Part shown: piece after piece, positions 1 through 64,000 of the stretch
Layout: each line of letters begins with the position of its first letter
Position numbering within the stretch: the stretch's first letter is position 1
DNA from: Bordetella parapertussis
GTDB taxonomy: Bacteria > Acidobacteriota > Terriglobia > Bryobacterales > Bryobacteraceae
Direction: 5' to 3'
NCBI GenBank assembly: GCA_943328975.2
Contig: CALQCC020000011.1
Span: 1-64,000 of the forward strand
Length of the DNA: 64,000 nucleotides
Notes under the pieces: model-generated
Database searches by the model: none
Told to the model about the DNA's origin: nothing
Seen by the model: the letters and a program-made list of their open reading frames with translations, nothing else
Program-made: the position numbers and the translations under genes

Positions 1-763
1 CTCCCCCTAGCACTGAGCCGGAAGGAGTGATTGTCATTGTAATGCTGTCCGTAAAAGCGCCTAATGTGATCGCATGCCCCGCCGTGCCCAGTTCTCGAGA
101 ATAGACCGTCAACACTCCACCCGAGGCTGACGCTCTAATCGTCGTGTAGTTCCCCATCACTTCCTGCTCATAAAACCGCGCGTCGTAACTCTGCTTCAGC
201 CGCTCGTAGTAGTCCGGAATCCGGTCCAACAAAAACCGATTCTCAAATGGCTGCGCGATGACCGTCTTGTACCCCTTGACCCGCGACGCAATGAATCGCT
301 CATGCACCCAGTCGTACCCCTTCGGCGTCCACACCCCGAACCCGCACAACTCCGTGGCCTTCGGATCCCGCAACCGAGCTTCCAGCCGCAGCCACGCCTC
401 TTCCGAGGTGTACGTCAACTCGTCCACGCCGAACCAAGCCAAGTTGCTGCCCCGCAGCCGGTCAAACTCCTCCACTGCGCGAAACAAAATCTTCGTCCCG
501 ATCTCTCGAATGACAAGGTAGTTCTCACTCCGGTTCAACTCGAACGGAATCCCTACTTCATCCAAATACTCCGTCAACGAAGCGACCGTCGCGTCCCGTA
601 ACATCGGATACGTCGGTGCCCCGATCAGCCCGATCCGCCCTGCATTTGCGTAGCACAACCGCACCGCCTCGGCGCACAACGCACGCGTCTTTCCCGACCC
701 CACCGGCCCCGAGAATCCCTTGAATCGCGCCCGCGATCTGAAGAATTCAATCTGCGATGGCAA
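1..763 (-). CDS. Phage terminase large subunit-like ATPase, partial (runs off window)
   Basis: Minus-strand open frame absent from the ORF track because it is open at the window edge. Translation includes GPVGSGKT (Walker A), GAPTYPMLRDAT, NLAWFGVDELTYTSEEAW (Walker B-like), and DYYERLKQSYDARFYEQEVMG. Start uncertain (TTG near 763 or upstream). Confidence 0.7.
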   Translation of the reverse strand, partial: MPSQIEFFRSRARFKGFSGPVGSGKTRALCAEAVRLCYANAGRIGLIGAPTYPMLRDATVASLTEYLDEVGIPFELNRSENYLVIREIGTKILFRAVEEFDRLRGSNLAWFGVDELTYTSEEAWLRLEARLRDPKATELCGFGVWTPKGYDWVHERFIASRVKGYKTVIAQPFENRFLLDRIPDYYERLKQSYDARFYEQEVMGNYTTIRASASGGVLTVYSRELGTAGHAITLGAFTDSITMTITPSGSVLGG

Positions 764-780
764 TAACCCATCAGCGTTGA

Positions 781-993
781 CTAGTCTTCGATGGACGACT
801 CCGTCTCCCGCTCGATCCACGTCACCCGGATCTCCCTCGGTTCGTCCTCCTCTAGTTCCTTCTTCAACTGGACCAGCCGTATGTAATCCGCCAGCGTCGC
901 CTTCGCATCTTCCTTGCTCAGCTTCTCTTCCACGTTCTTGAGCATTTGCCGAACGACTTCCGCCTGACTTCGACGCTCGTTTTCTCTTGCCAC
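781..993 (-). CDS. Small charged helical protein upstream of terminase-like gene (possible small-subunit-like partner)
   Basis: 70 aa ORF MARENERRSQAEVVRQMLKNVEEKLSKEDAKATLADYIRLVQLKKEL, immediately upstream on the same strand. Confidence 0.45.
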   Translation of the reverse strand: MARENERRSQAEVVRQMLKNVEEKLSKEDAKATLADYIRLVQLKKELEEDEPREIRVTWIERETESSIED

Positions 994-1103
994 CGTCTGT
1001 CGTCCCCCCCATCAGGCCCTCACGCACACAAAGGTATCCCCACCCATGGAAACCCCTTCCCGGAGTTTTCATCTAACTTGCTACATTTGAAGGAATTGTT
1101 TTT

Positions 1104-1676
1104 ATGCCGAACCCTGCCACCGGAGTATTGCACTCCGATCTAGCCCGCCTCGTCGCCGAAATCAGCGACACGCAGGCCCACTTTGAAACCCTGTGTGCCG
1201 GCCTAACCAACGCACAGTTCAATTGGCGCCCCGCCCCAGGCCGATGGTCCATCGCCCAGTGCATCACGCACCTGAATTCCATCAACGGACAAGACCTCGC
1301 ACCCATGTCCGCCGCCATCGCCAACGCGCAAGCCCGCCACCCCGGCCCCTACAACTACCCCTGGATCTGGCGCTATCTTATCCGCACAGTGGAACCACCC
1401 GTAACCACGAGATTCAAAGTCCCCAAGGCCTACCAACCCCCACCCGAAGCCGAGCTCGACACTACGCTGGACGAATACCGCCGCATCTCCACCGCCCTGC
1501 AAGATATCATCCCCCGAGCCAACGGTCTGGATATCGCAAGCGTGAAGACAACTCTCCCCGCAATCCGTTTTTTGAAGATGCCCCTAGGTGCAAGACTGCA
1601 CCTGTTAACCGCCCACGACCGCCGCCATCTCGCCCAAGCCCGTGATGTTCGCACCCACGCGAACTTCCCTGCTTAG
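1104..1676 (+). CDS. DinB-like family protein
   Basis: 190 aa; LNWRPAPGRWSIAQCITHLN-type pattern (FNWRPAPGRWSIAQCITHLNSIN) and C-terminal HDRRHLAQA. Confidence 0.8.
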   Translation: MPNPATGVLHSDLARLVAEISDTQAHFETLCAGLTNAQFNWRPAPGRWSIAQCITHLNSINGQDLAPMSAAIANAQARHPGPYNYPWIWRYLIRTVEPPVTTRFKVPKAYQPPPEAELDTTLDEYRRISTALQDIIPRANGLDIASVKTTLPAIRFLKMPLGARLHLLTAHDRRHLAQARDVRTHANFPA

Positions 1677-2242
1677 TCGATATAGGCGATCACCGGCGTC
1701 CGCAGCGAAAACTCCTGCAGATTCTGCCAGTCGTTGTTCATCGTATTCTGCACCAGCGTAACCCGCTCCACCGAAAACACTCGCGGACCCTCATACGCCT
1801 GCCACCGCGCCACCGCAACTTCCGTGGCCTTCGTAACAGCCCCCGCCTCCAACCCCTGCGCGGCCGTAACATGCGGATGATAGTAGAACATTTCCAAGTG
1901 TTCGCACACCCCTCGGTTCAACGCCCGATGCAACCGGATCAACGTCGCCGAGCCCTGCCCAATCGACAGATGCACCACTCCCGACGCTGGGAACACACAC
2001 ACTTGATTGAGGTGGACGTCAAACGCGTGTTCTTTGTCCAGGATCCCGCCGATCTCCGCGCAGGCCTGTTCCACCGAACCTGCTATCGGACGCGGAGGCA
2101 GCAGCGTCACGTGACCCCGTGCCGTCGAGCCCGGTTGAATCTCCCGTCGCAGTGCGTCCACAAACACTGCCAGCGGTCCAGGCAGGTATGCGACTAACGA
2201 AAAGGAGTTGATCCGAACATCCGAACCGCCCAATTCACCCAT
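1673..2242 (-). CDS. 2'-5' RNA ligase / 2H phosphoesterase family protein
   Basis: Two HxT-type motifs: GHVTLLPPRP and HPHVTAAQG. Confidence 0.75.
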   Translation of the reverse strand: MGELGGSDVRINSFSLVAYLPGPLAVFVDALRREIQPGSTARGHVTLLPPRPIAGSVEQACAEIGGILDKEHAFDVHLNQVCVFPASGVVHLSIGQGSATLIRLHRALNRGVCEHLEMFYYHPHVTAAQGLEAGAVTKATEVAVARWQAYEGPRVFSVERVTLVQNTMNNDWQNLQEFSLRTPVIAYID

Positions 2243-2247
2243 TACCG

Positions 2248-2571
2248 CTATTGTATCGCTGCGGAACTAGGCTCGGCGTCCATGGAAATAGGCATCGTAG
2301 GTTTCACTTCCGGTACCACCCACTGCGCTTCTTCAAAGCCCACGAACTTCAGAATCCGCAACACGCCATTGCACTCCAGAATGTCGCCCACTTCCAAAGC
2401 TTCCGGATGCTCTCGCAACGCGAAAAACGCGGCGTACGGAGACGCAGCCTCCACCGTGCCCCCCACTTCGTAGTCCCGCAGTTTCACGTTCGATACACCA
2501 CTGACATGGGGCGCGAACCGGAACTGCTGCCGCAAGTGACTCTTCAATCTGTGGATCTGGTACGTAGCCAT
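2248..2571 (-). CDS. Hypothetical protein
   Basis: 107 aa ORF, same strand and close spacing to neighbour; no family recognised. Confidence 0.55.
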   Translation of the reverse strand: MATYQIHRLKSHLRQQFRFAPHVSGVSNVKLRDYEVGGTVEAASPYAAFFALREHPEALEVGDILECNGVLRILKFVGFEEAQWVVPEVKPTMPISMDAEPSSAAIQ

Positions 2572-2601
2572 AACGCTTCGATCATTATGCCTTAAAACAA
2601 T

Positions 2602-3309
2602 TTATAAGGGAAATGGTTTTTGCCCCGCCCACCCCGCCGCATCCCGAGCCCCCAGCGCCAGCCATCGCTCCACATCCCCCTGCGTCCCCCACAATGTTTC
2701 CACCAATCCCCCCAACCGTTCACTCGGTTCTCTCGTCACCAGCCGAACCTCACCCGGCAACTCCGGCTGATGCCCAAACACCCACCGGAACCCTCTCACC
2801 AGAGGTCCCAGCAACGCCGAGGGAAACGTCCCCAACACATTCAACCCCACAATCTCCGTCGCGCCCAACTCCGTCGCGGCCCACACCGGCAGCGGATTCA
2901 GCAACCCTCCGTCCGTGTACCACCGCCCATCCAAGTAGATCTGCGGCATCACCGGAGGCACCGCGCACGACGCCGCGATATGCCGCCACGTGATCTCCCC
3001 GTCCCGATATGTCCGCGGCGTCATCGTCAAGATATCGGTAACCGTCAACGCAAACGGACGTCGAAGAGTGTAGCGCCTGGTCAAGTTCTGTAACGTGTTC
3101 TCAAATTCCCCAAAGTTCCGAAACTCCGGATCACGCCACATCTCCACCAACTCCGGGCCGCTCACCCCGCACGCCATCAAGTACCCGTTCACCGACCCAA
3201 TCGACGCCCCCACAATCAGGTCCGGCCCAAACTCGTCCTCGAGCACGCTCCACACCCCAGCCTGCCAGGCGCCGAACAATCCGCCCCCCGATAACACCAG
3301 CGCCTTCAT
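2602..3309 (-). CDS. Patatin-like phospholipase family protein
   Basis: Start set at MKALVLSGGGLFGAWQAGVW; GASIG nucleophile elbow (GxSxG) and DGG (WYTDGGLLNP). The longer ORF N-terminus looks spurious. Confidence 0.85.
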   Translation of the reverse strand: MKALVLSGGGLFGAWQAGVWSVLEDEFGPDLIVGASIGSVNGYLMACGVSGPELVEMWRDPEFRNFGEFENTLQNLTRRYTLRRPFALTVTDILTMTPRTYRDGEITWRHIAASCAVPPVMPQIYLDGRWYTDGGLLNPLPVWAATELGATEIVGLNVLGTFPSALLGPLVRGFRWVFGHQPELPGEVRLVTREPSERLGGLVETLWGTQGDVERWLALGARDAAGWAGQKPFPL

Positions 3310-3349
3310 GAAATTTGACCCCGTCCTGCGGAAAGCGGAATACTGACTA

Positions 3350-4570
3350 GTGAACCCAATGAAGATCCTCATCCCATTGTTGCTGCTCCTGGCCCTCGCC
3401 GTCGGTGCGTGGCAACTTGTCGAATGGCGCAACCAGCCACCTGAGGTCACTTTCACCCGCGCCAAGCGCGAAACAATCTCGAGCTCCGTCTCCACCAACG
3501 GCAAAGTCGCCCCCGCCGAATCCGCCCAAGCCCGAGCCGAAGCCTCCGGCCGCGTCGACCGCATTCTAGTCAAGCTCCGCCAACACGTCGAACTCGGCGA
3601 CGCGTTAGTCGAACTCGACACCGGCCAACTCCGCCACGACCTCGAAGCCGCCGAAGCCCGCATCGCCGCCGTTCGCTCGGACCTGGCCTTGCTTGATGCC
3701 GGCGGTCGCCAGTCCGATCGAATCAACCTCCAAACCCAAGTCGATCAAGCCACCGTCGAACTCAAAGCCGCCCAGGAAGAATACGATCGCGAAGTCCGCC
3801 TCGAAGCCAAACAAGGCTCCACCCGCGAACAAGTCACCCAGCGCAAGAATCGCGTCGACCAACTCCAAGCCCAAATCCGCGGCCTCAACCAACGTCTGGC
3901 CGCCCTCGTCGCCCCGTCCGATCGCAGCCCCCTCGAAGCCCGCTTGCGCCAGGAAGCAGCGGCCAAGGAGCAGATCCTCCTGCGCGTGAAACAGAGCACC
4001 GTCCGAGCCCCCATCTCCGGCACCATCTACCAATTCGATCTAAAATCCGGAGCCTACCTAAACCCCGGCGACGTAGTAGCCTCCATCGGACGCCTGGAGA
4101 AAGTCCACGTCATCGTCTATGTAGACGAGCCCGACATGGGCCGAGTCCGCCCCGGCCTCCCCGTAACCATCACCTGGGATGCCCTCCCCGCCCGTCAATG
4201 GACCGGCACAGTAGACCGCCTCCCCACCGAAATCAAACCCCTAGACTCGCGCCAGGTTGGTGAAGTAACCTGCGTCATTGACAACCCCGATCTGGACCTT
4301 CTCCCCGGTACCAACGTGACCGCCCGCATCCAAGCCGAGTCCGCCGAAAACGTCATCACCATCCCCAAAGAAGCCGTCTTCCGCGAAGCCGGCCAAACCG
4401 GCGTCTACATCCTGGTGAAAGACCACCTCGAATGGCGCGCCATCACTCAAGGCGTCAACAACACCACCCGCACCGAAGTGAAGGAACTGAAAGAAGGCGA
4501 CCAAATCGCCCTCCCCTCCGACCGTGCCCTGTCCACCGGAATGATCATCCGCCCTGTGCTCGCTCAATAA
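3350..4570 (+). CDS. HlyD / RND-type periplasmic adaptor subunit
   Basis: 406 aa; N-terminal membrane anchor, VSTNGKVAPAESAQARAEASGRV, long coiled coil, VRAPISGTIYQFDLKSGAYLNPGD lipoyl half-motif. Confidence 0.85.
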   Translation: MNPMKILIPLLLLLALAVGAWQLVEWRNQPPEVTFTRAKRETISSSVSTNGKVAPAESAQARAEASGRVDRILVKLRQHVELGDALVELDTGQLRHDLEAAEARIAAVRSDLALLDAGGRQSDRINLQTQVDQATVELKAAQEEYDREVRLEAKQGSTREQVTQRKNRVDQLQAQIRGLNQRLAALVAPSDRSPLEARLRQEAAAKEQILLRVKQSTVRAPISGTIYQFDLKSGAYLNPGDVVASIGRLEKVHVIVYVDEPDMGRVRPGLPVTITWDALPARQWTGTVDRLPTEIKPLDSRQVGEVTCVIDNPDLDLLPGTNVTARIQAESAENVITIPKEAVFREAGQTGVYILVKDHLEWRAITQGVNNTTRTEVKELKEGDQIALPSDRALSTGMIIRPVLAQ

Positions 4571-4673
4571 GCGACCCGTGCTGTGATCTATGAGTCGCGT
4601 AATCAGTCTCGAAAAGCACCTCGGTTGATCGGGGCAGGCTGGCCACTGCAAGAGACCGACCTGGAGTCCATCG

Positions 4674-4706
4674 CACAGAACCGCGACCGTGAGGAAGCGG
4701 ACAGGC
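4674..4706. repeat. Single arm of dispersed REP-like repeat
   Basis: cacagaaccgcgaccgtgaggaagcggacaggc matches the arms at 53432-53514 and 62261-62341. Confidence 0.7.
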
Positions 4707-5179
4707 TCACGCTTTCAGAGCAACACCGAGCCGATCTCCTATCCGCCCTCCGGCTCTTCTATGCCACCAGCCCCATCTGCTTCCAAAACGCATTCATGAA
4801 GCTAGTACCAAGTCCGGAGACAGCATCGTGATCGCTTGGTGGTGAATCCCGCTCGACCTACCGCTGCATCCCCGGCCCTGTCACCACATCCCCAAACAGC
4901 GACCTCCAAGTCCATCCACCCCACGCACAATGGACCAGATATGCACTCCGCAAAACCCGCAGCCAAACAAAGGCACGCGAAAAATGCCCCACAACAAAAC
5001 GAACCCAGCTTTTCGCCCAACCACCCTACCTATCCCCCCTCAATCCAAGCACTTCACGTTTCCCCTCAAAAAACACCCTTCGCGCGGCAACAGGGTGCGC
5101 GGTAAAGGTCCCGAACTTTCATGCCGAAGTCTAGATGTAGGGAGCTATAATCCGCGAGAGGGCCGGCCGAGTTTCGAAG

Positions 5180-5974
5180 ATGACTACCAAGATGAAAGGA
5201 ACGCTCGCGATTGCCGTACTCACTCTGTCAATCGCTGGAATCGCGTTCCTGCGCCGCCCTGCCCAGCCCACAGAAACCAAGGAATCCTCGTATTCGCCCG
5301 AGCAACTCAAGGCCGAGGAGCAGCGCTTTTCTTCACAATGCGGCTTCTGTCACGGTCGCGACGCCAGAGGTGGAGAGTCCGGCCCGGATCTGACGCGTTC
5401 AAAACTCGTCAAGGAAGATAAGGGTGGAGACCAAATTGGACCACTGCTTCGTGCGGGGCGCCCGGACAAAGGGATGCCACCGTTTAACCTAAACGAGAAG
5501 GACCTGGACTTGATGGTTGCCTTCCTCCATGCCAAAGCGCTCGGGGCAACCAGCCACGTGATCCAAGCCGCCGACCTCGCCACCGGAAACTTAGAAGCCG
5601 GGCGTATCTATTTCAACGGCCCCGGCGGCTGCTCCGCTTGCCACTCCGCCGCAGGAGATCTGAAGGGTATCGCCTCTCGCTATGAGGGTTTGGACCTGTT
5701 GCAACAACTGCTTTACCCCAAAGGCCCTCCAGCCCCGACCCCGCCCAAGGTAACCGTTACTCTTCGTTCCGGTGAGACGGTAACCGGACCGCTCGATGGT
5801 CAGGATGAGTTCCGCATCAAGGTCCTGGACGCCAAAGGCGTGCAGTCGAAGTACGATCGAAGCGAGGTTCAGGTCAAGATAGAAGACCCCATGTCCGCTC
5901 ATTACGATCAATTGGGAAAATACACGGACGATGACATGCACAACGTTTTCGCGTATTTGTCGACGCTGAAATAA
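5180..5974 (+). CDS. Di-heme c-type cytochrome
   Basis: Signal/anchor N-terminus, two CxxCH sites (CGFCH, CSACH), KGMPPFNL and cytochrome c-like spacing. Confidence 0.85.
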   Translation: MTTKMKGTLAIAVLTLSIAGIAFLRRPAQPTETKESSYSPEQLKAEEQRFSSQCGFCHGRDARGGESGPDLTRSKLVKEDKGGDQIGPLLRAGRPDKGMPPFNLNEKDLDLMVAFLHAKALGATSHVIQAADLATGNLEAGRIYFNGPGGCSACHSAAGDLKGIASRYEGLDLLQQLLYPKGPPAPTPPKVTVTLRSGETVTGPLDGQDEFRIKVLDAKGVQSKYDRSEVQVKIEDPMSAHYDQLGKYTDDDMHNVFAYLSTLK

Positions 5975-5992
5975 GGACTCGCGAGGAAACGT

Positions 5993-7573
5993 GTGATGAG
6001 AACGATGCGCAAACTATTGCTTCTGGGATTGGGGATCGGTCTGGCCACCGCCGGGTTTGCCCTGCGAGTTTCGTTGTGGGAACGTTTCAATCCTCCTGCT
6101 CCCAACGTCGATCCTAAGTCGCTTCTCAATCCCCCACCCGACAGTTGGCTAACCTACCATGGCGATTATTCCGGTCAACGGCACAGCAAGTTGGTCGGGA
6201 TTACGCCGGAAAATGTCGATCAACTACAGCAGGCTTGGAGCTTCCAGGCCGGCAAAAGCGAATTGATCAAAGCCACCCCGATCCTGGCCGACGGCGTTCT
6301 TTACGTGACCACGCCGGACAACATTTGGGCGGTCTCCGCACGTACCGCGAAGGAGCTTTGGCACTACACATATCCGCCCAACAATGCGTTCCACATCGGG
6401 CATCGCGGCGCGGCCATCTACAGAGACACTGTCTTCCTCACCACGCCGGACTGTCACCTGATCGCGCTGAACGCGAAAGACGGGAAGGTTAAATGGGACG
6501 TCGTCATCGCCGATTGGCACCAGGGTTACTGGGCATCCATGGCTCCTCTGGTAGTTGGAAATCACGTCCTTGTCGGTCTTTCGGGTGACTTCGACAATCT
6601 CTCCGGACAACTGAAATCCTTTGACGCGGAAACAGGCCAGACGCAGTGGACCTTTTACAGCACCGCGGCTCCGGGCGATGCCGGTGACACTCATTTCACC
6701 GGTGGACAGATGTGGATGACCGGCACCTACGATCCACTTCTCAACCTGGTCTACGTCGGGACAGCCAACCCCACGCCCGTACTAAACGGAACCGGCCGGC
6801 CCGGACCCAACCCCGGAACTTGCAGCATCGTCGCACTGGATCCTGCAACCGGGAAATTGGTTTGGAGCTTCCAAGTCTCTCCGCACGACACCCATGATTG
6901 GGATGCCACCGAAGTCCCTGTCCTTGTGGACGCGGAATTCAACGGCCAGCAACGCAAGCTGGTACTCCAGGCCGCGCGCAACGGTTACTTCTTTGTGCTC
7001 GACCGGACCAATGGAAAGAGCCTCTTGACTACTCCCTTCGCCAACGTCAACTGGTCGAAGGGAATCGACCCGGAGGGGCATCCGATCCCGAATCCCGCGA
7101 AGGAACCCTCCAGCAACGGCGTCCTCATAGCACCCAGCGAAAGCGGTGCCACCAATTACCGCTCCCCCAGTTTTGATCCGAAAACCGGATTGCTGTTGGT
7201 CAGCGCTCAGGAGGGCTACGGACTCTACTTCTTTAAGCCCGAGCACGGAAACCAAGGCTGGGCCGGCGAGGACTATGACTTGGTGAGCAAGTCTTACCTT
7301 CGGGCGATCGATTACAGAACCGGAAGAATTGCCTGGGACCATCCCATCGGGGAAGGTCCAGGCACCGCCGGAGTGCTCACAACGGATAGCGGTTTGACGT
7401 TTAGCGGAGACGTCCCGGGCAACGTGATGGCGTTCCGGACCAGTGACGGCAAAACCCTGTGGCATGCAGCCATAGGGCGCGTAGAGAACGGTCCCATCAC
7501 CTACGAGTTGGATGGCAAGCAGTACCTGGTAGTGGCTAGCGGCGGCTCACTGTACGCGTTTTCGCTCCCCTAG
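5993..7573 (+). CDS. PQQ-dependent dehydrogenase-like quinoprotein (beta-propeller)
   Basis: WLTYHGDYSGQRHSKL, repeated propeller W motifs (GKVKWDVVIADW, GKLVWSFQVSPHDTHDWDATEVPVLVD), 526 aa, adjacent to cytochrome c. Confidence 0.85.
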   Translation: MMRTMRKLLLLGLGIGLATAGFALRVSLWERFNPPAPNVDPKSLLNPPPDSWLTYHGDYSGQRHSKLVGITPENVDQLQQAWSFQAGKSELIKATPILADGVLYVTTPDNIWAVSARTAKELWHYTYPPNNAFHIGHRGAAIYRDTVFLTTPDCHLIALNAKDGKVKWDVVIADWHQGYWASMAPLVVGNHVLVGLSGDFDNLSGQLKSFDAETGQTQWTFYSTAAPGDAGDTHFTGGQMWMTGTYDPLLNLVYVGTANPTPVLNGTGRPGPNPGTCSIVALDPATGKLVWSFQVSPHDTHDWDATEVPVLVDAEFNGQQRKLVLQAARNGYFFVLDRTNGKSLLTTPFANVNWSKGIDPEGHPIPNPAKEPSSNGVLIAPSESGATNYRSPSFDPKTGLLLVSAQEGYGLYFFKPEHGNQGWAGEDYDLVSKSYLRAIDYRTGRIAWDHPIGEGPGTAGVLTTDSGLTFSGDVPGNVMAFRTSDGKTLWHAAIGRVENGPITYELDGKQYLVVASGGSLYAFSLP

Positions 7574-9243
7574 CCGCGTTTGCGCCACAGCTGAACGCGC
7601 GAGCTACCCTCTTTCGAGTAGACCAGGTCGAATCCACTCTTCAATGCGTCCTCAAGCGGCGCAGCCACCGGAGTATCGCAACTGGGTGCTCGTGAGATTC
7701 CCCACGACACCACGAAGTCCACTCCATCATCGTTGTTCAAAACATTGAGCCAAGCAGCCTTCTTCCACTCCCCCCAGCTCAATTTGTCTTGTTCGATTTC
7801 ATCCACAAGGTCGGGATATCGCGACGTCATCTGCTGCAGCGGGAAATGCGATGTGTTCGCCTCATAGTCATTCAACACGATCAATTCGTTCTTCAACGCC
7901 CCCACCAGCGCCCAATGCCGCTCCGGGACCGCTAGATCCAGCATGGGTGAACCCTGGCAGGACGACGTCTTCTGGTATCCCATCATCAAGATTCGTGAGT
8001 GCGCCGGAATACTCTCCATCGCAGACCGCACCTCTGCAACCGCGGACGCCATACTTCTGGATACCAGCAAATACTCTCGACTGAAAGCCACCACTGCAAG
8101 GGTCGCCAGCAGAGAGCACACCGTCAGAAGCCGCGCGTTAAAGGTGCCACTCGACAGTGCGAGCAGAAACAGGAAGATTACAGACAACAACAAGAAACGG
8201 ATCACGATTTCAGATCCATCTCCAATGCGATCCGGCACAATCAGCGAGAGACCAAAATTCGCGAGCAGCAAGGCCCCCAGAGTGTAGAAGCGCAGGCGAT
8301 TGCGAGCCAACACCGTTCCGCTCGACAAGATCGCCCCCGCCAACACGATACTCAGGAGCGCGATATACAGCGATTCCACGCTAGTGGTTGGAGAGACCGA
8401 GGCCATCGAGTCCCGCGCCAGTCCCGAGATCCTTTTGATGAGCGTGGCCGCGAACGATAGCGCTGCCGCGCCCGGGTGGCGCTCCTCAACTTGAGACAAG
8501 CGCAGGTAGAACCACGGGAAGATACAAGCAGGCGGCAGCCACGGCCAGTACGACCTTACAAAGTTTCGCGGACCCTTCCGCCACTGCTCCACCGCGTCTC
8601 CCAGAACATAAGCGGCGGGAAACAGGAAGCTCAGCACGACAGGTATGGGATGGGCATAGTAAGCGGCCAGCAGCAGACCCGCGACAACACATTGGAGCCG
8701 TAGCGGCATCTCCAGTCCGTGGCGCAGCAGCAAGCCCAGCACGAACAGGCACAGCGAAATGCTGAGCAAGAAACCGTAAAACCCCAAACTCATGAAGACG
8801 TTCAGCGCGACCGGCAGCAGCACGATCAATACCTGCGCCCGTTGGTGGCGCTGATATAGTGTGACGTCAACACAGTAATAGAGGCTGGAGAGCAGCGCCG
8901 CGCAGGTCAGTACGGCCAACAACTTCAGCGCGAGTTCGCCGGGCACAACGACCGACAGCCCTGCCAGCAGCACCGAACTGAGCCAGTTCGGAAGCAGGAG
9001 GGAATTGTAGGAGAAGTAACGATGCGCCTCTGGCTGGCCGCTCCACATCCAGCGCAGGGTTTCGGCTCCGTAAAGATGACTATAACCGTCCAGCGTGACG
9101 ACCACGGGAGAAAGCAAAAACAGACCAACCAACAACACAACCAGGGAAGCGCAGAGAGCGACCGGATAGAGGGTCCAGGTGGTGGATGGTCTCGAAGATG
9201 AGTTTAGACTGCTGTCCATGCGGGGGCTTTGTCTACACTCCAT
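7570..9243 (-). CDS. Polytopic membrane protein (glycosyltransferase-like or unknown)
   Basis: 557 aa with about 10 hydrophobic segments and a soluble C-terminal domain. Confidence 0.6.
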   Translation of the reverse strand: MECRQSPRMDSSLNSSSRPSTTWTLYPVALCASLVVLLVGLFLLSPVVVTLDGYSHLYGAETLRWMWSGQPEAHRYFSYNSLLLPNWLSSVLLAGLSVVVPGELALKLLAVLTCAALLSSLYYCVDVTLYQRHQRAQVLIVLLPVALNVFMSLGFYGFLLSISLCLFVLGLLLRHGLEMPLRLQCVVAGLLLAAYYAHPIPVVLSFLFPAAYVLGDAVEQWRKGPRNFVRSYWPWLPPACIFPWFYLRLSQVEERHPGAAALSFAATLIKRISGLARDSMASVSPTTSVESLYIALLSIVLAGAILSSGTVLARNRLRFYTLGALLLANFGLSLIVPDRIGDGSEIVIRFLLLSVIFLFLLALSSGTFNARLLTVCSLLATLAVVAFSREYLLVSRSMASAVAEVRSAMESIPAHSRILMMGYQKTSSCQGSPMLDLAVPERHWALVGALKNELIVLNDYEANTSHFPLQQMTSRYPDLVDEIEQDKLSWGEWKKAAWLNVLNNDDGVDFVVSWGISRAPSCDTPVAAPLEDALKSGFDLVYSKEGSSRVQLWRKRG

Positions 9244-9254
9244 CGGCAGTTTGG

Positions 9255-9614
9255 CTAGACTTCTTCTTGGTCTTCCGCGGGTTCTTCTTCCTTGCGTTTG
9301 ATTTCCATCAGGACCAAGCGATCGCCTGTGGGAAGTTCTATCGCCAGGCCGTATTCGTACTTCGCCGTCTCAATCTCGCGGACGGCGGCGATAGGAATTT
9401 CTCGCGGGTCGGAGAAGGTGTATTTCGAGCCCTCCAGTGGCAGCGTCAGCTGCCACTCGGGGCCGTTCAGTTGGAGCGCGGCGTGGGTAAACTCCCCCAC
9501 GATGCCGGTGGCTTCAAAGACCATGGACTGGCTCCACAGTTTGACTCGCAATGCAGGGGCTTCTTGTTGCCAGCGCGCGAACAGGAGGTGGGCGTCTTCG
9601 AATGTGGCGTTCAT
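9255..9614 (-). CDS. Hypothetical protein
   Basis: MNATFEDAHLLFARWQQEAP...; start overlaps the stop of the upstream gene (ATGA at 9611-9614). Confidence 0.6.
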   Translation of the reverse strand: MNATFEDAHLLFARWQQEAPALRVKLWSQSMVFEATGIVGEFTHAALQLNGPEWQLTLPLEGSKYTFSDPREIPIAAVREIETAKYEYGLAIELPTGDRLVLMEIKRKEEEPAEDQEEV

Positions 9615-10936
9615 TTTTGAGGGGCGTCGAAAATGATACTGGAGTCCGATGTGAACTTGACGTAGTTGCGGAAAGAAGTCGAATTCTTCATGCAGACCGT
9701 CGTGCCTCGGATGCAATTGAGGGCCTCCGATTCGGTGGGCAACAGGAACTGCTTCGAGCTATCCAGGCGGATGAAATCGTAGTCGATGGTCATCTCTACG
9801 GTGTCGAACGGAAACGCCTTGGGCAGATCGCGGGCCTGCATTTCCAGGCGCAGGACGCGGCTGGTTTCGGCGTCGATCCACAGCACGCCTCCGTAGCCGG
9901 TGTAGTAGAGCTGCGAGGGCGTGATAATCCGGAAGTCCGAGCGTTCGCGCGGGAGCTCGAAGCGATAGGTCCACGCTTTCCGACCGCGCACGTTGACTTG
10001 GGAAGGGCGGGAGAAGTCGGTGCCGGCTTCGGGGTCGAAGATCTCCGCCAGGATGCTGCCAAACTCGCCGGTGCTGCGCAGTCCGTCAATCTCTTCGAGA
10101 GGCTTGCTCGACTGCTTGTTGTTGACCTTGATGTTGGTGTATTCCTCCGCGCCGTTTCGATACACCAGGTCGGCCGATACGAGGTCTTGCGCTTTCCAAG
10201 GGCTGCGGGAGCCGTCTTGGATGTAGCGTGTGGTGTTCTGTTTGGCGGCAAAGCTGGGGAGCGAATCCATGAAGGCTCCGGCGGCTTCCCGGGCGGCGGT
10301 GATGATGGCATCGTCCGGATGAGTCGGCATCGGGCCCGTACGGATGCGGTCGCTGGTACGGGCCTCGGTGGGCTTCTCCGGCTCGGGTGTGGATTCAGGA
10401 GCTTTACTGCGCGTCAGTTTAGGGCGGTCGCTCTTTTCGGGAGCTTGCACCACGCTCGGGTTGGGAAGGTCCCAGGTCTGTGCGGCGATGGCGCGGTCTT
10501 CGGCGGTAGCAGCGCTTTCCCACTGCACGGAGATCGCAGTGTAGTTGCCTTGGTCATCTTCGGTGGAGCTGACGGTGAGATGGTCGCCCAAGTGGAACTT
10601 TTCAGGGTCGAGCGTCACATCGTCCGCAATGCGGAACCAAATGATGCGATGGTCATTGGATTCGATGATGAGTTCGGCGCGTGTAAGTTGGCGGACGATG
10701 CCGCTGGTATCGCGCATCGGCGCAGCGGCGGAGCGCGAGCCACGCGTGGTGGGCTCGGGCTGCGGTGTGCGGTTGGTGGGCTGAGGCGTTCGTCCGGGGA
10801 TCGGGATCGGCGTGCGCGGATACGGCGTGCGACCCGGAGTCTGTCCGCCAGGATACTGACCGCCGGGATACTGTCCGGGGATCTGGGCCAGAGCGGCTCC
10901 GGCGAAAACGCAGGCTACTACGAATGCTTGGCGCAT
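9611..10936 (-). CDS. Secreted hypothetical protein with N-terminal GQYPGGQYPGG repeats
   Basis: Signal peptide MRQAFVVACVFAGAALAQ followed by Pro/Gly-rich repeats and a C-terminal YTGYGGVLWIDAETSRVLRLEMQ region. Confidence 0.65.
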   Translation of the reverse strand: MRQAFVVACVFAGAALAQIPGQYPGGQYPGGQTPGRTPYPRTPIPIPGRTPQPTNRTPQPEPTTRGSRSAAAPMRDTSGIVRQLTRAELIIESNDHRIIWFRIADDVTLDPEKFHLGDHLTVSSTEDDQGNYTAISVQWESAATAEDRAIAAQTWDLPNPSVVQAPEKSDRPKLTRSKAPESTPEPEKPTEARTSDRIRTGPMPTHPDDAIITAAREAAGAFMDSLPSFAAKQNTTRYIQDGSRSPWKAQDLVSADLVYRNGAEEYTNIKVNNKQSSKPLEEIDGLRSTGEFGSILAEIFDPEAGTDFSRPSQVNVRGRKAWTYRFELPRERSDFRIITPSQLYYTGYGGVLWIDAETSRVLRLEMQARDLPKAFPFDTVEMTIDYDFIRLDSSKQFLLPTESEALNCIRGTTVCMKNSTSFRNYVKFTSDSSIIFDAPQK

Positions 10937-10960
10937 GGTGAACCACCTACATCTTCGCAT

Positions 10961-12097
10961 TTATGCGTACAGAGGCTTATAGGAAAGCTGCGACGCGCGC
11001 ACGCCTTTCGCATAGGCGGCCTTGCCGACGATGAATTCTTCTTCAGGCCGATCAATAGGAGTGATGCCGACCTTCCTGAAGTTGCTCTTGATGAGGTCGC
11101 GGCCAGCGGAGTCCAGCGATGGTTCGAACGCGGCGGGCTTCAGCGGGAGCAAGCCGCCGTTGCCGCCGGTGGCCCACTGGAAGTATTTCATGTGCAGCCA
11201 AGGGTGACCTTCATGGAGCAACAACGGAGCCTGCAGGTCGTAGATGCCTTGGATGAGAGGTTGCATCTGCCAGTAGACTTTCATGGCATCGGTCAGGCGG
11301 CCCTTGATGATGAGGTCCATCATCTCCACTCCGTAGGGCTTCTCGGGAGACTGGAGGGCGTCGGTGATCCACAGGCCGCTCCATTGAATGTTCTTGTAGC
11401 TCTTGGCCAGCAACGGGAGTTGATCGAAATTGACGGGGCCCATGATGAGCCGATCCGAGAGGCGGTCGCAGAGTTCGAAAGCTGTGGCGGCGGTCATCGG
11501 ATGCGTAAGCTTCATGCCCACGACGTTGGGATGATCCGCGAGGCGATCGAAGACGTTCAGCGGGATGCCGCTGGGATGGAACTTGCGCAGCGCATCGACG
11601 GGCGAGCCGTAGAGTAGAACAGCCATCGACGTGGAGTCGATGATCTTGCGAAACTCGGCGTAGACTTGATCCTCGGTCTCGGCTTTCGCGTTTCTCGGAA
11701 ACGACATCATGGTGTAGGCGCAGCCGAGTTTTTCGAGGAACGGGAGATCGCCCCCTAGCGCTCCCATGTCGATCTTCCCCGCGGTCTCTTCGCGGACCAG
11801 TTCCCACATGCGCTTGGTCTGTTCGGCGTTGGCTCCGTTGGCGGAGACCGTGCAGGAGGTGAAGCCTTGCTTGATGCAGTGGCGGATGTCGATGCGGATG
11901 GCTTCTTCGTCGAGGCCCTTGAAGTCGGGCGTGAAGGACGGCATCACAAGGCCGTTGAGGCCGCGCAGATGTTCGCGGGCCCAGTCCTTCTTTGCGGAGC
12001 GGGAGGGACGAGAGACGTAGGCGGCTTTGCTGCTTCGGGACAGAGCGGCTCCGATTGTGGCTAGGCCGACGGATTGGGAAAAGTGTCTGCGGTTCAT
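10961..12097 (-). CDS. Dihydrodipicolinate synthase / N-acetylneuraminate lyase family protein with Tat-like signal
   Basis: MNRRHFSQSVGLATIGAAL Tat-like start; GLVMPSFTPDFKGLDEEAIRIDIRHCI, LYGSP and VVGMKLTHP (Schiff-base Lys context). Confidence 0.75.
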   Translation of the reverse strand: MNRRHFSQSVGLATIGAALSRSSKAAYVSRPSRSAKKDWAREHLRGLNGLVMPSFTPDFKGLDEEAIRIDIRHCIKQGFTSCTVSANGANAEQTKRMWELVREETAGKIDMGALGGDLPFLEKLGCAYTMMSFPRNAKAETEDQVYAEFRKIIDSTSMAVLLYGSPVDALRKFHPSGIPLNVFDRLADHPNVVGMKLTHPMTAATAFELCDRLSDRLIMGPVNFDQLPLLAKSYKNIQWSGLWITDALQSPEKPYGVEMMDLIIKGRLTDAMKVYWQMQPLIQGIYDLQAPLLLHEGHPWLHMKYFQWATGGNGGLLPLKPAAFEPSLDSAGRDLIKSNFRKVGITPIDRPEEEFIVGKAAYAKGVRASQLSYKPLYA

Positions 12098-12157
12098 ACG
12101 CACCCCGATCTAGTCTACATAGAAAGTCGGTGGGCGACACCGGGGGGGGCGCGCGGA

Positions 12158-14740
12158 CTACTTGCGCAGCGTTGCGGTCCAGTTCTGGAGCAGCGTCAAC
12201 GGTCGGGCCGTGGCTGCGCCTTCGTCGGCGACGAGGAACCTCTGGCCGTCGGCGGAGACGTCGTAGAGATACCCGCGTATGTTGCCGATGCCGTCGAAGA
12301 GTTTCTGCACTTTGCCGACTTCGAGCGTGCCGTTGCGGGCAATCACTTCGGCGGCCATTAGTTGGCCCTCTTCGGTGTGGTAAAAGATCTCCTTGCCGTC
12401 TTTTCTCCAGCGCGGTTTGACGCCGCCACCCGACGAAATCTGGCGCTTCCCCCCGGGGCCGGGAAAGGGAGCCGCGTAAACTTCCCTCTGTCCCGACTCA
12501 TTGGATTCGTACGCCACCCACTGGCCGTCCGGCGAGAATTGGGGTCGCGCTTCATTAAACGGAGTCTGCAGGAAGACGCGCGGCTCAGGCTTGGCGCCAC
12601 CGGCTTCCTGCGTCAGCGGGAGAATCCAGATGTCACTCGATGTCTTAGGGTCGTTCCGGGAATACAACAGTAGCCGACCGTCGGGAGAAAAACTCGTCGG
12701 GGACTTATCAACGGCATCTTCCAGAAGCAACTCCTCGGCCCCGGTGCCGTTGGAGGCTTTGCGGTATACGTTGAAGTTCCCTTTGCCCCGCGCGGAAACG
12801 AAATACAGCGTCTTTCCGTCCGGCGACCACACCGGCTCACGATCGATGGCGGGATCGAAAGTGAACCGGGTGGGAAGGCCACGCGCTGCATCGTAGATCC
12901 ACAGATCCTGTACCGTCCCAAACCCCACTGCCGCGCTCTTCTGATCGGGCGAAATGGCCACGTTGCCGATGATGGGAATTCGCTCCCCCAAATTCCCGAG
13001 CACTTTGCCGAAGCGGTCCTTCCAGAGGAGCTGTGCCTGTTCGCCGTTTGTTCCTGACAGGAACGTCAGCAAGCCGGCCGGCGAGACAGCGAAGCCGCCC
13101 AGCCGCAGGGGCTGGGTAAACGAAGGGACCCCTTCCGCAACGGGCATCGCTTCACCGGTGGTTTCCAGTCGGACTGCGTCAAAGGGTTGCGCCATCAGCG
13201 TGTTCTCGCGAAGGAAGAGGAGGTGCCCTTGCGCGTAGACGGCTGGAGAATGCGCTTGCGCGACAACTTTTCCTGACTCGGCCGGCTCATCCAATGAGCC
13301 CACTTGCACCGGCATGTCGCCTGCTTGATTTGTGGCATAGAGAAAGTGGCGGCCATCCGGCAGAAACCAGGGGTAACGATGGCTCTGCCCAGAGGACGCC
13401 GCGACAGCCATGCCGCCCGATGCCGCCACTCGCAAGAGCGGGCCATTGTTTAGGACGCCGAAGACGATCACGCCCTCGGAGTTCCAACTCCCTCCTCGAA
13501 AATCGGCGGGCAGGTCTGTGACGGGGACGGGTGGACCGCCCTGGATATCGATCTTTTTCAGTTTGGAGCCCTGCCCGAAGCCGATCCAGCGGCTGTCCGG
13601 AGACCAGAACGGCAGCCCGGCACCTTCCGTGCCCGGCAACGGCTGGGCGGTCTGAGAATCCAGGCGTCGCAACCAGAGCTGCGCCCGGCCTCCCTTCTGC
13701 CGGGCTCCGAAAACGATGCGGGTTCCGTCGGGAGAGATGGCGGGCAATGGGTAGGTACCGTTGAAGTCGAAATCGGCGTTTTCGGGAGGCAGCAGTGTCG
13801 CGATGATGACCGGCTGTGGCGGAGGAGTTTCCAGGTAGTGCAGGACATTCATCGGCATCAACGCCAGCAGGACGAAGGTCGCGATGGCCCAGGGCAGCCA
13901 TGCCCGGCCTTTGGGCGCTGGCGGCGCGGGAGCCGCTGCGTCGGCGGCCTCTGAGGGGAGCAGCAGGCGGCGCGCGTCACTGATGGAGGACAGGCGTTGC
14001 TTGCGATCCTTCTCCAGGCACCAACTGAGCAGCTTGTGTACGCGGGCCGGGGCTGCGGAGATGTCGGGCTCTTTGTTGAGGACGCCGCCCAGGATTTCGA
14101 CCACGGTCTCGCCTTGGAACAAGCGTTTGCCGGTCAACATCTCATACACGACGACGCCGAAGGACCAGATGTCGGAGCGCTTGTCGACTGCCTTGCCCTT
14201 GGCTTGCTCGGGAGCCATGTAGGCGGCGGTTCTGAGGATGGTGCCGGCGACGGTCGCGCCCATCGTCAATGTTGGAGAGTTCTCGGGGTCGCTGTCGCGC
14301 TGTGGCTCCATCGCCTTCGCGAGTCCGAAGTCGAGAATCTTGACGACGCCTTCGGGAGTGATCTTGATGTTGGCGGGCTTCAGGTCGCGATGGATGATGT
14401 TCTTCTCATGCGCGGCCTCAATGCCATCGATCAGTTGCTGGATGATGGGGAGCGCGTCATCGAAATCGAGGGGGCCTTTTAGGTCGGCGCCTTCGACGTA
14501 CTCCATCACCAAGTAGTTGGGACCCACGTCGTAGAGGTGAGCGATGTTGGTGTGGTTCAGCGACGCGATGGTGCGCGCTTCGCGCGTGAAGCGTTCGGTG
14601 AATTGGGAGTTGCTGACCTTGATGGCGACGTCGCGGCGGAGGCGGTCGTCGTGGGCTCGGTATACTTCGCCCATTCCGCCTTTGCCCACGAGGGCCAGGA
14701 TTTCGTAGGGTCCGAGTTTAGTGCCGGGGTCGAGGGGCAT
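12158..14740 (-). CDS. Serine/threonine protein kinase with TolB/PD40 beta-propeller
   Basis: PYEILALVGKGGMGEVYRA, VAIKV, HRDLKPANIKI, DFGLAKAM; C-terminal SPDG repeats. Confidence 0.92.
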   Translation of the reverse strand: MPLDPGTKLGPYEILALVGKGGMGEVYRAHDDRLRRDVAIKVSNSQFTERFTREARTIASLNHTNIAHLYDVGPNYLVMEYVEGADLKGPLDFDDALPIIQQLIDGIEAAHEKNIIHRDLKPANIKITPEGVVKILDFGLAKAMEPQRDSDPENSPTLTMGATVAGTILRTAAYMAPEQAKGKAVDKRSDIWSFGVVVYEMLTGKRLFQGETVVEILGGVLNKEPDISAAPARVHKLLSWCLEKDRKQRLSSISDARRLLLPSEAADAAAPAPPAPKGRAWLPWAIATFVLLALMPMNVLHYLETPPPQPVIIATLLPPENADFDFNGTYPLPAISPDGTRIVFGARQKGGRAQLWLRRLDSQTAQPLPGTEGAGLPFWSPDSRWIGFGQGSKLKKIDIQGGPPVPVTDLPADFRGGSWNSEGVIVFGVLNNGPLLRVAASGGMAVAASSGQSHRYPWFLPDGRHFLYATNQAGDMPVQVGSLDEPAESGKVVAQAHSPAVYAQGHLLFLRENTLMAQPFDAVRLETTGEAMPVAEGVPSFTQPLRLGGFAVSPAGLLTFLSGTNGEQAQLLWKDRFGKVLGNLGERIPIIGNVAISPDQKSAAVGFGTVQDLWIYDAARGLPTRFTFDPAIDREPVWSPDGKTLYFVSARGKGNFNVYRKASNGTGAEELLLEDAVDKSPTSFSPDGRLLLYSRNDPKTSSDIWILPLTQEAGGAKPEPRVFLQTPFNEARPQFSPDGQWVAYESNESGQREVYAAPFPGPGGKRQISSGGGVKPRWRKDGKEIFYHTEEGQLMAAEVIARNGTLEVGKVQKLFDGIGNIRGYLYDVSADGQRFLVADEGAATARPLTLLQNWTATLRK

Positions 14741-14771
14741 GTCGTGGATTCAGTCTATCCGATATCGAGTG

Positions 14772-15734
14772 CTACTTGATGGCGACCGCGTTGGGAGGGG
14801 TGGCGATGCCGCCTTCGAGGATCATGGGGGCCGAGACCACCATGCACTCGTAACGCCGGTCGCGCCCGCAATCTTCGGCCAGCGGGGCAAGCACGAACAA
14901 TTCCCCCAGCGGCAGACCGAGCAGCGGCAAGGCTCGGTAATGCAGAATTCCCTCGTCGGAGAAATCGCAGGGCATCGGCTCTACCGCGGGGCAATCGGTT
15001 CCGATCGCGGCGACGCGGTGGTCCCACAGCCACGCGGCCAGCTCGCGCGACGCTTCGATCCCGATCGCTACAACGCCCGCGAAGGTGGACAAGCTCGATT
15101 TGTGTTCTTGCGGAGAGCTCTCGTAGGCTTCCATCCATCCTGTGCGGACCAGCAGGATCGAGCCGGGCTTGAGCGTGGTGCCTTGGAGCTGCAACGCGCC
15201 TTTCAGTTCGTCGAGCGTGATCACGTCGCGCTCCAGCGGCCGAAGCTCGCGGCCCTGGGCCTGGCGGTAGGCGACCACGTCAATGAGCACGCCGCGGCCG
15301 ACGAATCGCGAAGCCCAACGGTGAATGCTCAGCTTGCCGCCGGGACCGATCTCATCCGAACGCACGCCGTTGTAGTAACTCTCGCGGCTGGGAAGGCCCA
15401 CGTGCGCAAACCCGTCCCACTGCGTGCTTTCCTGCGTGTTGAGATTGTCCACCACATCGTCATTGGCGAACGGAGCGAGTGGAATGATCTTGTGGTGCAC
15501 CTCCGCGCGGCCGAACAGAGGGGGCTTGGCGAAGCCGACCTTGGCGTCCAAGCGGAATACCTTGCCGGTCTGCACCAACCCTGCGGCGTCGATCACGCCT
15601 TGCGGCGTCAGGAAGTTCAGGCACCCGAACTCGTCGTCATCTCCGAACACCCCCCACGACGATTCCGGCGGCGCGTCCTTCTTGACGGGGAGTTGGTCGA
15701 AGCTGGGGATCTTGCTCCAATCGAGATTCTTCAT
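14772..15734 (-). CDS. Cyclase family protein (kynurenine formamidase-like)
   Basis: 320 aa; TQWDGFAHVG, GVLIDVV, LLVRTGWME, IGTDCPAVEP. Confidence 0.8.
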   Translation of the reverse strand: MKNLDWSKIPSFDQLPVKKDAPPESSWGVFGDDDEFGCLNFLTPQGVIDAAGLVQTGKVFRLDAKVGFAKPPLFGRAEVHHKIIPLAPFANDDVVDNLNTQESTQWDGFAHVGLPSRESYYNGVRSDEIGPGGKLSIHRWASRFVGRGVLIDVVAYRQAQGRELRPLERDVITLDELKGALQLQGTTLKPGSILLVRTGWMEAYESSPQEHKSSLSTFAGVVAIGIEASRELAAWLWDHRVAAIGTDCPAVEPMPCDFSDEGILHYRALPLLGLPLGELFVLAPLAEDCGRDRRYECMVVSAPMILEGGIATPPNAVAIK

Positions 15735-15757
15735 TGGTCTAAGATAGCGCTTATTAG

Positions 15758-15838
15758 CCGGCGATCTTAGCCCAGTTGTCGATGAGGTGCTTGGCTGTGC
15801 GCCAGGCTAGGGCTTGGAAGGAGAGCGTGGGGTTGCGG
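15758..15838 (-). pseudogene. GMC oxidoreductase 3'-end remnant (copy 1)
   Basis: Encodes RNPTLSFQALAWRTAKHLIDNWAKIAG*, near-identical to the C-terminus of the intact GMC gene at 20302-22008. Confidence 0.85.
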
Positions 15839-16034
15839 TATCTTCCCCAGGAACGCGACCACTCTAAACACAGCTTCCGCAGCTTCCCCGGCAAACAGGA
15901 CGTTTCTACTTTTCCTTGACACGGGGGGTGCGTGCGGCTCCAAGGCCGGGTCGGTGGACAGCTGAAGGTGCAGCGGTTGCTTGCCCGCACCGATCAAGGG
16001 GCATCGCGACTGGCGGAGGGTCCTAGGTTGGGGG

Positions 16035-17201
16035 CTAGCTAAGTCGCCACACGCTTGTATGTAGGCCCGATGTAATCAGGCGTTGTCCATCTGGGGTGAA
16101 TCGGATGCCGTCGATTGCGAACGATCCGAGGGAAAGTTGGCCGCTCTTAAGAATCTGGCGATTGTGCTCCCATTCCGCAATTTGACGGCCTGAGGATACA
16201 TCCCATAACCTCACGGAAGTCACGGTCTCTCCAGTACTGTACTGACTCCGATGGCCAACGGCGATCAAACTGCCGTCGGGTGAAATCGCTAGCTGTTCGG
16301 CCCCATTCGCGGGGATTTGGGTGATTATTTTCCCACTGGAGACGTCCAGGACACTAACACTTGTGTTGCCACGGTCGCTGAGGACATTCTTCTGGACTGC
16401 TGCAACAGCCACCCATTTTGAGTTGGGGGAGATTGACGCGGCCACGATGCCCGTTGGGAATGATCGTCCATCCACGTGATGAACCCAAAGGACCTTGGAT
16501 AGATCTTCGGTGCTGCGACAAAGCACGCGATGTCGATCCAGTCCGTAGATCAGAACGGTGCGATCAACTGACACTGTGTCCACCGTAACTCGCTGCCAGC
16601 TATCACTGGGGGACTCCCCGACGCTCACACGCTCTATGACCTTGTATTCCGGCAACTGAGTAACAACGATTTCTTTCTCGGCTTCAAGCGACAGTAATCG
16701 ATTGGTGCCTAGGGCATAGTAGATAGGTAGAACTGGGCCTGACTTGTCTGTTCTGGTTCCATGCTTAAGATTCACGATAGTGTGGCTCGAACTTGGAGTT
16801 CGACCGGCGATCAAGAACGCGTAGACATAGAGATGGTCACCCTCGGCAAAGAAACTCCCGCTAGTAGCCGGGGATTCAATTTTCATGCTGAATGTGGCCG
16901 AGCCGGTTTCAACCACTACCACCGACAAGGTGTCTTCGCCGCGACCTGAGGGAACGCTTGTAACACCTTGTGGACTGACACTGATCGTTTCAATAGGGAA
17001 ATGCGTGGACCATAGGCACAGACGTCCACCGTCTGGTGAGATCGCCCGCAAAGTAGTATCGCGGAATGTTCGCAACAACTGCGGTGTAACAGTTCGGGGA
17101 GTTTGGCCGAGCAGGGGCAGGGCACAAGCTGCGGCGCACGAACTGATGCCAAGGGAGAAGATGTCCCTTCTTGTATATGTTGTGAGTTTATTCAAGGACA
17201 T
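16035..17201 (-). CDS. WD40-like beta-propeller protein with Tat-like signal
   Basis: MSLNKLTTYTRRDIFSLGISSCAAACALPLLG; SVRLWDVSSGRQIAEWEH, RFTPDGQRLITSGLHTSVWRLS. Confidence 0.7.
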   Translation of the reverse strand: MSLNKLTTYTRRDIFSLGISSCAAACALPLLGQTPRTVTPQLLRTFRDTTLRAISPDGGRLCLWSTHFPIETISVSPQGVTSVPSGRGEDTLSVVVVETGSATFSMKIESPATSGSFFAEGDHLYVYAFLIAGRTPSSSHTIVNLKHGTRTDKSGPVLPIYYALGTNRLLSLEAEKEIVVTQLPEYKVIERVSVGESPSDSWQRVTVDTVSVDRTVLIYGLDRHRVLCRSTEDLSKVLWVHHVDGRSFPTGIVAASISPNSKWVAVAAVQKNVLSDRGNTSVSVLDVSSGKIITQIPANGAEQLAISPDGSLIAVGHRSQYSTGETVTSVRLWDVSSGRQIAEWEHNRQILKSGQLSLGSFAIDGIRFTPDGQRLITSGLHTSVWRLS

Positions 17202-17391
17202 TCGATTGTTTTTCCTAAAGCGTCGGTGCCGTGGGGCGCAAGCAGTCAATCTAGCATCAAGCAACCTCCTTTACTAGGCTGTATTCACGGTGCAGTCCGA
17301 GTGGGATTGAGCGCGGCGCCAAGGCTGTTTTGCGGACGCTTGAGGGCGCGGATGTCGCTAGCCCGCAATGGCACCGATGGCGAGTCTCTAT

Positions 17392-17477
17392 CCGGCGATC
17401 TTGGTCCAGTTGTCGATGAGGTGCTGGGCTGTGCGCCAGGCTAGGGCTTGGAAGGATAGGGTGGGGTTGCGGGCTCC
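17392..17477 (-). pseudogene. GMC oxidoreductase 3'-end remnant (copy 2)
   Basis: ccggcgatcttggtccagttgtcgatgaggtgctgggctgtgcgccaggctagggcttggaaggatag; near-identical to 20305-20390. Confidence 0.85.
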
Positions 17478-17506
17478 CTGACTCTGCCCCGCGGACGCCT
17501 ACAAGG

Positions 17507-17553
17507 GACAGGATTTCATATGGGCCTAGCTTCGTTCCGGGGTCGAGGGGCAT
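17507..17553 (-). pseudogene. 5' fragment of Ser/Thr kinase gene
   Basis: Encodes MPLDPGTKLGPYEILSLV, matching the start of the intact kinase (MPLDPGTKLGPYEILALVGKGG, 14740). Confidence 0.8.
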
Positions 17554-17589
17554 TGGGAACTATCTTACGTTACCCAGGGATCTTGGCCC

Positions 17590-17632
17590 ATCGTGCCGGG
17601 GCCCAAAGAGTATCCAAAGGCCCCGGCACGAT
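17590..17632 (-). terminator. Large hairpin downstream of katG (terminator-like, no clear U-tract)
   Basis: atcgtgccggggcc / ggccccggcacgat, 14-bp perfect inverted repeat with 15-nt loop. Confidence 0.6.
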
Positions 17633-17641
17633 CCGTCACGG

Positions 17642-20291
<2,650 letters not shown>

Positions 20292-20301
20292 GTAGTGCCT
20301 T

Positions 20302-22008
20302 TCACCCGGCGATCTTGGTCCAATTGTCGATGAGGTGCTGGGCTGTTCGCCAGGCTAGGGCTTGGAAGGATAGCGTGGGGTTGCGGGCTCCTATGGTGCC
20401 CATGACTGAGCCGCCTACGATGCCGAGGTTTGCTGCCTCGTGGGAGAAGCCCCAGCGGTCTACTACGTTGCGTTCCGGGTCGTCGCCCATTCTGGTGCCG
20501 CCGATGGCGTGGGTGCTGACGCCTCCGCCGAAGCCGCCGCCTCCGCCGCTGACTTCGATGGCTCCGGCTTTGCGGTACCAGTCGCGGGCGCGTTCGGCCG
20601 CATGGGATGCGGCACGTTGTTCGTTGGTGTGCGAGGGGTTGGTGATGCGCAGGACGGGATCGCCGAGCGGGTCTTTCACTTGGTCGTCGAGGTCAAGGAA
20701 GGTGTCCTCATAGGGGAGCGTGTTGCACTGGATGTACGCGGACGTTTGGCGGTCGGCGTTTTCGTGGATGAACTTTTTCCAGGCCGAGCCCCACTGCGGA
20801 GCTTTGCCCCAAGTGCTCATGCCGGCGGCGGCGATGGGGTGGCGTTCGTGATAGGCGTGGATGCTGGCTCCGCCGATGAAACCCATGCCGGCGTGGTCGA
20901 AATTATCGTCGGCCCATTCGTCGATGACGACGCCTTGGGCGATGGCTCCGTACCAGGTGTTGATGTCGAAGGGGAACAGCGCTTGCACGCCTCCCATCTG
21001 GTGGCCGAAGTAGTGGCGCCCGACTTGGCCGTGATTGTTGGAGAGGCCGTTGGGGTAGCGCTCGGATTTGGAGAGCAACAGGAGGCGGACGTTTTCGTAG
21101 ACGTAGGCTCCGGTGAGGACGACCTTGGCGGGTTGGAAGTAGTCTTCGTTGTTGCGGCGATAGAGGACGCCGGTGACGCGGCCGTCGCGATCGTTCACGA
21201 TGCGGGTGACGTGCGAGTTGTCGAAGATCTTGAAGTTGCCGGTCTTCTGTGCGGCAGGAATCGTCGTGACGGCGGTGGAATTTTTCGCGTTGAGGTGGCA
21301 GCCGCCGCGGTCGCAATAGCCGTGATAGCCGCAGGGGGAGCGGCCTTGGTAGTTGACGGAGTTGATGGCCGCGGGTCCACGGAAGGGATTCCAGCCGAGG
21401 TCTTTGCCGGCCTTCATCATGAGGTCGGTGAAGCCGGTGTCGCGCAGAGGCGGCATCGGATATTCGTTCTTGCGCGGGCCTTCGAAGGGGCTGCCCTTGC
21501 CGGTGAGCTTGCCGTTGAGATTGCCGGCGCGGCCGGAGACGCCGATCTCCTTTTCGACGATGTCGTAGAAGGGTTCGAGGTCGGCGTAGGTGAGGGGCCA
21601 GTCTTCGACGGTGGAGCCCGCGGGGACGGCGGTGGCCCCGTAACGGGCGATGGCTCGGGAGCGGACTTGGAAATCCCAGGGGTTGAAGCGCCAGCTCTGC
21701 GCGTGATAGTGGATCGAGGTGCCGCCGATCGCGTTCATCATCGGATGAGATGCAGCTTGCCTTGCAGGCTGTGACGCGGCGGTGCGCACGGTAGGAATTT
21801 CGCGGCCCACTTTGGTGCCGGTGGTGACTTGGCCGCGGACGTTGTTGAAGATTTCGTCGGCGTGGTAGTCCTTCGAGGGGTCCATCCAGGTTCCGGCTTC
21901 GATGCCTGCCACGGTTTTTCCAGCGCGGGCGAGGGGGAGGACGGCGAGGCCTCCGGCGGCTCCGAGGCCGATGACGGCGACGTCTACGGGTTCGAGGTTG
22001 ATGGGCAT
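20302..22008 (-). CDS. GMC family oxidoreductase
   Basis: VIGLGAAGGLAVLPLARAGKTVAGIEAG FAD motif; IGGTSIHYHAQSWRFNPWDF; C-terminal IGARNPTLSFQALAWRTAQHLIDN. Confidence 0.88.
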   Translation of the reverse strand: MPINLEPVDVAVIGLGAAGGLAVLPLARAGKTVAGIEAGTWMDPSKDYHADEIFNNVRGQVTTGTKVGREIPTVRTAASQPARQAASHPMMNAIGGTSIHYHAQSWRFNPWDFQVRSRAIARYGATAVPAGSTVEDWPLTYADLEPFYDIVEKEIGVSGRAGNLNGKLTGKGSPFEGPRKNEYPMPPLRDTGFTDLMMKAGKDLGWNPFRGPAAINSVNYQGRSPCGYHGYCDRGGCHLNAKNSTAVTTIPAAQKTGNFKIFDNSHVTRIVNDRDGRVTGVLYRRNNEDYFQPAKVVLTGAYVYENVRLLLLSKSERYPNGLSNNHGQVGRHYFGHQMGGVQALFPFDINTWYGAIAQGVVIDEWADDNFDHAGMGFIGGASIHAYHERHPIAAAGMSTWGKAPQWGSAWKKFIHENADRQTSAYIQCNTLPYEDTFLDLDDQVKDPLGDPVLRITNPSHTNEQRAASHAAERARDWYRKAGAIEVSGGGGGFGGGVSTHAIGGTRMGDDPERNVVDRWGFSHEAANLGIVGGSVMGTIGARNPTLSFQALAWRTAQHLIDNWTKIAG

Positions 22009-22063
22009 GGTCCTGCGTGTGATTCTACCGCATGCTGCAGAAGGGGACTAACAGCACTCCCCC

Positions 22064-22108
22064 TTGACGCCACCTACAATGTCGCTTATTATTAGACGCC
22101 TGTCTAAT
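22064..22108 (+). promoter_or_regulatory. Sigma70-like promoter overlapped by palindromic operator
   Basis: TTGACG (22064-22069), 17 nt, TATTAT (22087-22092); palindrome ATTAGAC-gcct-GTCTAAT (22091-22108). Confidence 0.65.
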
Positions 22109-22130
22109 TAGAATCACACTCAACTCTTCG

Positions 22131-22421
22131 ATGAGCAGCAACGACACATTCCGCGCTTTGGCCGATCCCACCCGTCGCGAAATCCTCGACCTGCTTCGCC
22201 ATGGGGAAATGACCGCCGGAGCGTTAGCGGAAAAGTTCGACATGACCAAGCCCTCCATGTCGCATCACTTCACCGTTCTGAAGGAAGCGGACCTCATCAC
22301 CAGCCGTCGCGACGGGCAGCAAATCTGGTACGCCTTGAACACCACCGTGGTGCAGGACGTTCTGGCATGGGCCATGCGCTTGACTGGAGAGGGCAAAAGC
22401 GGAGGGAAACGAAAGCAATGA
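22131..22421 (+). CDS. ArsR-type autorepressor, SdpR-like
   Basis: FRALADPTRREILDLLRHGEMTAGALAEKFDMTKPSMSHHFTVLKEADLI. Confidence 0.88.
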   Translation: MSSNDTFRALADPTRREILDLLRHGEMTAGALAEKFDMTKPSMSHHFTVLKEADLITSRRDGQQIWYALNTTVVQDVLAWAMRLTGEGKSGGKRKQ

Positions 22422-23062
22422 ATAAATACTATCTGGCTTCAATCCTGCTCACTCTGGCAGCACTCGCCGCGACCATCGTCGCTTATCCGGAACTGCCCGC
22501 CTCTGTTCCCACGCATTGGAACATCCATGGCGAGGTCAACGGCGTCAGTCCCAAGTGGGCGCTCTACCTGCTCGGCCCTGGACTGATGGGCGGCATGGTG
22601 CTGCTGACTTGGCTGCTCCCCTGGCTATCGCCGCAGAAGTTTGAAGTAGAGAGTTTTCGAGCCACTTACCTTCAAGTGATGCTACTCACGATCGGCCTGC
22701 TCGGCTATTGCTACGCCGTCATTCTCTGGACCGGCGTAGGCAACAGCTTGAACGTGGGCCACGCGATCATGGGCGGCGTCTGTGTGTTGTTCGTCCTGGT
22801 CGGAAACGTGATGGGAAAGATTCGCCGCAATTTCTTCATCGGCGTCAGAACGCCATGGGCGCTGGCCAACGAACGCGTGTGGAATGCCACGCATCGCTTC
22901 GCCGCAAAAACCATGGTGCTGGGGGGCCTGGCGGGCGTCGCCCTCATGGCAGCAGGACTGGACGGCTGGCCCTCTGTCACTGCGATCATGACGGGAGCGC
23001 TAGCTCCTGTGCTCTATTCGCTCTATTTCTACAAACAACTGGAGCGACGCGGAGAGCTTTAG
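22418..23062 (+). CDS. SdpI/DUF1648-like membrane protein
   Basis: PELPASVPTHWNIHGEVNGVSPKW; hydrophobic segments; RRNFFIGVRTPWALANERVWNATHRFAAK; ATGA overlap with the ArsR gene. Confidence 0.88.
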   Translation: MNKYYLASILLTLAALAATIVAYPELPASVPTHWNIHGEVNGVSPKWALYLLGPGLMGGMVLLTWLLPWLSPQKFEVESFRATYLQVMLLTIGLLGYCYAVILWTGVGNSLNVGHAIMGGVCVLFVLVGNVMGKIRRNFFIGVRTPWALANERVWNATHRFAAKTMVLGGLAGVALMAAGLDGWPSVTAIMTGALAPVLYSLYFYKQLERRGEL

Positions 23063-23074
23063 CCGCATCTTGAG

Positions 23075-23350
23075 CTACCCGCGTTCGACGATCAAGAAAC
23101 CCGTCTCCACCCGGCCGCTCATAATCCGATTCCAGATCACCCGAGCATGTCCGACAGCTTCCCGGTGTGCGAACTCCAGTACTTGCCCCGGCTCTAGTGA
23201 GGCGTCGCCATGAGCCATGCGGAAGCCGCTCTCGCTCACGTCGACCAACTGCCCTTGGACCTCCGCCCGAACCGTCTGGATCGTCACCGAGCCCTTCGCT
23301 TGCCTGCGAGGTTCACGGCGCAATTCACGCGGGCTGGCAAGTGTGCTCAT
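23075..23350 (-). CDS. PilZ domain protein
   Basis: RREPRRQAKGSVTIQTV...GQLVDVSESGFRMAHGDASLEPGQVLEF matches RxxxR and DxSxxG PilZ motifs. Confidence 0.75.
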   Translation of the reverse strand: MSTLASPRELRREPRRQAKGSVTIQTVRAEVQGQLVDVSESGFRMAHGDASLEPGQVLEFAHREAVGHARVIWNRIMSGRVETGFLIVERG

Positions 23351-24354
23351 GCGACCCCCACATGCTCGGAACTGAATTCGCCTTGATACGCTTTGAGCTT
23401 GCGGCTCAGTGTCCGCCGCGAGATGCCGAGCTGCTCCGCCGCGCGCTGCTGATGCCCGCCTACTTTGGACAGCGCCTCGAAGATCATCCGACGCTCCATC
23501 CCATCCAGACTCGGATCGGCCTGGACCGGCGCACTCCCGTTCTGTACCACCATGGTGCGGAACCGCAGATCTGCCGCTTCCACTTCGGAACCAGTTATCA
23601 GCACTGCCGCGTGCACCACTGTGTTCCGCAATTCCCGAATGTTTCCCGGCCACGGATGCGCTTCCAAGCGCGCCAGTGCGGCGTTCGACAACGTCATGGA
23701 GGGATCGTGCTGGGCGAGGAAGTACTTCGCCAATGGACCGATGTCCTGCCGGCGCTCGCGTAAAGGAGGCACCGTCAACGTCACCTGACTCAGCCGATGA
23801 TACAGATCCCCGCGAAACTTACCCGCCTCTACCGCGCGTTCCAAATCTTGATTGGTAGCCGCCACCACGCGAACATCCACGGCCACTTTCTTCACGCCAC
23901 CCAAACGATAATAAGGAACTCCGTCCAACACGCGTAGCAGCTTCACCTGCATGCGTGGCTCCAACTCCGCCACTTCGTCGAGGAAGATCGTGCCCTGATG
24001 CGCCAACTCGAACAGACCCTGCTTGGCCGTCTCCGCTCCGCTGAACGCGCCCTTCTCGTGCCCGAACAACTCGCTCTCCAGTAACTGCTCCGGTAGCGCC
24101 GCGCAACTCAGATCCACCCATGGCTTCTGCGTTCGCAGAGAGTAATGATGCAGCGCACGCGCAACCATCTCTTTGCCCGAACCGCTTTCGCCGGTGATTA
24201 ACACCGACGCGTTCGTGCGCGCGATTCGCTCCACCTGTCCCATCAAGTGAGACATAGCATCGCTGGCAACGATCGCAGTCATGCCCAGAAACACGTGCGG
24301 ATCCTGGTGTCGCTGGCCGCGCGTCTCTGCCCCGAGTTGGTAAGCCGATCCCAT
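23347..24354 (-). CDS. Sigma54-dependent transcriptional activator lacking a receiver domain
   Basis: GESGSGKEMVARALH, GHEKGAFSGAETAKQGLFELA, GTIFLDEVAEL, Fis-type HTH C-terminus AAEQLGISRRTLSRKLK. Confidence 0.88.
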   Translation of the reverse strand: MGSAYQLGAETRGQRHQDPHVFLGMTAIVASDAMSHLMGQVERIARTNASVLITGESGSGKEMVARALHHYSLRTQKPWVDLSCAALPEQLLESELFGHEKGAFSGAETAKQGLFELAHQGTIFLDEVAELEPRMQVKLLRVLDGVPYYRLGGVKKVAVDVRVVAATNQDLERAVEAGKFRGDLYHRLSQVTLTVPPLRERRQDIGPLAKYFLAQHDPSMTLSNAALARLEAHPWPGNIRELRNTVVHAAVLITGSEVEAADLRFRTMVVQNGSAPVQADPSLDGMERRMIFEALSKVGGHQQRAAEQLGISRRTLSRKLKAYQGEFSSEHVGVA

Positions 24355-24565
24355 CTGTATCTTCCTAACTATCGTCTGTATCCAACAGCACTGCCCTCCG
24401 GCGAAGACCTTAGGTCGAAGGAGTATTCTGCCCCGCTCCCTGAGACAGTATGTCGCACGGCAACTACCGCGAACGGGCCAATCTGTCGCCTCCACTTCAC
24501 CGGGCTCTCTCCCCTGAATGCCGTATGCCCTTGTTTCATCGACACTTTGTCGTGGCCAGCCGTTT

Positions 24566-24579
24566 GGCCACCCCCGTGC
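24566..24579 (+). promoter_or_regulatory. Candidate sigma54 promoter (GG-N10-GC)
   Basis: ttGGccacccccgtGCatt about 30 nt upstream of the 24610 start codon. Confidence 0.4.
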
Positions 24580-24609
24580 ATTGTTGTAGACAAATTCCCT
24601 GTGGATAGC

Positions 24610-27156
24610 ATGAGTCCTTCTTTAGACATCGAGCGCGCTGCCGCTGCTTCCCTGCCCGCGCTTTCGCCGGCCGCAGGCCGCTTCAGCAACCTCGTCGTCA
24701 TTTCCGGAACCGCCGTGCTCGCAACGAGTCTCGCGTTCTGGAGCTCGCCGGACATCCTCAAGTACCTCACCTTTCTCACCGTCGCCATCATCCTCTCCGC
24801 TGCCCGCACCGCCTCCACCACGGGAGCCGTAACGCTCTCCGCGTCCCTCATCGTCGTGCTCTTCGGAGTCGCCGAACTCACCTTGCCGGAAACGGTGTTG
24901 TTGGCAGCCCTGGCGACCCTGCTGCCCGCGCTGTGGAATCACATTCGGTCCGCACCGCAAAAGAACATTGGCTTCGAGACGGCGCTGGCCGCTGCCTCTG
25001 CCGGATTCGCCGCCCGAGTCTTTGAGTCCCAGTCCTTGATCGATCTGGGCCTCAACTCAATCCTCCGGCTCGGAATCGCGACTCTCGTCTTGGTCTACGT
25101 CGGAACCACTCCGAGCATCGGACTGTTCGCGCTCGATCGGTCTCGCTCCTTCGGTCGCCTGTGGCTTCAGGAAACCGGTTGGGCCCTGCCTTACTATCTG
25201 GGCGGCGCCCTGCTCGCGTTCCTGATGAGCGCCCTCAGCGGCTTCGCCGGTTGGCCCACCGTCGTGGCCACTGGACCCGTCGTGTACATCATCGGTCGCG
25301 CCTACCGGCTCTATCTGCACCGTTTGCAGGACCAGAAGTTGCACGCTGAAGAAATGGCTTCGCTCCACCTGCGCACCATCGAAGCACTCGCGCTGGCTAT
25401 CGCCGCCAAGGACCAGACCACGCATGACCATCTCAAGCGCGTCCAGGTCTATGCCCGCGAACTGGCCAAGGAGCTCGGCCTCACCGCAGCGGAACAGGAA
25501 GCACTGCAAGCCGCCGCTCTGCTGCACGATATCGGCAAGCTGGCGGTACCCGAGCACATCATCTCCAAGCCCGGCCGCCTCACTCCGGACGAATTCGAGA
25601 AGATGAAGATTCATCCCACCGTGGGCGCGGAGATCCTGGAGCGTGTGCGCTTCCCCTACCCGGTTGCACCCATCGTCCGCACCCATCACGAAAAGTGGGA
25701 CGGCACTGGATATCCCGCTGGACTGCGTGGAGAAGAAATTCCGATCGGCGCGCGCATTCTATCCGCCGTCGATTGCCTGGACGCGCTGGCATCGGACCGC
25801 CAGTATCGTCGCGCACTACCTCTGACCGAAGCCATGAAGATCGTGCAATCGGAATCGGGAAAGGCCTACGATCCGCGCATCGTCGACATCCTGGCACGGC
25901 GGTACGTCGAGCTCGAGCAGATGGCAAATGTAACCCCGGAACCGAAACAAACCAAGCTGTCCACGGACGTCAAAGTGGAGCTTGGCGAAGCTCCTGCCGT
26001 CGGCTTCGAATCCGCCAAAGCGGCTTCTGTCTCCGTCGATGGCAAGGCCAAGCCGGTGGACTTCCTCAACTCCATCGCTTCGGCCCGGCAGGAAGTTCAG
26101 ACACTCTTTGAAATCGCACAAGACCTAGGGAACTCGCTCAGCCTCGACGAAACATTATCTGTACTCAGTGTTCGACTCCGCCGGATCATTCCGCACAGCT
26201 CGCTAGCAATCTGGCTGCAGAATGGCGATACGCTCACTCCCGCCTACGTCCACGGCGAGGATTACCGCCTGCTCTCGTCACTGGCCATTCCGGTGGGCCA
26301 AGGTCTATCGGGCTGGGTGGCGGAAAACGGCAAACCCATCGTCAACGGAAACCCCACGGTGGAATCCGGGTATCTCAACAACCCGACCATCACCTCGACG
26401 CTACGCTCCGCCGTCGCGGTGCCCCTGGAAGGCAACGGCCGCAACGTCGGAGTCCTCTCGCTGTATCACGTGGACCGTGATGCCTTCACCCGCGACCACC
26501 TGCGCATCCTCAGCGCCATCAACACCAAGATCGGCATGGCCATCGAGAACGCCCTCCGCTTCCGCCAGGTGGAGGATACTGCCACCACGGACTTCATGAC
26601 GTCCTTGCCCAACGCTCGGTCACTGTTCCTGCAACTCGACTCCGAACTAGCCCGAGCCAAGCGCAACGACGTCCCCCTCACTGTTCTTGTACTGGACATG
26701 GACGGACTCAAGACCATCAACGATCGCTTCGGCCACCTCGAAGGCAACCGCATTCTGGGCCAGGTCGCGGCCGGACTCAAATCCGCCTGCCGTGAATACG
26801 ACTATGTAGCGCGCATGGGCGGCGATGAATTCGTCGTCCTCATGCCCGGCCTGCGCGCCACCGACACCCAGGCGCGGGTCGACAACCTGCGGCAAGTCGT
26901 CGCTGACGCCGGCATTGGACTCTTCCCCGACAAGAACCTGACGGCGAGCATCGGCATTTCCAGCTACCCGCACGACGGCAACGACGCCGAACAGCTCCTG
27001 ACCGAAGCCGATCGCCGCATGTACCAGGAAAAGCAGCAGCGTAAAGAAGCCCGCAATCTAACCCCAACAAACCATTGGGCGGAACAGCTGGCGCCGATCC
27101 ATCAAGAACCGTACCCGCAAAAACCTATTGACACGTTCGCCTCTTATTCGCTATGA
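24610..27156 (+). CDS. Membrane HD-GYP / GAF / GGDEF protein
   Basis: LLHDIGKLAVPEHIISKPGRL, HHEKWDGTGYPAGL (HD-GYP), central GAF-like region, ARMGGDEFVVLMPG (GGDEF). Confidence 0.88.
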   Translation: MSPSLDIERAAAASLPALSPAAGRFSNLVVISGTAVLATSLAFWSSPDILKYLTFLTVAIILSAARTASTTGAVTLSASLIVVLFGVAELTLPETVLLAALATLLPALWNHIRSAPQKNIGFETALAAASAGFAARVFESQSLIDLGLNSILRLGIATLVLVYVGTTPSIGLFALDRSRSFGRLWLQETGWALPYYLGGALLAFLMSALSGFAGWPTVVATGPVVYIIGRAYRLYLHRLQDQKLHAEEMASLHLRTIEALALAIAAKDQTTHDHLKRVQVYARELAKELGLTAAEQEALQAAALLHDIGKLAVPEHIISKPGRLTPDEFEKMKIHPTVGAEILERVRFPYPVAPIVRTHHEKWDGTGYPAGLRGEEIPIGARILSAVDCLDALASDRQYRRALPLTEAMKIVQSESGKAYDPRIVDILARRYVELEQMANVTPEPKQTKLSTDVKVELGEAPAVGFESAKAASVSVDGKAKPVDFLNSIASARQEVQTLFEIAQDLGNSLSLDETLSVLSVRLRRIIPHSSLAIWLQNGDTLTPAYVHGEDYRLLSSLAIPVGQGLSGWVAENGKPIVNGNPTVESGYLNNPTITSTLRSAVAVPLEGNGRNVGVLSLYHVDRDAFTRDHLRILSAINTKIGMAIENALRFRQVEDTATTDFMTSLPNARSLFLQLDSELARAKRNDVPLTVLVLDMDGLKTINDRFGHLEGNRILGQVAAGLKSACREYDYVARMGGDEFVVLMPGLRATDTQARVDNLRQVVADAGIGLFPDKNLTASIGISSYPHDGNDAEQLLTEADRRMYQEKQQRKEARNLTPTNHWAEQLAPIHQEPYPQKPIDTFASYSL

Positions 27157-27179
27157 TCTTCTCCTAGGCGAACACCTAG
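27128..27179 (+). promoter_or_regulatory. Sigma70-like promoter with downstream palindrome
   Basis: TTGACA (27128) 18 nt TATGAT (27152-27157); CTAGG-cgaaca-CCTAG at 27164-27179. Confidence 0.6.
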
Positions 27180-27196
27180 CGAAGGAGAAGGCGAAT

Positions 27197-28096
27197 ATGT
27201 CTTCAAACATCCGTATCGGAACCGCCGGCTGGTCGTACCCGCACTGGAACGGACTGGTCTATCCTACCTCTCGTGGAACTGGGTTCCACCCTCTCGAACT
27301 GATCGCCCGCCATACGGACACCGTCGAGATCAATAGCTCCTTTTATCAACAGCTTAAGCCGGAAGTGGTCAAGCTGTGGGCGAAGAAAGTTGCCCGCAAT
27401 CCCAACTTCCAGTTCACCGCCAAACTGCACCAGCAGTTCACCCATCAGCGCGATCTGAACGACGCCGACGTAGCGGCTTTCAAGGAGGGTTTGTACCCCT
27501 TGTTGCGAGCTGGAAAGCTCGGCGCGCTATTGATGCAATTCCCCTGGTCTTATAGATTTACCGAAGAGAACCGCGACTTCTTTATCCGAGTCCGCCGGGC
27601 CTTCCACGAGTTTCCCTTGGTTGCGGAAATGCGCCACAGTAGCTGGATGGCGGAGGAAGCGCAGGGAGTGTTTCTCGACTACAAAGTGGGCTTCTGCAAC
27701 ATCGATCAGCCCGCCTACACCCGAGCCATGCCCCCCACTGCACTTTTGACCTCCGCCGTCGGCTACGTGCGTATGCATGGGCGCAACCCGAAGAATTCCC
27801 TGGGCGCGTACGAAGTCGGCGCGGCCCGTATGCGGCAGCATGACTATCTCTATTCCGAAGCCGAACTGACCGATTGGGCCGAACGCATTGATCGCATCAG
27901 CCGCTTCGCACCGAATACATTCGTAATCTTCAATAACGATGCTGCGGCGAAGAGCTTCGTGAACAGCCTACAACTCAAGGAGATGCTGGGGTCTCGGAGG
28001 ATCCCAGCCCCGCTCGACCTGCGCCGCAAGTATCCGGTGGAGTTGGAGCACATGGGTCCGATGCAGGCGCAGCAGTGGTTGTTCCCGGCAGCGTAA
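27197..28096 (+). CDS. DUF72 domain-containing protein (YecE-like)
   Basis: IRIGTAGWSYPHWNGLVYP...EINSSFYQQLKPEVVKLWAKKVARNPNFQFTAKLHQQFTH; VIFNNDAAAKSFVNSLQL. Confidence 0.88.
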   Translation: MSSNIRIGTAGWSYPHWNGLVYPTSRGTGFHPLELIARHTDTVEINSSFYQQLKPEVVKLWAKKVARNPNFQFTAKLHQQFTHQRDLNDADVAAFKEGLYPLLRAGKLGALLMQFPWSYRFTEENRDFFIRVRRAFHEFPLVAEMRHSSWMAEEAQGVFLDYKVGFCNIDQPAYTRAMPPTALLTSAVGYVRMHGRNPKNSLGAYEVGAARMRQHDYLYSEAELTDWAERIDRISRFAPNTFVIFNNDAAAKSFVNSLQLKEMLGSRRIPAPLDLRRKYPVELEHMGPMQAQQWLFPAA

Positions 28097-28106
28097 AACG
28101 GGGGAG

Positions 28107-28757
28107 TTAGAACTTCACAATGATGCTGCCAACCCGAGGATTGAGTTTCTGGATAATAGGGTTGGCGGAGGAACGCACCCCCTCCAAAGATGCGAAGTCT
28201 GTCTCATCCTTCGTCAATCTAGGCAGAAAGTTGCCTTGCGAATCCTCACGTGGAATTAGCCGGATGCTGACGCCCTGAAGTTCCGCTTCCAGGTTTCCGC
28301 CTTCCCACGAAATCACCCACCCGCCGTCTTCCGGCCCCCAAGTTGTCATCGAGAAGGCACGTTTATTGCGTCTCTCCAGTTCCTTAATTGTGAGGTTTTC
28401 TCGAATGCCACGCACAGTGCGCCACACACATGTATTTTCACTCAGGCCATGGCAGAGGTAGACGCGGGAAGGATGAGACGGCGATTCTTCGTTCCAGACG
28501 ACGATCAACTTTCGCTTTGGGTCCTGGTTGTAGAACACGGTCGCGCGTTCCCTACCGTCGATGGTGATGTCCACCTCGCGTGCCGCCGCGGACGGACCGA
28601 ATTGTCGCACTAATGATGCTTCGGTGCTTTGCTTGGTAACCGGGCCAACCCTGACTCCCGGCACGATCAAGCCATCCGCAGGTGGTGCCTTTGTCTGGGC
28701 GATCAGAACCCAGACGCAGGCCAGAAGAGCAATGATCACGACTCGAACGGAAAACAT
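28107..28757 (-). CDS. Secreted hypothetical protein
   Basis: 216 aa ORF with signal-like N-terminus MFSVRVVIIALLACVWVLIAQ. Confidence 0.55.
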   Translation of the reverse strand: MFSVRVVIIALLACVWVLIAQTKAPPADGLIVPGVRVGPVTKQSTEASLVRQFGPSAAAREVDITIDGRERATVFYNQDPKRKLIVVWNEESPSHPSRVYLCHGLSENTCVWRTVRGIRENLTIKELERRNKRAFSMTTWGPEDGGWVISWEGGNLEAELQGVSIRLIPREDSQGNFLPRLTKDETDFASLEGVRSSANPIIQKLNPRVGSIIVKF

Positions 28758-28778
28758 GGACCCATCCTATCAGTAACG

Positions 28779-28808
28779 AAAAAAGGGCGGACCGAAGGCC
28801 CGCCCTTT
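28779..28808 (-). terminator. Rho-independent terminator downstream of rpoC
   Basis: Minus strand AAAGGGCGGGCCTTCGGTCCGCCCTTTTTT: GC stem with UUCG-like loop and U-tract. Confidence 0.88.
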
Positions 28809-28827
28809 CTCTATTGCTTGAACCGAA

Positions 28828-33051
<4,224 letters not shown>

Positions 33052-33074
33052 GATGTCTCCTTGTGCTCCCTTTA

Positions 33075-37403
<4,329 letters not shown>

Positions 37404-37467
37404 GGGTATAGGTCCTCTAATTCACCAAGCGGTTACCGGCTCACGCAAGCCAGCGTACATGACGAGA

Positions 37468-37525
37468 CGAAGCCGAGACGGCTTCGCGAAAATAGCAATG
37501 CCCCGAGGTGCGAACACACCTCGGG
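37468..37525 (-). promoter_or_regulatory. Two tandem hairpins in rplL-rpoB intergenic region
   Basis: cgaagccg-aga-cggcttcg (37468-37486) and cccgaggtg-cgaaca-cacctcggg (37502-37525), both perfect inverted repeats. Confidence 0.6.
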
Positions 37526-37701
37526 CAGTTGATTCCAGCGCAGGGCATCGCTTATTAGACGACGACCCCGCAATTGTTCAGACGAAATGCCAAGCAATTC
37601 GCAGGAAGCAGAGTTCACTGTAGACGGTCCAACGTTCTTCCGGTAATCCAATGGTAACAAACGCCTTTTGACCGGTCAAACGGCGTGTCTTTGGACATGC
37701 C

Positions 37702-37729
37702 AAGGTGGCGAAGTTTCCTTCGCCGCCTT
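37702..37729 (-). promoter_or_regulatory. Hairpin just downstream of rplL (attenuator/processing candidate)
   Basis: Minus strand AAGGCGGCGAAG-GAAA-CTTCGCCACCTT; 12-bp stem with one mismatch, no U-tract. Confidence 0.55.
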
Positions 37730-37746
37730 AACAAAAGAACGAAGAA

Positions 37747-38121
37747 CTATTTTACGTCGACAGTGGCGCCGGCTTCGACGAACTTCTTCTTGATGGCTTC
37801 GGCTTCGTCCTTGGTCACGCCTTCTTTGATGTTCTTCGGAGCGCCGTCTACCAGGTCCTTGGCTTCTTTCAAGCCCAGGCTGGTCACTTCGCGAACAACC
37901 TTGATGACGTTGATCTTGTTGGCGCCTGCGCCCGTGAGAACAACCGTGAACTCGGTCTTCTCTTCCGCTGCCGGAGCCGCTGCACCAGCCGCCGCCGGAG
38001 CCGCCACAGAGGCAGCCGCCGCCGAAACGCCCAGCTTTTCTTCCAACATCTTCACTAGCTGCGACGCCTCGAGCAACGTCAAGCCTTGAATCTGATCCGC
38101 AATCGAATTAATGTCAGCCAT
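37747..38121 (-). CDS. rplL: 50S ribosomal protein L7/L12
   Basis: [42 protein letters not shown]. Confidence 0.98.
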
Positions 38122-38159
38122 GGTATTCCCTCAATCTCCCAAAAATCTTTATGCCGCCG

Positions 38160-38687
38160 TTAAGCGGTGAACTTGTTTTCCTTGACGCCTTGATCCACCA
38201 CAACCGCCAGATTCCGAGCGACACCGTTCATCGCCGTAACCAACTGTTGCGCCGGAGCATTGATAACCCAGAGCAGCTTCGAGAAGAGCTCTTCCTTCGA
38301 CGGCAGCGACGCGAGGTCTTTGATCCCCGTGACATCCACCACTCGGCCTTCCACCAAACCTGCCTTGAAGACGAACGCCGGGTTTTCCTTGGCGTACACC
38401 GTCAATGCCTTGGCCAGTGCTACCGGGTCGCCCGAAGTATAGGCGATGGAGCACATACCCTTTAATTCCTTGAGCAACTCCTCGGAGCCGGAACCAACCG
38501 AGGCCTTCGCCGCGATCGTGTTCTTGACTACCTTGTAGCTGCCGCCCGCTCCACGCACCGTCTTACGGAGCGCGAAATCCTGGGCCACGGTCATTTTCTC
38601 GTAGCCAGCCAGGAATACGGTTTCTGCTTTGTCGAGCTCGACGCGCAAGCTCGCCAGATCTTTTTGCTTTTCCGGTTTCTTTTTCAT
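38160..38687 (-). CDS. rplJ: 50S ribosomal protein L10
   Basis: 175 aa; LRKTVRGAGGSYKVVKNTIAAKA; position between rplA and rplL. Confidence 0.95.
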   Translation of the reverse strand: MKKKPEKQKDLASLRVELDKAETVFLAGYEKMTVAQDFALRKTVRGAGGSYKVVKNTIAAKASVGSGSEELLKELKGMCSIAYTSGDPVALAKALTVYAKENPAFVFKAGLVEGRVVDVTGIKDLASLPSKEELFSKLLWVINAPAQQLVTAMNGVARNLAVVVDQGVKENKFTA

Positions 38688-38696
38688 TTTGCGTCC

Positions 38697-39404
38697 CTAT
38701 ACCTGCTTGGCGTTGTAAGAGGTCACATCCAGCGACACACCCGGCCCCATAGTGGAGCAGATCGTCCCAGTCCGCACATACTTACCCTTGGCGGCCGCAG
38801 GCTTCGCCTTCACCACTGCCTGGATCAGCGCATTGGCGTTTTCAAACAACTTCTCAGTGGAGAAGCTGACCTTGCCGACACCGACGTGCACAACGCCCGT
38901 CTTGTCGACACGGAACTCGACCTTACCAGCCTTCACTTCGCGCACCGCGTTGGCGATATCCGTAGTGACGGTTCCCGTCTTCGGGTTCGGCATCAGGCCA
39001 CGGGGACCCAATACTTTACCAAGGCGACCGACGCTACGCATCATGTCCGGAGTGGCGATCACGGCATCGTAATCAGTCCAGCCTTCGTTTTGAATCTTGG
39101 CTACCATGTCGTCGCCACCCACGAAATCAGCACCGGCTTCGGTGGCTTCTTTCAGCTTGTCGCCCGAGGCGATGACGAGGACTTTCTTGGTTTTGCCGAG
39201 ACCGTTGGGCAGCACGATGGTGCCACGCACCATTTGATCCGCATGTTTGGGGTCAACGCCCAAACGCAGATGGAGCTCCACGGTTTCATCGAACTTGGCG
39301 AACTTGACCTTCTGCACCAGAGGCACTGCTTCCTCTAACGTGTAGGGTCGTTCTTCAACAAGCTTAGCGGCGGCAGTAAATTTCTTGCCTGATTTTCTAC
39401 TCAT
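38697..39404 (-). CDS. rplA: 50S ribosomal protein L1
   Basis: [77 protein letters not shown]. Confidence 0.97.
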
Positions 39405-39422
39405 GATTGGACTGGTCCTAAC

Positions 39423-39452
39423 GGCTTGTCTGGGCAGAATTGCCCTCAAGCC
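39423..39452 (-). promoter_or_regulatory. Candidate rplA leader hairpin (possible L1 autoregulatory site)
   Basis: Minus strand GGCTTG-A-GGGCA-ATTC-TGCCC-AGA-CAAGCC, two helices separated by an asymmetric internal loop, 18 nt upstream of rplA start. Confidence 0.45.
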
Positions 39453-39537
39453 TCCCAAAGTGGTTCAGGAATTACTGTAGCAGAAACGAAACCGACCGCG
39501 CAAGTGGTAGCCTGCGCGGCCGGGTTTGAAACAACGA

Positions 39538-42500
39538 TTAGAACGAGAAGCGAGCGATAAACTGCCCACTGCGCGGCGTTCCGTAAGTGCCGGCGACGGC
39601 CTGGTTGCCGAACGTACCGAAACCAGCCGTGAATGCATTGGCTGAGGGCGTGCTACCCAACACCGGCGTAGGAGCGGTTGCTACGTTGCCCAACGTCGGA
39701 GTCGGAACAAACTTGCGGTTGAAGATGTTCTGGAATTCAACGCGCACCTGCAGGTTGTACCGATTCTCCGGACCGAAGCGGAAGTTGCGAGCCAAGTTGG
39801 CGTTTTCACTCGGACGACGGGCGTTGCGGAAGAACGGCAACTGGTTCGTCTGAGCAGCCCAGGTAGCATCGGGTACGTTGCTCCAGGCGAGAGGATTCAG
39901 GACCTGTGTGGTACGCGGGTCGAAACAGTGGCAGTCGATGTCCAGCGGCTCGGCGTGAATCTTTCCGTCCAGGTCCTTCCAGTTGACGGCCCAGGGGCTC
40001 ATGTAGCTGCCGTCGGCGTTCTGCTTCAACTGAGCGGAACCAGCTCCGCGACCCAGCCAGCGGCTGATCGGATTCGCGGCGGCGTTGGTCGGACGGCCGA
40101 GATAAGTTGCGGTCTGATAGAAGAGGGCACCAGAGATGGCCCAATCGCGGACGGCGAAGGAGACAAACTTGTTACCCAAAACCGCCATGGAGGAGTTCGG
40201 ACGCTGTACCTGATATTCAAAGGTCAAGCGCAACACCTGCGGCGGATTGGCGCCCACGATGTCTTTACCCGTGGTGGGATTGTAGATATCGAAGGTGCTC
40301 AAGTACTGCAGATTCTTCGAGAAAGTATAGTTGGCGGTCGCCTGCAATCCATGAGAGAAACGCTTGTTCACGGAAAGCTGCAGCGAGTCGTACCAGGACT
40401 TACCCATCGCGCCGGCCGGACTGAGGGCGTTGGTGTACTGCGCATAGGTCTTGATCGATTGCAGAACGGTCTGATTCCGAGGGAAGTTGCCGTACGGCAA
40501 AAACACACCCTTTGCGGCGAGCGTGGAAGAGTTCGCCAACTGTAGTTGCGTGTTCAGCAAGGTGGCATCCGCCAAGTTGCCTACGGTGAAGTTGTACTTG
40601 GAGAGCAACTGCTGGGAGATACCGTTGAAATCCTGGAAGCCGCCCGTGGCCTGCCACACGTTGCGATTGCCAACGTAAGAGGCTTCCACCACTAAGTCGC
40701 GAGTGATTTCGCGCTGTAAGGTGAGATTCCACTGATAGGTGCGATCGGGACGTCCGGCGTTCGGATCGATGAATTGAGGCGAGGTGCCTACTTGTCCTAC
40801 GGGCAAACCGGTACCCGAGAGGTAAACCGGCCAAGCCGGCTGCAAGCTGGAAGGAATTCCGTCCTTCAATTTGAAGGTATCGAAGCCGGCTGCCGGCGTT
40901 GCAGTGGAGGCAGAATTGATGACCGATCCGCCTGCCGCGGTACCGGTGGAATTATACGCCAGGCCGATGCCGCCGCGCAGAACCGTCTTGGAATTCAGGG
41001 TATAGGCGACGCCAATGCGCGGACCGATGCCGTAAGGATAGTTCCGTGCGAAGTTGCAGTTGCAAGTGGATTCATAAATAGCTCCACCTGGATGGCCGTC
41101 AGCGGAGGTGTTCGGGGTGGTGAGACTCAAGGCACCCAAGCGACCGTAGTCTTCTTTGGGATACGTACCGTAATCCCAGCGCAAGCCGAGGTCGACGGTC
41201 AAGTTCCGGCGCACGCGCCAGCTGTCCTGAATAAAGGTACCCCATTGTTGCTTGGTGCGACGATAGACGGCCGGCACGTTGAGGGTGGCCGTCCGGACAC
41301 TTCCCATGAGGAAGTTTGCAAACGTGAAGCCGATATTCGAGTTACCCGAGAAGCCCGTCGTGTTGATCAACGCGGGATTCCAGGTGAGACCTTGCCCGGT
41401 GAAGGTGTAATTACCGTTAGTGGCACCAAATCCGAAATTAGGCAGCATGTCCTGACGGAAATCACCGCCAATCTTGACGGTGTGATTGCCACGCAGCCAC
41501 GTGAGCGTCTGAGTCATGGACGGGCGCCGTTCCGCATTGCCGGTTTGGCCAGGCGTTCCGAGTACATTGAGGCCACCGGTCGCCGGAGTCAAGTCCGCAC
41601 CGAGGTTAAACAGCGGGAAGTTCTTGTTCGCCGTGGCGCCACGCAGTCCGATATCGGTAAATGCGTTGTAGTCCGTATCCTGAGGGCGCGTATTGAAACT
41701 GAACATCGAGTAACCGACGCCCACATGCCAGTTCATGGTCGGGCTGATCGTGTAGTCAAAGTTCGCACGATAGGAAGGACCCTCCTCGAAAGTACCCGTA
41801 TTGCGGGAGATCAGCGAGGGGAAGCCCTCAGCCAAGCCACCCAGGGCCTGCACGGCGGAATCGGTCTTATTGGAAGTGTAGGTAAACGACAGACGGGCCT
41901 TGGAGCCCAGGTTCTGATCGAGCTTCAGAGCCGGCGAGCTGGTGATGCGCGACGACGTGAACGGATTGAAATAGTTATTGATCAACGCCGTGCCTTGGTT
42001 CGGTAGCGGCACGTACTTGGTCAGAACGGCCACGGCCACCGGATCGAACAAGGACGTCGGAATGACGTTCCCCACAAATGGAGTGCGAACGTTGAGGACG
42101 TTTCCGTTGCCGCCGCAGTCAGGCGACGTGGCTGCATTGCAGCTCACCTGCGTGGTGGAGCGCGGATCGTAGACCGTACCCAATTTCACAACGTTCCCGT
42201 AAGGGTCGACATAGTCCCGCACGACGCCGCCGGCATTCAAGCGCAGGTTGGCGCTGCCCGAGGCCGCGAACAAGCCACTGAAATCGCCAGTGCGGTAGGC
42301 TTGCGTCGGAACCGTCGGGTAGGTAAAGGTGGTCTGCCGTTGCGTGTCGCGGTACTGTTCCCAGTTGAAGAAGAAGAAGCTCTTGTTCTCACCGTTATAG
42401 AGGAAGGGGATCTTCACCGGTCCGCCGATGTTGAAGCCATAGTCGTGGCGGCGCACGCGATTCTTGAGTTGGTTGGCCGAATCCTTGGAATTTAGAATTT

Positions 42501-43263
42501 CGTTGACGGCATAGTCATAAACGGTGCCGTGAAATTTATTGGTGCCGGATTTGATCGACACATTGAAGACCGCGCCCGAGGCGGAACCGAACTCGGCGCT
42601 GATGTTACTGGTCTGCACTGCGACTTCTTCGACAGCGTCGGGGCTGGGCTGGGTGCGGGTAGTGATGCCGGCGAAGCTGACTTGGCCGAGGATTTCACCG
42701 TCCAGGCGGTATTGAATGGTGTTCTGTCCCTGTCCGTTCACACGGGTGGCCACAAAGTTCTGGATCACACCGGGGAGGATATTGCCCAATGCGAACGGGT
42801 CGCGCACGAAGGTGCCAACCGGCAGCAACGGTAGATTCTGAATGGTCCGAGGCGTGATGTTCTTGGTCATCGTGCCGGTATCGGTCTGGAGCAGGGTTGC
42901 TTCCGCCGTCACCGTCACGGACTCAGTAGTCGCGCCGACTTCCAACTGCACGTCCAAACGTTGCGTCTGCGCTGCAGCGATCGTGTAGCCCGCGCGGCGG
43001 TACGTCTTAAATCCGCTCTTCTCAATTACGATTTCGTAGTCGCCCGGACGCAACTGCGAGAGGTTGTAGTTGCCCGTGTCTGACGTGGCACCCGAAACAA
43101 CGGTTCCGGTGGCCACCTGCGTGGCTTGCACGTTCGCATCTGCCATTACGGCTCCGGTTTGATCTGTGACCGTGCCGGTCAAGGTAGCCAAGCCGGTCTG
43201 CGCGGAAAGCATGAGCGCAGAGCAACCCAACAGTAGAAATAGGGACAACAAACGACTCTTCAT
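39538..43263 (-). CDS. TonB-dependent receptor-like protein with carboxypeptidase-regulatory domain (Oar-like)
   Basis: Signal peptide; LTGTVTDQTGAVMADANVQATQVATGTV; plug-like GQGQNTIQYRLDGE; C-terminal beta-strand GQFIARFSF. Confidence 0.88.
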   Translation of the reverse strand: MKSRLLSLFLLLGCSALMLSAQTGLATLTGTVTDQTGAVMADANVQATQVATGTVVSGATSDTGNYNLSQLRPGDYEIVIEKSGFKTYRRAGYTIAAAQTQRLDVQLEVGATTESVTVTAEATLLQTDTGTMTKNITPRTIQNLPLLPVGTFVRDPFALGNILPGVIQNFVATRVNGQGQNTIQYRLDGEILGQVSFAGITTRTQPSPDAVEEVAVQTSNISAEFGSASGAVFNVSIKSGTNKFHGTVYDYAVNEILNSKDSANQLKNRVRRHDYGFNIGGPVKIPFLYNGENKSFFFFNWEQYRDTQRQTTFTYPTVPTQAYRTGDFSGLFAASGSANLRLNAGGVVRDYVDPYGNVVKLGTVYDPRSTTQVSCNAATSPDCGGNGNVLNVRTPFVGNVIPTSLFDPVAVAVLTKYVPLPNQGTALINNYFNPFTSSRITSSPALKLDQNLGSKARLSFTYTSNKTDSAVQALGGLAEGFPSLISRNTGTFEEGPSYRANFDYTISPTMNWHVGVGYSMFSFNTRPQDTDYNAFTDIGLRGATANKNFPLFNLGADLTPATGGLNVLGTPGQTGNAERRPSMTQTLTWLRGNHTVKIGGDFRQDMLPNFGFGATNGNYTFTGQGLTWNPALINTTGFSGNSNIGFTFANFLMGSVRTATLNVPAVYRRTKQQWGTFIQDSWRVRRNLTVDLGLRWDYGTYPKEDYGRLGALSLTTPNTSADGHPGGAIYESTCNCNFARNYPYGIGPRIGVAYTLNSKTVLRGGIGLAYNSTGTAAGGSVINSASTATPAAGFDTFKLKDGIPSSLQPAWPVYLSGTGLPVGQVGTSPQFIDPNAGRPDRTYQWNLTLQREITRDLVVEASYVGNRNVWQATGGFQDFNGISQQLLSKYNFTVGNLADATLLNTQLQLANSSTLAAKGVFLPYGNFPRNQTVLQSIKTYAQYTNALSPAGAMGKSWYDSLQLSVNKRFSHGLQATANYTFSKNLQYLSTFDIYNPTTGKDIVGANPPQVLRLTFEYQVQRPNSSMAVLGNKFVSFAVRDWAISGALFYQTATYLGRPTNAAANPISRWLGRGAGSAQLKQNADGSYMSPWAVNWKDLDGKIHAEPLDIDCHCFDPRTTQVLNPLAWSNVPDATWAAQTNQLPFFRNARRPSENANLARNFRFGPENRYNLQVRVEFQNIFNRKFVPTPTLGNVATAPTPVLGSTPSANAFTAGFGTFGNQAVAGTYGTPRSGQFIARFSF

Positions 43264-43398
43264 AAGACCCTCCAAAGCAACGATAGACCCAACTCGGCCA
43301 AGTGGCCGATCTACGTTATCCTACTGGACCAGGCACAAAGAGTCAAGGTAACCAGATTGATACACCGCGCTTATCTGGTTGATAGACCAAGGCGAAAG

Positions 43399-44997
43399 CT
43401 ATTGTCCAAAATAGCCAGCAGCCAGCTCGGGCTTCTGTTCCAGCGCCTGCCGCCAGTACGACCGAGCCTCGTCCACCTCGCCCTTGGATTTCAGCGCGTG
43501 GCCAAGGTTGAGCAGCGCCTCGGCGAAGTTGGGACGCTCCTGCAGCGCCTCATGATACAGCTTGATGGCATCGTCGGTGTTGCCGGCGCGTTGCAGTAGC
43601 AGTCCGGTGTTGTAGAACAGTTCCGGAGTGCGCTCGCCAACTTCGATCAGCTTGGCTTGCAGTTCCAGCGCCTGATCCAGTTCTTCGCGTTCGATGGCCA
43701 TGGCGGCTAGGCCGCGCAGGGCATCGACCGAGCCGGGTTCGGTTTCAAGCACAGCCTGGAAGGACTTCGCCGCGCCGTCATGATCGCCCAGCTTCCATTG
43801 CGCCAGGCCCAGGTTCAACTGCGCTTCCGGCCACGGAGAACGCTTGCGGGTGCAGGTTTCGAACGCCTCGGAGGCAGCTCTATAGTCGTTGCGTTGCAGC
43901 CGCAGGTAGCCCAGACGGAACCAGGCATCTTCCCATTCCGGATTGCGGGCCAGGAGCTTGGAATATAGGCGCTCGGCTTCTTCCTTCTGGTCCTGCTGTT
44001 CCAGCACACTAGCCAGGTTATAGATGACATCGCCCAGGTCCGGTGCGATTTGCAGAGCCCGTTCGTAGGATTCACGCGCGCCCTTGAGGTCACCCGCTTC
44101 CTGGCGCACGATGCCCAGATTGACGTGGGCTTGCTTGGCGTCCGGACGGATGCGGACCGCCTCGCCATACGCCTTGCCTGCTTCTTCCTGACGGCCGCAC
44201 TTCTGTTGCGCGACGCCCAGGTTGAACCAGCGCTCAAAGTGGTCCGGAGTGAACTCGGTGAGCTTGGTGCAGAACGTCGACGCGGCTTCGTAGTCGCTGG
44301 TGTGGAACGCGCAGGTCGCCAGACCTTCCAAAGCCGCCTGCGAATGCGGACGCTGCGTCAGCAGCTTCTCGGAGTAGTTCTGAATGGCTTCGTAGTCCTT
44401 GCGCGCCATGCCGATGGTGATCAGGTTCACTAGGCATTCTTCCGACTGCGGGTTCTTCGCGAGGATGCCTTGGTAGATGCTGCTGGCTTCGTCGAACTTC
44501 CACAACAATTGCAGAGCCACGGCCTTGCCGAACAACGCGGTTTCGTGCCCCGGCTGCTGCTTGAGCACGTTGTCGAAACAAGCTGCGGCCGGCTCCGGCT
44601 TCTCTTGGTGCAACAGACAAATGCCCAGCCCGAGGTTCGCCTCAAGACGCTGCGGATCGCTGTCAATCGCCTTCTGGAAGCAATCGGTGGCATCCTGCCA
44701 GCGGCCCAGCTTTTCGTAGCAAATGCCCAGGTTGAAGTTCGCGGTCGGATGCGAGGGCGCCATGGCGAGCAGCTTCTCGTAAGTTTTCAACGCGTCCGGA
44801 TACTGTTCCAGTTCGAACTGCAGATGGCCCTTGGCCGCCAATACCTCGGCGGTCTCTTCGCCATTTTCCACAGCGAGATTCAGTTCCGCCAAAGCCTCGG
44901 TCCGCTTGCCATCCAAATGCAGCGAGACAGCCCGCGCCAGCCGGGGCGAGGACGATGCCACGCTCGCTTCGTTGTTCTTTGCTTTACGTCCGCTCAT
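43399..44997 (-). CDS. Tetratricopeptide repeat protein
   Basis: 532 aa of near-continuous TPR units (e.g. PTANFNLGICYEKLGRWQDATDCFQKAIDSDP). Confidence 0.88.
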   Translation of the reverse strand: MSGRKAKNNEASVASSSPRLARAVSLHLDGKRTEALAELNLAVENGEETAEVLAAKGHLQFELEQYPDALKTYEKLLAMAPSHPTANFNLGICYEKLGRWQDATDCFQKAIDSDPQRLEANLGLGICLLHQEKPEPAAACFDNVLKQQPGHETALFGKAVALQLLWKFDEASSIYQGILAKNPQSEECLVNLITIGMARKDYEAIQNYSEKLLTQRPHSQAALEGLATCAFHTSDYEAASTFCTKLTEFTPDHFERWFNLGVAQQKCGRQEEAGKAYGEAVRIRPDAKQAHVNLGIVRQEAGDLKGARESYERALQIAPDLGDVIYNLASVLEQQDQKEEAERLYSKLLARNPEWEDAWFRLGYLRLQRNDYRAASEAFETCTRKRSPWPEAQLNLGLAQWKLGDHDGAAKSFQAVLETEPGSVDALRGLAAMAIEREELDQALELQAKLIEVGERTPELFYNTGLLLQRAGNTDDAIKLYHEALQERPNFAEALLNLGHALKSKGEVDEARSYWRQALEQKPELAAGYFGQ

Positions 44998-45036
44998 AGT
45001 TGTTTTGCCTTCCCCGATGACTTGTCTTGAAATTTA

Positions 45037-47427
45037 TTACGGAGCCAGGTACGCAAACAGCCGTCCCAGCATGTCGTACTGGTGGGTGATCTGCACCCAT
45101 CCGATGCGGCTTTGTTCGCCGCGATTTGTGAAAAAACCTACGCCACCGCGCTTCAAGCGCGGCTCGTTCCAGCTATCGATCATCTGGCCTTGAATCACCA
45201 GCGAGTACCGATCGCCCTGCATTTCCATGCTCACCCGGTACAACGAATCCGTCCGCGCGGCGAACGTCACCGGCGTGTCTACTCTATCCATCGGCTGTCC
45301 ATTGATCACCGCGTAGCGAACAATGCCCATTTGCGGAACCGGCCCGTCTTTTACGACCACCAGCTTGACCACGTAGTAGTTCTGGAAATCCACGGCCCGC
45401 GCCACCCAGCTGAGCGCGCCTTTGTCGATGGCTCCCAGAAACTGGAATTCGTAATCGGTCAAGCCCAGCGACGGCTGATACAACGCCACACGCCCCGGTT
45501 GTACAAACCCCGCCTGATCGAAGGACCATTCCGCAGTCGACCCGCTGTGGCTCATCCAGTTATCGAGTCCCTGGCGGAAGTTCTCATCCAGGCCCACCGC
45601 GGCCCGTTCCGACATGCTCTTGCGCAAAGTCGCCATTTGCGTATCCAGCACTTCTTTGAACTGGCCCGTCATCGCACCCGGATCGGTCTGCGCCTGCACG
45701 CTCACCTTCGGCAACGAAGGATGGAACGCCAGCCCTAATGCGATCGGCACGGCGAAGAGCAGCATCTTCAGATCGCGTGGCGCATGGTTCCAGAAGTTCG
45801 CCACACCGGCAGCCAGGTTGCGTGCCGAATGCGCCTCACCCTGCAAAATCGCTCCGTGGACTTCCGGCATCCCATCGAACCGATATTTCGGCGAGATGGG
45901 CGTGAGCTTGGCTTGCGGGAGGATCGCTTCGCCCTGCAGCGGAGCAGCCACAAATCCGGGCCGCAAACGAACGTCCCCTGCGTGCGCCTGCATCTTTTCT
46001 GCCACATCCAGACGAAACACCTTGCTCGCTTGCGAGCGAATTTCAAACGACGGCACCGGAACACGGCGCTGGGCCGAATCCGGCAGCCGTAGCGAGATTT
46101 CCGCGACGAACGCCTGGTAGCTAACCGGCCGGTTCGACGGGTTCTCTGCCCCGCCCCGCGGTTCGCAGGCCGATAGCGACAGCAGCGGCGCGCAAGCGGT
46201 GTGAGCGATCAGATCGGAGATCGAATCTCCCGACGCCGACGGCATCCGCAGCAGCCCCAGCGAAGGCGCGGCCGCGCGTGGATTGATCGAAGTGGCATTG
46301 CCCGCCACGATCGCCCGCAACTCGCGAGCCTCAATGCCGCTCGACAAGCCTAACAATCCTGCCGGCGTAGAAAGAGACAACAGCGGCGCAACCGGGACAA
46401 ACCCGCTGGGCCGTTCCGCGGATACAACAGGGAACTCCACCGACTCACTGGCGTCAAAGACTGGACCACGAACGTCAGCCGCAAGCGGTCCAGCCAGGGA
46501 CAGCAACCTGGACTCCAGCGGTAACTCTTCACGGACCCGAGTCGCACCTTGCGCCTGTGGCTGCGCTAGCGCCGCTGCCGGAAACTCTGCGGCATCATAG
46601 GCGATGCGCTTCCAAACACTGCTATCGACGGCGCTGGGCCCGGCCAGGGAGAACAACGTCTCGGCCAGCGGGAAAGCTTCCTGCTCCACTCGCTCCAGCA
46701 CATCGCCGCACGGAGCCAGAGCGCGCCGTAACTCGCGCACTTCCCGGATCGAAAACGCCACCGGCTGGATCAGCCGCCTGAACGCCATGGCCCCGCCCGG
46801 CACGATTTCTCGCAAAGCCAGCGGACCGCCCACAGTGAGTTTCGGCGTCGCGCGCGCCAGCAAGTCGGGTGGATTGACCACCAGCCGCTCGCCCACGATC
46901 TCCACCAAGGATGCAGGGATGCTAGCAGGCAATGGAACCGAGGCATTCGCGGGTCCCAGAGCAACAATCCCAGCTAGACTACCGAATTCGACCCCTGCAG
47001 CATTCCCGAATTCGCGGCTTGGCTTGGATGCGCGCCACTGGACTTCATACTCGACCGGGTCCACCACCAGGATCGTGGCAGAGGGAGGCGGGATAGCGTG
47101 GCTCGAAGCGGACTGGAGTTGCAGTCCTTGCAGCGCGGGGATCCGCTCTGAGTCAGGCTGCGTTACCGAGGCTCGAGCCTCCACCAAACGCGGCGGGGGA
47201 ACCGCCATCGGACCCAGAATCGATTCAATGGGTGCCGCAGTCTTGTACGCCTGCAACGCGTCATGGGTCCGGTGCAGGACCTCGACCGCCAGTTGATCTT
47301 GTTCTTTCCAATACGATTCCTGGTGCGCTTTGGAGCAGAACTGTCCCTGGGCAAGCTTCCGGAACAGCGGAAGTTTTCCGTCACAAAAGAGACAACGTGT
47401 ATCGTCAGACCACGACATTGTCCCCAT
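45037..47427 (-). CDS. Uncharacterised membrane protein: N-terminal Cys/His zinc-finger-like motif, long repeat-containing linker, single TM, C-terminal lectin-like domain
   Basis: CLFCDGKLPLFRKLAQGQFCSKAHQ...LAVEVLHRTHDALQAYK; LKMLLFAVPIALGLAF; C-terminal WSFDQAGFVQPGRVALYQPSLGLTDYEFQF. Confidence 0.7.
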   Translation of the reverse strand: MGTMSWSDDTRCLFCDGKLPLFRKLAQGQFCSKAHQESYWKEQDQLAVEVLHRTHDALQAYKTAAPIESILGPMAVPPPRLVEARASVTQPDSERIPALQGLQLQSASSHAIPPPSATILVVDPVEYEVQWRASKPSREFGNAAGVEFGSLAGIVALGPANASVPLPASIPASLVEIVGERLVVNPPDLLARATPKLTVGGPLALREIVPGGAMAFRRLIQPVAFSIREVRELRRALAPCGDVLERVEQEAFPLAETLFSLAGPSAVDSSVWKRIAYDAAEFPAAALAQPQAQGATRVREELPLESRLLSLAGPLAADVRGPVFDASESVEFPVVSAERPSGFVPVAPLLSLSTPAGLLGLSSGIEARELRAIVAGNATSINPRAAAPSLGLLRMPSASGDSISDLIAHTACAPLLSLSACEPRGGAENPSNRPVSYQAFVAEISLRLPDSAQRRVPVPSFEIRSQASKVFRLDVAEKMQAHAGDVRLRPGFVAAPLQGEAILPQAKLTPISPKYRFDGMPEVHGAILQGEAHSARNLAAGVANFWNHAPRDLKMLLFAVPIALGLAFHPSLPKVSVQAQTDPGAMTGQFKEVLDTQMATLRKSMSERAAVGLDENFRQGLDNWMSHSGSTAEWSFDQAGFVQPGRVALYQPSLGLTDYEFQFLGAIDKGALSWVARAVDFQNYYVVKLVVVKDGPVPQMGIVRYAVINGQPMDRVDTPVTFAARTDSLYRVSMEMQGDRYSLVIQGQMIDSWNEPRLKRGGVGFFTNRGEQSRIGWVQITHQYDMLGRLFAYLAP

Positions 47428-47520
47428 CGTACGGCCAACTAAGGGAGAATACTACGCAGTGAAAACCTTAAGTACTGGAAAGTTTTACAACTTCCGTACT
47501 AAGTTATTCACTCAGGGAAG

Positions 47521-48105
47521 TCAGGTCCGCGGGGAAGCGGCCTTGGGCCAGAGTAAGGCAAGCATTCTCTTCACCCAGGACGCCAAGTCGAGGCTGAAGG
47601 AACTCGTTTCCGGCTTGTCTAACTGCGCGAGCGACTCTCCGAAATGGAACGAGGCTGGTTCCGACCGCGCTGGGGGTTGCTGAGCGTAGACTGGGGTGTC
47701 CTCGAAGACTTCCTCTTCCAGCGTCTCATCGTCGGCCCAGACTTCCGGATCGGCCTCATCCCACTGAGGTAAGAGAGCCGCCGCAGCGACATCAAATTCC
47801 CGGGATTCATTCTCGAAGGCCAGTTCTTCGATTTCCACGGCAGGGGCGAGAACTGGTTCCGTTACAGGTTGCCTGCGTACGGAGGGCCCAAGGATGTCTT
47901 CTATCGACGATCCCACCGGCTGGTAGGCTTTCAACGCGTCATGGGTCCGATGCAAAACCTCTACCGCGAGCTGGTTTTGCTGCTGGCGGAATCCCTCTTC
48001 ATGCTCGACGGAGCAGAACTGCCCCTTACCGAATTTGCGATAGATCGGAATTGCGCGGCCGCAAAACAAACAATCCGTGGTGTCGGTCCATGCCATCACC
48101 ACCAT
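47521..48105 (-). CDS. Short paralog sharing the N-terminal Cys/His motif
   Basis: CLFCGRAIPIYRKFGKGQFCSVEHE...NQLAVEVLHRTHDALKAYQ aligns with the 796-aa protein. Confidence 0.7.
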   Translation of the reverse strand: MVVMAWTDTTDCLFCGRAIPIYRKFGKGQFCSVEHEEGFRQQQNQLAVEVLHRTHDALKAYQPVGSSIEDILGPSVRRQPVTEPVLAPAVEIEELAFENESREFDVAAAALLPQWDEADPEVWADDETLEEEVFEDTPVYAQQPPARSEPASFHFGESLAQLDKPETSSFSLDLASWVKRMLALLWPKAASPRT

Positions 48106-48190
48106 CGTACGGCGGCGCCAAAGGAGATACTACGGGGTGAATCCCTAAAACAAACGGGGGAAAGCCACACTTTTGAACTAAGGTGCGACC

Positions 48191-49786
48191 TTAGACTCCC
48201 CAGCAGTAGTCTTCCACGGCCCGATCAATGCCGTCGTCTTTTTCGGTGAGACGCATCAGTTCCAGGCGCAGCGCGTCGGTCAGTGCGAACCAACTGGCTT
48301 CGATCACATTTTCGGAAACGCCGACCGTTGCCCAGCTCTTCTTGTGATCCGACCATTCCACCAGCACGCGCACACGAGCCGCAGTGCCCTTCTTGTTATC
48401 CAACACGCGGACCTTATAGTCGGTGAGCCGCACGTTGGCGATGTCCGGGTACAGACCCGACAAACACTGGCGCAGCGCCAGATCCAGCGCGTTCACCGGA
48501 CCGTTGCCCGGAGCGGTAGCGGAATGGATGCCGTCCTGCGCCTTCAATGTAACCGTCGCTGTAGAGCCGGTGTTGCGCGACGTGGTCTCGTAACTGACCA
48601 CCTCGAACATCTGCACGCCAGGATTCAAGGCCTGCCGCACGACCAATTCAAACGTGCCCTCGGCTGCTTCTAGTTCGTAGCCCTGGAATTCCATCTGCTT
48701 GATACGGTCGAGTAGCTCGCGCCGGGCGGTATCGTCCAAGCGGTCTTCGAGACCATGCTGTTTCAGCTTGTAGAGGACGTTGCCCTTGCCCGAGAGATCG
48801 CTCAGCAGCACACGCTGCCGGTTGCCCACCAGCTTGGGAGAGATATGTTCGTAGGTGGCGGAATCCTTCAGCACCGCACTGACGTGTACGCCGCCCTTAT
48901 GGGCGAAAGCGCTATGTCCCACGTAAGCCTGATCGTTGCGCATCGGCAAGTTCGCCAGTTCCGCGATGTAACGGGCGGTGCTGGTGAGATGCTGCAAACG
49001 TTCGCGACCGATGGTCGTGTGGTCCATCTTCAACTCAAGGTTCGCGATGATCGAGATCAAATTCGCGTTGCCGCAACGTTCGCCATAGCCGTTGGTGCAG
49101 CCTTGCACGTGCGCGAAGCCGCGATCCACTGCCGCCAGTGCGTTCGCCACCGCAAGTTCGCAATCGTTATGGGTATGGATGCCGAGCACGCCATCGAAAC
49201 GGCGCCGGATATCCGCGCAGATCTCCGAAAGCTTGCTGGTCAACATGCCGCCGTTGGTATCGCACAGACACAACACGTCCGCGCCGGCCTTCTTCGCAGC
49301 TTCCAAAGTGCGCAACGCGAAGTCGCGATTTTTTACGTAGCCGTCAAAGAAATGCTCGGCGTCGTAGACAACTTCCCGCCCGTGCTCTTTGAGGTAGCGA
49401 ACGGTGTCGGTGATGATTTCGATATTTTCTTCTTCCGTGATGCCCAGAGCCCTGTGCACGTGGAGATCCCAGCTTTTGCCGAAGATCGTGACCACAGGAG
49501 TCTCCGCCGCCAGCAGCGCATTGACGCTGGCGTCGTCTTCCACACGGTTGCGCGCGAACCGTGTTGCGCCGAAAGCGGCCAGCCGGGCGTGGTGCAACTT
49601 CTCACCCTTAGCTTGCTCGAAGAACTCTTTGTCCTTCGGATTCGAGCCTGGCCAGCCGCCTTCAATATAGTCAATACCAAGCTCGTCCAACTTATGCATG
49701 ACCAGGATTTTATCCTCGGCCGAAAAGCTGACGGCTTCGCCTTGCGTGCCGTCGCGGAGAGTGGTATCGAACGTGAAAACGCGCAT
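48191..49786 (-). CDS. cimA: Citramalate synthase
   Basis: FDTTLRDGTQGEAVSFSAEDKI, IEGGWPGSNPKD, LCDTNGG, GIHTHNDCELAVANALAAV, GCTNGYGERCGNANL. Confidence 0.92.
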   Translation of the reverse strand: MRVFTFDTTLRDGTQGEAVSFSAEDKILVMHKLDELGIDYIEGGWPGSNPKDKEFFEQAKGEKLHHARLAAFGATRFARNRVEDDASVNALLAAETPVVTIFGKSWDLHVHRALGITEEENIEIITDTVRYLKEHGREVVYDAEHFFDGYVKNRDFALRTLEAAKKAGADVLCLCDTNGGMLTSKLSEICADIRRRFDGVLGIHTHNDCELAVANALAAVDRGFAHVQGCTNGYGERCGNANLISIIANLELKMDHTTIGRERLQHLTSTARYIAELANLPMRNDQAYVGHSAFAHKGGVHVSAVLKDSATYEHISPKLVGNRQRVLLSDLSGKGNVLYKLKQHGLEDRLDDTARRELLDRIKQMEFQGYELEAAEGTFELVVRQALNPGVQMFEVVSYETTSRNTGSTATVTLKAQDGIHSATAPGNGPVNALDLALRQCLSGLYPDIANVRLTDYKVRVLDNKKGTAARVRVLVEWSDHKKSWATVGVSENVIEASWFALTDALRLELMRLTEKDDGIDRAVEDYCWGV

Positions 49787-49811
49787 TATTTAAAACAAGC
49801 CTAGCGTCTGT

Positions 49812-50828
49812 TTACGCTACGCCTGCCTCCTTCTTTTTCTTTAGGAACGTCATCATTTTACGCAGCTCGGCGCCAACGGTTTCGATTTGTTGGTTCTCCT
49901 GCGCTGCGCGCATGGCCAGGAACTTCTTGCGGCCGCCTTCTTTGTTCTCCGCCATCCATTCGCGAGCGAACTGCCCGGTCTGGATCTCGCTGAGAATCTT
50001 CTTCATCTCGGCGCGCGTGGCGTCGGTCACAACGCGCGGGCCACGGGTATAGTCGCCGTATTCCGCAGTGTCCGAAACCGAGTAACGCATGTAAGTGAGA
50101 CCGCCCTCATAGATGAGATCGACGATCAGCTTCACTTCGTGTAGGCACTCGAAGTACGCCATTTCCGGAGCATAACCGGCATCGACCAGGGTCTGGAAGC
50201 CGGCGCGGATCAATTCGCTGACGCCGCCGCACAGAACAGCCTGTTCGCCGAAGAGATCGGTTTCGGTCTCTTCCTTAAAGGAGGTTTCCAGAATACCGGC
50301 GCGCAGGCAACCGATTCCGGCACCGTAGGCGAGCGCGTTCTTCAACGCATTGCCGGTCGCATCCTGATGGATGGCCACCAAGCCGGGGACGCCCTGGCCT
50401 TCGGTGAACACTTCGCGAACGCGATGGCCCGGGGACTTCGGGGCGATCATGGTCACGTCCACATCCTTCGGCGGAGTGATGAAGCCGAAGTGAATATTGA
50501 AGCCGTGCGCAAACATCAGCGTCTTGCCGGCCGTCAGGTGCTGCTCAATATCGCTCTTGTAGATATCGCTCTGCACATGGTCCGGGACCAGCATCATGAT
50601 GACTTGGGCGGCCTTGGCCGCGTCCGCCACGGAGAGAACCTTCAAGCCGGCGGCTTCCGCCTTGGCCTTGCTCTTGCTGTTCGCCGCCAAACCGACGACG
50701 ACGTCCACGCCTGAATCCCGCAGGTTCATGGCATGTGCATGGCCTTGGCTGCCGTAGCCGATAATGGCGCAGGTCTTGCCTTTGAGCAGTCCCAGATCAC
50801 CGTCTTTTTCGTAGTAGCGCGTAATCAT
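49812..50828 (-). CDS. ilvC: Ketol-acid reductoisomerase
   Basis: [57 protein letters not shown]. Confidence 0.97.
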
Positions 50829-50840
50829 TAGTTTGTGTAT

Positions 50841-51386
50841 TTACTCCGTGGTAACAGTCTCTTGCGTCTCCAGATGCTCTTTTCGCACCGGCGGCGCCAA
50901 CTTCAATTTCTTCGGCTCCATCGAAACCGCGACCAGTCCGGACCGCGTCACTTCGACATCGCCATAGCGTTCAATCACGCGGATGAACGAATCCAACTTC
51001 TCCGGATCGCCCGTTGCTTCTAGTGCGAATCCGTCCACCGAACTCTCCACCGCGCGGGCCCCGAAAATATCGGCTTCCTTGAGGATCGTGGTGCGGTCTT
51101 CCTTAGAGGATCGCACGCGCACCAGCACCAATTCACGGCGCACTGCCGGGGCCTCGGTCAAATCGGTCGCCTGCAGCACGTTGATCAATTTGTTGATCTG
51201 CTTGATCACTTGCGCGCACTGGTTCGGTTCCACGTCCACAGTGATGCTCATCCGCGACAACTCCGGATCCAGCGTACGTGCGACCGTCAGGCTTTCAATG
51301 TTATACCCGCGAGCCGACAACACGCCTGTCACACGCATCAGCGCACCGGGTTTGTTCTCGACCAGCAGTGAAATTAGTTGCAGCAT
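50841..51386 (-). CDS. ilvN: Acetolactate synthase small subunit
   Basis: MLQLISLLVENKPGALMRVTGVLSARGYNIESLTVARTLDPELSRMSITV. Confidence 0.95.
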   Translation of the reverse strand: MLQLISLLVENKPGALMRVTGVLSARGYNIESLTVARTLDPELSRMSITVDVEPNQCAQVIKQINKLINVLQATDLTEAPAVRRELVLVRVRSSKEDRTTILKEADIFGARAVESSVDGFALEATGDPEKLDSFIRVIERYGDVEVTRSGLVAVSMEPKKLKLAPPVRKEHLETQETVTTE

Positions 51387-51396
51387 GTTCTCTCTC

Positions 51397-53121
51397 TTAG
51401 ACCTCGACTGGCTGCGGCGGAGCCAGCACCATTTCGTTGAGCGCGCCACCTGCGGGAACCATCGGGTAGACGTTTTCGAACGACGTCACCTTGACGTTTA
51501 ACAGGTACGGACCCGGATGATCCACAGCCGCTTGCAACGCCGCGCGCAGTTCGCTCGGCTTCTCGACCGTCTTGCCGGTGAAGCCATAGGCTCCGGCCAA
51601 CTTTTCGGGATCGGGGAAGCCTTCCAGCAACACCGAACTCATGCGGTTGTTGTAGAACAGTTCCTGCCACTGGCGAACCATGCCCAGGTAGCCGTTGTTC
51701 ATGATGATGATCTTGATAGGCAGCTTGTTGTTGGCGATGGTCCCCAGTTCGGGGATCGACATCTGGAAGCCGCCATCACCGGCCACGGCAAACACCAGCT
51801 TTTCAGGTTGTGCGAACTGCGCACCCACGGCGGCGGGTACACCGAAGCCCATGGAACCGAGGCCGCCGGAGTTGATCCACAAGCGCGGCTCGTTGAAGCG
51901 AATTAATTGCGCGCACCACATTTGATGCTGACCGACGTCACTGCAGACGATCGCGTTGCCGCCGGAGATCCGATCGATCTCGGCCATGAGGTGCTGCGGC
52001 TTGATCTCTTCGGAGGAGAACTCGGGCACCAACGGATGCTCGGCTTTCCACTCGCGCACTTGCGACCACCAGGCCTTGCGAGCTGCCGCATTCTTCGGAC
52101 GCATCTCATCGGCCAGTTCGCGAACGTTCTCGGTCAACTTCTCTAACACGCGCTTCACGTCACCGACGATCGGAATGTCCGCCAAGCGATTCTTGCTGAT
52201 CTCCGCCGGATCGATGTCCACGTGGATGATGCGCGCATGCGGAGCGAACGCCGCCAAGCGGCCCGTCACACGATCGTCGAAGCGAACGCCCAGGCAAACA
52301 AGAAGGTCCGACTCGGTCATCGCCATGTTCGCGGCGTAGCTACCGTGCATGCCAGGCATGCTGATGTAATTCGGATGCTCAGACGGCATCGCACCCAGGC
52401 CCATCAAAGTGCAGACCGACGGGATGTCGGCAAACTCGACGAACTCGCGCAGTTCCTTCGAGGCGTCCGATGCCAGGACTCCCCCGCCCGCGTAGACCAT
52501 GGGACGTTCTGCTTCCCACACCATCTGCGCCGCGCGCCGGATCTGGCCTGCGTGGCCGTCCATGCTGATCTTGTAGCCCGGCAGGTGAATCGTCGTAACC
52601 GGCGTGTAGTGCCCCTGCGCCTGGAAGACGTCCTTGGGGATATCGACCAGCACCGGTCCCGGGCGGCCCGAGGAGGCAATGTGGAATGCTTCGTGAATGA
52701 TCTGCGGCAGTTCCGCCAGATTCTTCACCATGAAGTTGTGCTTGGTGCAAGGCCGCGTGATGCCGAACGTGTCGGCTTCCTGGAAGGCGTCACTACCGAT
52801 GAGCTTCGTGGAAACCTGACCCGTGATCGCGACCACTGGGATCGAATCCATCAACGCGTCGACCAGAGCCGTGATCAGGTTCGTCGCGCCCGGACCCGAG
52901 GTCGCGCAGCAAACGCCGACTTTGCCCGTCGCCCGAGCATACCCCTGCGCCGCGAAACATGCGTTCTGTTCATGCCGCACCAGGATGTGCCGGATCTTGG
53001 AATCGTACAGCGCATCATATAAAGGAAGCGTCACGCCCCCGGGGTAGCCAAAGAAGGTGTCCACCTTCTCCCGGATCAGACACTCCAAAACGATTTCCGC
53101 GCCAGTCATCAATCGAGCCAT
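51397..53121 (-). CDS. ilvB: Acetolactate synthase large subunit
   Basis: FFGYPGGVTLPLYDALY, HEQNACFAAQGYARATGKVGVC, GDGGFQMSIPELGTIANNKLPIKIIIMNNGYLGMVRQWQ. Confidence 0.97.
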   Translation of the reverse strand: MARLMTGAEIVLECLIREKVDTFFGYPGGVTLPLYDALYDSKIRHILVRHEQNACFAAQGYARATGKVGVCCATSGPGATNLITALVDALMDSIPVVAITGQVSTKLIGSDAFQEADTFGITRPCTKHNFMVKNLAELPQIIHEAFHIASSGRPGPVLVDIPKDVFQAQGHYTPVTTIHLPGYKISMDGHAGQIRRAAQMVWEAERPMVYAGGGVLASDASKELREFVEFADIPSVCTLMGLGAMPSEHPNYISMPGMHGSYAANMAMTESDLLVCLGVRFDDRVTGRLAAFAPHARIIHVDIDPAEISKNRLADIPIVGDVKRVLEKLTENVRELADEMRPKNAAARKAWWSQVREWKAEHPLVPEFSSEEIKPQHLMAEIDRISGGNAIVCSDVGQHQMWCAQLIRFNEPRLWINSGGLGSMGFGVPAAVGAQFAQPEKLVFAVAGDGGFQMSIPELGTIANNKLPIKIIIMNNGYLGMVRQWQELFYNNRMSSVLLEGFPDPEKLAGAYGFTGKTVEKPSELRAALQAAVDHPGPYLLNVKVTSFENVYPMVPAGGALNEMVLAPPQPVEV

Positions 53122-53169
53122 ACAAGTCTCCTAATTACAACAGCGTACTCACAACAAAGCCTACACAAC

Positions 53170-53212
53170 AAAAAAGCCACTGTCCGGGGATTCTGTTTTC
53201 CCCGCCAGTGGC
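53170..53212 (-). terminator. Attenuator terminator upstream of ilvB
   Basis: Minus strand GCCACTGgCGGGGAaaacagaaTCCCCGgaCAGTGGCTTTTTT. Confidence 0.85.
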
Positions 53213-53241
53213 CAAGATCCGTATACTACGAACTCGTCCGT

Positions 53242-53343
53242 TCAGGCGGGGCCGGGTACGACCCCTACAATAATAACGGTTCGCAGCAATACTTCGACGG
53301 AAGTGACTTTAATGAGGGCCTGGTTGGGATTCGTGAAAGTCAT
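53242..53343 (-). CDS. ilv operon leader peptide (33 aa)
   Basis: Not in ORF track. Translation MTFTNPNQALIKVTSVEVLLRTVIIVGVVPGPA*: 13 Leu/Val/Ile among 33 residues, ending 30 nt before the terminator stem. Confidence 0.8.
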   Translation of the reverse strand: MTFTNPNQALIKVTSVEVLLRTVIIVGVVPGPA

Positions 53344-53362
53344 CGTCCGTCTTATTGTTCTT

Positions 53363-53391
53363 AGTCTACAGGGTAAGCAGGGCAAATGCAA
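53363..53391 (-). promoter_or_regulatory. Sigma70-like promoter of ilv leader
   Basis: Minus strand TTGCAT-N17-TAGACT, with predicted start about 13 nt before the leader ATG. Confidence 0.6.
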
Positions 53392-53431
53392 GACGGATAA
53401 TCGATGATAAATATTTATAGAGGCATTGGAG

Positions 53432-53514
53432 CGTTTGTCCGCACGCTGACGCGTGGCGGTTCTGTATCCACAACTGTTCGCACAGAGCCGCGACCGTGAG
53501 GGAGCGGACAGACG
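53432..53514. repeat. REP-like imperfect inverted repeat
   Basis: cgtttgtccgcacgctgacgcgtggcggttctgta ... cacagagccgcgaccgtgagggagcggacagacg. Confidence 0.85.
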
Positions 53515-53516
53515 CC

Positions 53517-54518
53517 CTACCTCGGAGCCAAGTGCTGCGGGTAGTGGTCGCTTTCGCAGACCATCTCCTGGACCTCTTCACCCGGCGCGAGATCCCACAC
53601 CACATGCCAGGTCCACGGCTTGGCGAACGCCCCAGGATCTTCAATCGTAATGTCCTTCTCCATGTGCCCCAGGTCCGTACGTCGATAACGTTGCACCACG
53701 TGCAGCGCCTCCGTGTGCGGGAAGATGCCGACCCAACTGCGATCGTGGAATCCAATCGTGTCCACCACCAACGTATCGCCGTCCCAATGCCCGATGGAGT
53801 GCCCCATCCAAGAAGGATCGATCACCTTAGGATGGTCGCGCCCGTCGAGGAAGACTTGATGGACACCGGGAAGATTGCCCTCCCACAGAATGATCATGAG
53901 TCCGGGACTCTGAACAAGTTTGTATAAGAACGGATCCTTCAAAATCGGATCGCCCGGCAAACAGAACGACGACGGATGATCGCGCCCTCCGTCGGCCGCC
54001 CGCTGCTGGAACAGAGCGTCGGCCCATGGCAAGAGCATCGGCTGTTCCCCGCTGCCCGGCAACCCGAGCCACACGCCTGAAAAGTCTGGCTTCCCGTCGG
54101 CCGTGCGCGGCACCGGACCAGAAGGCGCGGGCGAGCGGCTGCGAACAATGATCGCAATGTCGTCTCCAGGAGTGCCGAGGTTCCCTCCCCACGGCATCGC
54201 AATATCGAGCCGCTGGACTTGTCCCGCTTGAATCGAGATGCCCGCTTGTGAGAACCGCTTGAACGTAAACCCGATGGTAGGGATCGTCAAATCGTAGGTG
54301 CCCGCCGGTAACCCGGACAGAGTGTAGCTTCCGTCAGCAATGCTGGACGCTTGATACACGGCACCGGTCGTAGTGTTCTTGAATTGCACCGACGCGGTGG
54401 CCACCGGACCATTGTTCGGATCGGTGAGTCTCCCTCTGATCGCGCCGGTATCACTTTGCGCGAAAGCGGAAGCGCTGCAGAGAGACAGAATGAGCGCGAT
54501 GGCTCCGGGCCGTAACAT
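53517..54518 (-). CDS. Secreted protein: carboxypeptidase-regulatory-like domain plus SIGHWDGDTLVVDTIGF domain
   Basis: Signal peptide; GAIRGRLTDPNNGPVATASVQFKN; C-terminal domain shared with 55339-56376 and 56386-57363. Confidence 0.7.
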   Translation of the reverse strand: MLRPGAIALILSLCSASAFAQSDTGAIRGRLTDPNNGPVATASVQFKNTTTGAVYQASSIADGSYTLSGLPAGTYDLTIPTIGFTFKRFSQAGISIQAGQVQRLDIAMPWGGNLGTPGDDIAIIVRSRSPAPSGPVPRTADGKPDFSGVWLGLPGSGEQPMLLPWADALFQQRAADGGRDHPSSFCLPGDPILKDPFLYKLVQSPGLMIILWEGNLPGVHQVFLDGRDHPKVIDPSWMGHSIGHWDGDTLVVDTIGFHDRSWVGIFPHTEALHVVQRYRRTDLGHMEKDITIEDPGAFAKPWTWHVVWDLAPGEEVQEMVCESDHYPQHLAPR

Positions 54519-54559
54519 GCAACCATCCTACAACACGGCTTCTGTGTCACATTAGAACG

Positions 54560-55090
54560 GTGACTCTAGTCAGCATCCTCCGCTGGGCCGTAGAGCTCGT
54601 CTATTTTCGCTTGTTGCTGGGCGCAGGACTGACGTTCAAGAAAAGCACCAGAGCCGGCTTGGGAAGTCTGCCCATGGTCGCCACCTTCTGGATCTTGATG
54701 GTGCAAGTTCAGCGGGCGCAACCGTTTCTCCCGCTCGCAATTCCCGGAGCCGCTTTCCTTGTAGGCTCGCTTGTTCTCTTTCAATGGGCCTCGAACTCTG
54801 TGCGCGGCAAATTCTTTTCCTACATCGGCGATAGCGATACACCGCAGTTCGTCTTTCAAGGCGGACCCTTTGCCTACATCCGCAATCCGTTCTACACGAG
54901 CTACATGCTCGCTAATATCGCCGTCGCTGTCATGTATCCCAACTGGATCACTGCGGCAACAACGCTCGCGGCTTTCGCGATCTTCTGGCGAGCCGCGGCC
55001 TACGAAGAACGCAAGTTCGACAAGAGTCCGTGCGCGGCGGAGTACCGCGCTTACCTCACGCGCACGGGACGCTTCTTCCCCAAGCTGTAA
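54560..55090 (+). CDS. Isoprenylcysteine carboxyl methyltransferase-like membrane protein
   Basis: GGPFAYIRNPFYTSYMLANIAVAV...AAYEERKFDKSPCAAEYRAYLTRTGRFFP. Confidence 0.75.
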   Translation: MTLVSILRWAVELVYFRLLLGAGLTFKKSTRAGLGSLPMVATFWILMVQVQRAQPFLPLAIPGAAFLVGSLVLFQWASNSVRGKFFSYIGDSDTPQFVFQGGPFAYIRNPFYTSYMLANIAVAVMYPNWITAATTLAAFAIFWRAAAYEERKFDKSPCAAEYRAYLTRTGRFFPKL

Positions 55091-55108
55091 GTGATCTACA
55101 ATTGCCAG

Positions 55109-55309
55109 ATGCCCGTCTATCGCGTCCGATGGATTGCCCGTGGAGATCGCACCCAACCGCGTAACACGTATCTCGCCGCCACTGACCCCAACGAAGCGAT
55201 CGGTGGAGCACTCGACGTCCACAATCCCACCGAAGGGGACTTCGAGATCCAATCCGTGACCGACGTTTCGGATTACCGCCCGCAGCTAGATCCGGACGAG
55301 GACGAGTAG
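55109..55309 (+). CDS. Small hypothetical protein
   Basis: MPVYRVRWIARGDRTQPRNTYLAATDPNEAIGGAL...; close downstream spacing. Confidence 0.5.
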   Translation: MPVYRVRWIARGDRTQPRNTYLAATDPNEAIGGALDVHNPTEGDFEIQSVTDVSDYRPQLDPDEDE

Positions 55310-55338
55310 GACGCCATTTCTGCATAGGAGGTCGTAGC

Positions 55339-56376
55339 ATGAGAATCCTGTTCTTTGCCGCAGCACTCTGGGCCGTTCCGGCTGGTGCGCAGGCGCCACC
55401 GTCTCCCGCGAAACCGAAGCCCCCGGTCGCGCCCCGCGTTGTTCCGCCCGCGCGCATTCGAGAATTCAAAGCCGACACGACGTCGCTGCAACCTGGCCAA
55501 TCGGCAACGCTTCTCTGGACCGTGGAAAATCCCACCACGACCACCATCACCGGACTGGGCGAAGTCGCCGCCGTCGGCAATCGACGTGTGACGCCGCAGG
55601 CGACAACAACCTACACACTCACAGTGCGTGGACCCAATGGGGAAGAATCGAAGTCGATCACGATCAATGTCGCGGGCACCCTAGCCGTGGGCATCGTGGG
55701 GGATCCCGGCGCGCCGAAGCCCACCCCGCGCATGGCCGATGGTCATCCCGACCTCACCGGCATCTATAACCCCGGTTCCTTTTCCCAGATGTTCGGCGGA
55801 CGCACCACGCGCGGCCAGAACGATCCGTTCACTGGCAAGTTGAAACCCGGTGCAGAGAAATTCAAAGTGGTCCGCGGCCCCGACGATCCAGGGCTCTACG
55901 CCAACTGCATGCCCACCGGGGTTCCGTTGGCGTACTTCGTCCCCTACCAGTGGCAGATCGTGCAAGGCCGCGACTCGGTCGTGATCATGTACGAATACCC
56001 GCACCTGTTCCGCGCCATCCCCATCGCCAGTGCAACCAACCCGGCGGAACATCCGGTGGACCCCGATCCCACGTGGATGGGGAACTCCGTCGCGCATTGG
56101 GAAGGCGACACGCTAGTGGTGGACATCGTCGGCTTCAACGACAAAACCGAACTGCCCGGCGGCTTCCGCCACACTGAAGACTTACACGTAGTGGAGCGTT
56201 TCACGCGCACCAGCTTTGATAACCTCGACTACGTTGCCACCATCGAAGATCCCAACGTCTTCGTGGAACCGTGGAAGATCGAACGCGGGTTCCCCTTGCG
56301 GCCTGACCTGCAAGCAGTCTCCGAATTCGTGTGCGAAAATAACCGGGACTACACGCCGTTCTTCGAGAAGAAATAG
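55339..56376 (+). CDS. Secreted protein: Ig-like domain plus VAHWEGDTLVVDIVGF domain
   Basis: Signal peptide; FKADTTSLQPGQSATLLWTVENPTTTTITGLG...ATTTYTLTVRGPNG Ig-like; shared C-terminal domain. Confidence 0.7.
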   Translation: MRILFFAAALWAVPAGAQAPPSPAKPKPPVAPRVVPPARIREFKADTTSLQPGQSATLLWTVENPTTTTITGLGEVAAVGNRRVTPQATTTYTLTVRGPNGEESKSITINVAGTLAVGIVGDPGAPKPTPRMADGHPDLTGIYNPGSFSQMFGGRTTRGQNDPFTGKLKPGAEKFKVVRGPDDPGLYANCMPTGVPLAYFVPYQWQIVQGRDSVVIMYEYPHLFRAIPIASATNPAEHPVDPDPTWMGNSVAHWEGDTLVVDIVGFNDKTELPGGFRHTEDLHVVERFTRTSFDNLDYVATIEDPNVFVEPWKIERGFPLRPDLQAVSEFVCENNRDYTPFFEKK

Positions 56377-56385
56377 GAGCCTGTG

Positions 56386-57363
56386 ATGAAAACGTTTCTT
56401 TGTGCCGCACTGCTTTCGACCGTGATGTTTGCTCAGGCCCCGCCGCCCACGGCCGCGCCTGCGAAACCGGTGCGTATCCAGCCGCCCGCGCGCATTCTGG
56501 AGTTCCGCGCACAACAGACTTCCGTGCAAGCGGGCCAGCCAGTGATGCTGATTTGGGCGACTGAAAATCCCAACAGCGCAACGATCGCTCCGCAGCCGGG
56601 TCGCGTGACGCCGCGCGGCAGCCAGGCCGTCACGCCGACCGCGACAACAACATACACGCTCACCGTCACCGGCCCGAACAATCAGACTGAGACACGCCAA
56701 GTCACCGTGAATGTCACTGGCAGCGTTGCCACCAGCAGCGCCGCGGCAGCCAAGCATCCCGATCTATCCGGCGTCTACAATTTCGGCGGAGGCGCCCCCG
56801 CAGGTCGCGGAGGTCCGGCTCCCGCTGGTCCCGAACTGAAGCCCGGCAAAGAGAACTTCCGCGTGGTGCGCGGACCCAACGACGCCGGCTACCTTTCTGA
56901 CTGCATGCCCGTCGCCGGACCCGCCGCCTACAGCGTGCCCTATCCGTTCCAAATTCTCCAGAACGACACCTTCGTCGTCATCTTCCACGAATATCCCGGC
57001 ACCTTCCGCATCATTCCGACCAACGGTGGCGTGCATACGGTGGACCCGGACCCGACTTGGCTCGGCGAGTCCATCGGCAAGTGGGAAGGCGACACGCTGG
57101 TGGTGGACGCCATCGGTTTCAACACGCGCACGGAACTCAACAGCATGAAACATTCCGAAGCGCTGCACATCGTCGAGCGTTTCAAGAAGGCGAGCGACGG
57201 CTCGCTGGAATACGAAGCGACGCTCGAAGACCCGGAAGTCTTCGTTCGCCCCTGGACCGTCACGCGCACATTCCCCTTGCGGGCCGATCTCAAGAAGATC
57301 GATGAATTTGTCTGCGAGAACAACAAGGACTACAAAGAGCTCTTCGTAACGCCCACCAAGTGA
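56386..57363 (+). CDS. Secreted protein, paralog of preceding gene
   Basis: FRAQQTSVQAGQPVMLIWATENPNSATIAPQPG; IGKWEGDTLVVDAIGFNTRTELN. Confidence 0.7.
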   Translation: MKTFLCAALLSTVMFAQAPPPTAAPAKPVRIQPPARILEFRAQQTSVQAGQPVMLIWATENPNSATIAPQPGRVTPRGSQAVTPTATTTYTLTVTGPNNQTETRQVTVNVTGSVATSSAAAAKHPDLSGVYNFGGGAPAGRGGPAPAGPELKPGKENFRVVRGPNDAGYLSDCMPVAGPAAYSVPYPFQILQNDTFVVIFHEYPGTFRIIPTNGGVHTVDPDPTWLGESIGKWEGDTLVVDAIGFNTRTELNSMKHSEALHIVERFKKASDGSLEYEATLEDPEVFVRPWTVTRTFPLRADLKKIDEFVCENNKDYKELFVTPTK

Positions 57364-57716
57364 TCGAGAACAGCTGGGTCTTCCCCGCCTTGGAGGCCCT
57401 GCACGTCATCGGGCTGGCCTTGCTGGTGGGCAGCATCGTGCTCGGTGACTTGCGCACGCTCGGGTTGACCAACTCCGCGCCGTCGGAACGCATCCAGAAC
57501 ATCGGCTTTTGGCTGATGGTGTTAACCGGACTTCCGATGTTCGCAGCCGGCGTGGACCGGTATCGCGAGAACCCCGCGTTCGTGGTGAAGATGGCCTTGC
57601 TGGTCATCGTGCTGGCGATTCCCAAGAAGCCGACTCGGGCCCACGCGATCTTCTCGCTAGCACTGTGGACGTTGATCGTAGTTGCTGCCAGGGCGGTCAT
57701 CGACTTCGATGTCTGA
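57360..57716 (+). CDS. Small integral membrane protein
   Basis: ALHVIGLALLVGSIVLGDLRTLGL; GTGA overlap with the upstream stop. Confidence 0.6.
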   Translation: MIENSWVFPALEALHVIGLALLVGSIVLGDLRTLGLTNSAPSERIQNIGFWLMVLTGLPMFAAGVDRYRENPAFVVKMALLVIVLAIPKKPTRAHAIFSLALWTLIVVAARAVIDFDV

Positions 57717-58014
57717 GTTCATCGCGATCTGGTACCAGCCCCTGCTGGGAGCGCTGCACATGCTGGGGATCGCCTGGTTCGGGACGACACTACTGATCGA
57801 GGCACCGCTTCTACGCCGGATCGGGGTGCTCTGGATGGTCGCGACCGGTGCGCTGCTGTTCGCGGTCAACGCCGAGCGCGTCTATGCGAGTACGTCGTTC
57901 CGCATCAAGCTAGCTTTACTGCTGACGTTGCTGTTCGTGCGCAGGCCGCGATGGTTAGTGCTGAGCCTGTGGGCCGCCGTGATCTTCGCGGCGCGCGGCA
58001 TCGCGTACTTCTAG
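57709..58014 (+). CDS. Small integral membrane protein, related to preceding gene
   Basis: MSEFIAIWYQPLLGALHMLGIAWFGTTLLIEAPLLRRIG; overlaps upstream stop. Confidence 0.55.
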   Translation: MSEFIAIWYQPLLGALHMLGIAWFGTTLLIEAPLLRRIGVLWMVATGALLFAVNAERVYASTSFRIKLALLLTLLFVRRPRWLVLSLWAAVIFAARGIAYF

Positions 58015-58616
58015 TCGCCGGCCAGCAGCGCGAACATCTTCCATTCCCCGCGCTCGTTCTTCTGGAAGATAGCCCGGTAACCGACCGGGCTCGCGATGTA
58101 CGTCGCGGACACGTAGCCCTTTTCGCCTTGCAGCGTAGTGACCTTCCACCATTCCGCACCCTGATCGTCTACACGCACGATGTCGTAGGAAAGTTGACGC
58201 ACTCCACGAGACGTGGACGCAGGAGCCTCGCGTAACCACACTCCCTGACCGGTGATCGCTGCGTAGTCGAACGGATCAAGATCATCGGGGAACTTCGAAA
58301 ACACGTAGGGAATGCTGAACTTTTGCGCTTTCCACGCCCCGCCCATCCGGAGCAATCGTTCGAGCACAGGCCACTCAGGATGGAAATTGGCGACGCCATC
58401 ATCCCCACCGAAACCGTTCTTGATGTCAGGATGCACAAGCGCGACTAACGCAGCACGGTCCTGATTGGCGACGGCGTCCTTCAACTTGGCGAGGTAAGCC
58501 ACCAGCGAAGGATCGCGCCCAGCCTCATCGACAGGCAGCAACCGGCGCGTCTGTGCCAGCAGCGGGATCGCGAATAAAAGCGCTAGCGCGGCACGGCGAG
58601 CGATTGGATTTGCCAT
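58011..58616 (-). CDS. Secreted protein with SH3-like C-terminus
   Basis: MANPIARRAALALLFAIPLLAQ; GVWLREAPASTSRGVRQLSYDIVRVDDQGAEWWKVTTLQGEKGYVSATYIASPVGYRAIF. Confidence 0.6.
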   Translation of the reverse strand: MANPIARRAALALLFAIPLLAQTRRLLPVDEAGRDPSLVAYLAKLKDAVANQDRAALVALVHPDIKNGFGGDDGVANFHPEWPVLERLLRMGGAWKAQKFSIPYVFSKFPDDLDPFDYAAITGQGVWLREAPASTSRGVRQLSYDIVRVDDQGAEWWKVTTLQGEKGYVSATYIASPVGYRAIFQKNERGEWKMFALLAGD

Positions 58617-59293
58617 GAACCCTCGGCGTTCTTGGAGAAACAAGCGCGGTATCCAGCGGGGCTGTAGAGATACGCGATCGGCACGTAGCCCTCCGCGCCC
58701 GCGACCGTGCGCACCTTGGTCCACTCCGGACCGCGTTCCAGCACTTCAACAATATCGTACGCGAGCGTCGCCACCACCCGACCCGTCGTAGACTGCGTCG
58801 CGCGCAGGCGCACGTCGGGATTCAACACGACTTGATGTTTGGAACGATCGAGGTCAGGTGGGAACTGCACGCCGACATACGGTCCACAGAACTGCGCGTC
58901 CACCCACACGCCGCGTAACGACAGGATCTGGGTGATGACGCCGTAAACGGAGGCGTCGCGATCGGCAAGTCCCCAGGCGGTGAAGAACGCTGAGGGTCCG
59001 CTCATATCGCGCATACCGAGCTCGATGTTCGGAGCCAGCATCGCCAGCAGCGCATCGCGATCCTTGCGCTTCAAGACATCCTTGAGCTTCACGAAAAAAG
59101 CCGCGAGAGATTTCTCGCGGCCTGATTCATCAATCGGTGGAGGTAGCGTGCGGGTGGGCACAACGACCGCCGGTGGAGCAACAGCAACAGGTGCTGCTTT
59201 GGATTTCGGAACAACCTTGGCTTTCGATTTCGAAGCCTGTGCCGACGCGAGGCTTGCGGCCAGCAATAAGACCGCAAGCACCCGTGCCGACAT
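58583..59293 (-). CDS. Secreted protein with SH3-like C-terminus, paralog
   Basis: DVRLRATQSTTGRVVATLAYDIVEVLERGPEWTKVRTVAGAEGYVPIAYLYSPAGYRACF aligns with neighbour. Confidence 0.6.
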   Translation of the reverse strand: MSARVLAVLLLAASLASAQASKSKAKVVPKSKAAPVAVAPPAVVVPTRTLPPPIDESGREKSLAAFFVKLKDVLKRKDRDALLAMLAPNIELGMRDMSGPSAFFTAWGLADRDASVYGVITQILSLRGVWVDAQFCGPYVGVQFPPDLDRSKHQVVLNPDVRLRATQSTTGRVVATLAYDIVEVLERGPEWTKVRTVAGAEGYVPIAYLYSPAGYRACFSKNAEGSWQIQSLAVPR

Positions 59294-59297
59294 GAGA

Positions 59298-61415
59298 TTA
59301 CGCCTTGGCGGGCTCTTCGCCCTTGAGTTTGTCGCGCTGTTCCTTGAGGATCGCCTTGCGGGACAACTTGATCTTGTTGCCTTCCAAGCCCAGAACCTTC
59401 ACCAGGATCTGGTCGCCCTCATTAAGTTCGTCGCGGACCTGCTTGATGCGATTCTCGGCGATTTCCGAGATGTGCAGCAAGCCGTCGGTGCCCGGGAAGA
59501 TCTCGACGAAGGCGCCGAAATCAACGATGCGGACAACCTTGCCCAGGTAGGTCTTGCCGATTTCCGCAACCGCGCAGATATCGGTGACCATCTGGATGCA
59601 CTTGTCGGCGGCGGTGCCGTCGGAAGAGAAGATCTTGACTGCGCCCGTGTCGTCGACGTCGATTTTGCAACCGGTCGCTTCGACGATGCCACGGATCACC
59701 TTGCCGCCAGGTCCGATCAGTTCGCGGATCTTGTCGGTCGGAATCTGCAGCGTGAAGATGCGCGGAGCGTAGGCGGACATCGTGGTGCGCGGCTCAGAGA
59801 TCACCGTGCTCATGCGGTCCAGGATGTGGAGGCGAGCCTTGCGGGCCTGCTCCAACGCTTCCGTGAGGATGGAGTGGGTAACGTTCGGCACCTTGATATC
59901 CATCTGCAGAGCGGTGATGCCAGCGGTGGTGCCGGCAACCTTGAAGTCCATGTCGCCGTAGTGATCTTCGGCGCCGGCGATGTCGGTGAGAACTGCGTAG
60001 TCCTTACCTTCGAGCACCAAGCCCATGGCGATACCAGCGACCGGAGCGCTGATCGGCACACCGGCGTCCATCAAGCTGAGGGTCGCACCGCAAACCGAGG
60101 CCATCGAACTGGAACCGTTCGATTCCAAAATGTCGCTGACGCAACGCATCGTGTACGGGAAAGTTTTGTCGTCCGGAATCACAGCGGCTAGCGCGCGTTC
60201 GGCCAGTGCACCGTGTCCGATTTCGCGACGGCCCGCGCCGCGCATGAAGCCGACTTCGCCGACGCTGAACGGCGGGAAGTTGTAGTGCAGCATCCAGCGC
60301 TTGCTGGTTTCGGTCGGGTCGAGCAGTTCAATGCGCTGTTCGTCGTCCTTGGTTCCCAGGGTCGCGGTGACCAGGGCCTGGGTTTCGCCACGCTGGAAGA
60401 GCGCCGAACCATGGGTACGCGGCAGGATGCCGATTTCGGAATCGATGGCGCGAACTTCGTCGAACTTGCGGCCATCCGGACGGCGCTTGGCCTTCAACAT
60501 TTCGTCGCGGAAGATCTTTTCCTTCAGCGCGTCGAAAATCTTCTTGCCTTCGGCCTGTTGCTCTTCCGGCAGAGCGTCGATCGCCTTGTGCTTGCATTCG
60601 TCGATGCGCGCATAGCTGTCGAGCTTGCTGTACTTCTTGGTATCGAGCGCGTCGGTCAGGTCGACACGAACGGCCTTCTCGATGGTCGCGGCCAAGGTGG
60701 CGTCCAGCACGGCTGGCGTGTAAACACGCTTGGTCTTGCCACACAGAGCCATCAACTTGCGGATGCCCGCGGCGATCTTTTTGCAGCAATCGTGGCCGAA
60801 TTCAATGGCGGCCAAAACTTCGGCTTCGCTCACTTGGCTCGCGCCCGCTTCCACCATCACGATACCTTCTTCGGTACCCGCGACAATGATGTTGAGTTTA
60901 GAGACCTTCGCTTCTTCATACGTCGGGTTGGCGATCAGCTTGCCGTCAACCATGCCGACTTTGACGCCGCCGAGTACGTGGGCGAACGGAATGTCGGAGA
61001 TGGCCAAGGCTGCGCCTGCGCCGAGGATGGCGAGCGACTGGGGATCACGCTTGGGGTCGGCGGAGAGCACGAACGCGATGACCTGCGTCTCATGCGAATA
61101 ACCTTCGGGGAACAACGGACGGATCGGGCGATCGATCATGCGGCTGGTCAGGGTTTCTTTTTCCTGCATCCGGCCTTCGCGCTTGATGAAACCACCCGGG
61201 AAACGGCCTGCCGCGTAGGTGTATTCGCGATAGTCCACCGTCAGGGGGAAGAAGTTGGCTCCGACCTTGGGTTTGTCGGCTCCGCAAGCCGAGATCAGAA
61301 CGACGGATTCACCGGAGCGCACAACAACGGCGCCGTTGGCCTGCTTGGCCATCTTCCCGGATTCGAGCGTAATAATCTGCCCGCCACCCAGGTCTACTTC
61401 AACAATATGCAACAT
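59298..61415 (-). CDS. pnp: Polyribonucleotide nucleotidyltransferase
   Basis: 705 aa; FFPLTVDYREYTYAAGRFPGGFIKREGR, SMASVCGATLSLMDAGVP, KH-like IRELIGPGGKVIRGI, S1-like YLGKVVRIVDFGAFVEIFPGTDGLLHISE. Confidence 0.98.
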   Translation of the reverse strand: MLHIVEVDLGGGQIITLESGKMAKQANGAVVVRSGESVVLISACGADKPKVGANFFPLTVDYREYTYAAGRFPGGFIKREGRMQEKETLTSRMIDRPIRPLFPEGYSHETQVIAFVLSADPKRDPQSLAILGAGAALAISDIPFAHVLGGVKVGMVDGKLIANPTYEEAKVSKLNIIVAGTEEGIVMVEAGASQVSEAEVLAAIEFGHDCCKKIAAGIRKLMALCGKTKRVYTPAVLDATLAATIEKAVRVDLTDALDTKKYSKLDSYARIDECKHKAIDALPEEQQAEGKKIFDALKEKIFRDEMLKAKRRPDGRKFDEVRAIDSEIGILPRTHGSALFQRGETQALVTATLGTKDDEQRIELLDPTETSKRWMLHYNFPPFSVGEVGFMRGAGRREIGHGALAERALAAVIPDDKTFPYTMRCVSDILESNGSSSMASVCGATLSLMDAGVPISAPVAGIAMGLVLEGKDYAVLTDIAGAEDHYGDMDFKVAGTTAGITALQMDIKVPNVTHSILTEALEQARKARLHILDRMSTVISEPRTTMSAYAPRIFTLQIPTDKIRELIGPGGKVIRGIVEATGCKIDVDDTGAVKIFSSDGTAADKCIQMVTDICAVAEIGKTYLGKVVRIVDFGAFVEIFPGTDGLLHISEIAENRIKQVRDELNEGDQILVKVLGLEGNKIKLSRKAILKEQRDKLKGEEPAKA

Positions 61416-61509
61416 GTAGTCAATCTTCCTTTAATCGCCCATTTTCAAGAAATGCTGATTAAGAAAGACTTCGGAGGCATGCCCGTGGAAACTCAACCCT
61501 GAGTACCAA

Positions 61510-61549
61510 CGGTTTTGCACCGACCACTATGGCCGGTGCGCGAGAACCG
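61510..61549 (-). promoter_or_regulatory. Hairpin in rpsO-pnp intergenic region
   Basis: cggtt-tt-gcaccg-accactatggc-cggtgc-gcgag-aaccg two-tier stem. Confidence 0.5.
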
Positions 61550-61565
61550 ATTCGAATATGTGTGC

Positions 61566-61835
61566 TTAGCGCCGGATGCCCAGACTTGTGATCAGGGTCT
61601 TATAACGCTCAGGGCTGCGAGACCGCAGGTAGTCGAGCAGACGGCGGCGCCGGGCCACCATCAACAGGAGTCCGCGGCGCGAGTGATGATCCTTCGCGTG
61701 CGACTTGAAGTGGAGAGTCAACTCCCCAATTCGCCGACTCAATACCGCAACTTGCACCTCTGGCGAACCCGTATCCAACTTGTGGACCCGGAACTCCGAA
61801 ATGACTTTTAATTTTGCTTCGCCCGCCAGTGCCAT
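61566..61835 (-). CDS. rpsO: 30S ribosomal protein S15
   Basis: [50 protein letters not shown]. Confidence 0.97.
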
Positions 61836-61909
61836 TCGAGACTCGATACTCCTCGTCTAGTCTTAATCTTTAAGTACTCCGTAAGGATAGCACACACTGA
61901 CATCAGAAG

Positions 61910-62206
61910 TTAACGTCGTTCTTCGATATGCTTCAAACGCGCGTCCAGGATCTCTTCCACGCGGTGCAGCTCAGACCGCCACATGTCGCGGGTGTCGTCG
62001 AAACGCTGGTCCACAGCGTTGAAGCGCGAATCCATGTGGTTGCGAAGATCGCCGAGGCGGTCGTTGAGTGAATCGAAGCGCCGGTTTACGTCGTCCAACC
62101 GCCCATTCATGTCGGTCAGGCGGGAATTATTCATCAGTATCCCGACCAGGACCGTGATCATCGTGGGGACCGAAGAGAGCGCAATGGCAAGTTGTGTTTC
62201 GTTCAT
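61910..62206 (-). CDS. Small membrane-anchored coiled-coil protein
   Basis: MNETQLAIALSSVPTMITVLVGILMNNSRLTDMNGRLDDVNRRFDSLNDRLGDL heptads; longer ORF start runs into the REP element and is rejected. Confidence 0.6.
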   Translation of the reverse strand: MNETQLAIALSSVPTMITVLVGILMNNSRLTDMNGRLDDVNRRFDSLNDRLGDLRNHMDSRFNAVDQRFDDTRDMWRSELHRVEEILDARLKHIEERR

Positions 62207-62260
62207 GTCCCTAAGTGCCAGCATAGCGCGATTTCTCTCGCATTTCTTGGGAGATCGTGG

Positions 62261-62341
62261 CGTCTGTCCGCTCGCTGACGCGCGCGGCTCTGTGTCCACA
62301 ATATCGACACAGAACCGCGACCGTGAGGGAGCGGACAGACG
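62261..62341. repeat. REP-like inverted repeat, near-perfect 36-nt arms
   Basis: cgtctgtccgctcgctgacgcgcgcggctctgtgtc-cacaatatc-gacacagaaccgcgaccgtgagggagcggacagacg. Confidence 0.92.
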
Positions 62342-62345
62342 GCAC

Positions 62346-64000
62346 CTACTCCTTCGCCCCCTTCGCCGCCTTCAGCCAATTCGTGATCACGTGGATCTGC
62401 GGCGCGGCGGTCTCGGCTTGCACGTTCACCAGGAAGCGCTGGCCGTCCGGGCTCGGCGCGTAGAGCCAGACGTTGGCTTGCGATACCGTGGGGAGAGACT
62501 TGAACTGGAACAGTTCCACGGGCACTCCGGGGCTGATGCCGCCGCGGCTGTCCGTTTTCATGGGGGCCGCCATCAACGTGGGGCCGTTCGCGCCATTGGA
62601 CTCCTTGAACCCCAGGAAGTAAAGTTCAGAGCCGTCTTTCTTCCAGCGTGGCTCAAGCCCTCTGTCGATCGAAACTTTGGCGAAGCCCTGCCCCGACGGA
62701 AATTGGCGGACATACACGTTACTGTCCGACACATAGGCCAGCCAGCGCCCGTCCGGAGAAAGCTGTGGCTGCGTCTCCATCGAACCCGTCGCGAGGAACT
62801 TCTCCGGCTTGCTCGACCCATCGCCCGGCTTGGACCAATACCAGATGTCCGCCCGCGTCTTCGGATCGTCCTCCGTGAAGAACAGCGTCCCCGTCGCGGA
62901 AAGATCCGCGGGGTACTGCGGGTTGGTGGGCGAAGGCGACAACAGCTCTTCTTTCCCGCCGCCGTTGGCCGGCTTGCGGTAGATCCCGCGCACTCCGTCA
63001 ATGGTGGAAGAAAACACGACGTAGCTGCCGTCCGGGGACCAGACTCCTGCGCTTGGATTGGCGTCCGCCGTGAAACGCACTTCCGAATTGCGAGCCAGAT
63101 CGTAGAGATGCAGGCCTTCGTCCCTCCGCGTTAGAGTGGCGAACAGACCATCCCTGGAGAGCGCTACGCCCCGGTGACTGCCGACGGGACCAACATTGCT
63201 CAGCCGCTTTCCCGTGCGATCCATCCACGTGGGTTGGTAGCCTGATGCCTGTAGATTGCTGACGTAGACAAGGGTTCCGCCTCCAACCCCCGCCGCCAAC
63301 TGGGGTTGGGTCAAGGCCACCGATCCTTGTGGCGCGACAAGAAACGGATCTCCTACGGTCGTCAGAGTTCCGGCGTCAAACGCTTGGGCTATGATGTTCG
63401 AACCGCGAAGGAACAAGAGGTGACTTGGGTCGCCGCTGTGCGCGGATGGAGTGAACAAGACACTGGAATAGTCGTCCAGAACCTTCTTGCCGCTCAATGG
63501 GGTCCCACTGGGGTCATCCAAAGACGCAACGTAGACACCCCGGCTGGCAGGATTGCCCCTGATTTGGCCGACGTAGAGGTAATGAACTCCGTCGGGCAGA
63601 AATTCCGGCAGCGCAGCGGTCCGCTGGGGATCGTCCTTCATCACGGGAGTACACGCGCCACCGGAGGCTGAGACTTTCCGCATCGGGCCGGTATCGCTGG
63701 CGAACAGGATGACGCCATCGCTTCGCCACGCCCCGCCGTAACCAAGTCCGGTCTCGCCGCACAGTTCCTTGGCCGGACCGCCTGAAGCGGACACGGTCTT
63801 CAGCTTGCCGTCGGCGAAGAAGCCAATGAAGCGCCCATCGGGAGACCAGAAGGGCGTACGGGCAAGTGGTGTCGATTCGATCCGCGTCCACTCGGCGGCA
63901 TCCAGATTGCGGACGGCCAGCACGGTCCCCCCTCCCCCCGCCAGCACGCGGTGGCCGTCGGGCGAGAGACTCAGAAATCCGGCTCCGCCCTTTTCCGGTA
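62346..64000 (-). CDS. TolB/PD40 beta-propeller protein, partial (probable C-terminus of a second Ser/Thr kinase)
   Basis: Repeated SPDGRFIGFFAD, SPDGSYVVFSS, SPDGRWLAYVSD; frame stays open to the window end (PEKGGAGFLSLSPDGHRVL). Confidence 0.8.
   Translation of the reverse strand, partial: PEKGGAGFLSLSPDGHRVLAGGGGTVLAVRNLDAAEWTRIESTPLARTPFWSPDGRFIGFFADGKLKTVSASGGPAKELCGETGLGYGGAWRSDGVILFASDTGPMRKVSASGGACTPVMKDDPQRTAALPEFLPDGVHYLYVGQIRGNPASRGVYVASLDDPSGTPLSGKKVLDDYSSVLFTPSAHSGDPSHLLFLRGSNIIAQAFDAGTLTTVGDPFLVAPQGSVALTQPQLAAGVGGGTLVYVSNLQASGYQPTWMDRTGKRLSNVGPVGSHRGVALSRDGLFATLTRRDEGLHLYDLARNSEVRFTADANPSAGVWSPDGSYVVFSSTIDGVRGIYRKPANGGGKEELLSPSPTNPQYPADLSATGTLFFTEDDPKTRADIWYWSKPGDGSSKPEKFLATGSMETQPQLSPDGRWLAYVSDSNVYVRQFPSGQGFAKVSIDRGLEPRWKKDGSELYFLGFKESNGANGPTLMAAPMKTDSRGGISPGVPVELFQFKSLPTVSQANVWLYAPSPDGQRFLVNVQAETAAPQIHVITNWLKAAKGAKE

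Follow-up and report, generated by a model that had tools for sequence, protein, structure and literature searches.

The leader region of ilvB in the window (the whole stretch of 64,000 nucleotides that was analysed) very probably encodes a ribosome-mediated transcription attenuator that senses the charging of valine and isoleucine tRNAs and controls ilvBNC-cimA. This RNA switch probably turns the genes for valine and isoleucine biosynthesis on when ribosomes lack these amino acids. The downstream genes named in the original prediction, ilvB, ilvN, ilvC and cimA, were confirmed by curated NCBIfam models (Table 1). Taken together, the four genes indicate that the operon makes valine and, via citramalate, isoleucine, and its content agrees with the amino acids sensed.

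ilvB loci were gathered from relatives and reduced to 90 Bryobacteraceae-type loci with distinct upstream sequence. The promoter proposed for the minus strand, TTGCAT-N17-TAGACT, is indeed read at 53391-53363, and its placement leads us to expect a transcription start near 53356. TTGC[AC] and TAnnnT at a distance of 16-18 nt are present in 86 of the 90 loci, where 2.2 would be expected by chance from shuffled sequence, and the spacer is exactly 17 nt in 78 of these 86. Judged on sequence conservation, a promoter is therefore located upstream of the leader ORF. The ORF itself is short and has clustered codons for the amino acids of the pathway; it encodes the peptide MTFTNPNQALIKVTSVEVLLRTVIIVGVVPGPA (ATG 53343, TGA ending 53242), and the count of 13 branched-chain residues (I/L/V) at positions 10-29 was reproduced on the translation. 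Between this ORF and the first structural gene lies a putative intrinsic terminator, the hairpin with TTTTTT expected ahead of ilvB, which was found at 53213-53170. The gap from the stop codon to the stem is 28 nt, not 30 nt as first reported. The 201-nt leader folds with −81.9 kcal/mol (z = −5.6), and 0/200 shuffled sequences were equally stable. A simple consensus scan of the window for promoters and terminators detected neither the promoter nor the terminator of the leader, probably because the match of the −35 and −10 elements is imperfect, the terminator stem is bulged and its loop is long; yet both are confirmed by conservation (promoter 86/90, leader with terminator 84/90).

Table 1 Coordinates of the predicted attenuator and the operon in the window.
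Feature	Position	Strand	Basis or remark
−35 element TTGCAT	53386..53391	−	sequence and conservation
−10 element TAGACT	53363..53368	−	sequence and conservation; 17 nt spacer to −35
Leader ORF, 33 codons + TGA	53242..53343	−	sequence; ORF rich in branched-chain residues kept in 84/90 loci
Control codon cluster V18 to V29 (VLLRTVIIVGVV)	53257..53292	−	I/L/V enrichment in relatives
Strand 1, GGGGUCG	53259..53265	−	predicted protector hairpin with CGGCCCC (53254-53248) in the no-ribosome fold
Strand 2, CCCCGCC, antiterminator 5′ strand in the last leader codons	53245..53251	−	covariation, folding
Linker hairpin, inside the antiterminator helix	53214..53237	−	fold of the half transcript
Strand 3, GGCGGGG, antiterminator partner of strand 2 or part of the terminator 5′ arm	53200..53206	−	covariation
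Terminator stem-loop (strands 3:4)	53176..53213	−	sequence, fold, conservation
Terminator U-tract, T6	53170..53175	−	sequence
ilvB, acetolactate synthase large subunit, first structural gene	51397..53121	−	NCBIfam (TIGR00118)
ilvN, acetolactate synthase small subunit	50841..51386	−	NCBIfam (TIGR00119)
ilvC, ketol-acid reductoisomerase	49812..50828	−	NCBIfam (TIGR00465)
cimA, citramalate synthase	48191..49786	−	NCBIfam (TIGR00977)

Conservation of the leader in relatives had been named beforehand as a check. A script that required a short ORF closely 5′ of a hairpin with a U-tract found leader and terminator ahead of ilvB in 84 of the 90 loci, and in two more (L083, L103) the elements are visible by eye. 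The whole peptides are highly divergent; nearly all finish with a run of isoleucine and valine, GPA-like residues and the stop. The conservation of Ile and Val codons, on which the original prediction had been staked, was found as well: 83 of the 84 leaders have at least six I/L/V within their last 18 residues.

The strongest argument comes from the pairing of the leader end with the terminator. CCCCGCC lies in the last three leader codons (53251-53245) and is, as claimed, perfectly complementary to GGCGGGG (53206-53200); at least 6 of the 7 pairs between leader end and terminator 5′ arm are present in 72 of 84 loci. In an alignment of 75 sequences, all seven pairs of this antiterminator show two-sided compensatory changes (20 cells compared with a shuffled mean of 5.3), and slid registers scored lower on every measure. 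In the terminator stem, 97% of the cells are paired and 55 have two-sided changes. The leader-arm duplex of a locus was more stable than duplexes with swapped leader ends in 20,000/20,000 permutations, uncorrected for relatedness, and the swap test also favoured the own pairing among 31 loci with variant arms, a set that includes two or three mis-anchored loci; both the shuffle and the swap tests ignore kinship between the sequences. Natural variant pairs include CCTCGCC with GGCGAGG (L013, L015, L016, L017) and TTCGCC with GGCGAA (L022). Selection on the GPA ending of the peptide itself was considered and rejected, since endings such as EFA, GLA, NPA and GTA are seen in loci whose terminator arm has changed accordingly. 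Thus, at the level of sequence, the parts of the switch are documented, they are conserved, and both helices covary.

These data also bear on simpler readings of the region. One would take the hairpin for an ordinary terminator of upstream transcription and the ORF for a chance ORF that happens to be rich in branched-chain residues. A gene on the same strand does end near 53517, at a spacing that could suit a block of read-through, but in 86 of 90 loci a conserved promoter separates the hairpin from this gene. Conservation and covariation also extend to the bias of the leader towards branched-chain amino acids (BCAA) and to its base pairs with the terminator arm. We give this reading very little credence. 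Hardly more credible is control of termination by a metabolite-binding riboswitch or a T-box, for which translation of the leader would be unneeded. What is conserved are codons and a two-state helix, without an aptamer-like core, and no Rfam family matched at the gathering threshold across the window, so that by covariance model the element belongs neither to the T-boxes nor to another Rfam cis-regulator; permissive E-values gave, for the leader, chance-level matches to unrelated families only. What speaks for this reading is that riboswitches and T-boxes frequently regulate termination before amino-acid operons in other phyla.

A further reading keeps leader translation as the control of ilvB but puts Rho-dependent termination or translational coupling in the place of the intrinsic terminator. 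Some relatives from another family of the order, which kept the leader and have no recognisable U-tract, would be in line with this. In the window, however, and in almost every locus of its family, a strong, covarying hairpin with U-tract is present, and ilvB (ATG at 53121), which has its own AGGAG site (53132-53128), lies 120 nt from the leader stop. This makes such an output highly improbable.

For a ribosome-mediated attenuator, folding in both states had been named beforehand as a further check. RNA up to the terminator loop is predicted to adopt the antiterminator fold in 83/84 loci, with a small linker hairpin enclosed (mean z −1.8 for linker folds in relatives), and the complete RNA the terminator fold in the 11 loci folded in full. 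In a ribosome-position model, calculated for the window only, the RNA left free by the ribosome at each codon was folded. For an A site anywhere in codons 17-28 (16-27 with a longer footprint), seven or eight pairs between leader and arm are predicted in the half-made transcript; once V29 is reached, and up to the stop codon, they would drop to four and then to none, and the terminator is left as the sole strong structure. By prediction, antiterminator and terminator therefore exclude each other, and the position of the ribosome decides between them: a stalled ribosome gives the antiterminator, a ribosome at the stop only the terminator. The stall window had been placed at V23-V29. Stalling upstream would free the antiterminator as proposed, but the predicted stall window extends over about codons 17-28 in the A site, and a ribosome with V29 in the A site would already block most or all of the pairing. 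In the model without a ribosome, GGGGUCG pairs with CGGCCCC and the antiterminator strand is hidden.

According to the mechanism we propose, RNA synthesis would start near 53356, and ribosomes would translate the leader ORF as it emerges. With ample charged Val and Ile tRNA the ribosome would reach the stop codon and cover CCCCGCC, and the terminator would form. Slow translation in the V18-V28 cluster would leave CCCCGCC free to pair with the emerging GGCGGGG around the linker hairpin; this antiterminator would exclude the terminator and RNA polymerase would proceed into ilvB. If no ribosome is present, the protector hairpin would hide CCCCGCC and termination would be the default. The notion that the last leader codons are the antiterminator 5′ strand and are masked on completed translation, already part of the original prediction, is supported by conservation, covariation and predicted folding; the start site, translation of the leader, the response to stalling and termination in vivo are what we infer from this.

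Codon usage in the leaders is strongly biased. In relatives, I/L/V are concentrated between codons −5 and −16 relative to the stop, and GTA and ATT are favoured. Isoleucine codons make up 15% and valine codons 25% in leaders, versus 6% and 8% in ilvB. Valine is encoded by GTA in 51% of cases in leader ends (7% in ilvB coding sequences), isoleucine by ATT in 68% (26%) and leucine by CTT in 42% (9%). The bias may mean that the isoacceptors with the strongest response were chosen, in line with theory (PMC1183508), or that weak structure is needed.

The putative start sites of the leaders differ from those of ilvB. The leader in the window would have a 5′ UTR of ~12 nt and there is no Shine-Dalgarno-like 4-mer before its ATG, a point that speaks against the attenuator; such a 4-mer is present in 8/82 leaders versus 58/90 ilvB genes. 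Transcription normally begins 6-8 nt after the −10 box, and an in-frame ATG or GTG is found at just this distance in 33/82 loci; where ATG or GTG lies at 6 or 7 nt, it is in the leader frame in 29/29 cases. A second group of loci, the window included, has the ATG 16-19 nt past the −10 box. Because start codons are close to the −10 box and few leaders have Shine-Dalgarno-like sites, the sensor ORF is likely to be leaderless or nearly so in many relatives. For three acidobacterial genomes, predictions put the share of leaderless genes at 9.7-19.4% (PMC3160421). Start codons of the leaderless type, 6-7 nt past the −10 box, are seen among others in L025, L029, L051, L056, L064, L079, L081, L086, L097 and L102. 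A separate observation concerns a PNQ motif near the leader N terminus, present in the window (53326-53318) and 19 relatives. At the DNA level (CCCAACCAG), 18 of these 20 leaders agree in every position, synonymous ones included, and a search for a pairing partner of this DNA found none.

Outside the family the arrangement is retained in part. Leaders from other families of this order have SPG- or CPG-like residues at their ends; GCCCCGGC stands opposite GCCGGGG or ACCGGGG there, and an obvious U-tract is absent in several of these loci. Since the leader is kept there without a U-tract, the output of the switch may vary. In one such family, a leader and a long antiterminator-like helix with no recognisable U-tract were seen upstream of ilvB in L150-L154, L156, L157, L159 and L161. 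Seven loci from distant acidobacterial families (L164, L167, L171, L172, L188, L191, L192) have a BCAA-rich leader and a terminator of unrelated sequence before ilvB; judged by eye, their leader ends and terminator arms appear complementary, and they possibly arose independently. Most other sampled ilvB upstream loci elsewhere in the phylum have no leader with terminator. A covariance model had one real match in the own genome, the site in the window, and upstream of leuA-like, trpE-like and ilvD genes of this genome no comparable leader with terminator was found. Among the 396 genomes of the phylum searched, strong matches were restricted to the window's own genus, and weaker candidate matches occurred in other families. 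It is tempting to speculate, although we consider it somewhat less than an even chance, that the site belongs to an undescribed family of BCAA attenuators in Bryobacterales, inherited across the order and with a leaderless or near-leaderless regulatory ORF, in which one sister lineage kept leader and antiterminator and now uses another output in place of the intrinsic terminator.

Attenuation was worked out in Proteobacteria and Actinobacteria. The E. coli ivbL-ilvBN system controls the same gene pair with a Val-rich leader that lies directly before ilvB and finishes with VVVVVGNAP-stop. There, too, the final codons (GCGCCG) show complementarity to the 5′ side of the terminator (CGGCGC), and in this design the resemblance to the ilvB leader of enteric bacteria noted before holds true. 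It does not extend to the sequence: on visual comparison neither leader nor terminator can be aligned, which argues against membership in the ivbL family by descent. Moreover, the operon in the window adds ilvC and cimA, and its leader mixes Ile and Val and is devoid of a Shine-Dalgarno-like site. ilvL-ilvBNC of Corynebacterium glutamicum also has terminator, antiterminator and anti-antiterminator hairpins in control of ilvBNC, GUA among its control codons, and a start codon that is one nucleotide away from where transcription begins, reminiscent of the window family; its leader has 15 residues of other sequence, and it was tested by mutation whereas the system in the window is known from sequence (PMC11857589). 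In Mycobacterium tuberculosis ilvB1NC, a BCAA-rich uORF with a GUA control codon precedes the genes, and the antiterminator is masked by a ribosome that has reached the UGA codon; this system is from another phylum, has another sequence and was established by RNA end mapping and reporters (PMC13236596). The mycobacterial short-ORF attenuators of Canestrari et al. 2020, as cited in PMC13236596, employ a leaderless regulatory ORF to sense an amino acid, but the amino acid is cysteine and the output translational, and the leader in the window would have a 5′ UTR of its own. The start codons 6-8 nt past the −10 box in 33/82 relatives suggest a leaderless sensor as in mycobacteria.

In a survey from 2010, almost no predicted attenuator of Acidobacteria had an assigned function (PMC2965389). 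A description of a BCAA leader peptide for Acidobacteria or Acidobacteriota was not found in the open-access literature, a body of work outside of which most subscription journals lie. The attenuator in the window is absent from Rfam 15; its mechanism is classical and conserved across a bacterial family. It adds an acidobacterial attenuator whose function is defined, together with a covariance model and natural variants in which leader codons change with the terminator arm, and it offers the testable idea of a leaderless ORF as sensor outside Actinobacteria. Its main strengths are the covariation and the probable leaderless nature of the sensor ORF.

Two minor observations concern neighbouring and related genes. 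A leuA-like stretch elsewhere in the same genome (G000:C8:24591-25745, L194) has two in-frame TAG codons and is perhaps a remnant. On the minus strand 3′ of cimA, two successive ORFs (window 47521-48105 and 45037-47427) have similar N termini, LFCDGKLPLFRKLAQGQFCSKAHQESY and LFCGRAIPIYRKFGKGQFCSVEHEEGF, and are probably paralogues with a zinc-ribbon-like start.
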